A DNA stretch of 33,710 nt from Acidobacteriota bacterium (GTDB lineage Bacteria; Acidobacteriota; Blastocatellia; Pyrinomonadales; Pyrinomonadaceae), in the NCBI GenBank assembly GCA_029557535.1, contig JAKQII010000321.1, positions 1 to 33,710 on the forward strand, written 5' to 3'. Positions 1-33,710 of this stretch are shown here, piece after piece. How positions within the stretch are numbered: position 1 is the stretch's first letter; each line of letters begins with the position of its first letter. Under the pieces are notes generated by a model, which did no database searches, was not told the origin of the DNA, and worked only from the letters and a program-made list of their open reading frames with translations. The translations under genes and the position numbers were made by a program.

Positions 1-893
1 GGATCGTCGGTTTCGTCACCGAAAACGGGATCAAACCGAATACGAAGATCGAGGACGTCAGCGTACTCGGCACGACCGACCGTTTGGAAGACATCATTCG
101 CACCGAGAAGGTCGACCGCGTCGTGATCGCCGTTCGCGAACGCCGCGGAAACTTCCCGACCGATGCCCTTCTGAAAATGAGCCTCGCCGGCGACGTTTCG
201 ATCGAGGAATGCACGTCGTTCTTCGAGCGCGTCACCGGTCAGGTGCATGTCGATATGCTGCGTCCTTCGTGGCTGATCTTTGCCGGGCGCGGACGCGAAA
301 CGCGTCTGACCGGCGTCATCCGGCAGCTTGTCCATCGCGGCCTGGCCTTGGTCGGCCTGATCCTTTCGTTGCCGATCGCGATCGTGACCGCGATCCTGAT
401 AAAGCTCGAATCGAAAGGCCCGATCTTTTACAAACAGGAACGCGTCGGTGAACACGGCCGTACTTTTGAAGTCATCAAGTTCCGTTCGATGCGGACCGAT
501 GCCGAAAAGGACGGCGTGCCGATCTGGGCGACCGCGACGGACGACCGCACGACGCGCATCGGGCGCATCATCCGGATTTCCCGCATCGACGAGATACCCC
601 AATTCTGGAACATCATTCGCGGAGAAATGAGTTTTGTCGGGCCGCGCCCGGAACGGCCGCATTTCGTCGAGCAGTTGGCGAAAGAGATACCGTTCTATGA
701 GCACCGTCACCTGACGGCTCCCGGATTGACGGGTTGGGCGCAGATCAAATATCCGTACGGGGCGTCGGTCGAGGACGCGCGGCAGAAATTGCAGTACGAC
801 CTGTATTACATCAAGAATCAGAGCCTCGCGCTCGATCTGGTGATCGTATTCGAAACGATCAAGACGGTTCTTTTCCGAAAGGGAAGCAGGTAG
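1..893 (+). CDS. Exopolysaccharide polyprenyl-phosphate sugar transferase (5' partial)
   Basis: The reading frame is open from base 3, so the gene starts upstream of the window; a TTG at 84 is internal. The visible product begins in the nucleotide-binding-like N-terminal region (IVGFVTENG near base 3), passes one hydrophobic segment (HRGLALVGLILSLPIAIV) and then carries the bacterial sugar transferase core: GPIFYKQERVG, KFRSMRTDAE, the DEIPQFWNIIRGEMSFVGPRP block and LTGWAQIKYPYG. Family knowledge: these integral membrane enzymes move a sugar-1-phosphate from a UDP-sugar to undecaprenyl phosphate and so start repeat-unit assembly. The YGASVEDARQKLQYDLYY segment resembles the EpsB-like group found in exosortase/PEP-CTERM-type EPS loci, as far as I recall. 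The export protein follows 66 bp downstream, which supports an EPS operon. Substrate sugar is not deducible. Confidence 0.93.
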   Translation, partial: IVGFVTENGIKPNTKIEDVSVLGTTDRLEDIIRTEKVDRVVIAVRERRGNFPTDALLKMSLAGDVSIEECTSFFERVTGQVHVDMLRPSWLIFAGRGRETRLTGVIRQLVHRGLALVGLILSLPIAIVTAILIKLESKGPIFYKQERVGEHGRTFEVIKFRSMRTDAEKDGVPIWATATDDRTTRIGRIIRISRIDEIPQFWNIIRGEMSFVGPRPERPHFVEQLAKEIPFYEHRHLTAPGLTGWAQIKYPYGASVEDARQKLQYDLYYIKNQSLALDLVIVFETIKTVLFRKGSR

Positions 894-953
894 CATTTGG
901 GATTTGGGATTGCGGATTTGGGATTGCGGATTTGGGATTGGGATTTAGGAGTT
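894..953. repeat. Degenerate heptanucleotide tandem repeat (GGATTTG/GGATTGC)
   Basis: Between the sugar transferase stop and the next start, the sequence alternates GGATTTG and GGATTGC units with a strict 7-bp period (about seven units, the last decayed to GGATTTA). Because 7 is not a multiple of 3, read-through of the repeat gives an artificial N-terminal extension in frame with the export protein. The same repeat family recurs in most spacers of this window. Confidence 0.85.
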
Positions 954-959
954 ATGGCG

Positions 960-1733
960 ATGAGAGTATTTGCATTGATTTTGATGGTTCTGGGCTTTTC
1001 GATCGGGGTGTTTTCGCAAACCGAGAACCCGAGGACGCGCGAACGGACGGTCGACGAACCAAAGACCGAAACGGTAGAAAAGGCAACACCGACCCCCGAA
1101 ACAACGGATGGCGCCGATGATGAGGAAGAGGTTGTCGCCTATTACACCAACTATCTCAAGGAATACCGACTCGGCCCGAACGATGTGATCAGCGTCGAGG
1201 TTTTCGGCCAATGTCCCGATTACTGCAAGGTCGGCATCACGGTGCCGCCGACGGCCCGCATTTCGTATCCGTTGATCCGCGAAGGCGTGATGGTCGGCGG
1301 AAGAACGGTCGAGCAGGTAGCGGACGAGATAACAAAGAAACTCGACGAATACATCATCGATCCGAAGGTCACAGTGACGCTCGAGAAGGCGATGTCGGTC
1401 CGCTACAGTGTCATGGGCAACGTCGTTTCGCCCGGTGTGCGCGTGATGGACCGCAAGGTGAGTTTGTATGAAGCGGTGATCGAGGCCGGCGGCATCGGAA
1501 AGAACGGCGACAAAAAGAAGATCGCCTTGATCCGGTACGACCGCCAGGGAAATTTGAGTCGTCAGGAAGTGAACCTCGCGGCGATCGAGAGCGGCAAGGA
1601 ACCGATGATCTATTTGAATCCGGGCGATCAGGTATTCGTCCCGAAGAAGGGGTTTTCGCTCAATTGGGAGACGTTCGGCAAAGTTCTCGGACAGGCGTCG
1701 GTCGTGCGTCTGCTGTTCGGCTCACCATTCTGA
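960..1733 (+). CDS. Wza-like polysaccharide export protein (PES + SLBB)
   Basis: The predicted product is a secreted outer-membrane or periplasmic polysaccharide export protein of 257 residues. I chose ATG 960 because AGGAG at 947-951 is 8 bases upstream and the product then opens with a signal peptide (MRVFALILMVLGFSIGVFSQ). ATG 954 and TTG 897 are alternatives, but TTG 897 would translate the heptanucleotide repeat. After a Thr/Glu/Pro-rich linker (20-60) the polysaccharide export domain runs about 67-146 (YRLGPNDVISVEVFG; YPLIREGVMVGGRTVEQV; YIIDPKVTVTLEKA). One SLBB domain follows at about 148-200, then an LNPGDQVFVPKK motif. There is no lipobox Cys at the signal cleavage site, unlike classical Wza. 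The gene sits directly after an initiating sugar transferase, consistent with EPS secretion. Confidence 0.92.
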   Translation: MRVFALILMVLGFSIGVFSQTENPRTRERTVDEPKTETVEKATPTPETTDGADDEEEVVAYYTNYLKEYRLGPNDVISVEVFGQCPDYCKVGITVPPTARISYPLIREGVMVGGRTVEQVADEITKKLDEYIIDPKVTVTLEKAMSVRYSVMGNVVSPGVRVMDRKVSLYEAVIEAGGIGKNGDKKKIALIRYDRQGNLSRQEVNLAAIESGKEPMIYLNPGDQVFVPKKGFSLNWETFGKVLGQASVVRLLFGSPF

Positions 1734-1815
1734 TTTTGGATTCGGGATCGGAATGCACATTTGGGAATGCGGATTTGGATCCGTATGTTTGAATTTTGAA
1801 TTTTTGAACCTTGGA
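1734..1815. repeat. Heptanucleotide-type AT-rich repeat tract
   Basis: This degenerate tract starts immediately after the export gene stop. It contains TTTGGGAATGCGGATTTGG and runs of TTTGAATTTTGAATTTTTGAA. It belongs to the same intergenic family as 894-953 but is more decayed. I see no start codon with a ribosome binding site in it. Confidence 0.6.
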
Positions 1816-1882
1816 GTCCGTCGGATAAATCCGTCTGGTCCGGAATATGCCGCAGGTCCGAAACAAACTCGTTTTAAGCCCT

Positions 1883-2113
1883 GCAAGTGGCGCCGCCGCG
1901 GTAACCCCTGGCGCGCGAAGCAAGCCTGGGGACGGGGCCGAAACGAATTCAAAAGCCCCAAAGGGTCGCAGCGATTCACAATTCGTTTGCGAAGCCGATT
2001 TTGCGTTATCAACGATCGGCTGCGCCCCTTGCGGGGCTGGCAATCAACTCTGGATCGGATTTCCAGGCTCCACTTCGCTCCGCCAGGGGTTATCGCTTCC
2101 GCGCCCCTTCCGG
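1883..2113. repeat. Nested palindromic intergenic element with about 47-bp inverted termini
   Basis: This is a roughly 230-bp G+C-rich element in the 489-bp spacer. The outer arms are inverted copies: 1900-1929 (GGTAACCCCTGGCGCG...) matches the reverse complement of 2063-2094 (...CGCCAGGGGTTATC), and weaker similarity extends outward to about 1883 and 2113. A second inverted pair is nested inside: 1954-1975 (AGCCCC-AAAGGG-TCGCAGC) against 2014-2038. Short hairpin-prone runs (CCCCTTGCGGGG near 2025, CCCCTTCCGGGG near 2104) add further structure. Short open frames cross it in several directions but look like compositional artefacts. It could be a MITE/REP-type mobile element or encode a structured RNA; no transposase is adjacent. 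Confidence 0.7.
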
Positions 2114-2162
2114 GGCATGGCTGACGAATTCGAAATTCAAGTATTAAAAAGACGACGAACTA

Positions 2163-2219
2163 TCTTGAATATTGGACCTTGAATTTTGAATTTGGAATCT
2201 GAATTCCGAATTTCCAAAT
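2163..2219. repeat. Heptanucleotide-type AT-rich repeat tract
   Basis: A run of TTGAATTTTGAATTTGGAATCTG-like units lies just upstream of the next gene and mirrors the tract at 1734-1815. The two tracts flank the palindromic element, suggesting that it sits inside an older repeat array. Confidence 0.55.
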
Positions 2220-2222
2220 GCA

Positions 2223-3191
2223 ATGAAGCGGAGCCTCGGCACAATCATTATTCTATCCCTCGCGGCATTGGTCGGGTCGGCCGCCTGGGCGCGCGTGCAG
2301 TCCGGCACGCTCTCGTGGCTTCACGACGTGGCATTCGCAAGCGCCTCCAAGGGCTTCATCGTTGGCAGCGGCGGCGTGTTTCTTGAGACCGACGATGGCG
2401 GGCGGACGTGGAAAAAAGGCAAAAGTCCGTCGTCCGACTCGCTGAGACAGATCCTGTTCACCAATGAATTGAACGGCTGGCTGCTTTGCGAACGCGACGT
2501 CTACAACCGCGGCTCCAAGGCGTCGTCGTACCTGATGCGCACGACCGACGGCGGCGAGACATGGGATCGCAGCGAGTTCGGCGAGTACGGTCGGGAGCGG
2601 ATCGCAAAGATCTTCTTCAATGACAACGGCGACGGATTCGCGGTCGGCGAGAACGGCACGATACTCGAATTCCGTGACGGAAACTGGACACGGCAAAGAT
2701 CCGCTTTTCGATTTCTTTTTCTTGACGGAGGTTTCAGCGACGCTTCCAAAGCAGTGATCGTCGGCGGCGGAGGAAGCGCGCTGGTCACAGACGACGGCGG
2801 GGAAACCTGGACGCCGTCGAGTTTTCAAACTAAGCCGACCGGAAAACTAAACGCCGTATTTTTCAGGAACCGCTCGACGGGATGGGTCGTCGGGGCAAGC
2901 GGAGCGGTTTATCAAACGCTCAACGGAGGCCGTTCATGGCGCGCTCAAAACAGCGGAGTCGCGGCCGAACTGACTGACATCGAGTTCATCAACAGCGCTG
3001 AAGGCTATGCCGTTGGCGCGGACGGAACGATCATCCACACGCCTAACGCCGGTAACACCTGGACACTTGAAGCGAGCGGCATAAAGCACCGGCTCGAACG
3101 CATCGCGGTCACTGGCAAAACGGTCATCGCGGTGGGTTTCGGCGGGACGATCCTGACTAACGCCGGATCGGGCCCTTCGATTAAGAATTGA
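2223..3191 (+). CDS. Secreted YCF48/BNR-type beta-propeller protein
   Basis: This 322-residue protein has a Sec signal peptide (MKRSLGTIIILSLAALVGSAAWA). The rest consists of six or seven roughly 45-residue repeats, each ending in a GG-x-TW motif (TDDGGRTWKKG, TTDGGETWDRS, TDDGGETWTPS, TLNGGRSWRAQ, TPNAGNTWTLE). Each repeat also carries an aromatic-Gly-x-x-V/A-G motif (GFIVGSGG, GWVVGASG, GYAVGADG). These motifs are typical of YCF48/photosystem-II-assembly-like and BNR propellers, which in non-photosynthetic bacteria have mostly unknown extracytoplasmic roles. The ATG at 2223 has no clear Shine-Dalgarno sequence. The gene is downstream of the EPS genes but separated by 489 bp of repeats, so co-transcription is doubtful. 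Function beyond a binding scaffold is unknown. Confidence 0.85.
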   Translation: MKRSLGTIIILSLAALVGSAAWARVQSGTLSWLHDVAFASASKGFIVGSGGVFLETDDGGRTWKKGKSPSSDSLRQILFTNELNGWLLCERDVYNRGSKASSYLMRTTDGGETWDRSEFGEYGRERIAKIFFNDNGDGFAVGENGTILEFRDGNWTRQRSAFRFLFLDGGFSDASKAVIVGGGGSALVTDDGGETWTPSSFQTKPTGKLNAVFFRNRSTGWVVGASGAVYQTLNGGRSWRAQNSGVAAELTDIEFINSAEGYAVGADGTIIHTPNAGNTWTLEASGIKHRLERIAVTGKTVIAVGFGGTILTNAGSGPSIKN

Positions 3192-3212
3192 GATTCCGTC
3201 TGGAAGTCTCAA
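3188..3212 (+). other. Stem-loop overlapping the propeller gene stop codon
   Basis: TTGAGATTCC (3188-3197) pairs with GGAA-G-TCTCAA (3202-3212) across a GTCT loop, giving a ten-pair stem with one bulge. No T-run follows, so this is not a convincing intrinsic terminator, but it could stabilise the mRNA 3' end. The stretch 3213-3326 holds nothing recognisable. Confidence 0.4.
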
Positions 3213-3326
3213 CGGACGCGGGTCGGTGATTGCCGAATGCCAAGAGGTTATGTCATATCGGAATCGAACGATGGCGCTGGCTCGGTTGATTCTTTCAGCA
3301 TTCCGGCGAAAAGCTTGCTGACTAAC

Positions 3327-3356
3327 TTGACAGACAAAATTCATTTTTCGTAGGAT
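3327..3356 (+). promoter_or_regulatory. Sigma70-type promoter of the tRNA-Val/tRNA-Asp unit
   Basis: A perfect -35 box TTGACA (3327-3332), an 18-bp spacer and a -10-like TAGGAT (3351-3356) lie about 55 bp before tRNA-Val. This predicts a start near 3363 and a short leader. It is the best promoter match I noticed in the window and fits strong tRNA expression. Confidence 0.55.
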
Positions 3357-3411
3357 TTGAGTTCGCTCTTCGAAAACCGAGGCGTTTTCCAAGCGAAAAA
3401 GTTCTTTTCGA

Positions 3412-3487
3412 GGGCATGTACGTCAATTGGTAGACAGCCTCCCTTACAAGGAGGAAGTTAGGGGTTCGAGTCCCTTCGTGCCCACCA
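3412..3487 (+). tRNA. tRNA-Val (UAC)
   Basis: A 76-nt cloverleaf can be drawn by hand. The acceptor GGGCATG pairs with CGTGCCC. The anticodon stem CCTCC/GGAGG encloses loop CTTACAA with anticodon TAC at 3445-3447. The T-arm contains GGTTCGAGTCCC, and the 3' CCA is encoded (3485-3487). It is the first gene of a two-tRNA unit. Confidence 0.96.
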
Positions 3488-3577
3488 TCTTTGAAATTTT
3501 GGATTTTTGATTTTGGGTTTTGGATTCTTCGACTGCACGACAATCGAAAATCCAAAATCGAAAGTCTAAAATCGCCA
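3488..3577. repeat. Inverted heptanucleotide-type repeat pair between two tRNA genes
   Basis: GAAATTTTGGATTTTTGATTTTGGGTTTTGGATT is followed, after about 20 bp, by a run in the opposite orientation (CGAAAATCCAAAATCG, CTAAAATCG). The transcript can therefore fold into a long A/U-rich hairpin between tRNA-Val and tRNA-Asp. It belongs to the same family as the other spacer repeats. Confidence 0.7.
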
Positions 3578-3580
3578 CGC

Positions 3581-3657
3581 GGGGTCGTAGTTCAGATGGT
3601 TAGAACGCCAGCCTGTCACGTTGGAGGTCGCGGGTTCGAGCCCCGTCGGCCCCGCCA
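3581..3657 (+). tRNA. tRNA-Asp (GUC)
   Basis: A 77-nt cloverleaf. The acceptor GGGGTCG pairs with CGGCCCC (one G-U pair). The anticodon stem CCAGC/GTTGG encloses loop CTGTCAC with anticodon GTC at 3615-3617. The T-arm is GGTTCGAGCCCC, the discriminator base is G and the encoded CCA is at 3655-3657. Confidence 0.96.
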
Positions 3658-3666
3658 TTAAGATCG

Positions 3667-3705
3667 AAAAAAGCAGTCGGAATTGTCCGACGGCTTTTAT
3701 GTTTT
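3667..3705. terminator. Bidirectional intrinsic terminator
   Basis: The stem GCAGTCGG/CCGACGGC (3673-3680 with 3687-3694, one A-G mismatch) has a six-base loop. It is flanked by A-run 3667-3672 on the left and TTTTATGTTTTT on the right. It can terminate the tRNA transcript on the plus strand and the convergent secreted-protein gene (stop at 3723) on the minus strand. Confidence 0.75.
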
Positions 3706-3722
3706 TCGTGCCCTGATAAACG

Positions 3723-4670
3723 CTATTCGATCGATATCGTGATATCAACGTTCACGGCCTTTTCCGCCGAAACCTGCACGAAATAATCGCCGTTGCCGTT
3801 CAATCTTACCGGAAACTCTTCGGTTTCTTTCACTCTTTCGTTGCTCTCGTAAAGGCCTACATCGCCCCTGAAATCGACGAGTTGTAGGTTCACGTCCGGT
3901 GAATCCGCCGATATTTTCAAGATCTGCCCCTTCGACGCCCGGATCTTGAACCATTTGATCGGTTCACCCGGCGTCAGCCGGACGGTCAGGCTCTTGCTGG
4001 TTTTACCTTTATCGAACGCGACCATCGTTGCCGAATTCTTGTTCCACATCCGCCATTTTCCGGCAATCAGCTTTTTGGCCGATACGATAGTCGCGCCGGA
4101 CGGGGACTCTTCTTCGGTAAACTCATAAACCCTGACAGGCCTGTTGCTTGTCACCCGATATCCTTTGGTTTGATGGAAGCAGCAACCGTCCTTCGAATAG
4201 ACGTAGATCATTTTGTTTCGCGAATCGACTTTGAACATTCCGAGAGAGTACGTAAGTTTCGTCAGGGAATCGTTGTAAACAAACCTATTTGTCGATTTCG
4301 CAAAGAGATAGATCTTATAAACGGGCGAACCGTAGCCGCCTTCATTGCCGCCGTAGATCGCCAGATCCGTCGATCCGTCAAAATTGTAATCGCCAACGAA
4401 AAAGCTCGTCTGATCCTCGCTGTCGTAGGAAACTGTCTCGGGTGCGCCCGATTCCTCCGCGCAGCCCTTGATCGTTTTGAACTTCTGAAAAGCTTTGCTC
4501 TGGCCTTTCTTGAAAACCAAGACGTCAGACGGTCCGGCGTCGCCGTCAGCGTTGCACTTCGGCGAGATGACCTTGACGTCAAAATCGCCGGGAACATTGC
4601 TGATCACGTAAGTCTGTTGTGCCAGTGCGGACGTGCTGAAGAGCAAGACTGACAGGATAAATGCTTTCAT
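3723..4670 (-). CDS. Secreted XAC2610-like protein with C-terminal PPC-like domain
   Basis: A 315-residue protein with a signal peptide (MKAFILSVLLFSTSALAQ) and a good ribosome binding site (AAAGGAG, 7 bases before the ATG). Residues about 90-200 carry FFVGDYNFDGSTDLAIYGGN and YKIYLFAKSTNRFVYN, a pattern I associate with XAC2610-related periplasmic proteins and FG-GAP-like calcium-loop blades (D-x-N-x-D-G). A further aromatic and Cys-rich turn (KDGCCFHQTKGY) follows. The last 80 residues (KWFKIRASKGQILKISAD ... GNGDYFVQVSAEKAVNVDI) look like a pre-peptidase C-terminal beta-sandwich. The function is unknown; some XAC2610 relatives are proposed lysozyme inhibitors. It overlaps the upstream gene by 92 bp in another frame. 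Confidence 0.75.
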   Translation of the reverse strand: MKAFILSVLLFSTSALAQQTYVISNVPGDFDVKVISPKCNADGDAGPSDVLVFKKGQSKAFQKFKTIKGCAEESGAPETVSYDSEDQTSFFVGDYNFDGSTDLAIYGGNEGGYGSPVYKIYLFAKSTNRFVYNDSLTKLTYSLGMFKVDSRNKMIYVYSKDGCCFHQTKGYRVTSNRPVRVYEFTEEESPSGATIVSAKKLIAGKWRMWNKNSATMVAFDKGKTSKSLTVRLTPGEPIKWFKIRASKGQILKISADSPDVNLQLVDFRGDVGLYESNERVKETEEFPVRLNGNGDYFVQVSAEKAVNVDITISIE

Positions 4671-5169
4671 TAGTATCTCCTTTCGGTTCGTTTGAATGTG
4701 TTTTCGGATCCTGCGCGCCGCAACCGGCAGTTAAAACGCCGACCGCCTTGCCGTTCACGATCTGAAATTCTCGCGTATAGGCGCTCTCGTATTCGCGCGT
4801 GTAAACGACGACCTCCATCGTGCCGTCCCTGTCCAGATCCAGGATCGCGGTCACTTCAAAGTCTTTGGGCGACGACTGCCCCATCACCGTGTCTCTCGTG
4901 TAAATATCGCTTCCGATCACGATATTCGCCATCTTTCCCGCAATCATCTTTTGAACGATCAGAAACGAATAACTTCCTTTCCTGATCACTTGCGCCGCCG
5001 CCGTTTCTCGGGTGTCAATATGCCGCGCGATCATGACAGTTTCGTCCTGGCCGTCACCTTCCAGATCGACCCGCAGAGCCTGCTTGATCTCGATTACCGG
5101 ATTCGCGATGCCTTTCGAGCGCAGGAAATCGCGGGCGACTCCCGGGACCGCGCGATCGTTTGGATCCAA
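4579..5169 (-). CDS. FG-GAP-like protein, 5' end unresolved, probably truncated
   Basis: The product contains two EF-hand-like loops (RVDLEGDGQDETVMIARH and ILDLDRDGTMEVVVYTRE) typical of FG-GAP-like secreted proteins. The only conventional start is TTG 5169. However, the same frame is open back to a TAA at 5281-5283 and reads plausible protein there (GIPKFIVYSEQC, SHSITPEVLDPND), with no ATG, GTG or signal peptide. I infer that the original N-terminus was lost or frameshifted. At the other end the frame runs 92 bp into the signal-peptide region of the next gene, so the last roughly 30 residues (QHVRTGTTDLRDQQCSRRF) are an out-of-frame reading and probably not native. A decaying gene is the most likely reading. 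Function unknown. Confidence 0.5.
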   Translation of the reverse strand: MDPNDRAVPGVARDFLRSKGIANPVIEIKQALRVDLEGDGQDETVMIARHIDTRETAAAQVIRKGSYSFLIVQKMIAGKMANIVIGSDIYTRDTVMGQSSPKDFEVTAILDLDRDGTMEVVVYTREYESAYTREFQIVNGKAVGVLTAGCGAQDPKTHSNEPKGDTNESIYPVSLALQHVRTGTTDLRDQQCSRRF

Positions 5170-5302
5170 AACTTCAGGAGTGATCGAATGCGACTGGCAT
5201 TGTTCTGAATAAACAATAAACTTCGGGATCCCATTTCTTTGACCCCGGCATTCAACTGGCCTTTTCCGTCGTAAGCCTTGTTACATTGTTTACTGTTGAC
5301 GA

Positions 5303-6289
5303 CTAGGGGGCCCACACACGCGTGACGGAGTACCTCGTACTACCGTTTATCTTTACTTCTTTGGTCCAGAGATCCAGTTGAATATTGGTTCCGTCGGCTT
5401 TTCTGAGGTAAACAGACCACTCATCCCGGCCCGTTTCCACCAATCTGGCCACTTCGACGTTGTTGAGGGTATACAAGACCCAGACCTTTCCCTGAATTTG
5501 CCGGTATTTGCCGGTTCCCGCCCCGCCATATTCGACCGTTGTCACGTTGAGGCCGTTGACCTGCGATGTCTTCGGCTGTTGCGTGGTAACCGGTATTGTG
5601 ATTGCCGTCGGCGAAATATTTGCAAAGTTGCCGATTATCTTCTGAGGCGTTGAGCACTCGGCAGTAGAGATGGTGTAGCGGAAGTACTGGTCACCACTAA
5701 AGAAATACGCAATGCCATTGCCAAGATTGACTGCCGAATCGACACTGCCCCAAGCCGGCCAGTTTTTCGCGAAATTGCCGGCGATCGGCTTGGGTGGTCC
5801 CTGTACTCTTCCGGAGCTGATCTCGTACCTGATATACTCCCTCCCCTTGAAAAAATAGACATTGCCATTGCCCAGATTCGTCGCTGCATCCACGGTGTCC
5901 CAATTCGGCCAGTTACTGGCGAAGTTTCCGGCAATAGGACTGGGTCCTCCCGAGGTACCTGGCTTCAATCCCAAGCGAACGTATTCCCGTCCCCTGAAGA
6001 TGTAGATGTTGTTGTTAAATTGCGTTGCCGCGTCTATATGGTCCCAACCGGCGTTATATTTTTCCCCGGTAAGGTAATCAAATGAAGAGTTCGTCCTTGT
6101 CAAGGTGCCTGAATTAAGGGAGTAAATTGAATAAAGCTCATCATCGAAGAAGTACGCAGTCCCGGAAGTGTTCGGCTTCAATACTGCGGCACTGTAGTTC
6201 CAGGATTGAGCCTTGACGCATGGGTTCGCGACGAAGATGAAGCCGAAGCAAAATATGGCCATTTTGAACGTTGCAAGTTGTCTTTTCAT
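5303..6289 (-). CDS. Secreted hemopexin-repeat protein A
   Basis: The start is taken at 6289 (AGGAG 5 bases upstream, followed by signal peptide MKRQLATFKMAIFCFGFIFV...KAQ); an upstream in-frame ATG at 6418 would add 43 uncharged-signal-lacking residues and is rejected. The 328-residue product has four hemopexin-like blades at about 33-78, 84-125, 132-174 and 182-222. Each carries a D-A/S-A-x-N-L-G-N-G and YFF-x-G-x-x-Y-x-R-Y signature, with the spacer PIAGNFAxNWPxW. The C-terminal domain (245-327) contains TGRDEWSVYL and NIQLDLWTKEV, a pattern I believe occurs in other bacterial secreted proteins but cannot name. Hemopexin propellers bind proteins, haem or glycans; the ligand here is unknown. 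It is paralogous to the next gene upstream (6512-7429). Confidence 0.85.
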   Translation of the reverse strand: MKRQLATFKMAIFCFGFIFVANPCVKAQSWNYSAAVLKPNTSGTAYFFDDELYSIYSLNSGTLTRTNSSFDYLTGEKYNAGWDHIDAATQFNNNIYIFRGREYVRLGLKPGTSGGPSPIAGNFASNWPNWDTVDAATNLGNGNVYFFKGREYIRYEISSGRVQGPPKPIAGNFAKNWPAWGSVDSAVNLGNGIAYFFSGDQYFRYTISTAECSTPQKIIGNFANISPTAITIPVTTQQPKTSQVNGLNVTTVEYGGAGTGKYRQIQGKVWVLYTLNNVEVARLVETGRDEWSVYLRKADGTNIQLDLWTKEVKINGSTRYSVTRVWAP

Positions 6290-6511
6290 TGTTTCTCCTA
6301 TTCTCTCCCCCTGGTCTGGATTTCGCCCGGCAATCTGAAGTCCACGCGGATGTGCGAAGTCGTTCTTCCGCTTTTCAATCGGATCCGCCAAGAACCCGGC
6401 ATCGATCGGTTTTCTCAATTCAGTTCGATTGTGTGGCCGATCTTCCGGCGACGAAGTTAACCGCCTCCGGATTGTGATCTCATCCGCGCGTATGACTGCG
6501 AATGCCAGGGG

Positions 6512-7429
6512 CTAGTTGGTTTGCACGTAACAGGCTTTCACCTTTCCGGGCGCCGGGTCTCTGCCGAAGTTCCTGGTGTTGCAGGTTATGCTGCCATTCA
6601 CTGTCTTGAAGACGTATCCGCTTGAACGGTTGTAACCATAGGCAACCTGTTGGGTTCCGTTAACGCGGCACACCGTTCCCTCGGATGCGCAGATCCGGGA
6701 ATTAGGCCATTGTCGGGGGCCCTCGGGCTTCTCTACCGATGCGGTGTTCACCGGAGGCGAATACCAATTGCCAAAGTTAGGGATTACCGGCACCGGAGCC
6801 TCAGTCTTCGCCGTGGAGATCGTGTAAAGGAAGTACTGGTCACCCTTGAAGAAGGCAACCTTGCCGTTTCTCAGGTTCAAAGCTGCATCGACATAGTTCC
6901 AATTTGGCCAGGTTACGGCGAAGTTGCCCACGATCGGCGTTGGATCGTTCTCAACCTTCCCCGAGCTGATGTTGTATCTGATGTAGTCCCTGCTATGGAA
7001 GAAGTAGACAATTCCATTGCCGAGATTGACGGCGGCATCCACATAAGTCCAACCGCCGGGCCAGTTGCCGGCGAAATTACCCGCGATCTTCATCCGTTGT
7101 CCACGGGAGGCGCCCAGTCCGACGCCCAGACGAACATATTCCGAACCCAGGAACAGGTATATGCTGCCGTTGAACTGCGTGGCAGCGTCAATACTGTTCC
7201 AGTCCCGAAAGTTGTGCCCGCCGATGTCCGAGATCGACCGGAGTCCCATTATCTGTCGTGTGGGAACAATGTAGTCCCGGTAATTTGGTCCGGTGAACAA
7301 CATCGCAGAACGATTATCGAGAGGCCATTCCACCGCCGCGCCAAGCGTGTTCCAGGTTTGAGCCGTTGCTGTTACCGCTGCGGCCAACATAAGACCCATG
7401 ATCAGGATCGTCGAAATTTGTCTTTTCAT
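6512..7429 (-). CDS. Secreted hemopexin-repeat protein B with Cys-rich C-terminal domain
   Basis: A 305-residue protein with signal peptide MKRQISTILIMGLMLAAAVTATAQ; AGGTGG lies 9 bases before the ATG. Four hemopexin-like blades (about 31-75, 80-122, 129-175, 179-222) share SIDAATQFNGSIYLF, YVDAAVNLGNGIVYFF and KGDQYFLYTISTAK with protein A. Instead of the DEWSVYL domain, the C-terminus (245-305) is a four-Cys module: CASEGTVCRVNGTQQVAYGY ... C283 ... FGRDPAPGKVKAC. This CAsEGxxCxxxGTxxVxYG pattern recurs, to my recollection, at the ends of secreted carbohydrate-active and lectin-like proteins. The two paralogues therefore keep one propeller and swap the tail. Neither has a lipobox or an obvious enzymatic motif. 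Confidence 0.85.
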   Translation of the reverse strand: MKRQISTILIMGLMLAAAVTATAQTWNTLGAAVEWPLDNRSAMLFTGPNYRDYIVPTRQIMGLRSISDIGGHNFRDWNSIDAATQFNGSIYLFLGSEYVRLGVGLGASRGQRMKIAGNFAGNWPGGWTYVDAAVNLGNGIVYFFHSRDYIRYNISSGKVENDPTPIVGNFAVTWPNWNYVDAALNLRNGKVAFFKGDQYFLYTISTAKTEAPVPVIPNFGNWYSPPVNTASVEKPEGPRQWPNSRICASEGTVCRVNGTQQVAYGYNRSSGYVFKTVNGSITCNTRNFGRDPAPGKVKACYVQTN

Positions 7430-7573
7430 AAGCTATTTCCACCTTTCCTTTTGATTTCTTGATTCTTTCCATCGATATCAAATCTGCACGAACAGAAAAT
7501 GCGGTCCGTCTGCTGGCTTGGACTTCAAGATCCCAAACCTTGGGTCGGAATCAGGCCTTTGTAAACTACCGCT
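7430..7573. other. Spacer without recognised feature
   Basis: A 144-bp convergence-free spacer between hemopexin gene B and the stop of the small HTH gene. It contains the promoter and leader region of hemopexin gene B (read leftward), but I cannot identify a confident -10/-35 pair or terminator. Confidence 0.4.
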
Positions 7574-7867
7574 TCACGAATCGTTCGGGTCTGGCCGTAT
7601 GATCGTTTTGTCATCGATCAAGCTCATAATCGATGACAAACACACAACGACCGATTTGTCTCTTGACTCGACCGAATGTGCGGCGTCGTTCTCCAATACC
7701 CGAAAGATCGCGCTTTGACTGATTCCGAGAGAACGGGCCACTTCTTTCGCGTCGAGCATTACCGTGCCACACTGCGGGCACAGGATCTCCTTTTTCAGCG
7801 CTCGATCGGCAACGATGAACCGACGTTTGGTGATTGTCGAGATTCTTAACTTTCGTTTGAATTCCAT
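7574..7867 (-). CDS. Small CPxCG helix-turn-helix protein
   Basis: I place the start at ATG 7867 (97 residues); the 54 residues upstream of it in the same frame look non-coding and cross the start of the divergent regulator. The order is a basic N-terminus (MEFKRKLRISTITKRRF), a CPQCG knuckle (C30, C33), an HTH segment about 39-60 (AKEVARSLGISQSAIFRVLE) and a short tail with C76. The layout (basic strand, CxxC, MerR/excisionase-like HTH, then the end) matches a family of small proteins I have seen in Acidobacteriota. Binding to DNA is likely by similarity; the target is unknown. It diverges from the lectin-domain regulator across about 110 bp, so it may take part in regulating that gene or share its promoter region. 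Confidence 0.65.
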   Translation of the reverse strand: MEFKRKLRISTITKRRFIVADRALKKEILCPQCGTVMLDAKEVARSLGISQSAIFRVLENDAAHSVESRDKSVVVCLSSIMSLIDDKTIIRPDPNDS

Positions 7868-7977
7868 TGGATATTTGGTAGAATTCGTCCGTCCCTGTCG
7901 GCGTCGAACTGGCCGTAATTTACAAGCTGCCGCGACAGAAAGTCCTGATAGAATTCGGATAATTTTTCGGATAAAAC

Positions 7978-9738
7978 TTGGATAGTCGTAAACCGTTGCA
8001 AACACGCGAAACACTTGAATTTGGTGCATTCCGGATCGATTCCGAAAGGCGAAGTCTGCGGCACGGTGAGGACATTGTTCCGCTTACGCCCAAGGAACTG
8101 GAAGTCCTTGTTTTCCTCGTCGAGCACTCCGGAGAGGTCGTTCAAAAGAATCAGCTTCTCGATGCGGTTTGGCCGGATGTTTTTGTCGAAGAGGCGACGC
8201 TCGCGCGGAATATTTCGTGGTTGAGAAAGAAACTGGCCGACTATGAAGATGGTGACGACCTGATCGAAACGGTTCCGAAACGGGGCTACCGGTTTGCCGG
8301 CGGTCTGATCAATGAGGCGGAATCTGAGAATTTGTTGATCGTCGAGGAAGAAACCGTTCGACAGTTTGAACTTGAGGAAAATATCTCGCTCACCAGTTCC
8401 GAGCTGTTGGAGGCCTATCGTGAAGTTTCCGGTATCAAGTCGCCGACCGCGACGGAAGTTGTCGCTGCTTCACGGGCGGTGAAATCAAGTAATCTGGCTT
8501 ACTTCGTCATCGGAACGATCGCCCTTCTCGGGATCGGTCTATTGCTATTCAACGTTTACTTCAAAGGTCCGGGAAACGATCGACGGTTTGCCGGCGTAAC
8601 CTCCACGCCTTCTTCGACTGTGAATCTCGCTCTTGGAAAACCGACCCGCCAGTCGAGCGATGCCGAAAAGAACCGTGGATTGTCATACGAGGCGGTTGAC
8701 GGAAACACCAACGGCAACTGGTTCGAGGCTTCCGTTTCATCAACGGGGAATGATCGAAATGACAAGGTGATGGTTTACGGAACAACGGATCCGTGGTGGG
8801 AAGTGGACCTCGGGGGCGTATACGAAATTCATCAGGTCAAAATCTACCTCAAGACCGACTTGCGCAGCCAGTTCCTCGACAACTTCCGAGTCGACGTGAA
8901 GGACAGTCCCGGTGACAATTATCGGCCGTTTGTCGGAGGAATATTGAAATATGAAGACTTTCGGTCCAGTCCGATCGTACTAACCAACGACGTCAAAGCC
9001 GGTTTCGTCAGGATTCAGATGGTCGGTGCGAGCCGGACATTGTATCTGGCGGAGGTGGAGGTTTTAGGGACTCCGATGCCGGGCGAGAACTACGAGATTC
9101 CTTCGAACTGCCTTCCGAATGACACGCAGATAAGTCTCTTTCCTGAACCGCAATTCCGCGGAGAATGCAGAATTCTGGATCGTCGAAACTACCAAAACCC
9201 GGAGTCGATGGGCGGTGGAACCGGTGAGTTCTATTCACTTTTGGTCGGCACGGATGTAAAAGCGGTTGTGTGCGACGATGTCGACTTCAAAGGAAATTGC
9301 GAAGCGATAATCGCGCAGCGATCGTTTGAAAAGCCAGTTCTATCAGTGAAGATGGCTGACTACTTCAAATTGAAGGACAAGTCGGGCAGTTGCCTCGAAA
9401 CAGGGTCCGAATACTCACGCGGCTCGTCAGCTGTAAGTATGAAACCCTGTGACGACAATGCGAATCAGAATTGGTTCTGGTCCGAATGGGGTGAATTGAG
9501 AATCTCCGCCCGCAAGTGCCTGGATCTGACCGAAGCCGATCAGGTCGTCGCAACGGCATGCGACAAACGAAGGCAGCTCAGAGAGCGTGCACAGCGCTGG
9601 GTCTGGACGCTGAGCGACGAAATCCGCACCGCTACCCGAAACAAAACCTGTCTCACGGTGACGCCTGACGGAACTGTCATGCTCGAAGGTTGCATCTTTA
9701 AGGAAGATCAGATCTGGAGTTTCGAAAAACTACCCTAG
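7978..9738 (+). CDS. Membrane-tethered winged-helix regulator with three extracytoplasmic lectin-like domains
   Basis: A 586-residue one-component regulator. Residues 13-107 form an OmpR/CadC-type winged helix (LTPKELEVLVFLVEHSGEVV, LDAVWPDVFVEEATLARNIS, LIETVPKRGYRFAGG). An acidic linker leads to a single membrane helix (173-192). Outside are an F5/8-type C (discoidin/fucolectin-like) domain (215-364: NLALGKPTRQSS, AVDGNTNGNW, PWWEVDLGG), a beta/gamma-crystallin-like segment (384-452: ISLFPEPQFRGEC, VCDDVDFKGNCE) and a ricin-B-type trefoil (462-584) with Q-x-W signatures QNW, QRW and QIW. The predicted topology puts DNA binding in the cytoplasm and the lectin-like part in the periplasm. CadC-like proteins usually carry TPR, WD40 or small sensor domains there. 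The TTG start is uncertain; the true start may lie a few codons downstream. Both hemopexin genes are close by and are candidate targets. Confidence 0.88.
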   Translation: MDSRKPLQTRETLEFGAFRIDSERRSLRHGEDIVPLTPKELEVLVFLVEHSGEVVQKNQLLDAVWPDVFVEEATLARNISWLRKKLADYEDGDDLIETVPKRGYRFAGGLINEAESENLLIVEEETVRQFELEENISLTSSELLEAYREVSGIKSPTATEVVAASRAVKSSNLAYFVIGTIALLGIGLLLFNVYFKGPGNDRRFAGVTSTPSSTVNLALGKPTRQSSDAEKNRGLSYEAVDGNTNGNWFEASVSSTGNDRNDKVMVYGTTDPWWEVDLGGVYEIHQVKIYLKTDLRSQFLDNFRVDVKDSPGDNYRPFVGGILKYEDFRSSPIVLTNDVKAGFVRIQMVGASRTLYLAEVEVLGTPMPGENYEIPSNCLPNDTQISLFPEPQFRGECRILDRRNYQNPESMGGGTGEFYSLLVGTDVKAVVCDDVDFKGNCEAIIAQRSFEKPVLSVKMADYFKLKDKSGSCLETGSEYSRGSSAVSMKPCDDNANQNWFWSEWGELRISARKCLDLTEADQVVATACDKRRQLRERAQRWVWTLSDEIRTATRNKTCLTVTPDGTVMLEGCIFKEDQIWSFEKLP

Positions 9739-10030
9739 TACGGCATTATTTCAAGTCAGTGTGTCCCGCGTACCAGAGTACTCATGCTACATTTCCGGAC
9801 GAATTCCTTCTTCCCGTTTGGTCCATCACTGTGAAGCCTTCTTTCCGGGAAGGTTTCGCACAAGACCTCGTCATGTGCAATCGGAATCACCTCGCGTCCA
9901 GGGGCCGACGAACCGTTGCGATCTCACACAATGTTGCGGAAATGTAAATAATCGAAGAAATTCCAAACTTGGACGGGCGATCGTGGAAGCTTACAACGCG
10001 AGGGTGTAAAATCGGAGTCTCGGAGAACCT
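9739..10030. other. Spacer without recognised gene
   Basis: This 292-bp spacer precedes the phosphatase. It has no convincing ORF or repeat and no hairpin with a T-run. CGGAG just before 10031 is the phosphatase ribosome binding site. Confidence 0.5.
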
Positions 10031-11593
10031 ATGAATTACCTTTTATCCAAAACGCACCGGATAATCGCGCTCGCTGTCGTCATGTCGATTTGCGCGGACT
10101 GTTATTTGTCGCAAACGACACCCGTGGTCGTGCCGGCGCCGTTTCCGGTCAAACGCCAGGAGAACCGGGAATTCTGGTATAAGAACGGCAATGACGCGAT
10201 CGAACGCAGCAAGTTGATCATCGGGAAGCCGAAAAAGGCGAAGAACGTCATCCTTTTCATCGGCGACGGTATGGGCATCTCGACGATCACGGCAAGCCGC
10301 ATCCTTGAAGGGCAGCTCCGTGGCGAGAGCGGTGAAGAGAATCGTTTGAGCTTCGAAGAGTTCCCGTTCCTGGCGCTTTCAAAGACCTATAGCGTGAATC
10401 AGCAGACATCGGATTCGGCGCCTACGATGTCGGCGATCGTCACCGGCGTAAAGACGGACGAAGGCGTACTTTCGGTCGATCAGTCGGTGGTCCACGGCGA
10501 CTACACGACCGTCGCCGCCTCAAGAGTCCCGACGATCCTCGAACTTGCCGAACAGCGCGGCATGTCGACAGGTGTCGTTTCGACCGCGCGCGTAACGCAC
10601 GCCACGCCCGGCGCTTGCTACGCACACACCGCGCACCGCGACTGGGAAGCCGACGCGAATATGCCTCAGGCGGCGCGCGACGCAAATTTTCCCGACATCG
10701 CGCGACAGCTGATCGAGTTCCCGATCGGAAACGGCCTCGAGGTCGCGCTCGGCGGCGGCCGGACAAAATTCCTGCCGAAGACATCTTCTGATCCTGAATA
10801 CTTCGCGAAAGGCGGCGAACGTCTCGACGGCCGCGATCTGACCGCCGAGTGGCAAAAGAAGTTTTCGAACGGCGCGTACGTTTGGAACAAGCAGCAATTT
10901 GACGCGATCGATCCCAAAAAGACGAAAAATCTTCTCGGTCTTTTCGAGCCGTCGCACATGAAATACGAGTTCGATCGGCCGAAAGACGGCGCCGGCGAAC
11001 CTTCATTGTCTGAGATGACGTCGAAGGCGATCGACATGCTTTCGTCGAACAAAAAGGGCTACTTTTTGATGGTTGAAGGCGGCCGGATCGATCACGGGCA
11101 CCACGACGGCAACGCCTATCGCGCGCTGACCGAGGCGATCGAACTTTCGAACGCCGTGCGTACGGCGCGTTCGAAGGTGGATCTTTCGGAGACGCTGATA
11201 ATCGTCACTGCCGATCACAGTCACACGATGACGATCGTCGGATACCCGACGCGTGGCAACAATATCCTCGGACTTGTGAGGTCGGCTGACGGAAAAGGCG
11301 ATCCGGACACGAAGTTCGATCTGGACAAGAACAAGCAACCGTACACGACGCTCCAGTATCAGAACGGACCCGGTGCAGTGCAATCATTGCCGCGGCCAAG
11401 CTTGACCGAAAAGGAAGCGACCGATCCGGATTTCAAGCAGCAGGCGTTGGTTCCCTTGGGTTCGGAAACGCACGGCGGCGAGGACGTCGCGATCTTCGCC
11501 ATTGGCCCGGGAGCGAATATGGTGCACGGCGTGATGGAGGAGAACTGGATCTTCCAGGTTATGCGCGAGGCGCTTCGCATTCCGGCGCCGTGA
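10031..11593 (+). CDS. Periplasmic alkaline phosphatase (PhoA-type)
   Basis: A 520-residue enzyme with a signal peptide at the N-terminus ([19 protein letters not shown]; the Cys residues leave a lipoprotein possible). GGAG is 5 bases before the ATG. Active-site motifs are in the classical order: metal-binding Asp in [11 protein letters not shown] (D79), the nucleophile in [13 protein letters not shown] (S129), [22 protein letters not shown] and [17 protein letters not shown]. The family hydrolyses phosphate monoesters with two zinc and one magnesium ion, usually for phosphate scavenging. Length is normal and all ligand motifs appear present, so it should be active. The macro-domain gene starts within its stop codon (GTGA overlap at 11590), which implies translational coupling. 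No Pho-box-like TGTCA repeat was seen upstream. Confidence 0.95.
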
Positions 11594-12114
11594 CGATGCT
11601 CAGATCCAAACTGAGCGCCATCCTGGCTGATATCACGACGCTTGGGGTCGATGCGATAGTCAACGCGGCGAATTCATCGTTGCTTGGCGGCGGAGGGGTC
11701 GACGGCGCGATCCATCGCGCGGCCGGTCCGGATCTGATCTTCGAATGCCGCTTGCTCGGCGGTTGCGAAACGGGCGACGCCAAGATCACCGGCGGACATC
11801 TTCTTCCGTCAAAGTACGTGATCCACACCGTCGGCCCGGTGTGGCGCGGCGGAGAAAACGGGGAGCCGGAGCTGCTCGCATCTTGTTATCGCCGGAGCCT
11901 GTCGTTTGTTCGGTCACACGAAATCCGAACGATCGCTTTTCCGAGCATCAGCACCGGAATTTATCGCTACCCGATGGAATTGGCGGCGAGGATCGCGGTC
12001 GATACGGTTCTGACTTCTCCGGAGATCGACGAGCTCGATCAACTGATCTTTTGCTGTTTTTCGACGGCCGATCTGCGGGTTTACGAAGCGATGCTCGTAC
12101 GTATCGACCCGTGA
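11590..12114 (+). CDS. Macro-domain protein, probable (O-acetyl-)ADP-ribose hydrolase
   Basis: A 174-residue single macro domain of YmdB/MacroD type. The motifs are [20 protein letters not shown] (Asn and Gly-rich loop that contacts the distal ribose), [31 protein letters not shown] and [12 protein letters not shown] (diphosphate-binding loop). Family members remove mono-ADP-ribose from proteins or deacetylate O-acetyl-ADP-ribose in the cytoplasm. The start is either GTG 11590, overlapping the phosphatase stop by four bases, or ATG 11596. No sirtuin or ADP-ribosyltransferase gene is in the window, so the substrate source is unknown. Pairing with a periplasmic phosphatase is probably positional rather than functional. 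Confidence 0.92.
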
Positions 12115-12296
12115 TAATTGCCGGGGATCCGCATGGTGTGCCCACGAACGCAGCGTTTGCGAATCGTCAGGTATCTGATCATAAACCCGGGATCGAGAGG
12201 AACTCTGACAAGATTACCGAATCGTAGCGCTGTCGGCTTCAATCGCGTTCATTAGCGGAGATTCGCGGGCGAAACAAGTTTTTCAGACAAGAAGCG

Positions 12297-12746
12297 ATGC
12301 CAAATATAGTCAAGCTACACCGAATTTTCCGTTCGACGCCGGACAAGCTCTACCGTGCCTTTCTCGATCCGGCGGCGATGTGCAAATGGCTGCCGCCGCA
12401 CGGTTTCACGGGCACCGTACACGAAATGGACGCGCGCGTCGGCGGCGGTTACAAGATGTCCTTCACGAATTTCGGGTCGGGAACGTCGCACTCGTTCGGC
12501 GGCACGTACGTCGAGCTGAAGAAGGGCGAACTGATCCGCTATTCCGACGAATTCGACGATCCGAACATGCCGGGCGCGATGCAGGTCACGGTCTCGCTGC
12601 GCGCCGTTTCATGCGGCACCGAAGTGACGATCGTCCAGGACGGAATCCCTGACGTGATCCCGACCGAACTCTGCTATCTCGGCTGGCAGGAGTCGCTCGC
12701 ACTGCTCGCCCAGCTCGTCGAGCCCGACATTCCGGACGGGGCGTGA
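12297..12746 (+). CDS. SRPBCC/AHSA1-family protein
   Basis: A 149-residue START-like protein. The opening strand and helix read LHRIFRSTPDKLYRAFLDPAAMCKWLPP, followed by the GGYKMSFTNFGSGTSHSFGGTYVEL sheet, LIRYSDEFDDPN and the terminal helix LGWQESLALLAQLVEP, all typical of the AHSA1/YndB-type group. The fold binds hydrophobic small molecules; specific substrates are mostly unknown. ATG 12297 lacks a strong ribosome binding site. It lies 182 bp after the macro gene, and that spacer shows nothing recognisable. Confidence 0.88.
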   Translation: MPNIVKLHRIFRSTPDKLYRAFLDPAAMCKWLPPHGFTGTVHEMDARVGGGYKMSFTNFGSGTSHSFGGTYVELKKGELIRYSDEFDDPNMPGAMQVTVSLRAVSCGTEVTIVQDGIPDVIPTELCYLGWQESLALLAQLVEPDIPDGA

Positions 12747-12760
12747 GCCAAGAAGCGCGT

Positions 12761-12936
12761 TTCGGATTTGGGATTGCCGAATTCGGATTTGGGATTTCGG
12801 ATTGCCGATTGACACAATCGCAAATCGAAGGTCGAGAATTGCAAATGGCGGCACCGGCCGCGATCGGATTTCGGATTTACGATATTTACGATTTTGGATT
12901 GCCAATCGACACAATCGCAAATCGCAAATGGGATGT
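12761..12936. repeat. Compound heptanucleotide repeat with inverted and direct copies
   Basis: The tract has GGATTTGGGATTGCCG and GGATTTGGGATTTCGGATTGCC units followed by inverted units (CAATCGCAAATCG). The pattern GGATTGCC-[G/A]AT-[T/C]-GACACAATCGCAAATCG then occurs a second time about 100 bp later. Each copy can fold on itself. The remainder of the spacer to 13040 has GGTTAAAGGGCTTTACC, a weak hairpin without a T-run, and is otherwise featureless. Confidence 0.75.
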
Positions 12937-13040
12937 GGCATCGCTTCGCGACTTGCAGAAGCGTGATCCCAGAGGTTAAAGGGCTTTACCCCGAGTTCGG
13001 CCAAGGCCGCGCCCGAGCTGCTACACAGAAACCCGGCGGA

Positions 13041-14228
13041 CTATGCCGAGCGAGATTCCTTTTCCACCGGAATCACATGAACCGCGATGTCGTTCACTTC
13101 GGCGAGGAAGCGGTTAATGATCGAACCCTTCACGATGATTTCCCAGCGAGATCTTGCGGATTGACCGAAGATGACGTGCGTGATTTCATTTTCCCGGGCG
13201 AATTTTAGCAACTCGTTGGCAACACTCTTCCCTTTCAACCGAACAACGCGCGCACCGAGCAGTTCCGCGAGTTTCACGTTCTCAACGAGTGACTCGTACG
13301 CTTCAGGCGAGATTCGCCGGTCCGATTCGTCAGGTGTTTCAACGTAGACCGCGAACCAGTCATCGGTTGCCATCCGGCCCGCGATCCGAGCGGCCGTTCG
13401 CAACAGCTTTTTCCCGGATCCGCGCGAGGCGAGGCAAACCATGATTTTCTCCGGAACGACGAATGGAGCGAGTCCCTCGCGTTCTCGATACTCATGATCC
13501 TGGGCGGCCTGATGGTATGCGACCTGGCGAAGCGCCAACTCCCGAAGGGCAGCAAGGTTCCCCTTACGGAAAAAGTTGTTCAGTGCCCGTTCTATCTTCT
13601 CGACGGAATAGATCTTCCCCTGCCGAAGGCGGGTCCGAAGCGTATCGACCGAAACATCGACATCGATCACTTCGTCGGCGCGCTTGAAAAAACTGTCGGG
13701 GATCGTCTCGCGTACCTTGACCCCTGTTGTTTTGAGGACAACGTCGTTCAGTGATTCGATGTGTTGGATGTTCACGGCGGTAATGACCGAAATGCCGTTA
13801 TCAAGCAGCTCAAGGACATCCTCGAATCTCTTGCTGTTTCTCGATCCTTGGATGTTCGTATGCGCGAGTTCATCGACGACCGCAACTGTCGGTCGGCGCT
13901 CTATCACCTCCTCAAGGTCCATTTCTTCGAAGATCGTTCCCCGATATTCGACTTGTTTCAATGGAATCGACTCGAGGTCTTTGATCATCTTGCGGGTTTC
14001 GTCTCGTCCGTGCGTTTCGATGACCCCAATGACAACGTCGATGCCCTGTTCCTTGAGCTGATGCGCGTCGTCGAGCATTTGAAACGTCTTTCCGACACCC
14101 GCGGCGGCCCCGAGATAAACGCGCAGCTTCGCCCGCTCCGAATCGGTGACCTTTTTCAGTATCGATTCCGGAGAGGGTCTTTGTGTTACCCGATCCGGTG
14201 CTTCCGTGATATGTGTGTCGACGAACAT
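13041..14228 (-). CDS. kdpD: KdpD N-terminal sensory protein (KdpD domain + USP), separate from its kinase
   Basis: A 395-residue protein covering only the cytoplasmic input half of KdpD. It has Walker A GAAAGVGKT (40-48), ETHGRDETR, VVDELAHTN (117-125), GSRNSKRFEDVLELL and VNIQHIESLND. From about 253 a universal-stress-protein-like domain follows, ending in GQSARSRWEIIVKGSIINR. It stops where E. coli KdpD (about 894 residues) would begin its membrane helices. The missing half is encoded 6.6 kb upstream at 20822-22000. It is the last gene of the kdp operon, 3 bp after kdpC, with AGG-TAA-AGG before the ATG. Family knowledge: this part senses or transmits K+ and ATP status, and the USP domain of Staphylococcus KdpD binds c-di-AMP. 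Here it presumably acts in trans on the kinase. Confidence 0.93.
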   Translation of the reverse strand: MFVDTHITEAPDRVTQRPSPESILKKVTDSERAKLRVYLGAAAGVGKTFQMLDDAHQLKEQGIDVVIGVIETHGRDETRKMIKDLESIPLKQVEYRGTIFEEMDLEEVIERRPTVAVVDELAHTNIQGSRNSKRFEDVLELLDNGISVITAVNIQHIESLNDVVLKTTGVKVRETIPDSFFKRADEVIDVDVSVDTLRTRLRQGKIYSVEKIERALNNFFRKGNLAALRELALRQVAYHQAAQDHEYREREGLAPFVVPEKIMVCLASRGSGKKLLRTAARIAGRMATDDWFAVYVETPDESDRRISPEAYESLVENVKLAELLGARVVRLKGKSVANELLKFARENEITHVIFGQSARSRWEIIVKGSIINRFLAEVNDIAVHVIPVEKESRSA

Positions 14229-14231
14229 CCT

Positions 14232-14795
14232 TTACCTTGAGATCCTGTCGAGCTGAAGATTCAAACGCAGAACATTGACCCTCGGCTCGCCAAGTATCAA
14301 GACCTCCCTCGCCTCGGTAGACTCGGCTACGATCCGGCGCAACTCAGACTCGTTTATGCCGCGTGCTCTCGCCACTCTCGGAATCTGGAACTCAGCCGCC
14401 GCCGGCGAGATATGCGGATCAAGGCCGGAGGGGCTCGTCGTGAGCAGGTCCGCCGGAACGCGAACCGTCGGGTCGTTGCCGGTCAACTCTTCAACATCCG
14501 TTTGGATTCGCGAAATGAGTTTCGAGTTTGTCGGGCCGAGATTCGATCCGCCCGACGCCGATGCGTCGTAACCGCTTCCGGCAGCGCTGGGACGTGAATG
14601 AAAGTATCGTTCCGATAGAAATCCCTGTCCGATCAGTTCCGATCCGACAATTCGTCCTTCGTGTTCGATCAATGAGCCGTTCGAACGGAATGGGAAGACC
14701 GCTTGTGCGATTCCCCAGACAACGATCGGGTAAACAACGCCGAGCGAAGCAGTCAGGATGAGTATCAACAAGGTCGATGCAATAATGTCTTTCAT
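14232..14795 (-). CDS. kdpC: K+-transporting ATPase subunit KdpC
   Basis: A 187-residue single-span subunit: an N-terminal membrane helix (STLLILILTASLGVVYPIVVWG), then periplasmic conserved blocks (GSELIGQGFLSERYFHSRPSA, ASGGSNLGPTN, VPADLLTTSPSGLDPHISP, AEFQIPRVARARGI, EPRVNVLRLNLQLD). In the complex KdpC stabilises the KdpA-KdpB assembly and is thought to raise the affinity for K+ or ATP. Length is typical. It lies 10 bp after kdpB and 3 bp before the sensory gene, so all three should be co-translated. Confidence 0.97.
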   Translation of the reverse strand: MKDIIASTLLILILTASLGVVYPIVVWGIAQAVFPFRSNGSLIEHEGRIVGSELIGQGFLSERYFHSRPSAAGSGYDASASGGSNLGPTNSKLISRIQTDVEELTGNDPTVRVPADLLTTSPSGLDPHISPAAAEFQIPRVARARGINESELRRIVAESTEAREVLILGEPRVNVLRLNLQLDRISR

Positions 14796-14805
14796 ATATC
14801 TGATC

Positions 14806-16854
14806 CTATTGGGCTATTCCGATGGCGTTGATGATGATGTCGATGAGCTTGATCCCGATGAACGGGGCGATAAGTCCGCCAAGCCCGTAAATGCAAAGAT
14901 TGCGCCGCAGAAGGGCCGATGCCGAAAGCGCGCGGTAGCGCACCCCTTTGAGGGCGAGCGGAATCAGGCCGATGATGACCAACGCATTGAAGATCACCGC
15001 CGAAAGTATTGCGGATTGGGGCGTTTGGAGATTCATTACGTTCAAACCGTTGAGGACCGGGAAGGTCGCCACGAACATCGCCGGAATGATCGCAAAATAT
15101 TTCGCGACATCGTTGGCGATTGAAAACGTGGTCAAGGCTCCGCGCGTCATCAGAAGCTGTTTGCCGATTTCGACGATCTCGATCAGCTTCGTCGGGTCGC
15201 TGTCGAGATCGACCATATTCCCCGCCTCTTTGGCAGCTTGCGTACCCGTGTTCATCGCGACGCCGACATCCGCCTGAGCAAGCGCGGGCGCGTCGTTGGT
15301 TCCGTCTCCGGTCATGGCGACGAGTTTTCCTTCCGCTTGCTCGCGTTTGATGAGCGCCATTTTGTCCTCAGGCTTTGCTTCGGCGAGAAAATCGTCAACC
15401 CCGGCTTCCGCAGCGATTGATGCAGCCGTCAACCGATTGTCGCCGGTGATCATCACGGTCCGGATCCCCATTTTACGCAACTCATTGAAGCGCTCGCGCA
15501 TTCCGCCTTTGACAATGTCCTTGAGGAAAATCACACCGAGCGGTTGAAGGTTTTCCGCCACCACGAGCGGCGTCCCGCCGACGCGGGCAACGCGTTCGAC
15601 GATCCTTCGCAATTCGGGGAGATCTCCGTTTCTTGATTCGCCAAGATACGCTTCAATCGCATCGGCTGCTCCTTTCCGGATCTTCCGGCCGTTCAGATCG
15701 ATTCCCGACATTCTCGTTTGGGCCGTGAAGGGTACGACCTCGTGCGATTTTCCAACTCCGCCGATCTTGCGACCCCTCAGACCAAACCTGTTCTTTGCAA
15801 GGACGACGATCGATCGCCCCTCGGGTGTTTCATCTGCGAGCGACGCGAGTTGTGCAGCATCCGCAAGGCGTAGATCTGAAACCCCCGGAAGCGGGATGAA
15901 CTCGGTCGCTTGCCGGTTTCCCAACGTGATCGTTCCGGTCTTGTCGAGGAGCAGCGTGTTGATGTCTCCGGCCGCTTCGACAGCGCGGCCGCTCATCGCA
16001 AGTACGTTCTTCTGTATCAGACGGTCCATTCTGGCGATGCCGATCGCCGAAAGAAGTCCCCCGATTGTAGTTGGAATCAGGCAAACGAGAAGCGATATCA
16101 GAACGAAGACCGTCTGCGCCGCGTTGGAGTAGATCGCGAACGGCTGGAGCGTGACCACCGCGAGCAGGAAAGTGATCGTCAGTCCGGAAAGCAGAATATT
16201 GAGCGCGATCTCGTTCGGTGTCTTCTGGCGTGCCGCGCCTTCGACGAGTGCGATCATTCGATCGATAAATGATTCTCCGGGGTTCGAAGAGATTCTGACC
16301 TTGATCCAATCCGACAGAACTTTCGTCCCGCCGGTGACAGCCGAGCGGTCGCCGCCGGATTCGCGTATAACGGGCGCGCTTTCTCCGGTGATCGCCGATT
16401 CATCCACCGACGCCACGCCTTCGATCACGTCTCCGTCGCCCGGAATGAGATCGCCCGCTTCGACGAGTACGATATCACCGACCCGCAGTTCGGTCGCGCC
16501 GACGGTCTTGATCTCGCCTTTGGAACCAAGCCGTTTGGCGACGGTTTCCGTTTTCGCCTGGCGCAACGTGTCTGCCTGCGCCTTTCCGCGGCCCTCCGCC
16601 ATCGCTTCGGCGAAATTCGCGAAGAGGACGGTAAACCACAGCCAGAGCGTGATTTGGAATTCAAAGCCGACGTTGCCCGCGGAACCGGTCGCGAGGTTCG
16701 CGATCAGCTTTCCCGTTAGGAAAATCGCACCAACTTCTACGACGAACATCACCGGGTTCTTCAGCATTGTCCGCGGATTCAGTTTCTTAAAGGATTGGAT
16801 CAGTGCCTGAGAGATTATCGTTGGGTCCCAGATCGAGATCTTTTGCTTTTTCAT
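14806..16854 (-). CDS. kdpB: K+-transporting P-type ATPase subunit KdpB
   Basis: A 682-residue catalytic subunit. I take ATG 16854 ([11 protein letters not shown]); the longer frame to 16908 overlaps the kdpA end. P-type landmarks are in order: the [12 protein letters not shown] actuator loop (TGES 156-159), the phosphorylation site DKTGT with D304, the [18 protein letters not shown] hinge, and [20 protein letters not shown] before the last helices. The Ser of TGES corresponds to the E. coli serine whose phosphorylation inhibits the pump. It drives high-affinity K+ uptake through KdpA. It lies 16 bp after kdpA, and the ribosome binding site is weak, so coupling is likely. Confidence 0.98.
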
Positions 16855-16870
16855 AAATTCAATCGCAGCC

Positions 16871-18586
16871 TCAGAATTTTTGACCGCTAAGCATCTGGAA
16901 ATGCTCAAGTATCGGCGAAAGGGTCAACACCGGGAAAAATGTCAGGGCGCCGACGATGATGATCACGCTGATCAGCAGCGCGGTGAAAAGCGCGGTGTTC
17001 ACCGGGAACGTGCCGAGAGATTCCGGAACCCGTTTCTTGCGCGCCAGATTGTTGGCGATCGCAAGGACCGGAACGATCATCAGGAATCGGCCGACGAGCA
17101 TCGCCGCGCCGAGCGCCGTGTTGTACCACAAAGTGTTGGCGTTCAGACCGGCAAACGCCGAGCCGTTGTTCCCCGTCGCCGAGGTGAAGGCGTAGAGGAT
17201 CTCCGAAAGTCCGTGCGCGCCCGGATTGTTGAGCGATGTCAGCCCGAAATCTTCGCCGAGAACCGAGATCGCGGTCAGCACGAGGATCGTCAGCGGGAAG
17301 ATCAAGGCATAGAGAATTGCCATCTGCACATCGTATGACTCGATCTTCTTGCCCAGATACTCGGGCGTCCGCCCGACCATCAGACCGGCTATGAAGACGG
17401 TCAGAATCACGAACACCAACATCCCGTACAGTCCCGCGCCGATGCCGCCGAATATCACTTCACCGAGCAGGATGTTGACGAGCGGTACCATTCCGCCGAG
17501 CGGCGTGAAGGAGTCGTGCATCGAATTGACGGCACCGCAGGACGCTCCGGTCGTTACCGTCGCAAAGAGGACCGAATTCGTGATTCCGAACCGGCTTTCT
17601 TTGCCCTCCATATTGCCGCCGAGTGTCGATTGATCGGCATTTTGCGGCAGCAGCGGGTTTCCCCGCGACTCCGCCCAGTAAGAAGCGAAGGTGCCGCACG
17701 TCAGCAGTATCATCATTGCCGCATAGACCGCCCAACCGTGGCTCTGTGACCGCGTGACTCGACCGAGGGTGTAGGTCAGTCCGGCAGGAATGATCAGAAT
17801 CAGCAGCATCTGGACGAAGTTCGCGAGCGGAGTCGGGTTCAGGAACGGATGCGCGGAATTGGCATTGAAGAATCCGCCGCCGTTCGTGCCGACGAGGACG
17901 ATCGCCAACTGCGACGCGACGGGGCCCATGGCGATCGTTTGTCCGGTGCCTTCGAGCGTCTGGACCACCTCATACGGCTTGAAATTCTGGATCACGCCCT
18001 GCGAAACAAAGAAGATCGCGGCGACGAACGCAAGCGGAAGCAACACGTAAAGGATCCCGCGAACGATATCGCTCCAGAAGTTCCCGAGCGAATCCGTCTC
18101 GAACCGCGCGATTCCCCTGATCAACACGACGGCGATCGCGAGCCCGACCGCGGCGGAAGCGAAGTTCTGGATGGAAAGCGCCGTCATTTGCGTAAAATAG
18201 CTCATCGTAGCTTCGCCGCTGTATCCTTGCCAGTTAGTGTTCGTCATGAACGAGACCGCAGTGTTGAAGGACGAGTCTGGTGACGGGGCGGCGAACGCCT
18301 GCGGGTTAAGCGGTAGGTAGTACTGAAGCCGCTGAATCGCGTACACGGCGAGCGTTGAGATCATGCTGAACGCCACCATCGCACGTCCGTATTGTTTCCA
18401 ATTCATCTCGGAGTCGGGCTTGATCCGGCAGAAAGCGTAGATCATTCGTTCGATGGGGCCGAGAATCCGCTCGAAGGGAGCCCGTTCGCCGTCGAAGACC
18501 CGTGTCAGATAGATACCCATCGGTTTGGTGACCAATGTCAGCACGACTAGATACCCCAAAATTTGCAGAATTCCATTAAGCGTCAT
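16871..18586 (-). CDS. kdpA: K+-transporting ATPase subunit KdpA
   Basis: A 571-residue, roughly ten-helix membrane protein. The four K+ selectivity-filter loops are recognisable: [58 protein letters not shown] and [16 protein letters not shown]. Length and order match the family. It begins 4 bp after kdpF (TAA-CATT-ATG), with GGAG inside the kdpF end serving as its ribosome binding site. It forms the K+ entry channel from which ions pass to KdpB. Confidence 0.98.
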
Positions 18587-18590
18587 AATG

Positions 18591-18680
18591 TTAGAACTTC
18601 TCCGGCCTCAAGAGGGCGTAGAGGAGATATGAGATCAGCAGAATTGAGATCGCGATCGTCAATATGTTCTCGATGTTCAT
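18591..18680 (-). CDS. kdpF: KdpF small membrane subunit
   Basis: A 29-residue peptide (MNIENILTIAISILLISYLL, then YALLRPEKF). It has a single hydrophobic helix followed by the conserved short-tail LRPE-F signature of KdpF. Its ATG overlaps the stop of the preceding micro-protein (ATGA), and it ends 4 bp before kdpA. KdpF is a lipid-like stabiliser of the KdpABC complex. Confidence 0.93.
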   Translation of the reverse strand: MNIENILTIAISILLISYLLYALLRPEKF

Positions 18681-18781
18681 TTTTTGTCCTCGCTTCGATG
18701 CAGGTTTTCACAGAATCGCAAGTAGCCGTACGCGATCCCGAAAAAGCCGACGATGGCAATGATGAAGAGCAGATCGTACAT
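18677..18781 (-). CDS. Kdp-locus single-span micro-protein
   Basis: A 34-residue ORF (MYDLLFIIAIVGFFGIAYGY, then LRFCENLHRSEDKK) with an excellent ribosome binding site (GGGAGG, 5-6 bases before ATG). It is coupled to kdpF by an ATGA overlap. It is one hydrophobic helix with a short charged tail containing RFCE. Similar short peptides upstream of kdpF are common in other bacteria, in my recollection, but remain functionally undefined. It is likely a real membrane micro-protein associated with the Kdp complex or its regulation. Confidence 0.8.
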   Translation of the reverse strand: MYDLLFIIAIVGFFGIAYGYLRFCENLHRSEDKK

Positions 18782-18795
18782 AGATTCCTCCCGAC

Positions 18796-19827
18796 TCAGA
18801 AGTTGTAGCCGACCTCCAGCAAAAAGAAGTGATTTCCCATCAATGCGTCGGAATTCCCGATCGCATAACTCCAGTATGTCGTCACGCGCGGATGGGGTTT
18901 GTAGATCACGCCCGGCGTGAAGTAGCCGTTGGAATGCCTTCCGGTCATCCAATCGGCGGCCAGCGACACCTTGCCGTTCAGGCTGTATTCGAAACCGAAT
19001 TGACCTCCGGCGCGGACGGCGTTTGCGGCGAAGACGTTCTTGCTGGCGACGAACGCGCCCGCCGTGAGACGCGCCTTGCCGATCGATTTGCTTCCGGCGA
19101 CATACGAATAGGTTCCGAGATCGTATGACCGCCGGCGAACGGGAACGTAGAGATTGGTGCCGGCAATAAGATCGGTCTTGTATTTGGGATTCCTGTAGAA
19201 TCTCCATTTAACCGTCGGAACCAGCGTTGTCGTGTCGGCCCCCGGTTGGACGTTTCCGACGACGTTCAATCCGACCTCTACGTCTCCGCCGACGCCGACC
19301 ACAACCCGCGGCACGAAACTCGAGAATTTTGAAAGGGCCTGCCGGTTGACCGGTTTGAAGGCCGCGTCCAGTTCCACATAAACACCACCCCTCTCGAGAA
19401 CGTCGGTGGTTGGAACGTTGAAGATCGTCTGTTGCGAACGAGCGGTGGATGGAATGATGAGCAGCGATAAGAGAAGTATGAGAATCCCCGAAGCCCCTGT
19501 ATTCAGGCCCTTGCCTTTCAATTTGTTCAGCTTCGCGACCCGCAAATGTCTGTCGGCGCGGTCGATCTCGTCAAGGCAATGCGCGGTCAAATACAGAAGC
19601 GGAAAGATCGCCGCGACCAGAATCGAGCCGGCGCGCGAGAACCGGTCGCCGAATGGCGTCTCAATAACATTCGGCAGCACCGATAGCGAAAGACCGACGC
19701 AAAGGCAAACAACCGTCAGGCTGATGCTGACGGCCGCCGCAAAAGTCCAATGCCGCATCGAACTGCGCTCATCGGGAACCGTTCGTTCCGACCGTTCAAA
19801 ACTAGGTTTCTTAAGAGTCATTTCCAT
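18796..19827 (-). CDS. Kdp-locus fusion: inner-membrane module plus outer-membrane beta-barrel
   Basis: Taking ATG 19827 gives 343 residues; ATG 19821 is equally possible, and the frame up to 20058 is judged leader rather than coding. Residues about 1-105 hold two membrane helices (HWTFAAAVSISLTVVCLCVG and AGSILVAAIFPLLYLTAHCL) and the polar LDEIDRADRHLRV. A third hydrophobic stretch (ILILLLSLLIIPSTARSQ) looks like a signal peptide and precedes a beta-barrel: FVPRVVVGVGGDVEVGLNVVG, TVKWRFYRNPKYKTDLIAG, LTAGAFVASKN, ADWMTGRHSNGYFTPGVIY and terminal LLEVGYNF (Phe-ended). The arrangement suggests two proteins fused in one frame, or a barrel whose own start codon is cryptic. It lies 14 bp before the micro-protein, so it is the first gene of the kdp operon. 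A K+-related porin role is inference. Confidence 0.7.
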   Translation of the reverse strand: MEMTLKKPSFERSERTVPDERSSMRHWTFAAAVSISLTVVCLCVGLSLSVLPNVIETPFGDRFSRAGSILVAAIFPLLYLTAHCLDEIDRADRHLRVAKLNKLKGKGLNTGASGILILLLSLLIIPSTARSQQTIFNVPTTDVLERGGVYVELDAAFKPVNRQALSKFSSFVPRVVVGVGGDVEVGLNVVGNVQPGADTTTLVPTVKWRFYRNPKYKTDLIAGTNLYVPVRRRSYDLGTYSYVAGSKSIGKARLTAGAFVASKNVFAANAVRAGGQFGFEYSLNGKVSLAADWMTGRHSNGYFTPGVIYKPHPRVTTYWSYAIGNSDALMGNHFFLLEVGYNF

Positions 19828-20025
19828 AACAAGATTTTCGATGCCAACGAATAAAGTGCGATGAACTCCTGTTCCGCACGAGGATTCGTTGCGCCGGGAT
19901 CCAGCCTCCCTGATCCATGCCGCCGCAACCATCGGCCGGACCGCAACGATCGGGGCTGTCCCCGCTTTGCGATAAACGAGTCGCTTTCTCCGCGCGGGAA
20001 CACCTCCCGGCGGATTCGGCTTCGG
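19828..20025 (-). promoter_or_regulatory. Candidate structured leader of the kdp operon (possible ydaO-type c-di-AMP riboswitch)
   Basis: About 200 nt between the palindrome and the first gene of the operon. Read on the minus strand it has GCCGAATCC, then a CGGGA-GGTGT-TCCCG hairpin flanked by CCGC/GCGG. A CGGGG-ACAG-CCCCG hairpin follows, then a direct repeat CCGAT[C/G]GTTGCGG, a GGATC...GATCC stem, AGGGA...TCCCGGCGCAACGAATCCTCGT and GCGGAA. The opening GCCGAATCC and the closing AGGGA...TCCCG...AAC...CCTCGT resemble the ends of the ydaO (c-di-AMP) class, which often controls K+ transport genes. The GGAACC and GGGGTGAAT core elements are not clearly present, so the match is tentative. The ORF covering it has non-native composition. 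Confidence 0.38.
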
Positions 20026-20050
20026 CAAAATTGTCAACAAGACAATTTTG
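20026..20050. promoter_or_regulatory. Perfect 10-bp inverted repeat upstream of the kdp operon
   Basis: CAAAATTGTC (20026-20035) and GACAATTTTG (20041-20050) form a perfect palindrome around AACAA. It lies 10 bp past the phased array, between the array and the structured leader. It could be a second operator or a small hairpin at the RNA 5' end. It lacks the G+C-rich stem of an intrinsic terminator. Confidence 0.6.
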
Positions 20051-20060
20051 GACCCCATTC

Positions 20061-20126
20061 CATAAGGTTGGCGTAAGTGATATGTAAATTGTTCGAAAGA
20101 AGTTCGTAAGGAAGTCGTAATGATGG
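20061..20126. promoter_or_regulatory. Six-unit 11-bp direct repeat, predicted KdpE operator array
   Basis: Six consecutive 11-bp units begin at 20061, 20072, 20083, 20094, 20105 and 20116. Their first six bases are CATAAG, CGTAAG, TGTAAA, CGAAAG, CGTAAG and CGTAAT; consensus CGTAAG-N5 (CTTACG on the operon strand). The remaining five bases vary. OmpR/PhoB-family regulators bind as head-to-tail dimers on direct repeats with 11-bp spacing. The array lies 28 bp after the kdpE stop and directly upstream of the kdp structural operon, so KdpE is the obvious candidate. Three dimers could bind in tandem. Confidence 0.8.
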
Positions 20127-20154
20127 CGGGTTGTTCAGTCGAGGTTGCTCCGGC

Positions 20155-20853
20155 TCAGCTTTGTCCGGGGTTAAAACGATAACCGACCCACGGTTCCGTC
20201 ACAATATATTGAGGTTCTGAAGGGTCCTTTTCGATCTTTTTCCGCAGCTGCCCGACAAAAACCCGCAGATATTCGGATTGGCCGGTGAAATTCCCGCCCC
20301 AAACAGCGCCCAGCAATGTCCTTTGCGTCAGGACCTTTCCCGGATGACTGACGAAATAGACGAGCAGGTCGTACTCCTTTGGGGTCAGGTGGATCGTCTT
20401 TTCATCGACGGTGACTTCGCGCGAGTCGAGATCGATACGAAGATCACCTGAGCTAAGGATGTTCACGGTCTCGGACGGACGCGTGCGACTTCGCCTCTGA
20501 ACTGCCCGGAGCCGCGCCAGCAGCTCCTCGATCCCGAACGGCTTTGTCACGTAGTCGTCGGCACCTGCATCGAGAGCTTCGACCTTTATCCTTTCCTCGC
20601 CTTTGACGGAAAGAACGACGATCGGCGTTTCCGAGTCGGCGCGGATCTGACGGCACAACTCAAGACCGGTCATTCCGGGCATCACAAGATCGGTGACGAT
20701 GACATCCGGCGACCAACTGGCCGCGATCTCCAGCGCGTCGAATCCGTTGTCCGCATACCGTGTGTCATAGCCGTTCGCGATCAACCCGGTCGTCAGAACC
20801 CGAACGATCTGCGGCTCGTCATCAACGATCAGGATCCGTGGTTTCGTTTCCAT
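20155..20853 (-). CDS. kdpE: KdpE response regulator
   Basis: A 232-residue OmpR-family regulator from ATG 20853 (METKPRILIVDDE). ATG 20865 is possible, but the GGAG would then touch it. The receiver domain has D11/D12, phospho-acceptor D55 (VIVTDLVMPG) and K104 (VTKPF). The C-terminal winged helix has LTPKEYDLLVYFVSHPGKVL, LRVFVGQLRKKIE and TEPWVGYRF, matching KdpE. The start overlaps the kinase stop by about 32 bp, so the two are co-translated. It should activate kdp transcription on K+ limitation, and the phased 11-bp array 28 bp downstream of its stop is the predicted target. Confidence 0.96.
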   Translation of the reverse strand: METKPRILIVDDEPQIVRVLTTGLIANGYDTRYADNGFDALEIAASWSPDVIVTDLVMPGMTGLELCRQIRADSETPIVVLSVKGEERIKVEALDAGADDYVTKPFGIEELLARLRAVQRRSRTRPSETVNILSSGDLRIDLDSREVTVDEKTIHLTPKEYDLLVYFVSHPGKVLTQRTLLGAVWGGNFTGQSEYLRVFVGQLRKKIEKDPSEPQYIVTEPWVGYRFNPGQS

Positions 20854-22000
20854 ACTCTTGATCATCTCCAATTGGCAAAGTAAACGAGAATTTCGCTCCG
20901 ATCTTGCCGTCAGTGACCGAAATCGTCCCGCCGTGGGCTTCGATGATGCCCTTCGCGATCGCCAAACCGAGGCCCGTTCCGGGGGAGGCGCGCCCGCGGA
21001 AAGGGATCCTGACGAACTTCTCGAAGATGGCGTCCCGGTCTTTCGGAGCGATTCCGGGCCCCTCGTCTTCAACTGTGAACACAAGATGTCCGGAATCCAG
21101 CCGAGCCGAAGAAACAACTATCGCCGTCCCGTCCGGCGAGTACTTGACCGCATTTTCGATTAGGGAATACAGGACCTCGGAAACGGCGCGCGCATCGACC
21201 CTGATCACCGGAAGATCCGGGTCAATCGACACGATCAGCCGATGTTTATCAAGTCTGCTGCGAATTCGCGCCACGGCGGCCTGAACGATCTCCTCGACCG
21301 AATCCCATCTCGCCGTGACCGACAATTCGCCGGATTCTATCTTAGCAAGTTCGATCATTCCCTCCACGAAATGATCGAGCCGGTCCGCTTCCTCGTTTAT
21401 GACGAGCAACATATCGCGCTTCATCTCCGTCGTCAGGATCGAATCTGCCGGATTCCTATCGCGATCGTTTAGCAAAGTCGTAACGGACGCCTTTATTGAT
21501 GTCAGCGGCGTTCGAATATCATGCGTTACGGCATCGAGGAGCGCAGACTTTAGTTTGGCGCTTTGCTTAAGCGCTTCGGCGTGGCTTGCCTTCTCAAACG
21601 CTTCGTTCAGTTCGTAGTACAGGCGCGAGATCTGGTCGTTTGCCGCTTCGGCCTGGAGCGCGCGTTCCTTCAGCCGCGCCGACAGTTGGCCCGCGGTCAG
21701 GGCAACGACCAGAAAAGCGGCCAACGCGACCCAGTTCTCGGGATCGGAGATCGTCAGTGTTCCGGTCGGCGGCAGGAAGAAATAGTTGAAACACAGCACC
21801 GCTACTATCGACGCGAGCAACGCCGGCCGGCTCCCCCAGACAGTGGCGACGAGGAGCACGATCAGAAGCAGGCAGAAGGCGACACCTGTGATCGAGATGT
21901 ACTGTTGGATAGGTTCAACAACGAATACAACGGCGATCGTACCGAGGCCCGCAACGACGTAGCCAATTATTGATCGGCTGCTGATGGGGTCAATGGGCAT
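20822..22000 (-). CDS. KdpD C-terminal histidine kinase (DUF4118 + HisKA + HATPase)
   Basis: A 392-residue kinase equal to the second half of KdpD. It has four closely packed membrane helices with short periplasmic loops (about 10-110, DUF4118 type, including RPALLASIVAVLCFNYFFLPP), a coiled segment, HisKA with H160 (AVTHDIRTPLTSIKAS), the N-box ENAVKYSPDG (N283), EDEGPGI and GTGLGLAIAKGIIEAHGG. The KdpD ATP/USP input domains are absent here and encoded by 13041-14228. It is followed by kdpE with an overlap. All catalytic boxes are intact, so it should autophosphorylate and pass phosphate to KdpE. Confidence 0.94.
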   Translation of the reverse strand: MPIDPISSRSIIGYVVAGLGTIAVVFVVEPIQQYISITGVAFCLLLIVLLVATVWGSRPALLASIVAVLCFNYFFLPPTGTLTISDPENWVALAAFLVVALTAGQLSARLKERALQAEAANDQISRLYYELNEAFEKASHAEALKQSAKLKSALLDAVTHDIRTPLTSIKASVTTLLNDRDRNPADSILTTEMKRDMLLVINEEADRLDHFVEGMIELAKIESGELSVTARWDSVEEIVQAAVARIRSRLDKHRLIVSIDPDLPVIRVDARAVSEVLYSLIENAVKYSPDGTAIVVSSARLDSGHLVFTVEDEGPGIAPKDRDAIFEKFVRIPFRGRASPGTGLGLAIAKGIIEAHGGTISVTDGKIGAKFSFTLPIGDDQEYGNETTDPDR

Positions 22001-22049
22001 ATGAACTTATTCTTTCATATCCGGAATAAGGAATCCGTAAAGAATGCGG

Positions 22050-25000
22050 TCAAGGCCCGTCCTCCGCTTCTTCCTCGCTTTCCTCGTCTTCTTCCTCACT
22101 CACGCCGGCGGTCAGGACATCGAAGGCGGGAAGACGCGAGACTTCGGGCATCTTCTCCGAAGCGCCGCGGACCGAGAACCAGATGATCTCGTTGAGCTCC
22201 CGCGGGTTGGCCATGTCGGCGTGGCGCAGGTCCTGTTCGCCGGTGAGGCGCATCATCTCGAGTGCCGCCCGCGACGGGTTCGCCGGCGTCATCAAATTGT
22301 CCGGCGCGACAGTGGGTAAAATGGCGTTGAAGGGCGTCAGATCGGGTGTCTCGCCAAAAATATCGATCGGGATCGCGTTCGCGTCGAGGAAGTTCATCGG
22401 CTTGATCCCGAGGCAAATTTCAAGCGTCCGGATCAGCGAAACAGTGCTGTGAAATTCGTGAACCAACGCTCCCTTGCGGTTCCACGCGGAAATCACGAAC
22501 GCCGGTGAGCGGTGGGCATCGACATGGTCCGGGCCGTCCTGGGCGTCGTCCTCGACGACGAAGATCGCCGTATCCTTCCAGTACGGGCTGTTTGAAACTT
22601 CCTGCACAAGACGTCCGAGCGCGTAGTCGTTGTCCGCGACATAGAACTGCGGAGTCGGCCGGTTGCGGCTCATTCCTGCGGTGTGATCGTTCGACAAGCG
22701 GACAATTGAGAGGTTCGGCATCCGATCCACTTTCGTGGTTGCAAGATCGTTGACGTAGCCGCGAAACTCGTGCGCCCATTCGCCGAAGCGCGTGCTTCCC
22801 TTGAAATCGGGGTTGTCCGGGCTGACCGCCGCATCCTTGGCGCCGTTCGAAGCGAGTGCCGCCCGGTATGAATCGACGGTCATCGAATCCGGGCAGGTCA
22901 GGTCATAATTGCGGAACGATTCGGAAAAATGCCCTTCGAGCGACTTCTTCGTCGCGAACGCCTTGAGCGTCGGCGAAAGATCGGGATAACCCTTTGACTT
23001 GCCGGTATTTACCTCTTGCAGATCTGCTTCGGAAATGGTTCCGACGAACTCACCGTAATTGCGGTACGAAAGCCCGGCACGCTGCGCCGCGTCCCAAAGA
23101 TAAAGTGTCTCGGGCTCGCCGATGTCGCGGGCGCCGTTCAGATAGGGAACATAACGCTTCTGAAAGTCGGCGACGTCGTCGACGGTGGCCGGGAGTTCGA
23201 ACACCGACGGCAGCGCGACCGGTGGCTGTCCCGACGGCCAATCGTAAGAGGGAAGCCGGTTGAAGCCTTCGTAATCGTAGGTGCGGCCGCGGCCCGAATA
23301 GTCCCAGCGAAACGCCTTGTCGATGTAATCGCTTGAAAACGCGGCGGTTGACCAGTTGTGGCCGTCCGGACTCGCTTCCGAATTCACGAAAAACCGATCG
23401 AGAAGTCCAAACCGGAGCGCAAGGGCTCTGGCGTTCGGCGTGATGTTCTGCGGCTCGCCTTTCGGTGACCGGGCCGCGTTTCCGGCGCCGAATATCGCGA
23501 CCGAAGCATCGCCGTCAGCCTTCGTTCCGTCGCCCGAGTTTTCAAGATCACCCAACACCTGATCGTACGTCCTGTTCTCGCGGATGATGTAGATGACGTG
23601 CTTGAACGGTGACCGGCCGTTCGGAAAGATCGGCTTTCGGGCACCGAGCATGCCGTTGTCACGCATCACCCGCTGCGAATAGACGAACAACTCCTGCTGA
23701 TTCGGCGCGTTGACGACACTGACGTTCCCCGAAACGATCGTCGCGCTGTAGATCCCTCGTTTGTTGTAGCGCTCACCCGGGTAGTTCTGGTTCGGCATGT
23801 TAGGGTACATGCCCGACTCGTTCACGTCGTTCGACGAATTCTCCATCCCGATTCCCTTGCCGTTCGCGATCAGCAGTTTCCCGTTGGCGATTGCGATCGC
23901 GGACGGATAATTGCCGGTCGGTATGAATCCGGCGACGCGGCTCCGCATTTTTGGATCGAGGGCGACGACGGCGACGGCGTTAGTCTTCGAATTCGCGACG
24001 TAAAGAGTCTTCTCGTCTTCACTTAGCGCGATCCCCTGAGGGCCGACCCCACCCGGACCGTTCTCGTTCAAACGGACGCTGATCCTCGGTTCGCGCGGCA
24101 CTTCCGCATCGGTCACGGTATCGATCACCGAAATGCTGTCGCCGTCCGAGTTCACGACATAAAGCCGCGAACCCGATTTATTGAATAGCATCGCCGTCGG
24201 ATGTCGGCCGACCACGATGTGTTTTCGGACTCGGAACGTTGCGCCGTCAACGACCGCGACGGTGCCGTCGCCCCAACATGAAACGTATACCTTTTCGACC
24301 GATCTGCCGTTGCGCGCCGGTTTCGACTTGACGTCATACGGATAAACGAACTGCTTCGACCCCGGGCGTCCGAGCCTGACGCGTCTGATCAATCGGCGAT
24401 CGCGAAGATCATTGACGACCCCGAGCGAATCGCCAAGATTGTTGGCGACAAATAGCGCGTTGCCGTCCGGTGAAAGCGCGAGTCCGGTCGGGTAAACGGG
24501 CGCAACGTTCGAGTTGTAATTCGGGCTCGGCGCGGCGTCCGAAAAGGCCGTAACGTCGATGAAGGTCGATTTGAATTCGGTGTCGGGTTCGTTCCCGGGC
24601 GCGATCGGTTTCGGCGCCGCCGGATCAAAGGCGAGCATCCAAATCTTGTTCTCAAAGCCGCCCGAAAGATAGAGGTTGTATTTTCCGTTCGACTGGATCC
24701 GCGAATCGAAGACGAGCCCGAAATTCGCGCTCTGCGGCGCCGGAAAGTAGATGTCTTGAACAACTTGCGGTTCAGGTACCGTGTTCAGATCGATGACCGA
24801 AAGCGTTTGCTGTCCCTTGCTCTTCGAGTTGAAAGTCAAACCGTAACCACTGTTGACGGCGATCAGGAACCGGCCCTTGCCGTCTGCCGCGCCGGTGTCG
24901 GGCGTCCGCACGAAATTGAATGTCAGCGGCATTACGGCCGGTTTGCCCGTTTCGCGGCTGAGAATCAGTCTTCCCGCCGGGTCGATCCGGCGCGACTGAA

Positions 25001-25121
25001 AATCGATCGGAGCCGGCGTGCCGGCGGCGATCCGCAAAAGGCGAGCTGGTCCAAAAAAAGAGCCAATGATTGATGCCGCTATTGCTCCGGCCAGAACCGC
25101 GCCGCGTTTCGATCCGAACAT
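22050..25121 (-). CDS. YncE-like beta-propeller fused to phosphoesterase (PF04185-type)
   Basis: A 1023-residue exported protein. It has an N-terminal hydrophobic segment (GAVLAGAIAASIIGSFFGPA), then YVTN/YncE propeller repeats (LALSPDGNALFVANNLGDSL, GRHPTAMLFNKSGSRLYVVN, IALSEDEKTLYVANSKTNAV). A phosphoesterase domain follows from about 500: FKHVIYIIRENRTYDQVLGD, FFVNSEASPDGHNWSTAAFS, IFVVEDDAQDGPDHVDAHRS and the terminal helices. The metal and nucleophile environment (ENRTYDQ, EDDAQDGPDHVDAHR) resembles alkaline-phosphatase-superfamily phospholipase C enzymes. The extreme C-terminus is a poly-acidic tail (SEEEDEESEEEAEDGP). Such bifunctional proteins are frequent in Acidobacteriota and have no established substrate. 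No ribosome binding site is evident before ATG 25121. Confidence 0.9.
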   Translation of the reverse strand: MFGSKRGAVLAGAIAASIIGSFFGPARLLRIAAGTPAPIDFQSRRIDPAGRLILSRETGKPAVMPLTFNFVRTPDTGAADGKGRFLIAVNSGYGLTFNSKSKGQQTLSVIDLNTVPEPQVVQDIYFPAPQSANFGLVFDSRIQSNGKYNLYLSGGFENKIWMLAFDPAAPKPIAPGNEPDTEFKSTFIDVTAFSDAAPSPNYNSNVAPVYPTGLALSPDGNALFVANNLGDSLGVVNDLRDRRLIRRVRLGRPGSKQFVYPYDVKSKPARNGRSVEKVYVSCWGDGTVAVVDGATFRVRKHIVVGRHPTAMLFNKSGSRLYVVNSDGDSISVIDTVTDAEVPREPRISVRLNENGPGGVGPQGIALSEDEKTLYVANSKTNAVAVVALDPKMRSRVAGFIPTGNYPSAIAIANGKLLIANGKGIGMENSSNDVNESGMYPNMPNQNYPGERYNKRGIYSATIVSGNVSVVNAPNQQELFVYSQRVMRDNGMLGARKPIFPNGRSPFKHVIYIIRENRTYDQVLGDLENSGDGTKADGDASVAIFGAGNAARSPKGEPQNITPNARALALRFGLLDRFFVNSEASPDGHNWSTAAFSSDYIDKAFRWDYSGRGRTYDYEGFNRLPSYDWPSGQPPVALPSVFELPATVDDVADFQKRYVPYLNGARDIGEPETLYLWDAAQRAGLSYRNYGEFVGTISEADLQEVNTGKSKGYPDLSPTLKAFATKKSLEGHFSESFRNYDLTCPDSMTVDSYRAALASNGAKDAAVSPDNPDFKGSTRFGEWAHEFRGYVNDLATTKVDRMPNLSIVRLSNDHTAGMSRNRPTPQFYVADNDYALGRLVQEVSNSPYWKDTAIFVVEDDAQDGPDHVDAHRSPAFVISAWNRKGALVHEFHSTVSLIRTLEICLGIKPMNFLDANAIPIDIFGETPDLTPFNAILPTVAPDNLMTPANPSRAALEMMRLTGEQDLRHADMANPRELNEIIWFSVRGASEKMPEVSRLPAFDVLTAGVSEEEDEESEEEAEDGP

Positions 25122-25211
25122 AAAAGTGTCAGCTGAAGAGTGATTTTCCTTAAGTTATCATACCAAGCCGCCGAATCCGAGACCCCAGTTCAATACGCGT
25201 AACAGCGATGC

Positions 25212-25250
25212 AAAACGAAAAAAGCGCAGGCTCCCGGAGGCGACCCGCGC
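25212..25250 (-). terminator. Intrinsic terminator of the mglB-mglA unit
   Basis: On the minus strand GCGCGGGT (25250-25243) pairs with GCCTGCGC (25231-25224) around a CGCCTCCGGGA loop and is followed by TTTTTTCGTTTT (25223-25212). It lies 26 bp after the mglA stop and separates this unit from the phosphoesterase gene downstream. Confidence 0.8.
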
Positions 25251-25275
25251 ATCAACGACTGACCGTGTCGTTTTC

Positions 25276-25860
25276 TTAGCTCTTTCTGAGTTCGGTCAGG
25301 ACCTGTTTGGCGACCGCTTTGAGTGTATCGAAAACGCCCGTTCCGTGGGCTGCGACGGCTTCAAATACAGGTTCGCCCTTTTTCTGAAGTTCGGCCGTAA
25401 GTTCGTCCGAAGGCATCACGTTCGGCAGATCGCGTTTGTTGAGCTGCAGAACATACGGGATCTTGGTCAGATCGTATCCCTGCGTTTGAAGATTTTCCTC
25501 GAGATTGTAAAGCGATTCGATGTTCGCGTCCATCCGTTCTTCCTGCGAATCGGCAACGAACACCACGCCGTCAACGCCCTTCAGGATAAGCTTGCGGGAG
25601 GCGTCGTAATAGACCTGGCCGGGCACGGTGTAAAGGTGAAAGCGCGTTTTGAAACCGCGGACGGTCCCTAGTTCGAGCGGCATGAAGTCGAAAAAGAGCG
25701 TACGGTCGGTTTCCGTCGCGAGCGAGATCAATTTGCCTTTTGCTTGTGGGGCAGTCGAATCGTAAATGTACTGGAGGTTGGTGGTTTTGCCACACAAACC
25801 CGGACCGTAATAAACGATCTTGCAATTGATCTCTCGGGACGCGTAGTTGATGAAAGTCAT
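25276..25860 (-). CDS. mglA: MglA-type small GTPase
   Basis: A 194-residue Ras-like GTPase from ATG 25860; the 20 residues upstream in frame come from the repeat hairpin and are rejected. Motifs: G1 [17 protein letters not shown], then [10 protein letters not shown], the MglA-type G3 [33 protein letters not shown] and G4 LNKRDLP. TVPGQ in place of Ras DTAGQ is characteristic of MglA. Family role: a polarity switch that is GTP-bound at the leading pole and controls motility or cell-envelope machinery, with MglB as its activating partner. The mglB gene lies immediately upstream. Confidence 0.96.
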
Positions 25861-25935
25861 ATCATGTCGGATTTGTGATTTCGGATTTCGGAATTTGGGT
25901 GTCGCAATCCGCAATCCCAAATCCCAATTCCCAAA
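25861..25935. repeat. Inverted heptanucleotide repeat hairpin between mglB and mglA
   Basis: GGATTTGTGATTTCGGATTTCGG followed by AATTTGGG faces AATCCGCAATCCCAAATCCC plus AATTCCCAAATCAC around TGTCGC. The whole 75-bp mglB-mglA spacer is therefore one long inverted array. In mRNA it would form a hairpin directly before the mglA start, where no ribosome binding site is otherwise visible. Confidence 0.8.
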
Positions 25936-26418
25936 TCACGAAAACAGGCTGTCAATATCCTCGTCTGTAATTTCGGCGAAGAATGAGTTTTCGCTCAACC
26001 GGTGTGCGGCCGAGTCGCGCGCGACGTCCTCGAGGAGCGCAGCGATCTCATGGCTCGCTTTCTTGGCGCGCAGCTTCACAAGTCCGAGCGTCGAGCGTTC
26101 ATCGAAAACGACGACGAGAAGACTTCGGCCGATGACGCTGATGAAAATACTCTCGCGCTCACCTTCGTGAACGACGCATGGAAAAACGTCCTCACCGATC
26201 AGTTTCGCCATCGAACTCGTCGCGGCGACGTTGCCGGCCGCAAGCGACGAAAAACTCGTCGTGTCCATGTCGCCGATGTCGCCGTGGAATGCAATCGGCT
26301 GACCGTCGCGGTCAACGAGAAACACTACCCGCGATGCGCACTCAACACACAGCCTCACAAGGATGCTTTTGATCCTCTGAAACTGATGTTCGTGAATGAC
26401 AATTGGCGTTTCGATCAT
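25936..26418 (-). CDS. mglB: MglB-type Roadblock/LC7 protein
   Basis: A 160-residue roadblock protein: a leading helix HQFQRIKSILVRLCVECASR, then VVFLVDRDGQPIAFHGDI, the SFSSLAAGNVAATSSMAKL helix, FISVIGRSLLVVVFDERSTLGLVKLRAKKA and an acidic C-terminal tail (FFAEITDEDIDSLFS). MglB dimers bind MglA and stimulate GTP hydrolysis, setting cell polarity. It precedes mglA by 75 bp of repeat sequence and is read in the same direction. The tail resembles MglB tails that contact MglA. Confidence in the pair is high because of the adjacency. Confidence 0.92.
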   Translation of the reverse strand: MIETPIVIHEHQFQRIKSILVRLCVECASRVVFLVDRDGQPIAFHGDIGDMDTTSFSSLAAGNVAATSSMAKLIGEDVFPCVVHEGERESIFISVIGRSLLVVVFDERSTLGLVKLRAKKASHEIAALLEDVARDSAAHRLSENSFFAEITDEDIDSLFS

Positions 26419-26772
26419 CTGAAACTCGGTGTTCTTGATTCTTGGAGAAAAAAGGGCAAGAAGCGTAAGTCTTTCCGAAACAAGAATTTGTGGAAATTAT
26501 TTTGAACAGGTCGGGCGAGCAGTTCGGCCTGCTACTTTCATAATTTAACACACGCTCGGAAATAGCTTCAAGCTTTTTTTTCCGCACTAAGACGCGGTTG
26601 TCAACGATCAACAGGCGATCGCCGTTCAAAAAAGCGATTGAGTTTGAATCTTTCAAAATGTTAAACTTCCTTCGACGGCAGCGCTTGGCCGTCAAACGAC
26701 AAATTCAACTAAATCTGCCGTTTACGAAGGTCAATCCATCCGTCCCCGGATTTTCGTCGAGTCTCCGATCGC
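26419..26772. promoter_or_regulatory. Divergent mglB / yvcK regulatory spacer
   Basis: A 354-bp spacer. On the minus strand a possible promoter TTGAAG (26571-26566), 18-bp spacer and TAAATT (26547-26542) would serve mglB with a long leader. TTGACA (26602-26597) followed by an A-run is another -35 candidate. No confident promoter is seen for yvcK on the plus strand. The short ORFs crossing the region look random. Confidence 0.3.
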
Positions 26773-27804
26773 ATGCGGAATCACCTGTTTTCACACGATG
26801 CGTTTTCTTTGAACTTCGTCGCGATCGGCGGTGGGAACGGGCTGTCGACGTTACTTTCCGGCCTGAAGCGCTTTGTCGGACCTTCCGAAACGGAACCGGT
26901 GTGGCTTAGCAATCTTTCTGCGATCGTCGCTGTTTCGGACGATGGCGGAAGTTCCGGCCGGATTCGGGACGAGCTTCAAATGCTGCCCCCGGGGGACATC
27001 CGCAACTGTATGGTCGCGATGTCGGAGGATTCGCATTTGTTGGCAAAGCTGTTCCGGCATCGATTCAGCGGCAGCGGTGAACTCGGCGGACACAGTTTCG
27101 GAAACCTGTTCCTGGCGGCAATGACCGAAATCACCGGAGACTTTGCCAAAGCGGTGAAGCTCTCGTCCGAGATCCTCGCGAGCAAGGGACACATTTATCC
27201 GGCGACCACGGATGATGTGCGGTTGGCGGCCGAACTGCTTGATGGAACCATTGTTAAGGGTGAGACGAACATCGGGAAGGTCGGAACCAAGATCAAGCAA
27301 CTATACCTGGAACCCGGGAACTGCAAGCCGCTTCCCGAGGCGCTCGCGGCAATCTACGAGGCGGATGTCATAACCATTGGTCCAGGTTCGCTTTTCACGT
27401 CGCTGCTTCCGCCGATCCTCGTGAACGGCGTCGCGGAAGCCATCGCCGATTCAGCGGCGGTGAAGGTATTTGTCTGCAACTTGATGACGCAGCCGGGCGA
27501 AACCGATGGAATGACGTCGCGGCGGCATCTGGAAATTTTCCGGCAGTACGCTCCGTTGATCGACTTCGACTACGTCCTCGTAAACAACCGGGCAATTTCG
27601 GACGTTCAAATGCAGCGGTATTCGGAAGAAGGCGCGAACCAGATCGGAGTACACGGCTCGATCTCACCTGAGACGATCGAGGGGGCCGAGGTCGTGTATG
27701 GTAATCTTCTCGACGAAGGCGAAATGGTCCGTCATCATCCCGAAAAGCTCGCGCAGGTTGTGCTTTTGTGCGCGTTGCAGCCGAGGCGAAAGGTGGTCCT
27801 TTGA
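26773..27804 (+). CDS. YvcK/GlmR-family UDP-sugar-binding regulator
   Basis: A 343-residue CofD-like protein of the YvcK (GlmR) group. Signatures: FVAIGGGNGLSTLLSGLKR, VAVSDDGGSSGRIRDE, LPPGDIRNCMVAMSED, GGHSFGNLFLAAMTEITGDF, DAVITIGPGSLFTSLLPP-type (here ADVITIGPGSLF) and NLMTQPGETDGMT. In Bacillus and Listeria, YvcK binds UDP-GlcNAc and stimulates GlmS, linking carbon flux with cell-wall precursor supply. Here it lies directly upstream of glmU and glmS, which supports that role. ATG 26773 has no clear ribosome binding site. The phospho-2-lactate transferase reaction of CofD is not expected. Confidence 0.94.
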   Translation: MRNHLFSHDAFSLNFVAIGGGNGLSTLLSGLKRFVGPSETEPVWLSNLSAIVAVSDDGGSSGRIRDELQMLPPGDIRNCMVAMSEDSHLLAKLFRHRFSGSGELGGHSFGNLFLAAMTEITGDFAKAVKLSSEILASKGHIYPATTDDVRLAAELLDGTIVKGETNIGKVGTKIKQLYLEPGNCKPLPEALAAIYEADVITIGPGSLFTSLLPPILVNGVAEAIADSAAVKVFVCNLMTQPGETDGMTSRRHLEIFRQYAPLIDFDYVLVNNRAISDVQMQRYSEEGANQIGVHGSISPETIEGAEVVYGNLLDEGEMVRHHPEKLAQVVLLCALQPRRKVVL

Positions 27805-27913
27805 ATTGCGATTTGCGAATGCCGATCTGCGATTGTCGGACCACTGACACTTGAGCTAAGAACGATTCGCCGCGCGGTAGCGCAGCGCTGAACAGACCAC
27901 TGACCACTGACTT
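27803..27913. repeat. Spacer with TTTGCGA-type and CCACTGA-type heptanucleotide repeats
   Basis: GAATTGCGATTTGCGAATGCCGATCTGCGATTG follows the yvcK stop. CCACTGA units then appear singly at 27841-27847 and as GACCACTGACCACTGACTT at 27895-27913, ending at the glmU start. Between them is a hairpin-prone GCGCGGTAGCGCAGCGC. No terminator or ribosome binding site is visible. Confidence 0.7.
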
Positions 27914-29317
27914 ATGTCCCAGTTCGAACCAAAACCCCTTAACATCCTGATCCTCGCTGCCGGGCTTGGGACCCGTATGAAGTCGAACCTTGCAAAGGTT
28001 TTGCACCGGCTCGACGGGCGCCCGCTAATCAATCACGTATGCCGCACGGCGGCGGCGCTTGCGCCGGAGAAAGTTTGCGTCGTGATCGGGCATCAGGGCG
28101 AGGACGTCCAACTGGCGGTTCGGGAAGAGCTCGACGATTCGCTGGTGCAATTCGTCTGGCAGAACGAGCAACTCGGTACCGGTCACGCGGTCAACGTGGC
28201 GCGCGGCCTGCTCGAGAGTCAGGATTCGACGCTTCTCGTACTCTCGGGCGATGTGCCTATGATCCGTGCCGAAACGCTCGCGGCTCTCGTCCAGCAGCAC
28301 CGCGCGCATCGCGGACGCGGCGCAGCCTGCACGATCCTGACGGTGAAACTCGACGATCCTGCCGGCTACGGTCGCATTGTCCGCGACGAGCTCGGGCAGT
28401 TTGAATCGATCGTCGAACAGAAGGACGCGACCGACGAAGAAAAGTCGATCCGCGAGATCAACAGCGGCATTTATTGCTTCGATACAACGAAGCTCTTCGA
28501 GACCTTGTCGCATGTCAAGAACCACAATGCACAGGGTGAGTATTACCTGACCGATGTTCCGTCGCTGATGCGGCAGACAGGCGAGGACGTTTCGATCTAT
28601 CGTCACGACGATCCGTTCGAGATCGAAGGGATCAACAACCGCGCCCAACTCGCCGAGATGGAACGCGTCCTTCGCCGCAGGACGATCACCAGACTGATGC
28701 TCGATTACGGCGTTACGTTCATCGATCCGAAAAACGCGTACATTTCCCAACGGGCGACGATCGGTCGCGACACCGTGATCCACCCGAACGTGTCGATCGA
28801 GGGTGAAACCGTGATCGGCGACGGCTGCACGATCCGCTCCGGAACGCGGATCTCGAATTCGAAGATCGGCCATGGCGTGGAGATCCTCGACAACTGCGTC
28901 ATCACGGACGCCGAAGTGTCCGGCGGCGCTCGCATCGGCCCGTTTGCGCACCTGCGTCCCGCTGCGCAGATCGGCGAAAACGCGCACGTCGGCAACTTCG
29001 TCGAGGTCAAGAAATCCAGGATCGGACGCAACTCGAAGGCGAACCATTTGACATACATTGGCGACGCGACGATCGGGGAAAACACGAACATCGGCGCGGG
29101 AACCATCACCTGCAACTACGACGGTAAGAACAAGCACCGAACGGAGATCGGAGACAACGTCAAGATCGGATCCGACACGATGCTCGTCGCGCCTGTGAAG
29201 GTCGGCGACGGCGTCGTCAGCGGTGCCGGAAGCGTCATTACAAAGGACGTCCCGCCGAACAAACTTGTCGTCGGCGCTCCCGCGAGAGCGATCAGGACTT
29301 TGAAATCGGAGGATTAA
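27914..29317 (+). CDS. glmU: Bifunctional GlmU (GlcNAc-1-P uridyltransferase / GlcN-1-P acetyltransferase)
   Basis: A 467-residue cytoplasmic enzyme that makes UDP-GlcNAc in two steps. The N-terminal uridyltransferase (1-240) has [43 protein letters not shown] and NSGIYCFD. The C-terminal left-handed beta-helix (250-467) has hexapeptide repeats ([17 protein letters not shown]), [61 protein letters not shown] and [14 protein letters not shown]. Both active-site regions look intact and the length is typical. ATG 27914 has no strong ribosome binding site. It is flanked by yvcK and glmS in the same direction. Confidence 0.97.
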
Positions 29318-29329
29318 TCCCTGTTCGCG

Positions 29330-29370
29330 CTTCGCGCTCAAGGCAAGCGGGACGCTTGCGTTCCAGTCAA
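29330..29370. repeat. Palindromic spacer motif GCAAGCGGGACGCTTGC
   Basis: The 58-bp glmU-glmS spacer has CGCGCTTCGCGC and, at 29344-29360, GCAAGC-GGGAC-GCTTGC, a 6-bp perfect stem followed by GTTCC. I have seen this motif as a dispersed palindromic repeat in other environmental bacterial genomes. It is far too short to be a glmS ribozyme. Confidence 0.5.
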
Positions 29371-29375
29371 AAATT

Positions 29376-31238
29376 ATGTGTGGAATCGTTGGATACGTTG
29401 GAAACAAACAGGTTGTGCCGTTGATCATCGACGGTTTGAGGAAGCTCGAGTACCGCGGTTACGACTCGGCCGGGATCGCCGTCGTCGATGACAACCATCA
29501 TCTCGAACTGCGCCGCGCCGAAGGCAAGCTCAGGAATCTTGAAGAAGCGATCCGCTTGAAGCCGCTCGACGGCAACTACGGCATCGGCCACACGCGGTGG
29601 GCGACGCACGGTCGTCCGACCGAAGAGAACGCGCATCCCCACCGTGATTGTTCGGGCCGGATCGTCGTCGTTCACAACGGCATCATCGAGAATTATCTCA
29701 CTCTCAAAGAGATGCTGAGGTCGAAAGGGCACGAGTTCAAGACCGAAACCGACACCGAGATCGTTGCGCATTTGATCGAAGAAACGATGAAGTCGGACGG
29801 CCTCGGATTCGAGGACGCGGTCCGCAAATCGGTCCAGCAGTTGCGCGGCATCTTCGCGCTATCGATAATTTCCGCCGACGAGCCCGACAAGATCATTTCC
29901 GTCCGCGAAGGTCCGCCGGTCGTGATCGGCCTCGGGGACGGGGAATTCTTCGTCGCCTCGGACATTCCCGCGATCTTGCAGCACACGCGGGACGTGTTCT
30001 ATCTCGGCGAAAAGGAGATCGCGGTCCTCACGAAGGATTCGGTGCGCGTCATGGACTTCGACGGGAACGCCGTCGAACCGAAACAGCAGCGGATCACCTG
30101 GGATCCGATCATGGCCGAGAAGGGCGGCTTCAAGCACTTCCTTCTCAAAGAGATTTACGAACAGCCGCGCGCCGTCCGCGACACCGTCCGCGGGCGGGTT
30201 TCGCTCGATACAGGCAAGGTTTACCTCGATCCGATGAATATTTCGGAAGAGGAATTCCGAGCCGTCCGGACGATCAAGATCGCCGCCTGCGGAACGAGCT
30301 GGCACGCCGGGATCGCCGCCAAATACATGATCGAAGAGCTCGCGCGCGTCCCGGTCGAGGTCGATTACGCGTCGGAGTTCCGCTATCGGAATCCGGTCCT
30401 CGACGAAAACGACCTGCTGATCGTCATTTCGCAGTCAGGGGAAACCGCCGACACGATCGCCGCAATGCGCGAAGCGAGAGAGGCGGGCTGCAAGGTTCTC
30501 GCGATCTGCAACGTTCAGGGTTCGATGGTCACGCGAGAGGCCGACGGGACGATCCTGACACACGCCGGTCCGGAGATCTCGGTTGCGTCGACGAAGGCGT
30601 TCACTTCGCAGATCATCGCGCTTTACATCTTCGCTCTCTATTTGGGCGAAACTCGCGGCAAACTCAGCGAACAGCAGGTCATCGATCACGCGCAGGAGTT
30701 GATCGAACTGCCGATGAAGATCGAGGAGATCCTCTCGGACGCGGATTCGATCGAGGAGCTTTCGCGGGACTTTTTCCGCTCTCAGGATTTTCTTTATCTC
30801 GGCCGCGGGATCAATTTCCCGGTCGCGCTCGAGGGCGCGCTGAAGCTCAAGGAGATCTCGTACATTCACGCCGAAGGTTATCCGGCCGGCGAGATGAAGC
30901 ACGGTCCGAACGCGCTGATCGACGAGAAACTCCCGGTCGTCATCGTCAACACGCGCGAGGAAGGCAACGCCGGAAGCGAACTTCGCTACGAGAAGACGCA
31001 CTCGAACATCGTCGAGGTCAAGGCGCGCGACGGGATCATTCTTTCGATCTTGTCGGAAGGCGACAAGATGAGTTCGGTCGTTTCGGATCACGTCGTCGAG
31101 ATCCCGCGGGTCTCGGATCTTCTGGCGCCGATCCTTTCGGTCGTGCCGCTTCAGCTATTGGCGTACTACATCGCGGTCCGCCGCGGCTGCGACGTCGATC
31201 AGCCGCGAAATCTCGCGAAATCCGTGACGGTGGAATGA
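29376..31238 (+). CDS. glmS: Glutamine-fructose-6-phosphate aminotransferase (GlmS)
   Basis: A 620-residue enzyme that makes glucosamine-6-phosphate from fructose-6-phosphate and glutamine, the first committed step to UDP-GlcNAc. The N-terminal glutaminase starts MCGIVGYVG with nucleophile Cys2 after Met removal. It continues [36 protein letters not shown] and [12 protein letters not shown]. Two SIS isomerase domains follow ([72 protein letters not shown]). The conserved C-terminus ends [13 protein letters not shown]. It is the last gene of the yvcK-glmU-glmS series. Confidence 0.97.
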
Positions 31239-31240
31239 CA

Positions 31241-31266
31241 TTTTCAATTTGCGATTTGTAATTGCT
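31241..31266. repeat. Short TTTGCGA-type repeat
   Basis: CAATTTGCGATTTGTAATTGC follows the glmS stop and belongs to the spacer repeat family. The rest of the 144-bp spacer to 31382 shows only the AGGAG ribosome binding site of the next gene. Confidence 0.5.
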
Positions 31267-31382
31267 TCTTACTCAGTTGTCCGTGAGCGCGATCTGCGGA
31301 TTGGAAGCTTTCGCGAACCTGCGAAATTTAGGTTCAAGCTGCAATATCGATCGAAGACGTTCGTTGGTTATTACAGGAGATT

Positions 31383-31775
31383 ATGACGCAGTCGTTGGGG
31401 CTGGTGTCGGTCGTCGTCAGAGATTACGATGAGGCGATCCGATTCTATGTCGATAAACTCGGCTTTGAGCTGATCGAGGACGAATATCAGCCGGCGCAGG
31501 ACAAGCGTTGGGTGGTTGTTTCGCCCAAAGGCGGCAGCGGCGCGCGGATACTGCTGGCGCGGGCCGTGAACGAGGATCAGACCACGCGCGTCGGAAATCA
31601 GACCGGCGGCCGTGTTTTTCTTTTTCTTTACACCTCGGATTTTTGGGGTGATTACAATAGGTATCTCGAAAACGGCGTCGAATTTGTGCGCGATCCGAAG
31701 GAAGAGCCATACGGCACGGTTGCCGTTTTCAAAGACATGTACGGCAACCTTTGGGACCTTGTCCAGCCGGTTTAG
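31383..31775 (+). CDS. VOC-family (glyoxalase/bleomycin-resistance fold) protein 1
   Basis: A 130-residue single-module pair: the first beta-alpha-beta half SVVVRDYDEAIRFYVDKLGFELIED, the middle strand RWVVVSPKGGSGARILLARA and the second half VFLFLYTSDFWGDYNRYLENGVEFVRDP...YGTVAVFKDMYGNLWDLVQP. The end D-x-x-GNLWDL carries the usual metal-side Glu/Asp-type position. AGGAG lies 3 bases before ATG. It stops 12 bp before the preferred start of the second VOC gene, so they form a small operon. VOC proteins include isomerases, dioxygenases and binding proteins, and the substrate cannot be told. Confidence 0.9.
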   Translation: MTQSLGLVSVVVRDYDEAIRFYVDKLGFELIEDEYQPAQDKRWVVVSPKGGSGARILLARAVNEDQTTRVGNQTGGRVFLFLYTSDFWGDYNRYLENGVEFVRDPKEEPYGTVAVFKDMYGNLWDLVQPV

Positions 31776-31787
31776 GAGATGACAGAC

Positions 31788-32180
31788 ATGTCCAATGTAC
31801 CTTCCGGAACCGAGCAGTCCCGGCCATTTATTCCGACCAAAAACTTCGATCTTTCCAAGGCCTTTTATGAATCGCTCGGATTCGAAAAGGTCCTCGACAG
31901 CGAGGTCGCGATCTTCAAAACCGGCTCGGGCGGTTTTCTCCTTCAACGTCGTTACAACGAAGATTGGGCGGTCAATTTCATGATGCAGCTCATGGTCGAC
32001 GATCTCGACGCGTGGTGGGCGCACATCGAATCGCTCGATCTGCCTGGCCGATTCGGCGTGCCGAAACCAAAGCCGCCCGCCGTCCAGCCGTGGGGGCTAA
32101 GGATCGTTTACGTCGTCGACCCGGCAGGCGTCCTGTGGCATATCGCCGAGCGCCGCGACGGCGTGGAGCATGACAAATAA
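31788..32180 (+). CDS. VOC-family protein 2
   Basis: A 130-residue VOC protein. ATG 31788 is chosen because GGAG (31775-31778) is 9 bases upstream; ATG 31779 directly abuts it. Features: FIPTKNFDLSKAFYESLGFEKVLD, VAIFKTGSGGFLLQRRYNEDW, LMVDDLDAWWAHIESLDLP and WGLRIVYVVDPAGVLWHIAE. The D-PAG-LWH end is typical of glyoxalase-like proteins, with Glu in HIAE as the probable metal ligand. Its low similarity to VOC protein 1 suggests distinct substrates or a heterodimer; neither is proven. Confidence 0.9.
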   Translation: MSNVPSGTEQSRPFIPTKNFDLSKAFYESLGFEKVLDSEVAIFKTGSGGFLLQRRYNEDWAVNFMMQLMVDDLDAWWAHIESLDLPGRFGVPKPKPPAVQPWGLRIVYVVDPAGVLWHIAERRDGVEHDK

Positions 32181-32187
32181 CCGGGAA

Positions 32188-32215
32188 GGGATTTGCAATT
32201 TCCAATTTGCGATTT
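32188..32215. repeat. Heptanucleotide repeat at left edge of the insertion sequence
   Basis: GGGATTTGCAATTTCCAATT followed by TGCGATTT precedes the IS left end. On the far side of the IS the sequence resumes with AATTTGCGATTGCC. The insertion therefore appears to have landed inside one such array. Confidence 0.6.
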
Positions 32216-33472
32216 GGGAGCTTTGACAAACTCGGTTAGATCTCGGCCCGGTTGTTTTTCGTGATTTTTTTGAAATCGGGTCGCGTTCTTTTCATTTTGG
32301 TTCGTTGTTCCACTGCTCCTTGGGATTTCATTTTCGATTCCGGCGGCATTTGCGCCGGTTCCGGTCGTTTTTCAGTACCGATTTCTCCCGCCTTTCTTTT
32401 CTCAGACACACTTCCGCCTGAGAAGGAAACCGGCCCTCAGAACGTTGTAAACCGTGCACCACATATCGAACTTGAGCGTATTCCGCGGCAGGTTCCTGGC
32501 TCTCATCACGGTCACTTTCAGCTTCTTTCTCATGAATCCAAAGGCGTGCTCGACCACCTTGCGTACACGCGCTTTCTTCCGGTTCCTTTTCTTCTGCCTG
32601 TTGGTCAGCGGCGTCGCCCGCGCCGGTTTGTCCATCACGCCGTAATATATCCCGGCCGCCCGCGCCGCCCGCTTGTGTTCGGCCACGCGGTAGTTCATGT
32701 CGGCCCAGATGCTCCTCTCGTCGCCGCTTGCCATCTCCTGTACCCGGCGCACGTCGTGCACGTCAGCCGGAGTAAGCGCGCATTTGCGGATGATCTTGCT
32801 GCCTTCGTCCATTCCAATGTGGCCCTTGTATCCGTAGTACTGCTTCCTGCCCTTTTTCGCCCCCGACGCATCCGTGTCGATCTGGCCGTTATCCTTATTC
32901 TTCTCCCGGTTCTTCGCCGACTGCGGACGATTGGCACTGTTGATCAGCGTCGCGTCGATGATCGTCCCCCTTTTCAGGATCAGTCCCCGCTCCTCGATCT
33001 GCCTGACGATCTCTTCGAAGATCTTTCCCGTCAGCCCCGCCTTCGCCAGTTTCTCCTTGAACTTCCAGAACGTCGTAAAATCGGGGATCTCCTCGTCGTA
33101 CCCAAGCCCGACGAACTGCTGGAATGACAACCGGTCGATCAACTGGTCCTCAAGCTCCTCGTCGCTCAGATTGAACGTGTACTGCAAAAACAGCATCTTC
33201 AGCTTCACTTCAAACGGGATCGGCGGCCTTCCGCCACGCCCTTCGCGGGTCCGGTCCAACGCCTCGACTATCTTGACCAGCGATACCCAGTCCACCAGTT
33301 TCCCGATCGAATCCAACGTCTCTACCGCGCGGCTGGTCTTCTTCCGTCTCGACATCGTAAGCATCGCGTCCATCAGCGTCAGCTGCTTGTTTTTCATGCA
33401 AATATTATATACTTCAAACACTTGCAAGACCCTTCAAAACGACTGTTTTCGAAAGGGTTTTTCAAAGAACCC
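32216..33472 (-). mobile_element. IS5-family insertion sequence, about 1.26 kb
   Basis: Bounds are set by imperfect terminal inverted repeats. The left end reads GGGAGCTTTGACAAACTC (32216-32233); the right end, reverse-complemented from 33472, reads GGGTTCTTTGAAAAACCC. About 14 of 18 positions match. The element has one complete transposase gene on the minus strand and about 190 bp of non-coding sequence at its left (3') end. A clean target duplication is not evident. A TATAAT lies just upstream of the transposase start. Near the right end ACCCTTCAAAAC and GTTTTCGAAAGGGT form an additional inverted repeat. Confidence 0.75.
32402..33397 (-). CDS. IS5-family DDE transposase
   Basis: From ATG 33397 (MKNKQLTLMDAML) the product is 331 residues. 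The N-terminal DUF772-like region (RPPIPFEVKLKMLFLQYTFN, LSDEELEDQLIDRLSFQQFV, PDFTTFWKFKEKL) precedes the DDE core: first Asp in GTIIDATLI, second Asp in SIWADMNYR, Glu in KVVEHAFGFMRKKLKV. YYGYKGHIGMD and the terminal FDMWCTVYNVLRAG are also characteristic of the IS5 subgroup. No frameshift is visible, so it may be functional. An in-frame ATG at 33427 is possible but would start inside the upstream repeat. Confidence 0.95.
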   Translation of the reverse strand: MKNKQLTLMDAMLTMSRRKKTSRAVETLDSIGKLVDWVSLVKIVEALDRTREGRGGRPPIPFEVKLKMLFLQYTFNLSDEELEDQLIDRLSFQQFVGLGYDEEIPDFTTFWKFKEKLAKAGLTGKIFEEIVRQIEERGLILKRGTIIDATLINSANRPQSAKNREKNKDNGQIDTDASGAKKGRKQYYGYKGHIGMDEGSKIIRKCALTPADVHDVRRVQEMASGDERSIWADMNYRVAEHKRAARAAGIYYGVMDKPARATPLTNRQKKRNRKKARVRKVVEHAFGFMRKKLKVTVMRARNLPRNTLKFDMWCTVYNVLRAGFLLRRKCV

Positions 33473-33500
33473 AATTTGCGATTGCCAAATCAAGATGATT

Positions 33501-33524
33501 TCGTCTACCGTCTACCGTCTACCG
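33501..33524. repeat. Tandem heptanucleotide TCTACCG x3
   Basis: Three perfect copies at 33504-33510, 33511-33517 and 33518-33524. It has the same 7-bp period as the other spacer repeats but a different sequence. Confidence 0.9.
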
Positions 33525-33575
33525 ATTCGTAATAGCTGATAACGGAAAGCTGGAAACGAACAGCTTCAGGTCATC

Positions 33576-33710
33576 ACCACCGACCACCGACCACCGACCA
33601 CCGACCGATTTGCGATTTTCAATTTGCAATTTGCGATTTGAGGGGTTGCTCACCGACCACCGACCACCGACCGATTTGCGATTTTCAATTTGCGATTGAG
33701 TGGCGATACT
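33576..33710. repeat. Compound heptanucleotide array (CCGACCA and TTTGCGA) with a 43-bp direct repeat
   Basis: CCGACCA is repeated four times near 33581-33607 and again at 33653-33672. Each run is followed by CGATTTGCGATTTTCAATTTGC. As a result a 43-bp block (33585-33627) is exactly repeated at 33651-33693, 66 bp apart. The array continues to the window edge. There is no gene from the IS end to 33710. Confidence 0.88.

What the first reader, a model, noticed from the sequence alone, without database searches (positions are those of the whole stretch)
5303..9738. Possible glycan-response locus: hemopexin secreted pair, small HTH protein and lectin regulator
Two secreted hemopexin propellers with swapped C-terminal domains, a small CPxCG-HTH protein and the lectin-domain regulator sit side by side. 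Related binding folds thus occur both as secreted proteins and on the regulator. This suggests a dedicated sensing and binding system in which the regulator controls the secreted proteins.
Basis: inference. Interest (0 to 1): 0.72.

Follow-up and report, generated by a model that had tools for sequence, protein, structure and literature searches.

The report
Membrane regulator driving exported-protein operon
A membrane-anchored gene switch with sugar-binding-type domains sits next to a DNA operator that recurs at the same place in 18 related gene loci, and the operator faces genes for exported, mostly lectin- or adhesin-like proteins, so the bacterium probably senses something at its surface and answers by exporting binding proteins.

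Summary
The four genes are real. The two exported hemopexin proteins are nearly unique in the phylum, so hemopexin itself is not conserved at this locus. The locus type is.

The regulator (OmpR/CadC-type winged helix, one membrane helix, then F5/8C, crystallin-like and ricin-B domains) and the small Cys-x2-Cys...His...Cys helix-turn-helix protein form a divergent gene pair. That pair recurs dozens of times across the bacterial class. Between the two genes lie 3-4 tandem repeats with an 11-12 bp period and a pair-specific core. The window's core is GGAT, with four copies at 7946-7984.

I found 18 paired loci of the window's subfamily, all in its bacterial family. GGAT tandems occur in 17 of 18, against 1 of 70 other pairs. 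In every case with room to see it (19 of 19 loci), the gene after the small protein encodes an exported or lipid-anchored protein. The window's sister locus exports crystallin, ricin and both hemopexin C-terminal domains.

It acts through one operon rather than through operators at each hemopexin gene. The sugar ligand, direction of control and small protein's role remain inferred.

The parts
7978..9738 (+). Membrane-anchored one-component regulator: winged helix (about residues 12-108), one membrane helix (about 172-192), then F5/8C (216-369), crystallin-like (377-444) and ricin-B (456-586)
7946..7984 (+). Tandem operator, four [G/T]GATA repeats at 11, 12 and 11 bp; last repeat overlaps the TTG start codon of the regulator
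7857..7884 (+). Likely promoter of the regulator (TTGAAT-16-TAGAAT, TG before second hexamer)
   Evidence: consensus match only
7918..7947 (-). Likely activated promoter of the small gene: AGGACT next to the operator, then TAAATT 18 nt on
   Evidence: same arrangement in 13 of 27 pairs that have A[AG]GACT
7574..7867 (-). Small zinc-site helix-turn-helix protein, 97 aa; C30, C33, H64, C76 invariant in 26 homologues
6512..7429 (-). Exported hemopexin protein 1, hemopexin propeller plus C-terminal domain D1
5303..6289 (-). Exported hemopexin protein 2, hemopexin propeller plus C-terminal domain D2
4579..5169 (-). FGa, cargo-type gene also found beside crystallin/D1 cargo in G426:C145
3723..4670 (-). 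FGb, exported XAC2610-related protein, same neighbours in G429:C2 and G426:C145
3676..3691 (-). Likely operon terminator; a stem-loop followed by T's just after FGb
   Evidence: consensus match only, the region as a whole has no more such sites than shuffles

Best explanation
The locus is a surface-sensing cassette. A CadC/ToxR-like regulator sits in the inner membrane with its carbohydrate-binding-type domains outside the cytoplasm. It binds the tandem 11-12 bp GGAT operator in the divergent intergenic region, next to a poor -35 element. When its outer domains meet their ligand it activates the promoter facing the small gene. The transcript then carries the small zinc-site HTH protein, both hemopexin proteins and probably FGa and FGb. 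Binding over its own start codon probably limits the regulator's own expression. Shown by comparison: gene pair, operator, orientation, exported cargo, domain sharing. Inferred: membrane topology, activation rather than repression, operon read-through, ligand, role of the small protein (most likely a co-regulator or feedback factor at the same promoter).
For: Small gene with a regulator divergent: 87 of 99 small-gene hits in fetched loci (some loci overlap), most within about 300 nt. In the own genome 5 of 13 long regulators have a divergent small gene against 0 of 6 OmpR-length ones. Exact 5-mer repeats at shift 11: 192 against 10 expected, and at shift 22: 124 against 6, only in the regulator-proximal 110 nt of 73 intergenics. 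GGAT tandem in 17 of 18 subfamily loci, 1 of 70 other pairs, 1% of shuffles; the other own-genome matches lie inside called ORFs. First downstream gene exported in 19 of 19 subfamily loci and 54 of 63 other pairs, baseline 47%. Own regulators without a small gene also have tandem repeats in several cases and an exported gene directly divergent in about 5 of 8. Sister locus G429:C2 exports crystallin, ricin, D1 and D2 domains and its regulator DNA-binding domain is the window's sister (99/93). No stem-loop terminator on the minus strand between small gene and FGb apart from one weak call inside hemopexin 1. 69 of 81 complete paired regulators have one strong hydrophobic segment after the winged helix.
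Against: No expression or binding data. The gap small gene to hemopexin 1 is 144 nt and between the hemopexins 222 nt, wide for an operon; internal promoters are possible. My signal-peptide rule is lax (47% baseline). Sequences are related, so counts are not independent. One subfamily locus (G463:C76) keeps the small gene, exported genes and repeats without an adjacent regulator.
Confidence: 0.66

Rival explanations
1. The small HTH protein, not the winged helix, occupies the tandem repeats, as BldC does on direct repeats, and the membrane regulator works through it or against it.
For: Best PDB profile hits include a putative DNA-binding protein that I recall as BldC (6amk, E 0.06, below significance). 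BldC binds direct repeats head to tail (PMC5859096). G463:C76 keeps small gene and four repeats without an adjacent regulator.
Against: Own-genome regulators without a nearby small gene still show tandem repeats in some cases (L120, L131, L132). BldC repeats are 9 bp, here 11. OmpR-family domains are known for direct repeats, and ToxR has TNAAA-N5-TNAAA (PMC8517210).
Confidence: 0.2
2. Regulator and small protein only control each other; the exported genes are independent neighbours with their own promoters.
For: Wide gaps before each hemopexin and no GGAT operator there. Cargo changes from locus to locus.
Against: Exported genes follow the small gene in 19 of 19 subfamily loci, often with gaps under 100 nt, and exported genes are directly divergent from several regulators that lack the small gene.
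Confidence: 0.2
3. The regulator represses rather than activates: it holds the exported operon off until ligand releases it.
For: The last repeat overlaps the regulator's own start codon, a repressor-like position for that gene.
Against: The operator lies upstream of, and next to, a -35-like AGGACT for the small gene with TAnnnT at 17-18 nt in 13 of 27 pairs, the layout of an activated promoter. CadC and ToxR are mainly activators (family knowledge).
Confidence: 0.15

Closest known systems
CadC/ToxR family of membrane-integrated one-component regulators (CadC, NF007540)
   Same: N-terminal OmpR-type winged helix, single membrane helix, C-terminal outer domain, target genes next to the regulator; the match to the CadC model spans residues 34-191, far below its cut-off
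   Different: Outer part is F5/8C, crystallin-like and ricin-B instead of the CadC sensor; divergent small zinc-site HTH partner; subfamily-specific 11-12 bp tandem operators; many paralogues per genome
VtrA/VtrC, ToxR/ToxS and MarT/FidL co-component cassettes (PMC9214523)
   Same: Membrane-anchored winged-helix factor with a small conserved partner gene; MarT/FidL regulate the neighbouring autotransporter MisL, an exported colonisation factor
   Different: Partner there is periplasmic and encoded downstream on the same strand; here it looks cytoplasmic, DNA-binding and divergent
BldC family of small MerR-like proteins (PMC5859096)
   Same: Small stand-alone HTH protein; a low-confidence model gives HTH, wing and helix
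   Different: Carries an invariant C-C-H-C set, no significant sequence match, mostly tied to a membrane regulator in this class

Membership tests
CadC/ToxR-like one-component regulators (what it works like) | N-terminal OmpR-type winged helix | tested here: met
   PF00486 74.3 bits, cut-off 26.2
CadC/ToxR-like one-component regulators (what it works like) | Single membrane helix after the DNA-binding domain | tested here: met
   Hydropathy peak 2.45 at the expected place; 69 of 81 complete paralogues also. Topology not tested
CadC/ToxR-like one-component regulators (what it works like) | C-terminal sensor outside the cytoplasm activates adjacent target genes | not testable with these tools
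   Extracellular-type domains only; needs expression data
E. coli CadC proper (NF007540) | Score above the curated cut-off | tested here: not met
   56.7 bits against 400
BldC family | Significant sequence match to BldC | tested here: not met
   E 0.063 with the family profile against 6amk
Hemopexin-domain proteins (the two exported proteins) | Hemopexin repeats above cut-off | tested here: met
   79.1 and 57.2 bits, cut-off 21.3
Hemopexin-domain proteins (the two exported proteins) | Haem binding | not tested
   Not inferable from the repeats; no PDB sequence match at E 0.001 for protein 1

The most novel reading that the evidence does not exclude
A widespread, undescribed signalling cassette of one bacterial class: a membrane-integrated winged-helix sensor plus a dedicated small C-C-H-C helix-turn-helix partner, each subfamily with its own 11 bp tandem operator and its own exported cargo. 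In the window the sensor has taken over the cargo's binding domains, so the cell senses with the same kind of module that its sister loci export.
Probability: 0.45. Interest if true: 0.75.

Novelty: new variant of a known kind. Interest (0 to 1): 0.62.

Why it matters
If right, dozens of uncharacterised membrane regulators in this class can be matched to their target genes and operators directly from sequence. Subfamily-specific operators give testable sensor-operator pairs, and the small zinc-site HTH family gets a first functional context. It would also offer a route to what these poorly studied bacteria sense and bind at their surface. I found no paper describing the pair in the searchable library, which lacks most subscription journals.

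Tried and rejected
Hemopexin as the conserved element: rejected, 2 of 40 relatives and 6 of 396 genomes of the phylum; a scan of named genomes gave one distant hit in a Chitinophagales MAG. GGAT operator upstream of each hemopexin: not there. Shared operator across all pairs: rejected, cores differ. Small protein as antitoxin or defence gene: only sub-cut-off HigA-type HTH matches, no PADLOC hit. FGb as a fixed member: its homologues elsewhere mostly lie away from such pairs. AlphaFold of the small protein and hemopexin 2: mean pLDDT 52 and 49 without an alignment, not used for fold search. Sensor of the nine short regulators: no PDB match. The window genome's name could not be obtained; placing it in Acidobacteriota is my inference from gene types.

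Full report
What is there. The finding's genes are correctly placed. Two signal-peptide proteins with hemopexin repeats are encoded on the minus strand, 6512-7429 and 5303-6289. Their propellers align well, while the tails are unrelated domains, here called D1 and D2. Upstream of them lies a 97 aa protein with C30-P-Q-C33 and a helix-turn-helix, 7574-7867(-). Divergent to it is the regulator, 7978-9738(+): Trans_reg_C, a hydrophobic helix, F5/8C, a crystallin-like stretch and ricin-B.

Hemopexin is not the conserved part. Pfam hemopexin is found in 2 of 40 relatives counting the window's own genome, and any match to hemopexin 1 in 6 of 396 genomes of the phylum, own genome included. In the outside loci that I fetched, the best hemopexin matches are not beside such a regulator pair.

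The conserved part is the pair. Searching relatives with the small protein returned places that mostly coincide with places returned for the regulator. In fetched loci, 87 of 99 small-gene hits have a divergent regulator as nearest neighbour, mostly within about 300 nt of the domain starts; some loci overlap, so this is slightly inflated. In the own genome five of thirteen long regulators have a divergent small gene, none of six OmpR-length proteins does. C30, C33, H64 and C76 are invariant in 26 homologues, which suggests a metal site. Strong, full-length matches are essentially confined to the class; outside it almost all hits are weak and cover only the HTH.

Each kind of pair has its own operator. 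In the regulator-proximal 110 nt of 73 intergenics, exact 5-mer repeats peak at shift 11 (192 against 10 in shuffles) and 22 (124 against 6), and not in the remaining part. The cores differ between pairs. The window has [G/T]GATA four times at 7946-7984. On the small-gene side the repeats abut A[AG]GACT, with TAnnnT 17-18 nt further in 13 of the 27 pairs that have that hexamer, which looks like an activated promoter.

The window's subfamily. A class-wide search with six close small proteins (A3) shows a group of some twenty strong matches, all in the window's family. Eighteen paired loci were examined. GGAT-N7/8-GGAT occurs in 17 of 18, in 1 of 70 other pairs and in 1% of shuffles. In the own genome four other triple-GGAT matches exist, all inside called ORFs, so the window's operator appears private. 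The regulators' DNA-binding domains are separated from 81 others by a well-supported branch, apart from one further pair (L287) that falls among them; one unrelated OmpR-type protein of the window (20158) was swept into the label and should be ignored. The window's closest relative is G429:C2 (99/93).

Exported cargo. In 19 of 19 subfamily loci the first gene after the small gene on the same strand is predicted exported or lipid-anchored, commonly followed by more. The baseline by the same lax rule is 47%. In other pairs it is 54 of 63. Cargo differs: crystallin-like proteins, beta-helix proteins and lipoproteins in the subfamily, cadherin/Calx-beta and endosialidase-chaperone proteins elsewhere. 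Several own-genome regulators without a small gene have an exported gene directly divergent and some keep tandem repeats. This is the best evidence that the operator serves the exported genes.

Domain exchange. G429:C2 exports a crystallin-like protein and a crystallin-ricin-D1-D2 protein, followed by an FGb homologue; G426:C145 carries F5/8C-crystallin-D1, crystallin-FGa and FGb at a contig end. The window's regulator carries F5/8C, crystallin and ricin, and its exported proteins carry D1 and D2. Class-wide, crystallin matches to the sensor lie almost only at these loci. Sensors within the subfamily vary: a three-repeat domain in nine, a PA-IL-like lectin domain in G187 (29.3 bits, cut-off 22.5), beta-propeller repeats in G429 (read from the sequence; propeller repeats occur in 20 of 45 scanned regulators). 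So lectin-type sensing is seen in at least two members, and the window's sensor probably was replaced by cargo-type domains.

How it probably works. The regulator meets a ligand outside, binds or changes on the tandem operator and activates the promoter facing the small gene. The operon likely continues to FGb, where a stem-loop followed by T's is found at 3691-3676. This scan is weak evidence, since the region has no more such sites than shuffles. The operator's last repeat covers the TTG start codon of the regulator in the window and several relatives (read), suggesting self-limitation. The small protein may assist or damp this switch; a BldC-like role on the repeats is the main rival.

Limits. 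No experiment is available. Counts come from related sequences. The signal-peptide and gene-calling rules were simple scripts. The folds of the small protein, D1 and D2 remain unknown.

Noticed in passing
window 3723-4670: FGb matches NCBIfam XAC2610-related proteins (90 bits, cut-off 35); from memory XAC2610 is an exported immunity/lysozyme-inhibitor-like protein, so part of the cargo may protect against cell-wall enzymes.
   Followed up: partly
L280 (G463:C76) 8993-9286: Small gene with its exported cargo and four tandem repeats but no adjacent regulator; an apparent loss that could separate the roles of the two proteins.
   Followed up: no
L170 (own genome C251) 3980-5911: Regulator without a small gene, directly divergent from a 1086 aa exported protein, operator with TTCGGAT-like repeats close to the window's core; possible cross-talk.
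   Followed up: no
L048, L274, L276-L279, L282, L286, L288 (regulator C-termini): A conserved three-repeat sensor domain (GSxVxLQNxYxxxxxYLDAWG... RDNGSGSWEI) without Pfam or PDB match, possibly a beta-trefoil.
   Followed up: partly
window 3412-3657: tRNA-Val and tRNA-Asp lie between FGb and the gene at 2223-3191; short ORFs called there on the minus strand are antisense to the tRNAs.
   Followed up: yes
L061 (G001:C35): Three regulator/small-gene pairs in a row on one 16 kb contig.
   Followed up: no

What the first reader, a model, noticed from the sequence alone, without database searches (positions are those of the whole stretch)
7978..9738. One-component transcription factor with three stacked extracytoplasmic lectin-like domains
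The sequence shows an OmpR/CadC winged helix, one membrane helix, then discoidin/fucolectin-like, crystallin-like and ricin-B-like modules in one chain. CadC-type regulators are known with other periplasmic sensors; I know of no described example with this three-module glycan-binding set. The simple model is a membrane-bound regulator that reads sugars or glycans outside and acts on DNA without a phosphorelay.
Basis: partly seen in the sequence, partly recalled or inferred. Interest (0 to 1): 0.85.

Follow-up and report, generated by a model that had tools for sequence, protein, structure and literature searches.

The report
Membrane gene regulator with lectin-like sensor
A bacterium carries a gene switch anchored in its membrane whose outer part is built from three sugar-binding-type modules, and relatives show that such outer parts are swapped on a conserved inner half, so this looks like a flexible way to turn signals outside the cell (perhaps glycans) directly into gene expression.

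Summary
Window 7978-9738 encodes a 586-aa protein: OmpR-type winged helix (Pfam 8e-21), one membrane helix (aa 173-194), then an F-type-lectin/F5/8C module, a beta/gamma-crystallin module and a ricin-B trefoil. All ten cysteines lie in the last two modules, which fits an outside location. I found this exact set in no other genome searched (119 of the family, 162 of the class, 396 of the phylum; overlapping samples). It is not an isolated oddity: it belongs to a well-supported clade of 21 membrane regulators that share the inner half but carry different sensors (MIR-type trefoils, LecA-like domains, propellers, or this trio). The clade shares a predicted operator of four TYGGAT half-sites 11-12 bp apart at the regulator's own start, and a divergent small CCHC/HTH gene, often followed by secreted lectin-type proteins. 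In the sister locus (G007) a crystallin-ricin pair sits in the divergent secreted protein; here it sits in the regulator, so modules seem to move between sensor and target. Glycan binding is untested, and the fucose-binding triad of the F-type module is lost. Verdict: new variant of ToxR/CadC-type transmembrane regulators, in a clade that I found nowhere described.

The parts
7978..9738 (+). Regulator CDS, 586 aa, TTG start
   Evidence: Intact ORF; inner half conserved in relatives
8077..8295 (+). OmpR-type winged helix, aa 34-106
   Evidence: PF00486 8.4e-21
8494..8559 (+). Single membrane helix, aa 173-194
   Evidence: Mean hydropathy 2.45 over 19 residues, no charge inside
8614..9072 (+). 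F-type lectin / F5/8C (CBM47-like) module, aa 213-365
   Evidence: PF00754 6.7e-11; FBP32 5e-19, 2j22 2e-13; homologues to 1.6e-19
9106..9327 (+). Beta/gamma-crystallin-type module, aa 377-450
   Evidence: Homology to crystallin-type proteins of relatives 2.8e-15; joint profile hits protein S 1.5e-14; below the Pfam cut-off on its own
9364..9717 (+). Ricin-B beta-trefoil module, aa 463-580, three QxW motifs
   Evidence: PF00652 5.8e-13; place; AF2 model and Foldseek to CBM13
7944..7983 (+). Predicted operator: CCTGAT 7944, TCGGAT 7955, TCGGAT 7967, TTGGAT 7978 (spacing 11/12/11), the last overlapping the start codon
   Evidence: 18 of 18 clade loci, 0 of 500 shuffles each; in 16 of 16 in-clade and 0 of 13 out-of-clade pairs
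7574..7867 (-). Small partner gene, 97 aa, CxxC/H/C and HTH-like, divergent to the regulator
   Evidence: 29 of 30 loci of this family are divergent to a winged-helix regulator; alignment
6512..7429 (-). Secreted hemopexin-repeat protein 1 with C-terminal domain A
   Evidence: PF00045 1.5e-15; domain A 40% identical to the G007 divergent protein
5303..6289 (-). Secreted hemopexin-repeat protein 2 with C-terminal domain B (ORF opens at 6418; Met start before the signal peptide at 6289 assumed)
   Evidence: PF00045 4.3e-22; domain B 54% identical to the G007 protein
3723..4670 (-). Secreted protein shared with the G007 locus
   Evidence: BLASTP 7e-40, 38% over 212 columns

Best explanation
This is a ToxR/CadC-type transmembrane one-component regulator. 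Its cytoplasmic winged helix binds four tandem TYGGAT half-sites between its own gene and a divergent operon (small HTH-type protein, then secreted hemopexin-type proteins). Its extracytoplasmic F-type/crystallin/ricin tail senses a ligand, most likely a glycan or a glycosylated surface. Ligand binding would change the clustering or dimerisation of the winged helices on the repeats and so set expression of the regulator and of the divergent secreted proteins. Shown: the architecture, the divergent gene order, operator-like repeats that occur together with one type of recognition helix, and exchange of sensors just outside the membrane helix among relatives. Inferred: DNA binding, direction of control, topology and class of ligand.
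For: Domains. Membrane helix and Cys only in the tail; homologues of the modules are in proteins with signal peptides. Inner half conserved, sensor exchanged after the membrane helix. Divergent partner gene in 29 of 30 loci. Operator-like repeats in 18 of 18 clade loci, in 16 of 16 in-clade and 0 of 13 out-of-clade pairs, with helix motif RN[VI]SWLR in 19 of 21 clade rows and 0 of 30 outside.
Against: The fucose triad of the F-type module and the calcium motif of the crystallin module are lost, so sugar binding cannot be assumed. The scoring of the repeats was chosen after seeing the alignment. The exact architecture is known from one draft genome. No experiment.
Confidence: 0.55

Rival explanations
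1. Same regulator, but the tail is a protein-interaction or envelope-state sensor, not a glycan reader: lectin folds that have lost their sugar sites now bind, for example, the divergently encoded secreted proteins and give feedback on their export.
For: Lost fucose triad and calcium motif; crystallin+ricin pair shared with a sister locus's secreted protein; propeller-type sensors in the same clade.
Against: Ricin module keeps three QxW motifs; other clade members carry LecA-like domains, a sugar-binding family; no partner binding shown.
Confidence: 0.27
2. Same regulator acting through proteolysis: the tail controls cleavage near the membrane and the winged helix acts once released.
For: Some TTRs are controlled by proteolysis (TcpP, PMC11323476, abstract). 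Nothing in this sequence speaks for it.
Against: No co-encoded protease seen next to it; not needed for the tandem-repeat model.
Confidence: 0.1
3. Chance fusion, decaying gene or assembly artefact: a secreted lectin-like gene joined to a regulator by accident.
For: Exact architecture seen once, in a draft of 404 contigs; canonical ligand residues lost.
Against: Intact 586-aa frame with even GC3 along the gene; junction just after the membrane helix, as in sister regulators; operator and gene order kept; modules far diverged from every homologue found, so not a fresh fusion.
Confidence: 0.05

Closest known systems
ToxR/CadC-type transmembrane transcription regulators (TTRs; PMC10269533, PMC5430869)
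   Same: N-terminal OmpR-type winged helix, one membrane helix, C-terminal outer domain, no phosphorelay domain.
   Different: The outer part is three lectin-type modules; far below the CadC equivalog cut-off (56.7 against 400 bits); divergent small HTH-type partner.
TfoS and ChiS of Vibrio cholerae (PMC11856585)
   Same: Membrane-held regulators that turn an outside glycan signal (chitin oligosaccharides) directly into transcription.
   Different: I did not compare sequences; from general knowledge their DNA-binding and sensor domains are of other families. Works alike, not claimed as family.
Sister regulators of the same clade: MIR-type trefoil (L070, L072), LecA-like (L069, L073) and propeller-like sensors (L067)
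   Same: Winged helix, membrane helix, operator-like repeats, divergent small gene.
   Different: Sensor domains of other folds.
F-type lectins / CBM47 (FBP32, 2j22; PMC5712786)
   Same: Sequence and fold family of the first outer module.
   Different: Fused to a regulator; fucose-binding triad and contiguous Cys pair lost.
Divergent secreted crystallin+ricin protein of G007 (L067:5026-6384)
   Same: Crystallin and ricin modules in the same order, BLASTP 3e-17.
   Different: There they form part of a secreted protein, here the sensor of the regulator.

Membership tests
ToxR/CadC-type TTR | N-terminal OmpR-type winged helix | tested here: met
   PF00486 8.4e-21
ToxR/CadC-type TTR | Single membrane helix between DNA-binding part and sensor | tested here: met
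   Hydropathy, one peak at aa 173-194
ToxR/CadC-type TTR | No receiver or kinase domain | tested here: met
   No such Pfam hit
ToxR/CadC-type TTR | Sensor outside the cytoplasm | tested here: inconclusive
   Ten Cys all in the tail, homologues secreted; no fusion assay
ToxR/CadC-type TTR | Regulates transcription while in the membrane | not testable with these tools
   Needs experiment; operator-like repeats only
CadC (equivalog NF007540) | Score above the curated cut-off | tested here: not met
   56.7 against 400 bits
F-type lectin | Sequence and fold family | tested here: met
   FBP32 5e-19; PF00754, PF22633
F-type lectin | His-Arg-Arg fucose triad and contiguous Cys | tested here: not met
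   SVSST...KTDLRSQF in place of SVTHT...RTDCCxxR (PMC5712786)
Beta/gamma-crystallin | Pfam PF00030 gathering score | tested here: not met
   12.9 against 25 bits
Beta/gamma-crystallin | Homology to crystallin-type proteins | tested here: met
   2.8e-15 to a relative; joint profile to protein S 1.5e-14
Beta/gamma-crystallin | Calcium motif [ND][ND]xx[ST]S | tested here: not met
   TGEFYS in the window, NDSISS in relatives
Ricin-B trefoil | Pfam gathering score, three QxW motifs | tested here: met
   49.6 against 29 bits; QNW, QRW, QIW in the sequence; CBM13 by Foldseek

The most novel reading that the evidence does not exclude
A clade of bacterial membrane regulators keeps one DNA-binding half, one operator and one small partner protein, while its outer sensor is exchanged for lectin-type modules drawn from the same pool as the secreted proteins it controls, so that regulator and target read the same ligand: sensor and effector trade domains across a divergent promoter.
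Probability: 0.3. Interest if true: 0.78.

Novelty: new variant of a known kind. Interest (0 to 1): 0.62.

Why it matters
Transmembrane one-component regulators are common, but what most of them sense is unknown. Here the outer parts are recognisable lectin families on a conserved inner half with a predicted shared operator, so ligand and signalling can be tested with simple chimeras. The crystallin+ricin pair, found in a regulator here and in the secreted target of the sister locus, suggests a route by which new sensors arise. The small CCHC/HTH partner gene is a family without a Pfam or NCBIfam model for the window copy.

Tried and rejected
Cytoplasmic tail: unlikely from the cysteine distribution and from homologues with signal peptides. 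Coding explanation of the upstream repeats: rejected, because the window copy has two in-frame TAA codons there and most copies are spaced 11 bp, not a multiple of three. Genome-wide regulon: GGATN{7,8}GGATN{7,8}GGAT occurs 12 times in the genome, but only the copy at 7957 has AT-rich spacers like the clade sites, so this crude pattern gives no wider regulon. Strict sensor-target matching as a rule: not supported, since MIR-type regulators face crystallin or lipoprotein genes. The same three-module set elsewhere: not found in the family, class or phylum samples, nor among the ricin or best PA-IL hits; the single genome-contig hit is a Flavobacteriaceae protein with F5/8 modules and no winged helix. 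One alignment over all three modules for AF2 failed, so only crystallin+ricin was modelled. The organism's name was not established; Acidobacteriota/Pyrinomonadaceae is a guess that I did not test.

Full report
CHECK. The ORF 7978-9738 (586 aa, TTG start) is intact. Pfam supports the winged helix, the F5/8C module and the ricin-B module above their gathering scores; the crystallin module alone is below its cut-off. It is nevertheless homologous to crystallin-type secreted proteins of relatives (2.8e-15; alignment), and a profile of that group, to which the relatives contribute seven of eight rows, finds protein S, spherulin 3a and clostrillin. The F5/8C module is closest to F-type lectins/CBM47. 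AF2 of crystallin+ricin (13 sequences) gave mean pLDDT 77, with ricin/CBM13 structures as the best PDB matches; confidence is lower in the second half of the crystallin part. There is one membrane helix (aa 173-194), no Cys before aa 378 and ten from there on.

NOT CANONICAL LECTIN SITES. Most F-type homologues carry a SVTHT...RTDCCxxRL pattern; the window copy reads SVSST...KTDLRSQFL, so the fucose triad described for the family (PMC5712786) is gone. The crystallin calcium motif is gone too. The ricin module keeps three QxW motifs, with one clear CLD repeat. A sugar ligand is possible but cannot be read from the sequence.

UNIQUENESS. Searching the sensor part in 119 family, 162 class and 396 phylum genomes (overlapping samples) found only partial matches, in other ORFs. 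Winged-helix HMM scans of the fetched loci found no second fusion with F5/8, crystallin or ricin modules (at 1e-10 for the earlier loci, at 1e-3 for the later ones). The three same-genus genomes held have no match to the sensor part at the thresholds used.

FAMILY OF SWAPPED SENSORS. The winged helix plus membrane helix has clear relatives: G007 is 52% identical over aa 1-196, and similarity ends just past the membrane helix. A tree of 50 winged-helix rows gives a starred 21-row clade with the window copy sister to G007 (100/98) (root at the midpoint). The sensors in that clade, labelled by simple motifs, are: ten three-repeat trefoils without a Pfam model (alignment; AF2 pLDDT only 62, best PDB matches MIR-type trefoils of Pmt4, SDF2 and RyR/IP3R), two LecA-like (PF07828), seven propeller-like, one cut off by a contig end, and the window's trio.

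CONSERVED GENE ORDER. Of 30 loci found with the small protein itself, 29 have a winged-helix regulator divergent to it; the thirtieth (L099) shows none within the fetched stretch. The small family has invariant or near-invariant C30, C33, H64 and C76, and a weak HTH_17 signal in 7 of 22 members; no Pfam or NCBIfam model recognises the window copy, and its profile has no convincing PDB match. In the loci I read, secreted proteins lie downstream of it: crystallin, crystallin+ricin, other secreted or lipoprotein genes, or, here, two hemopexin proteins.

OPERATOR. Between the two genes, four half-sites TYGGAT spaced 11-12 bp run up to the regulator's start in 18 of 18 clade loci, with none of 500 dinucleotide shuffles reaching the score in each. 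The scoring was written after seeing the alignment, so that test is not blind. The comparison across the family is the stronger control: 16 of 16 in-clade and 0 of 13 out-of-clade divergent pairs have it, and the helix motif RN[VI]SWLR is present in 19 of 21 clade rows and in none of 30 outside. The in-clade loci are related, so they are not independent. Tandem direct repeats are a known kind of target of OmpR/PhoB-type winged helices (PhoB on pho box direct repeats, PMC3348028). A promoter-like match reading towards the regulator lies at 7857-7884 (weak, 0.3 expected), which would put the repeats downstream of that promoter and upstream of the divergent one; self-repression with activation of the divergent operon is my inference.

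MODULES MOVE BETWEEN REGULATOR AND TARGET. In G007 the divergent secreted protein is crystallin + ricin + domain A + domain B. In the window, domains A and B are the C-termini of the two hemopexin proteins (40% and 54% identity), a further gene is shared (7e-40), the small genes match, and the crystallin+ricin pair is in the regulator (3e-17, same order). Of 119 family genomes only four match domains A or B, and A and B occur together at one locus only in the window and in G007. Direction and mechanism of the move are unknown; two independent recruitments are not excluded.

LITERATURE. The TTR survey (PMC10269533) does not mention lectin, discoidin or trefoil sensors in its text; chitin-responsive TTRs are known (TfoS, ChiS, PMC11856585). 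The searches made here found no described lectin-sensor regulator of this kind; most subscription papers are not covered.

VERDICT. Real, unusual, and part of a larger, testable clade; a new variant of a known kind. The glycan-reading step remains a hypothesis.

Noticed in passing
L070:6741-8009 (-), L072:4103-5377 (+) and relatives: Sister regulators carry a ~215-aa three-repeat sensor without a Pfam model; AF2/Foldseek points to MIR-type beta-trefoils (low confidence, pLDDT 62).
   Followed up: partly
L069:6479-7855 (-), L073:283-1668 (+): Membrane regulators with PA-IL (LecA-like) domains as sensor, two stretches each.
   Followed up: partly
window 7574-7867 (-): Small CCHC/HTH-type protein family without a curated model for the window copy, almost always divergent to winged-helix regulators in this bacterial family.
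   Followed up: yes
L179/L182 (G004:C145): A 551-aa ORF with a crystallin-like module and two copies of the rare domain A.
   Followed up: no
window 20155-21117 (-): A second OmpR-type winged-helix ORF (320 aa) in the window, distant from the one studied.
   Followed up: no
window 3412-3657 (+): tRNA-Val and tRNA-Asp genes at the edge of the hemopexin/regulator locus, a possible site of gene gain.
   Followed up: no
L099 (G070:C76): The only copy of the small gene among 30 without a winged-helix regulator in the fetched stretch.
   Followed up: no
L076:3156-3479 (+): A second copy of the small gene about 3.5 kb from the divergent pair in G059.
   Followed up: no

Follow-up and report, generated by a model that had tools for sequence, protein, structure and literature searches.

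The closest described system is the kdpFABC promoter of Escherichia coli, where the response regulator KdpE binds TTTATA and TTTACA, two half-sites 5 bp apart in an element at -72 to -50, and where changes to TTTA abolish binding while a differing fifth base has no effect (PMC3264566). In the E. coli KdpE literature, the residue R193 is described as conserved only among KdpE orthologues. PMC4415409 presents 11-nt direct repeats as general for OmpR/PhoB-type regulators, together with an interaction between regulator and sigma, and describes the PhoB/PhoP operators of Streptomyces as built from a varied number of such units. A third point of comparison is the control of kdp and kimA by c-di-AMP in Bacillus. 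PMC6488665 states that c-di-AMP riboswitches on kdp were absent from every genome with an effective KdpDE, the two being seemingly mutually exclusive.

Here we describe an array of six half-sites in a 33,710-nucleotide (33.7-kb) stretch of DNA from a member of the Pyrinomonadaceae, the whole of which is hereafter called the window. Like the E. coli kdpFABC site (PMC3264566; 4kny, 4kfc), the array consists of TTTA(T/C)A-type hexamers with 5-bp spacers and has kdp as its putative target. Unlike the E. coli site, it has more than two half-sites, namely four in relatives and six in the window, its row stops 10 bp short of the -10, and the arrays of the family also precede KimA-type, Kup and other importers. 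PHO boxes, as PMC4415409 describes them, share the head-to-tail 11-nt direct repeats and may likewise have more than two units, but the hexamer and the signal are different, and the number of units is fixed at four in the relatives studied here. As in Bacillus (PMC6488665; RF00379), an RF00379 leader stands before potassium importers in relatives; unlike in Bacillus, the KdpE-type array, the -10 and RF00379 are found in series, three times before kdp, and the window has no aptamer. No description of such an array was found in the open-access literature, judged by titles and the openings of abstracts.

Results

The genes surrounding the array run on the minus strand in the order kinase, regulator, array, unnamed gene, kdpA, kdpB, kdpC and KdpD N-terminal protein. 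The histidine kinase (20822..22000) has a DUF4118 domain, corresponding to the C-terminal half of KdpD, and carries no KdpD N-terminal domain of its own; the KdpE-type response regulator, the presumed binder, is 232 aa long (20155..20853). Past the promoter follow a gene without family match, whose relatives recur behind arrays (18796..19827), kdpA (16871..18586), kdpB (14806..16908), kdpC (14232..14795) and a KdpD N-terminal sensor protein with a Usp domain and no kinase (13041..14228).

The product of the unnamed gene is barrel-like by eye only. Its relatives, often split as two separate genes, occur in L179, L189, L193 and L210-L213, at arrays with and without kdp, and in L198 a BBP2 porin begins 4 bp past the array. 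In the genome to which the window belongs, TrkH is present and Kup was not found; a KimA search of the same genome, run without a positive control, gave no match and shows little. A sigma-70 promoter scan found no promoter, and a terminator scan two weak terminator-like sites. The window also contains two tRNA genes (3412-3484 and 3581-3654, plus strand) and tandem repeats with a 7-bp period at 895-950, 12760-12929, 25867-25937 and 33502-33697 (GATTTGGGATTGC-like, ACCACCG and CACCGAC).

The array itself occupies 20061..20121. Read 5' to 3' on the minus strand, its units are ATTACG (unit 1, 20121-20116), CTTACG (unit 2, 20110-20105), CTTTCG (unit 3, 20099-20094), TTTACA (unit 4, 20088-20083), CTTACG (unit 5, 20077-20072) and CTTATG (unit 6, 20066-20061). 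On the plus strand, the same hexamers appear as CATAAG at 20061, CGTAAG at 20072, TGTAAA at 20083, CGAAAG at 20094, CGTAAG at 20105 and CGTAAT at 20116. Neighbouring hexamers are 11 bp apart at every step, with 5-bp spacers; the E. coli hexamer TTTACA is present once, next to CTTACG (twice), CTTATG, ATTACG and CTTTCG. The minus-strand units resemble TTTA(T/C)A-N5, which places the window array with the E. coli type.

The array is the top-scoring 6 x 11-bp site in the window, with 31 of 36 column matches, as against a maximum of 29 at period 11 in 400 dinucleotide-preserving shuffles of the window. Scored against YTTAYR, it reaches 34/36 vs 29 for the best of 400 dinucleotide shuffles. Within its own genome, the four-unit pattern at up to 3 mismatches matches solely this array, in three overlapping registers.

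A preliminary description of this DNA had reported an exact 11-bp periodicity of six units lying between kdpE and the kdp genes, and both points hold: all steps are 11 bp, the half-site score of 34/36 compares with at most 29 in shuffled sequence, and the KdpE-type regulator gene stands on one side and kdp on the other. The consensus it gave, CGTAAG-N5, captures a real repeat, but the informative strand is the minus strand, towards kdp. Its statement that the sequence differs from the E. coli site has to be withdrawn, since the minus strand shows the TTTA(T/C)A-N5 half-site type given in PMC3264566.

When periods 8-20 were taken together, one of the 400 shuffles equalled the column score of 31, and this single case is what favours a chance periodicity, or a structural phasing of the DNA without a binding protein. 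We regard such an origin as extremely improbable, given that hexamer, phase, strand and the distance to the -10 are all conserved in many genomes, which contradicts it. Chance was also rejected on the basis of the 400 shuffles and of the excess of the exact pattern over its reversed control in 119 genomes. A mobile or tandem repeat was rejected as well, because the units share phase and hexamer and not their whole sequence.

Conservation upstream of kdpA was assessed in 80 named loci, 26 family regions and the window (107 in total), of which 103 were used, four regions of 300 bp or less having been dropped. Four units of the half-site YTTAYR were scored, for a maximum of 24. A score of at least 21/24 was reached on the kdp strand by 42 of the 103 regions at period 11, as against 0-2 of 103 for each of the other periods from 8 to 16; on the opposite strand, it was reached by two of 103 at period 11 and by 0-1 at other periods. 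A score of at least 20/24 was found in 52/103 regions upstream of kdp vs 4/188 segments downstream of kdpA, and the named loci at this level are all Acidobacteriota-type records. Once the 52 regions were aligned on their arrays, units appeared at four positions with background on either side; the window is alone among them in having good units directly flanking both sides of its best four. Looser versions of the array still precede kdp in other Acidobacteriota. The 103 regions and the 61 exact arrays described below are partly non-independent, with near-identical loci such as L107/L109 and L128/L135.

The four-unit pattern was found in exact form at 61 places, spread over 46 of 119 family genomes, and the reversed control twice, in 2 genomes; two matches among the 61, both in L220, are a single low-complexity repeat in two registers. 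We examined the contexts of all 61 on the strand of the array, downstream to 2.6 kb and, for a KdpE-like gene, upstream to 700 bp. Downstream are found KdpA (18 arrays), the KimA type (15), Kup (7) and TrkA (1), 41 in sum, and a further 7 of the 61 precede other APC-type permeases whose substrate is unproven (four of a PF13520 type, three of an unannotated type). The remaining 13 have no importer or APC-permease gene downstream. A KdpE-like gene lies directly upstream in 40 of the 61, with or without kdp nearby; taken together, 56/61 arrays have an importer or APC permease downstream and/or a KdpE-like gene upstream, and 5/61 have neither. Beyond the family, 5 of 199 phylum genomes contain the strict pattern together with its -10, and none the reversed control.

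The preliminary description had looked to close relatives and to random occurrence as checks on its reading. The array is kept upstream of kdp in both congeners that have kdp (L033 and L034), as four units, and the family arrays are non-random, mostly at potassium importers.

Regarding the permeases, 12 of the 15 KimA-type cases were labelled by L213, which matches the solved KimA structure at 1e-155, and three come from a group 53% identical to L213. The L191-type permease has PF13520 as its sole match and no solved-structure match. The unannotated type, a conserved multi-spanning protein of ~640 aa found downstream of KdpE-type arrays, has no Pfam, NCBIfam or PDB match and no relation to Kup, and its link to KimA is a distant one, by profile only (probability 94, E 1.2e-7). 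Its copies lie at L212:2190-4121(-), taken as reference, L204:2736-4733(-), L205:2069-4003(-), L210:4116-6038(+), L211:6456-8378(+) and L215:2519-4441(-), with 66-89% identity to the L212 copy, and a relative at L066:16560-18437(-). The family is a candidate new potassium importer.

Some arrays face away from kdp, towards the neighbouring permease (L212:4210-4325, L215:4539-4577 and L210:3983-4021). Since two arrays stand back to back in L212, one spacer may drive two importers there. Related four-unit arrays, several per genome, were also seen in G028 (C678, C832, C916), G014 (C387, C583), G061:C93 and G092:C379; their form is roughly YTTACCRAATC-TTTAC...-CTTATYC...-YTTACA, and by appearance they could be operators for a sister regulator.

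Of the 52 kdp arrays, 33 have a TANNNT hexamer 16 bp past the first base of the fourth unit; no other offset has it in more than 4 of the 52. The same fixed offset is found in 59 of the 61 exact arrays, among them 41 of the 43 without the KdpA label, and the search pattern for these arrays contained no TANNNT. Because the offset is fixed, 10 bp separate the row of sites from the -10, and the row takes up the place of the -35; in the relatives, there is no separate -35. The candidate -10 of the window, CAAAAT (20045..20050, minus strand), lies 10 bp past the last half-site and is weaker than the rule because its first base is C. The inverted repeat CAAAATTGTC-TTGTT-GACAATTTTG (window 20016-20050) spans this -10 and the presumed start, where relatives have GACAATTTGTC.

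A 55-bp matrix was built on 58 of the 61 arrays, leaving out the two L220 registers and one array near a sequence end. In the whole window it detects a single good site, with 30.2 bits at 20099(-), and the best score outside the array is -15.4 bits. This site (20045..20099, minus strand) comprises units 3-6, 10 bp and the -10, in the conserved four-unit register, and its score lies at the low end of those of the relatives. The copy in the window also departs from type in its unit 3, CTTTCG, and in the first base of its -10. None of the 58 relatives has a unit of at least 5/6 one or two steps upstream of the four. Four units are therefore the norm, and having six sets the window copy apart. The six units of the preliminary description were seen in the window only; the conserved module has exactly four.

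The absence of a fifth unit directly upstream in the 58 relatives and the preference of the matrix for units 3-6 would also suit a narrower form of the KdpE-array reading, in which only units 3-6 work, units 1 and 2 having arisen by a local duplication and remaining without function. We consider this sub-variant quite possible, though short of probable: units 1 and 2 match YTTAYR at 5/6 and 6/6 in exact phase, and unit 3, which lies inside the conserved place, is among the weaker ones.

The regulator encoded beside the array has a receiver domain (PF00072) and a winged-helix DNA-binding domain (PF00486). Among solved structures, it matches E. coli KdpE best (4kny, 1.7e-54), followed by an unnamed regulator (6lgq, 2.1e-54). 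NCBIfam KdpE is its top model, yet the score of 207.8 bits misses the equivalog cut-off of 325, and the MtrA model scores nearly as high; we call it KdpE-type because it falls below this cut-off. The DNA-contact residues R193, R200 and T215 of E. coli KdpE are all kept in the window regulator. Among 51 distinct relatives sharing at least 50% identity, the places of R193 and R200 hold R and R in 49 of the 49 that cover them, and that of T215 holds T in 48 of 48.

The near-equal closeness to MtrA models, and the generality of 11-bp direct repeats in the OmpR/PhoB family (PMC4415409), could also mean that the array belongs to another OmpR/PhoB-type regulator and that the KdpE-like gene is a mere neighbour. 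This appears very improbable to us, as a KdpE-like gene directly precedes 40 of the 61 exact arrays (46 genomes), irrespective of kdp, the targets are potassium importers of unrelated families, the half-site is of KdpE's TTTA(T/C)A type, and R193, KdpE-specific according to the literature, is retained.

A shared leader follows the -10 in many relatives. Of the 59 exact arrays that were scanned (the 61 less those of L220), 17 are followed within about 60 bp by a match to the Rfam c-di-AMP model RF00379. Array, -10 and RF00379 stand in a row before kdp at three loci, in the stretches L201:8519-9827, L116:4864-5135 and L117:2011-2249 upstream of kdpA; in L201, the order is kinase, regulator, array, -10, riboswitch, one more gene and kdpA-kdpB. 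By their arrangement, these loci would speak against the mutual exclusion described in PMC6488665, with the reservation that the window kinase has no KdpD N-terminal domain.

The window leader contains no c-di-AMP aptamer detectable with RF00379 at E up to 5 or with a model from 14 relatives, and a riboswitch in the window itself was rejected, both models being without match. The leader start, TTGACAATTTTGCCGAAG (20020..20037, minus strand), resembles the first bases of the relatives' riboswitch leaders, with no aptamer after it. Its first 18 nt are at edit distance 3 from the relatives' 21-nt leader consensus, a distance reached by 3 of 1500 random 60-bp pieces of the window, and a site at 15398 is equally close. 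The leader folds somewhat better than its shuffles (z -2.2). The window may possibly have lost a riboswitch in its history, though the support for this is weak.

Discussion

We hold it to be highly likely that the repeat in the window is a KdpE-type operator array in an activator promoter with PhoB-like geometry. A KdpE operator array was already the proposal of the preliminary description, and it remains the best explanation in view of the conservation in congeners, the position at potassium importers and the adjacent KdpE-like gene. As far as sequence comparison can tell, the array very probably marks a shared potassium-control promoter, whose stricter four-site version precedes several unrelated kinds of importer and of which the six-site copy is an unusual variant. 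Counting against the KdpE-array reading are the atypical window copy, the sub-cut-off regulator, the 13 of 61 arrays without an importer or APC-permease gene downstream and the 5 that have no KdpE-like gene upstream either, the rarity outside the family, and the position of the E. coli KdpE site, which is farther upstream (-72 to -50; PMC3264566).

In the mechanism we propose, the array would be the operator of the neighbouring KdpE-type regulator and form part of an activator promoter. At low potassium, phosphorylated KdpE molecules would bind to successive 11-bp half-sites in head-to-tail order, along one face of the DNA. On pho-box promoters, PhoB boxes replace the -35 element, and PhoB holds RNA polymerase there. 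The row of KdpE would similarly cover the -35 place and hold RNA polymerase, possibly through contact with sigma, thereby activating transcription. The conserved module of four half-sites, probably two dimers, would serve kdp, KimA-type, Kup and other importers; the window copy would add two half-sites to this module, and these may have an effect of their own.

A broader reading, for which we see roughly even chances, is that the family possesses one compound promoter, made of four KdpE half-sites replacing the -35, a -10 at a fixed distance and, in more than a quarter of cases, a c-di-AMP riboswitch within about 60 bp. Standing before unrelated importers, kdp included, such a promoter would read potassium shortage and c-di-AMP in series, and the copy in the window would be derived, having lost its riboswitch while gaining two regulator sites. 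The succession of KdpE-type array and c-di-AMP riboswitch upstream of kdp goes against the published claim of mutual exclusion (PMC6488665).

The signature of four YTTAYR at 11 bp with TANNNT 10 bp on may serve to find potassium genes, and its finds already include a permease family without Pfam or NCBIfam match. Moreover, because arrays of four and of six sites both exist in nature, the influence of site number on activation can be put to the test. Altogether, these observations would extend KdpE from the two-half-site activator of kdp known in E. coli to the regulator of a potassium regulon that is shared across the family and has a fixed promoter of four sites.
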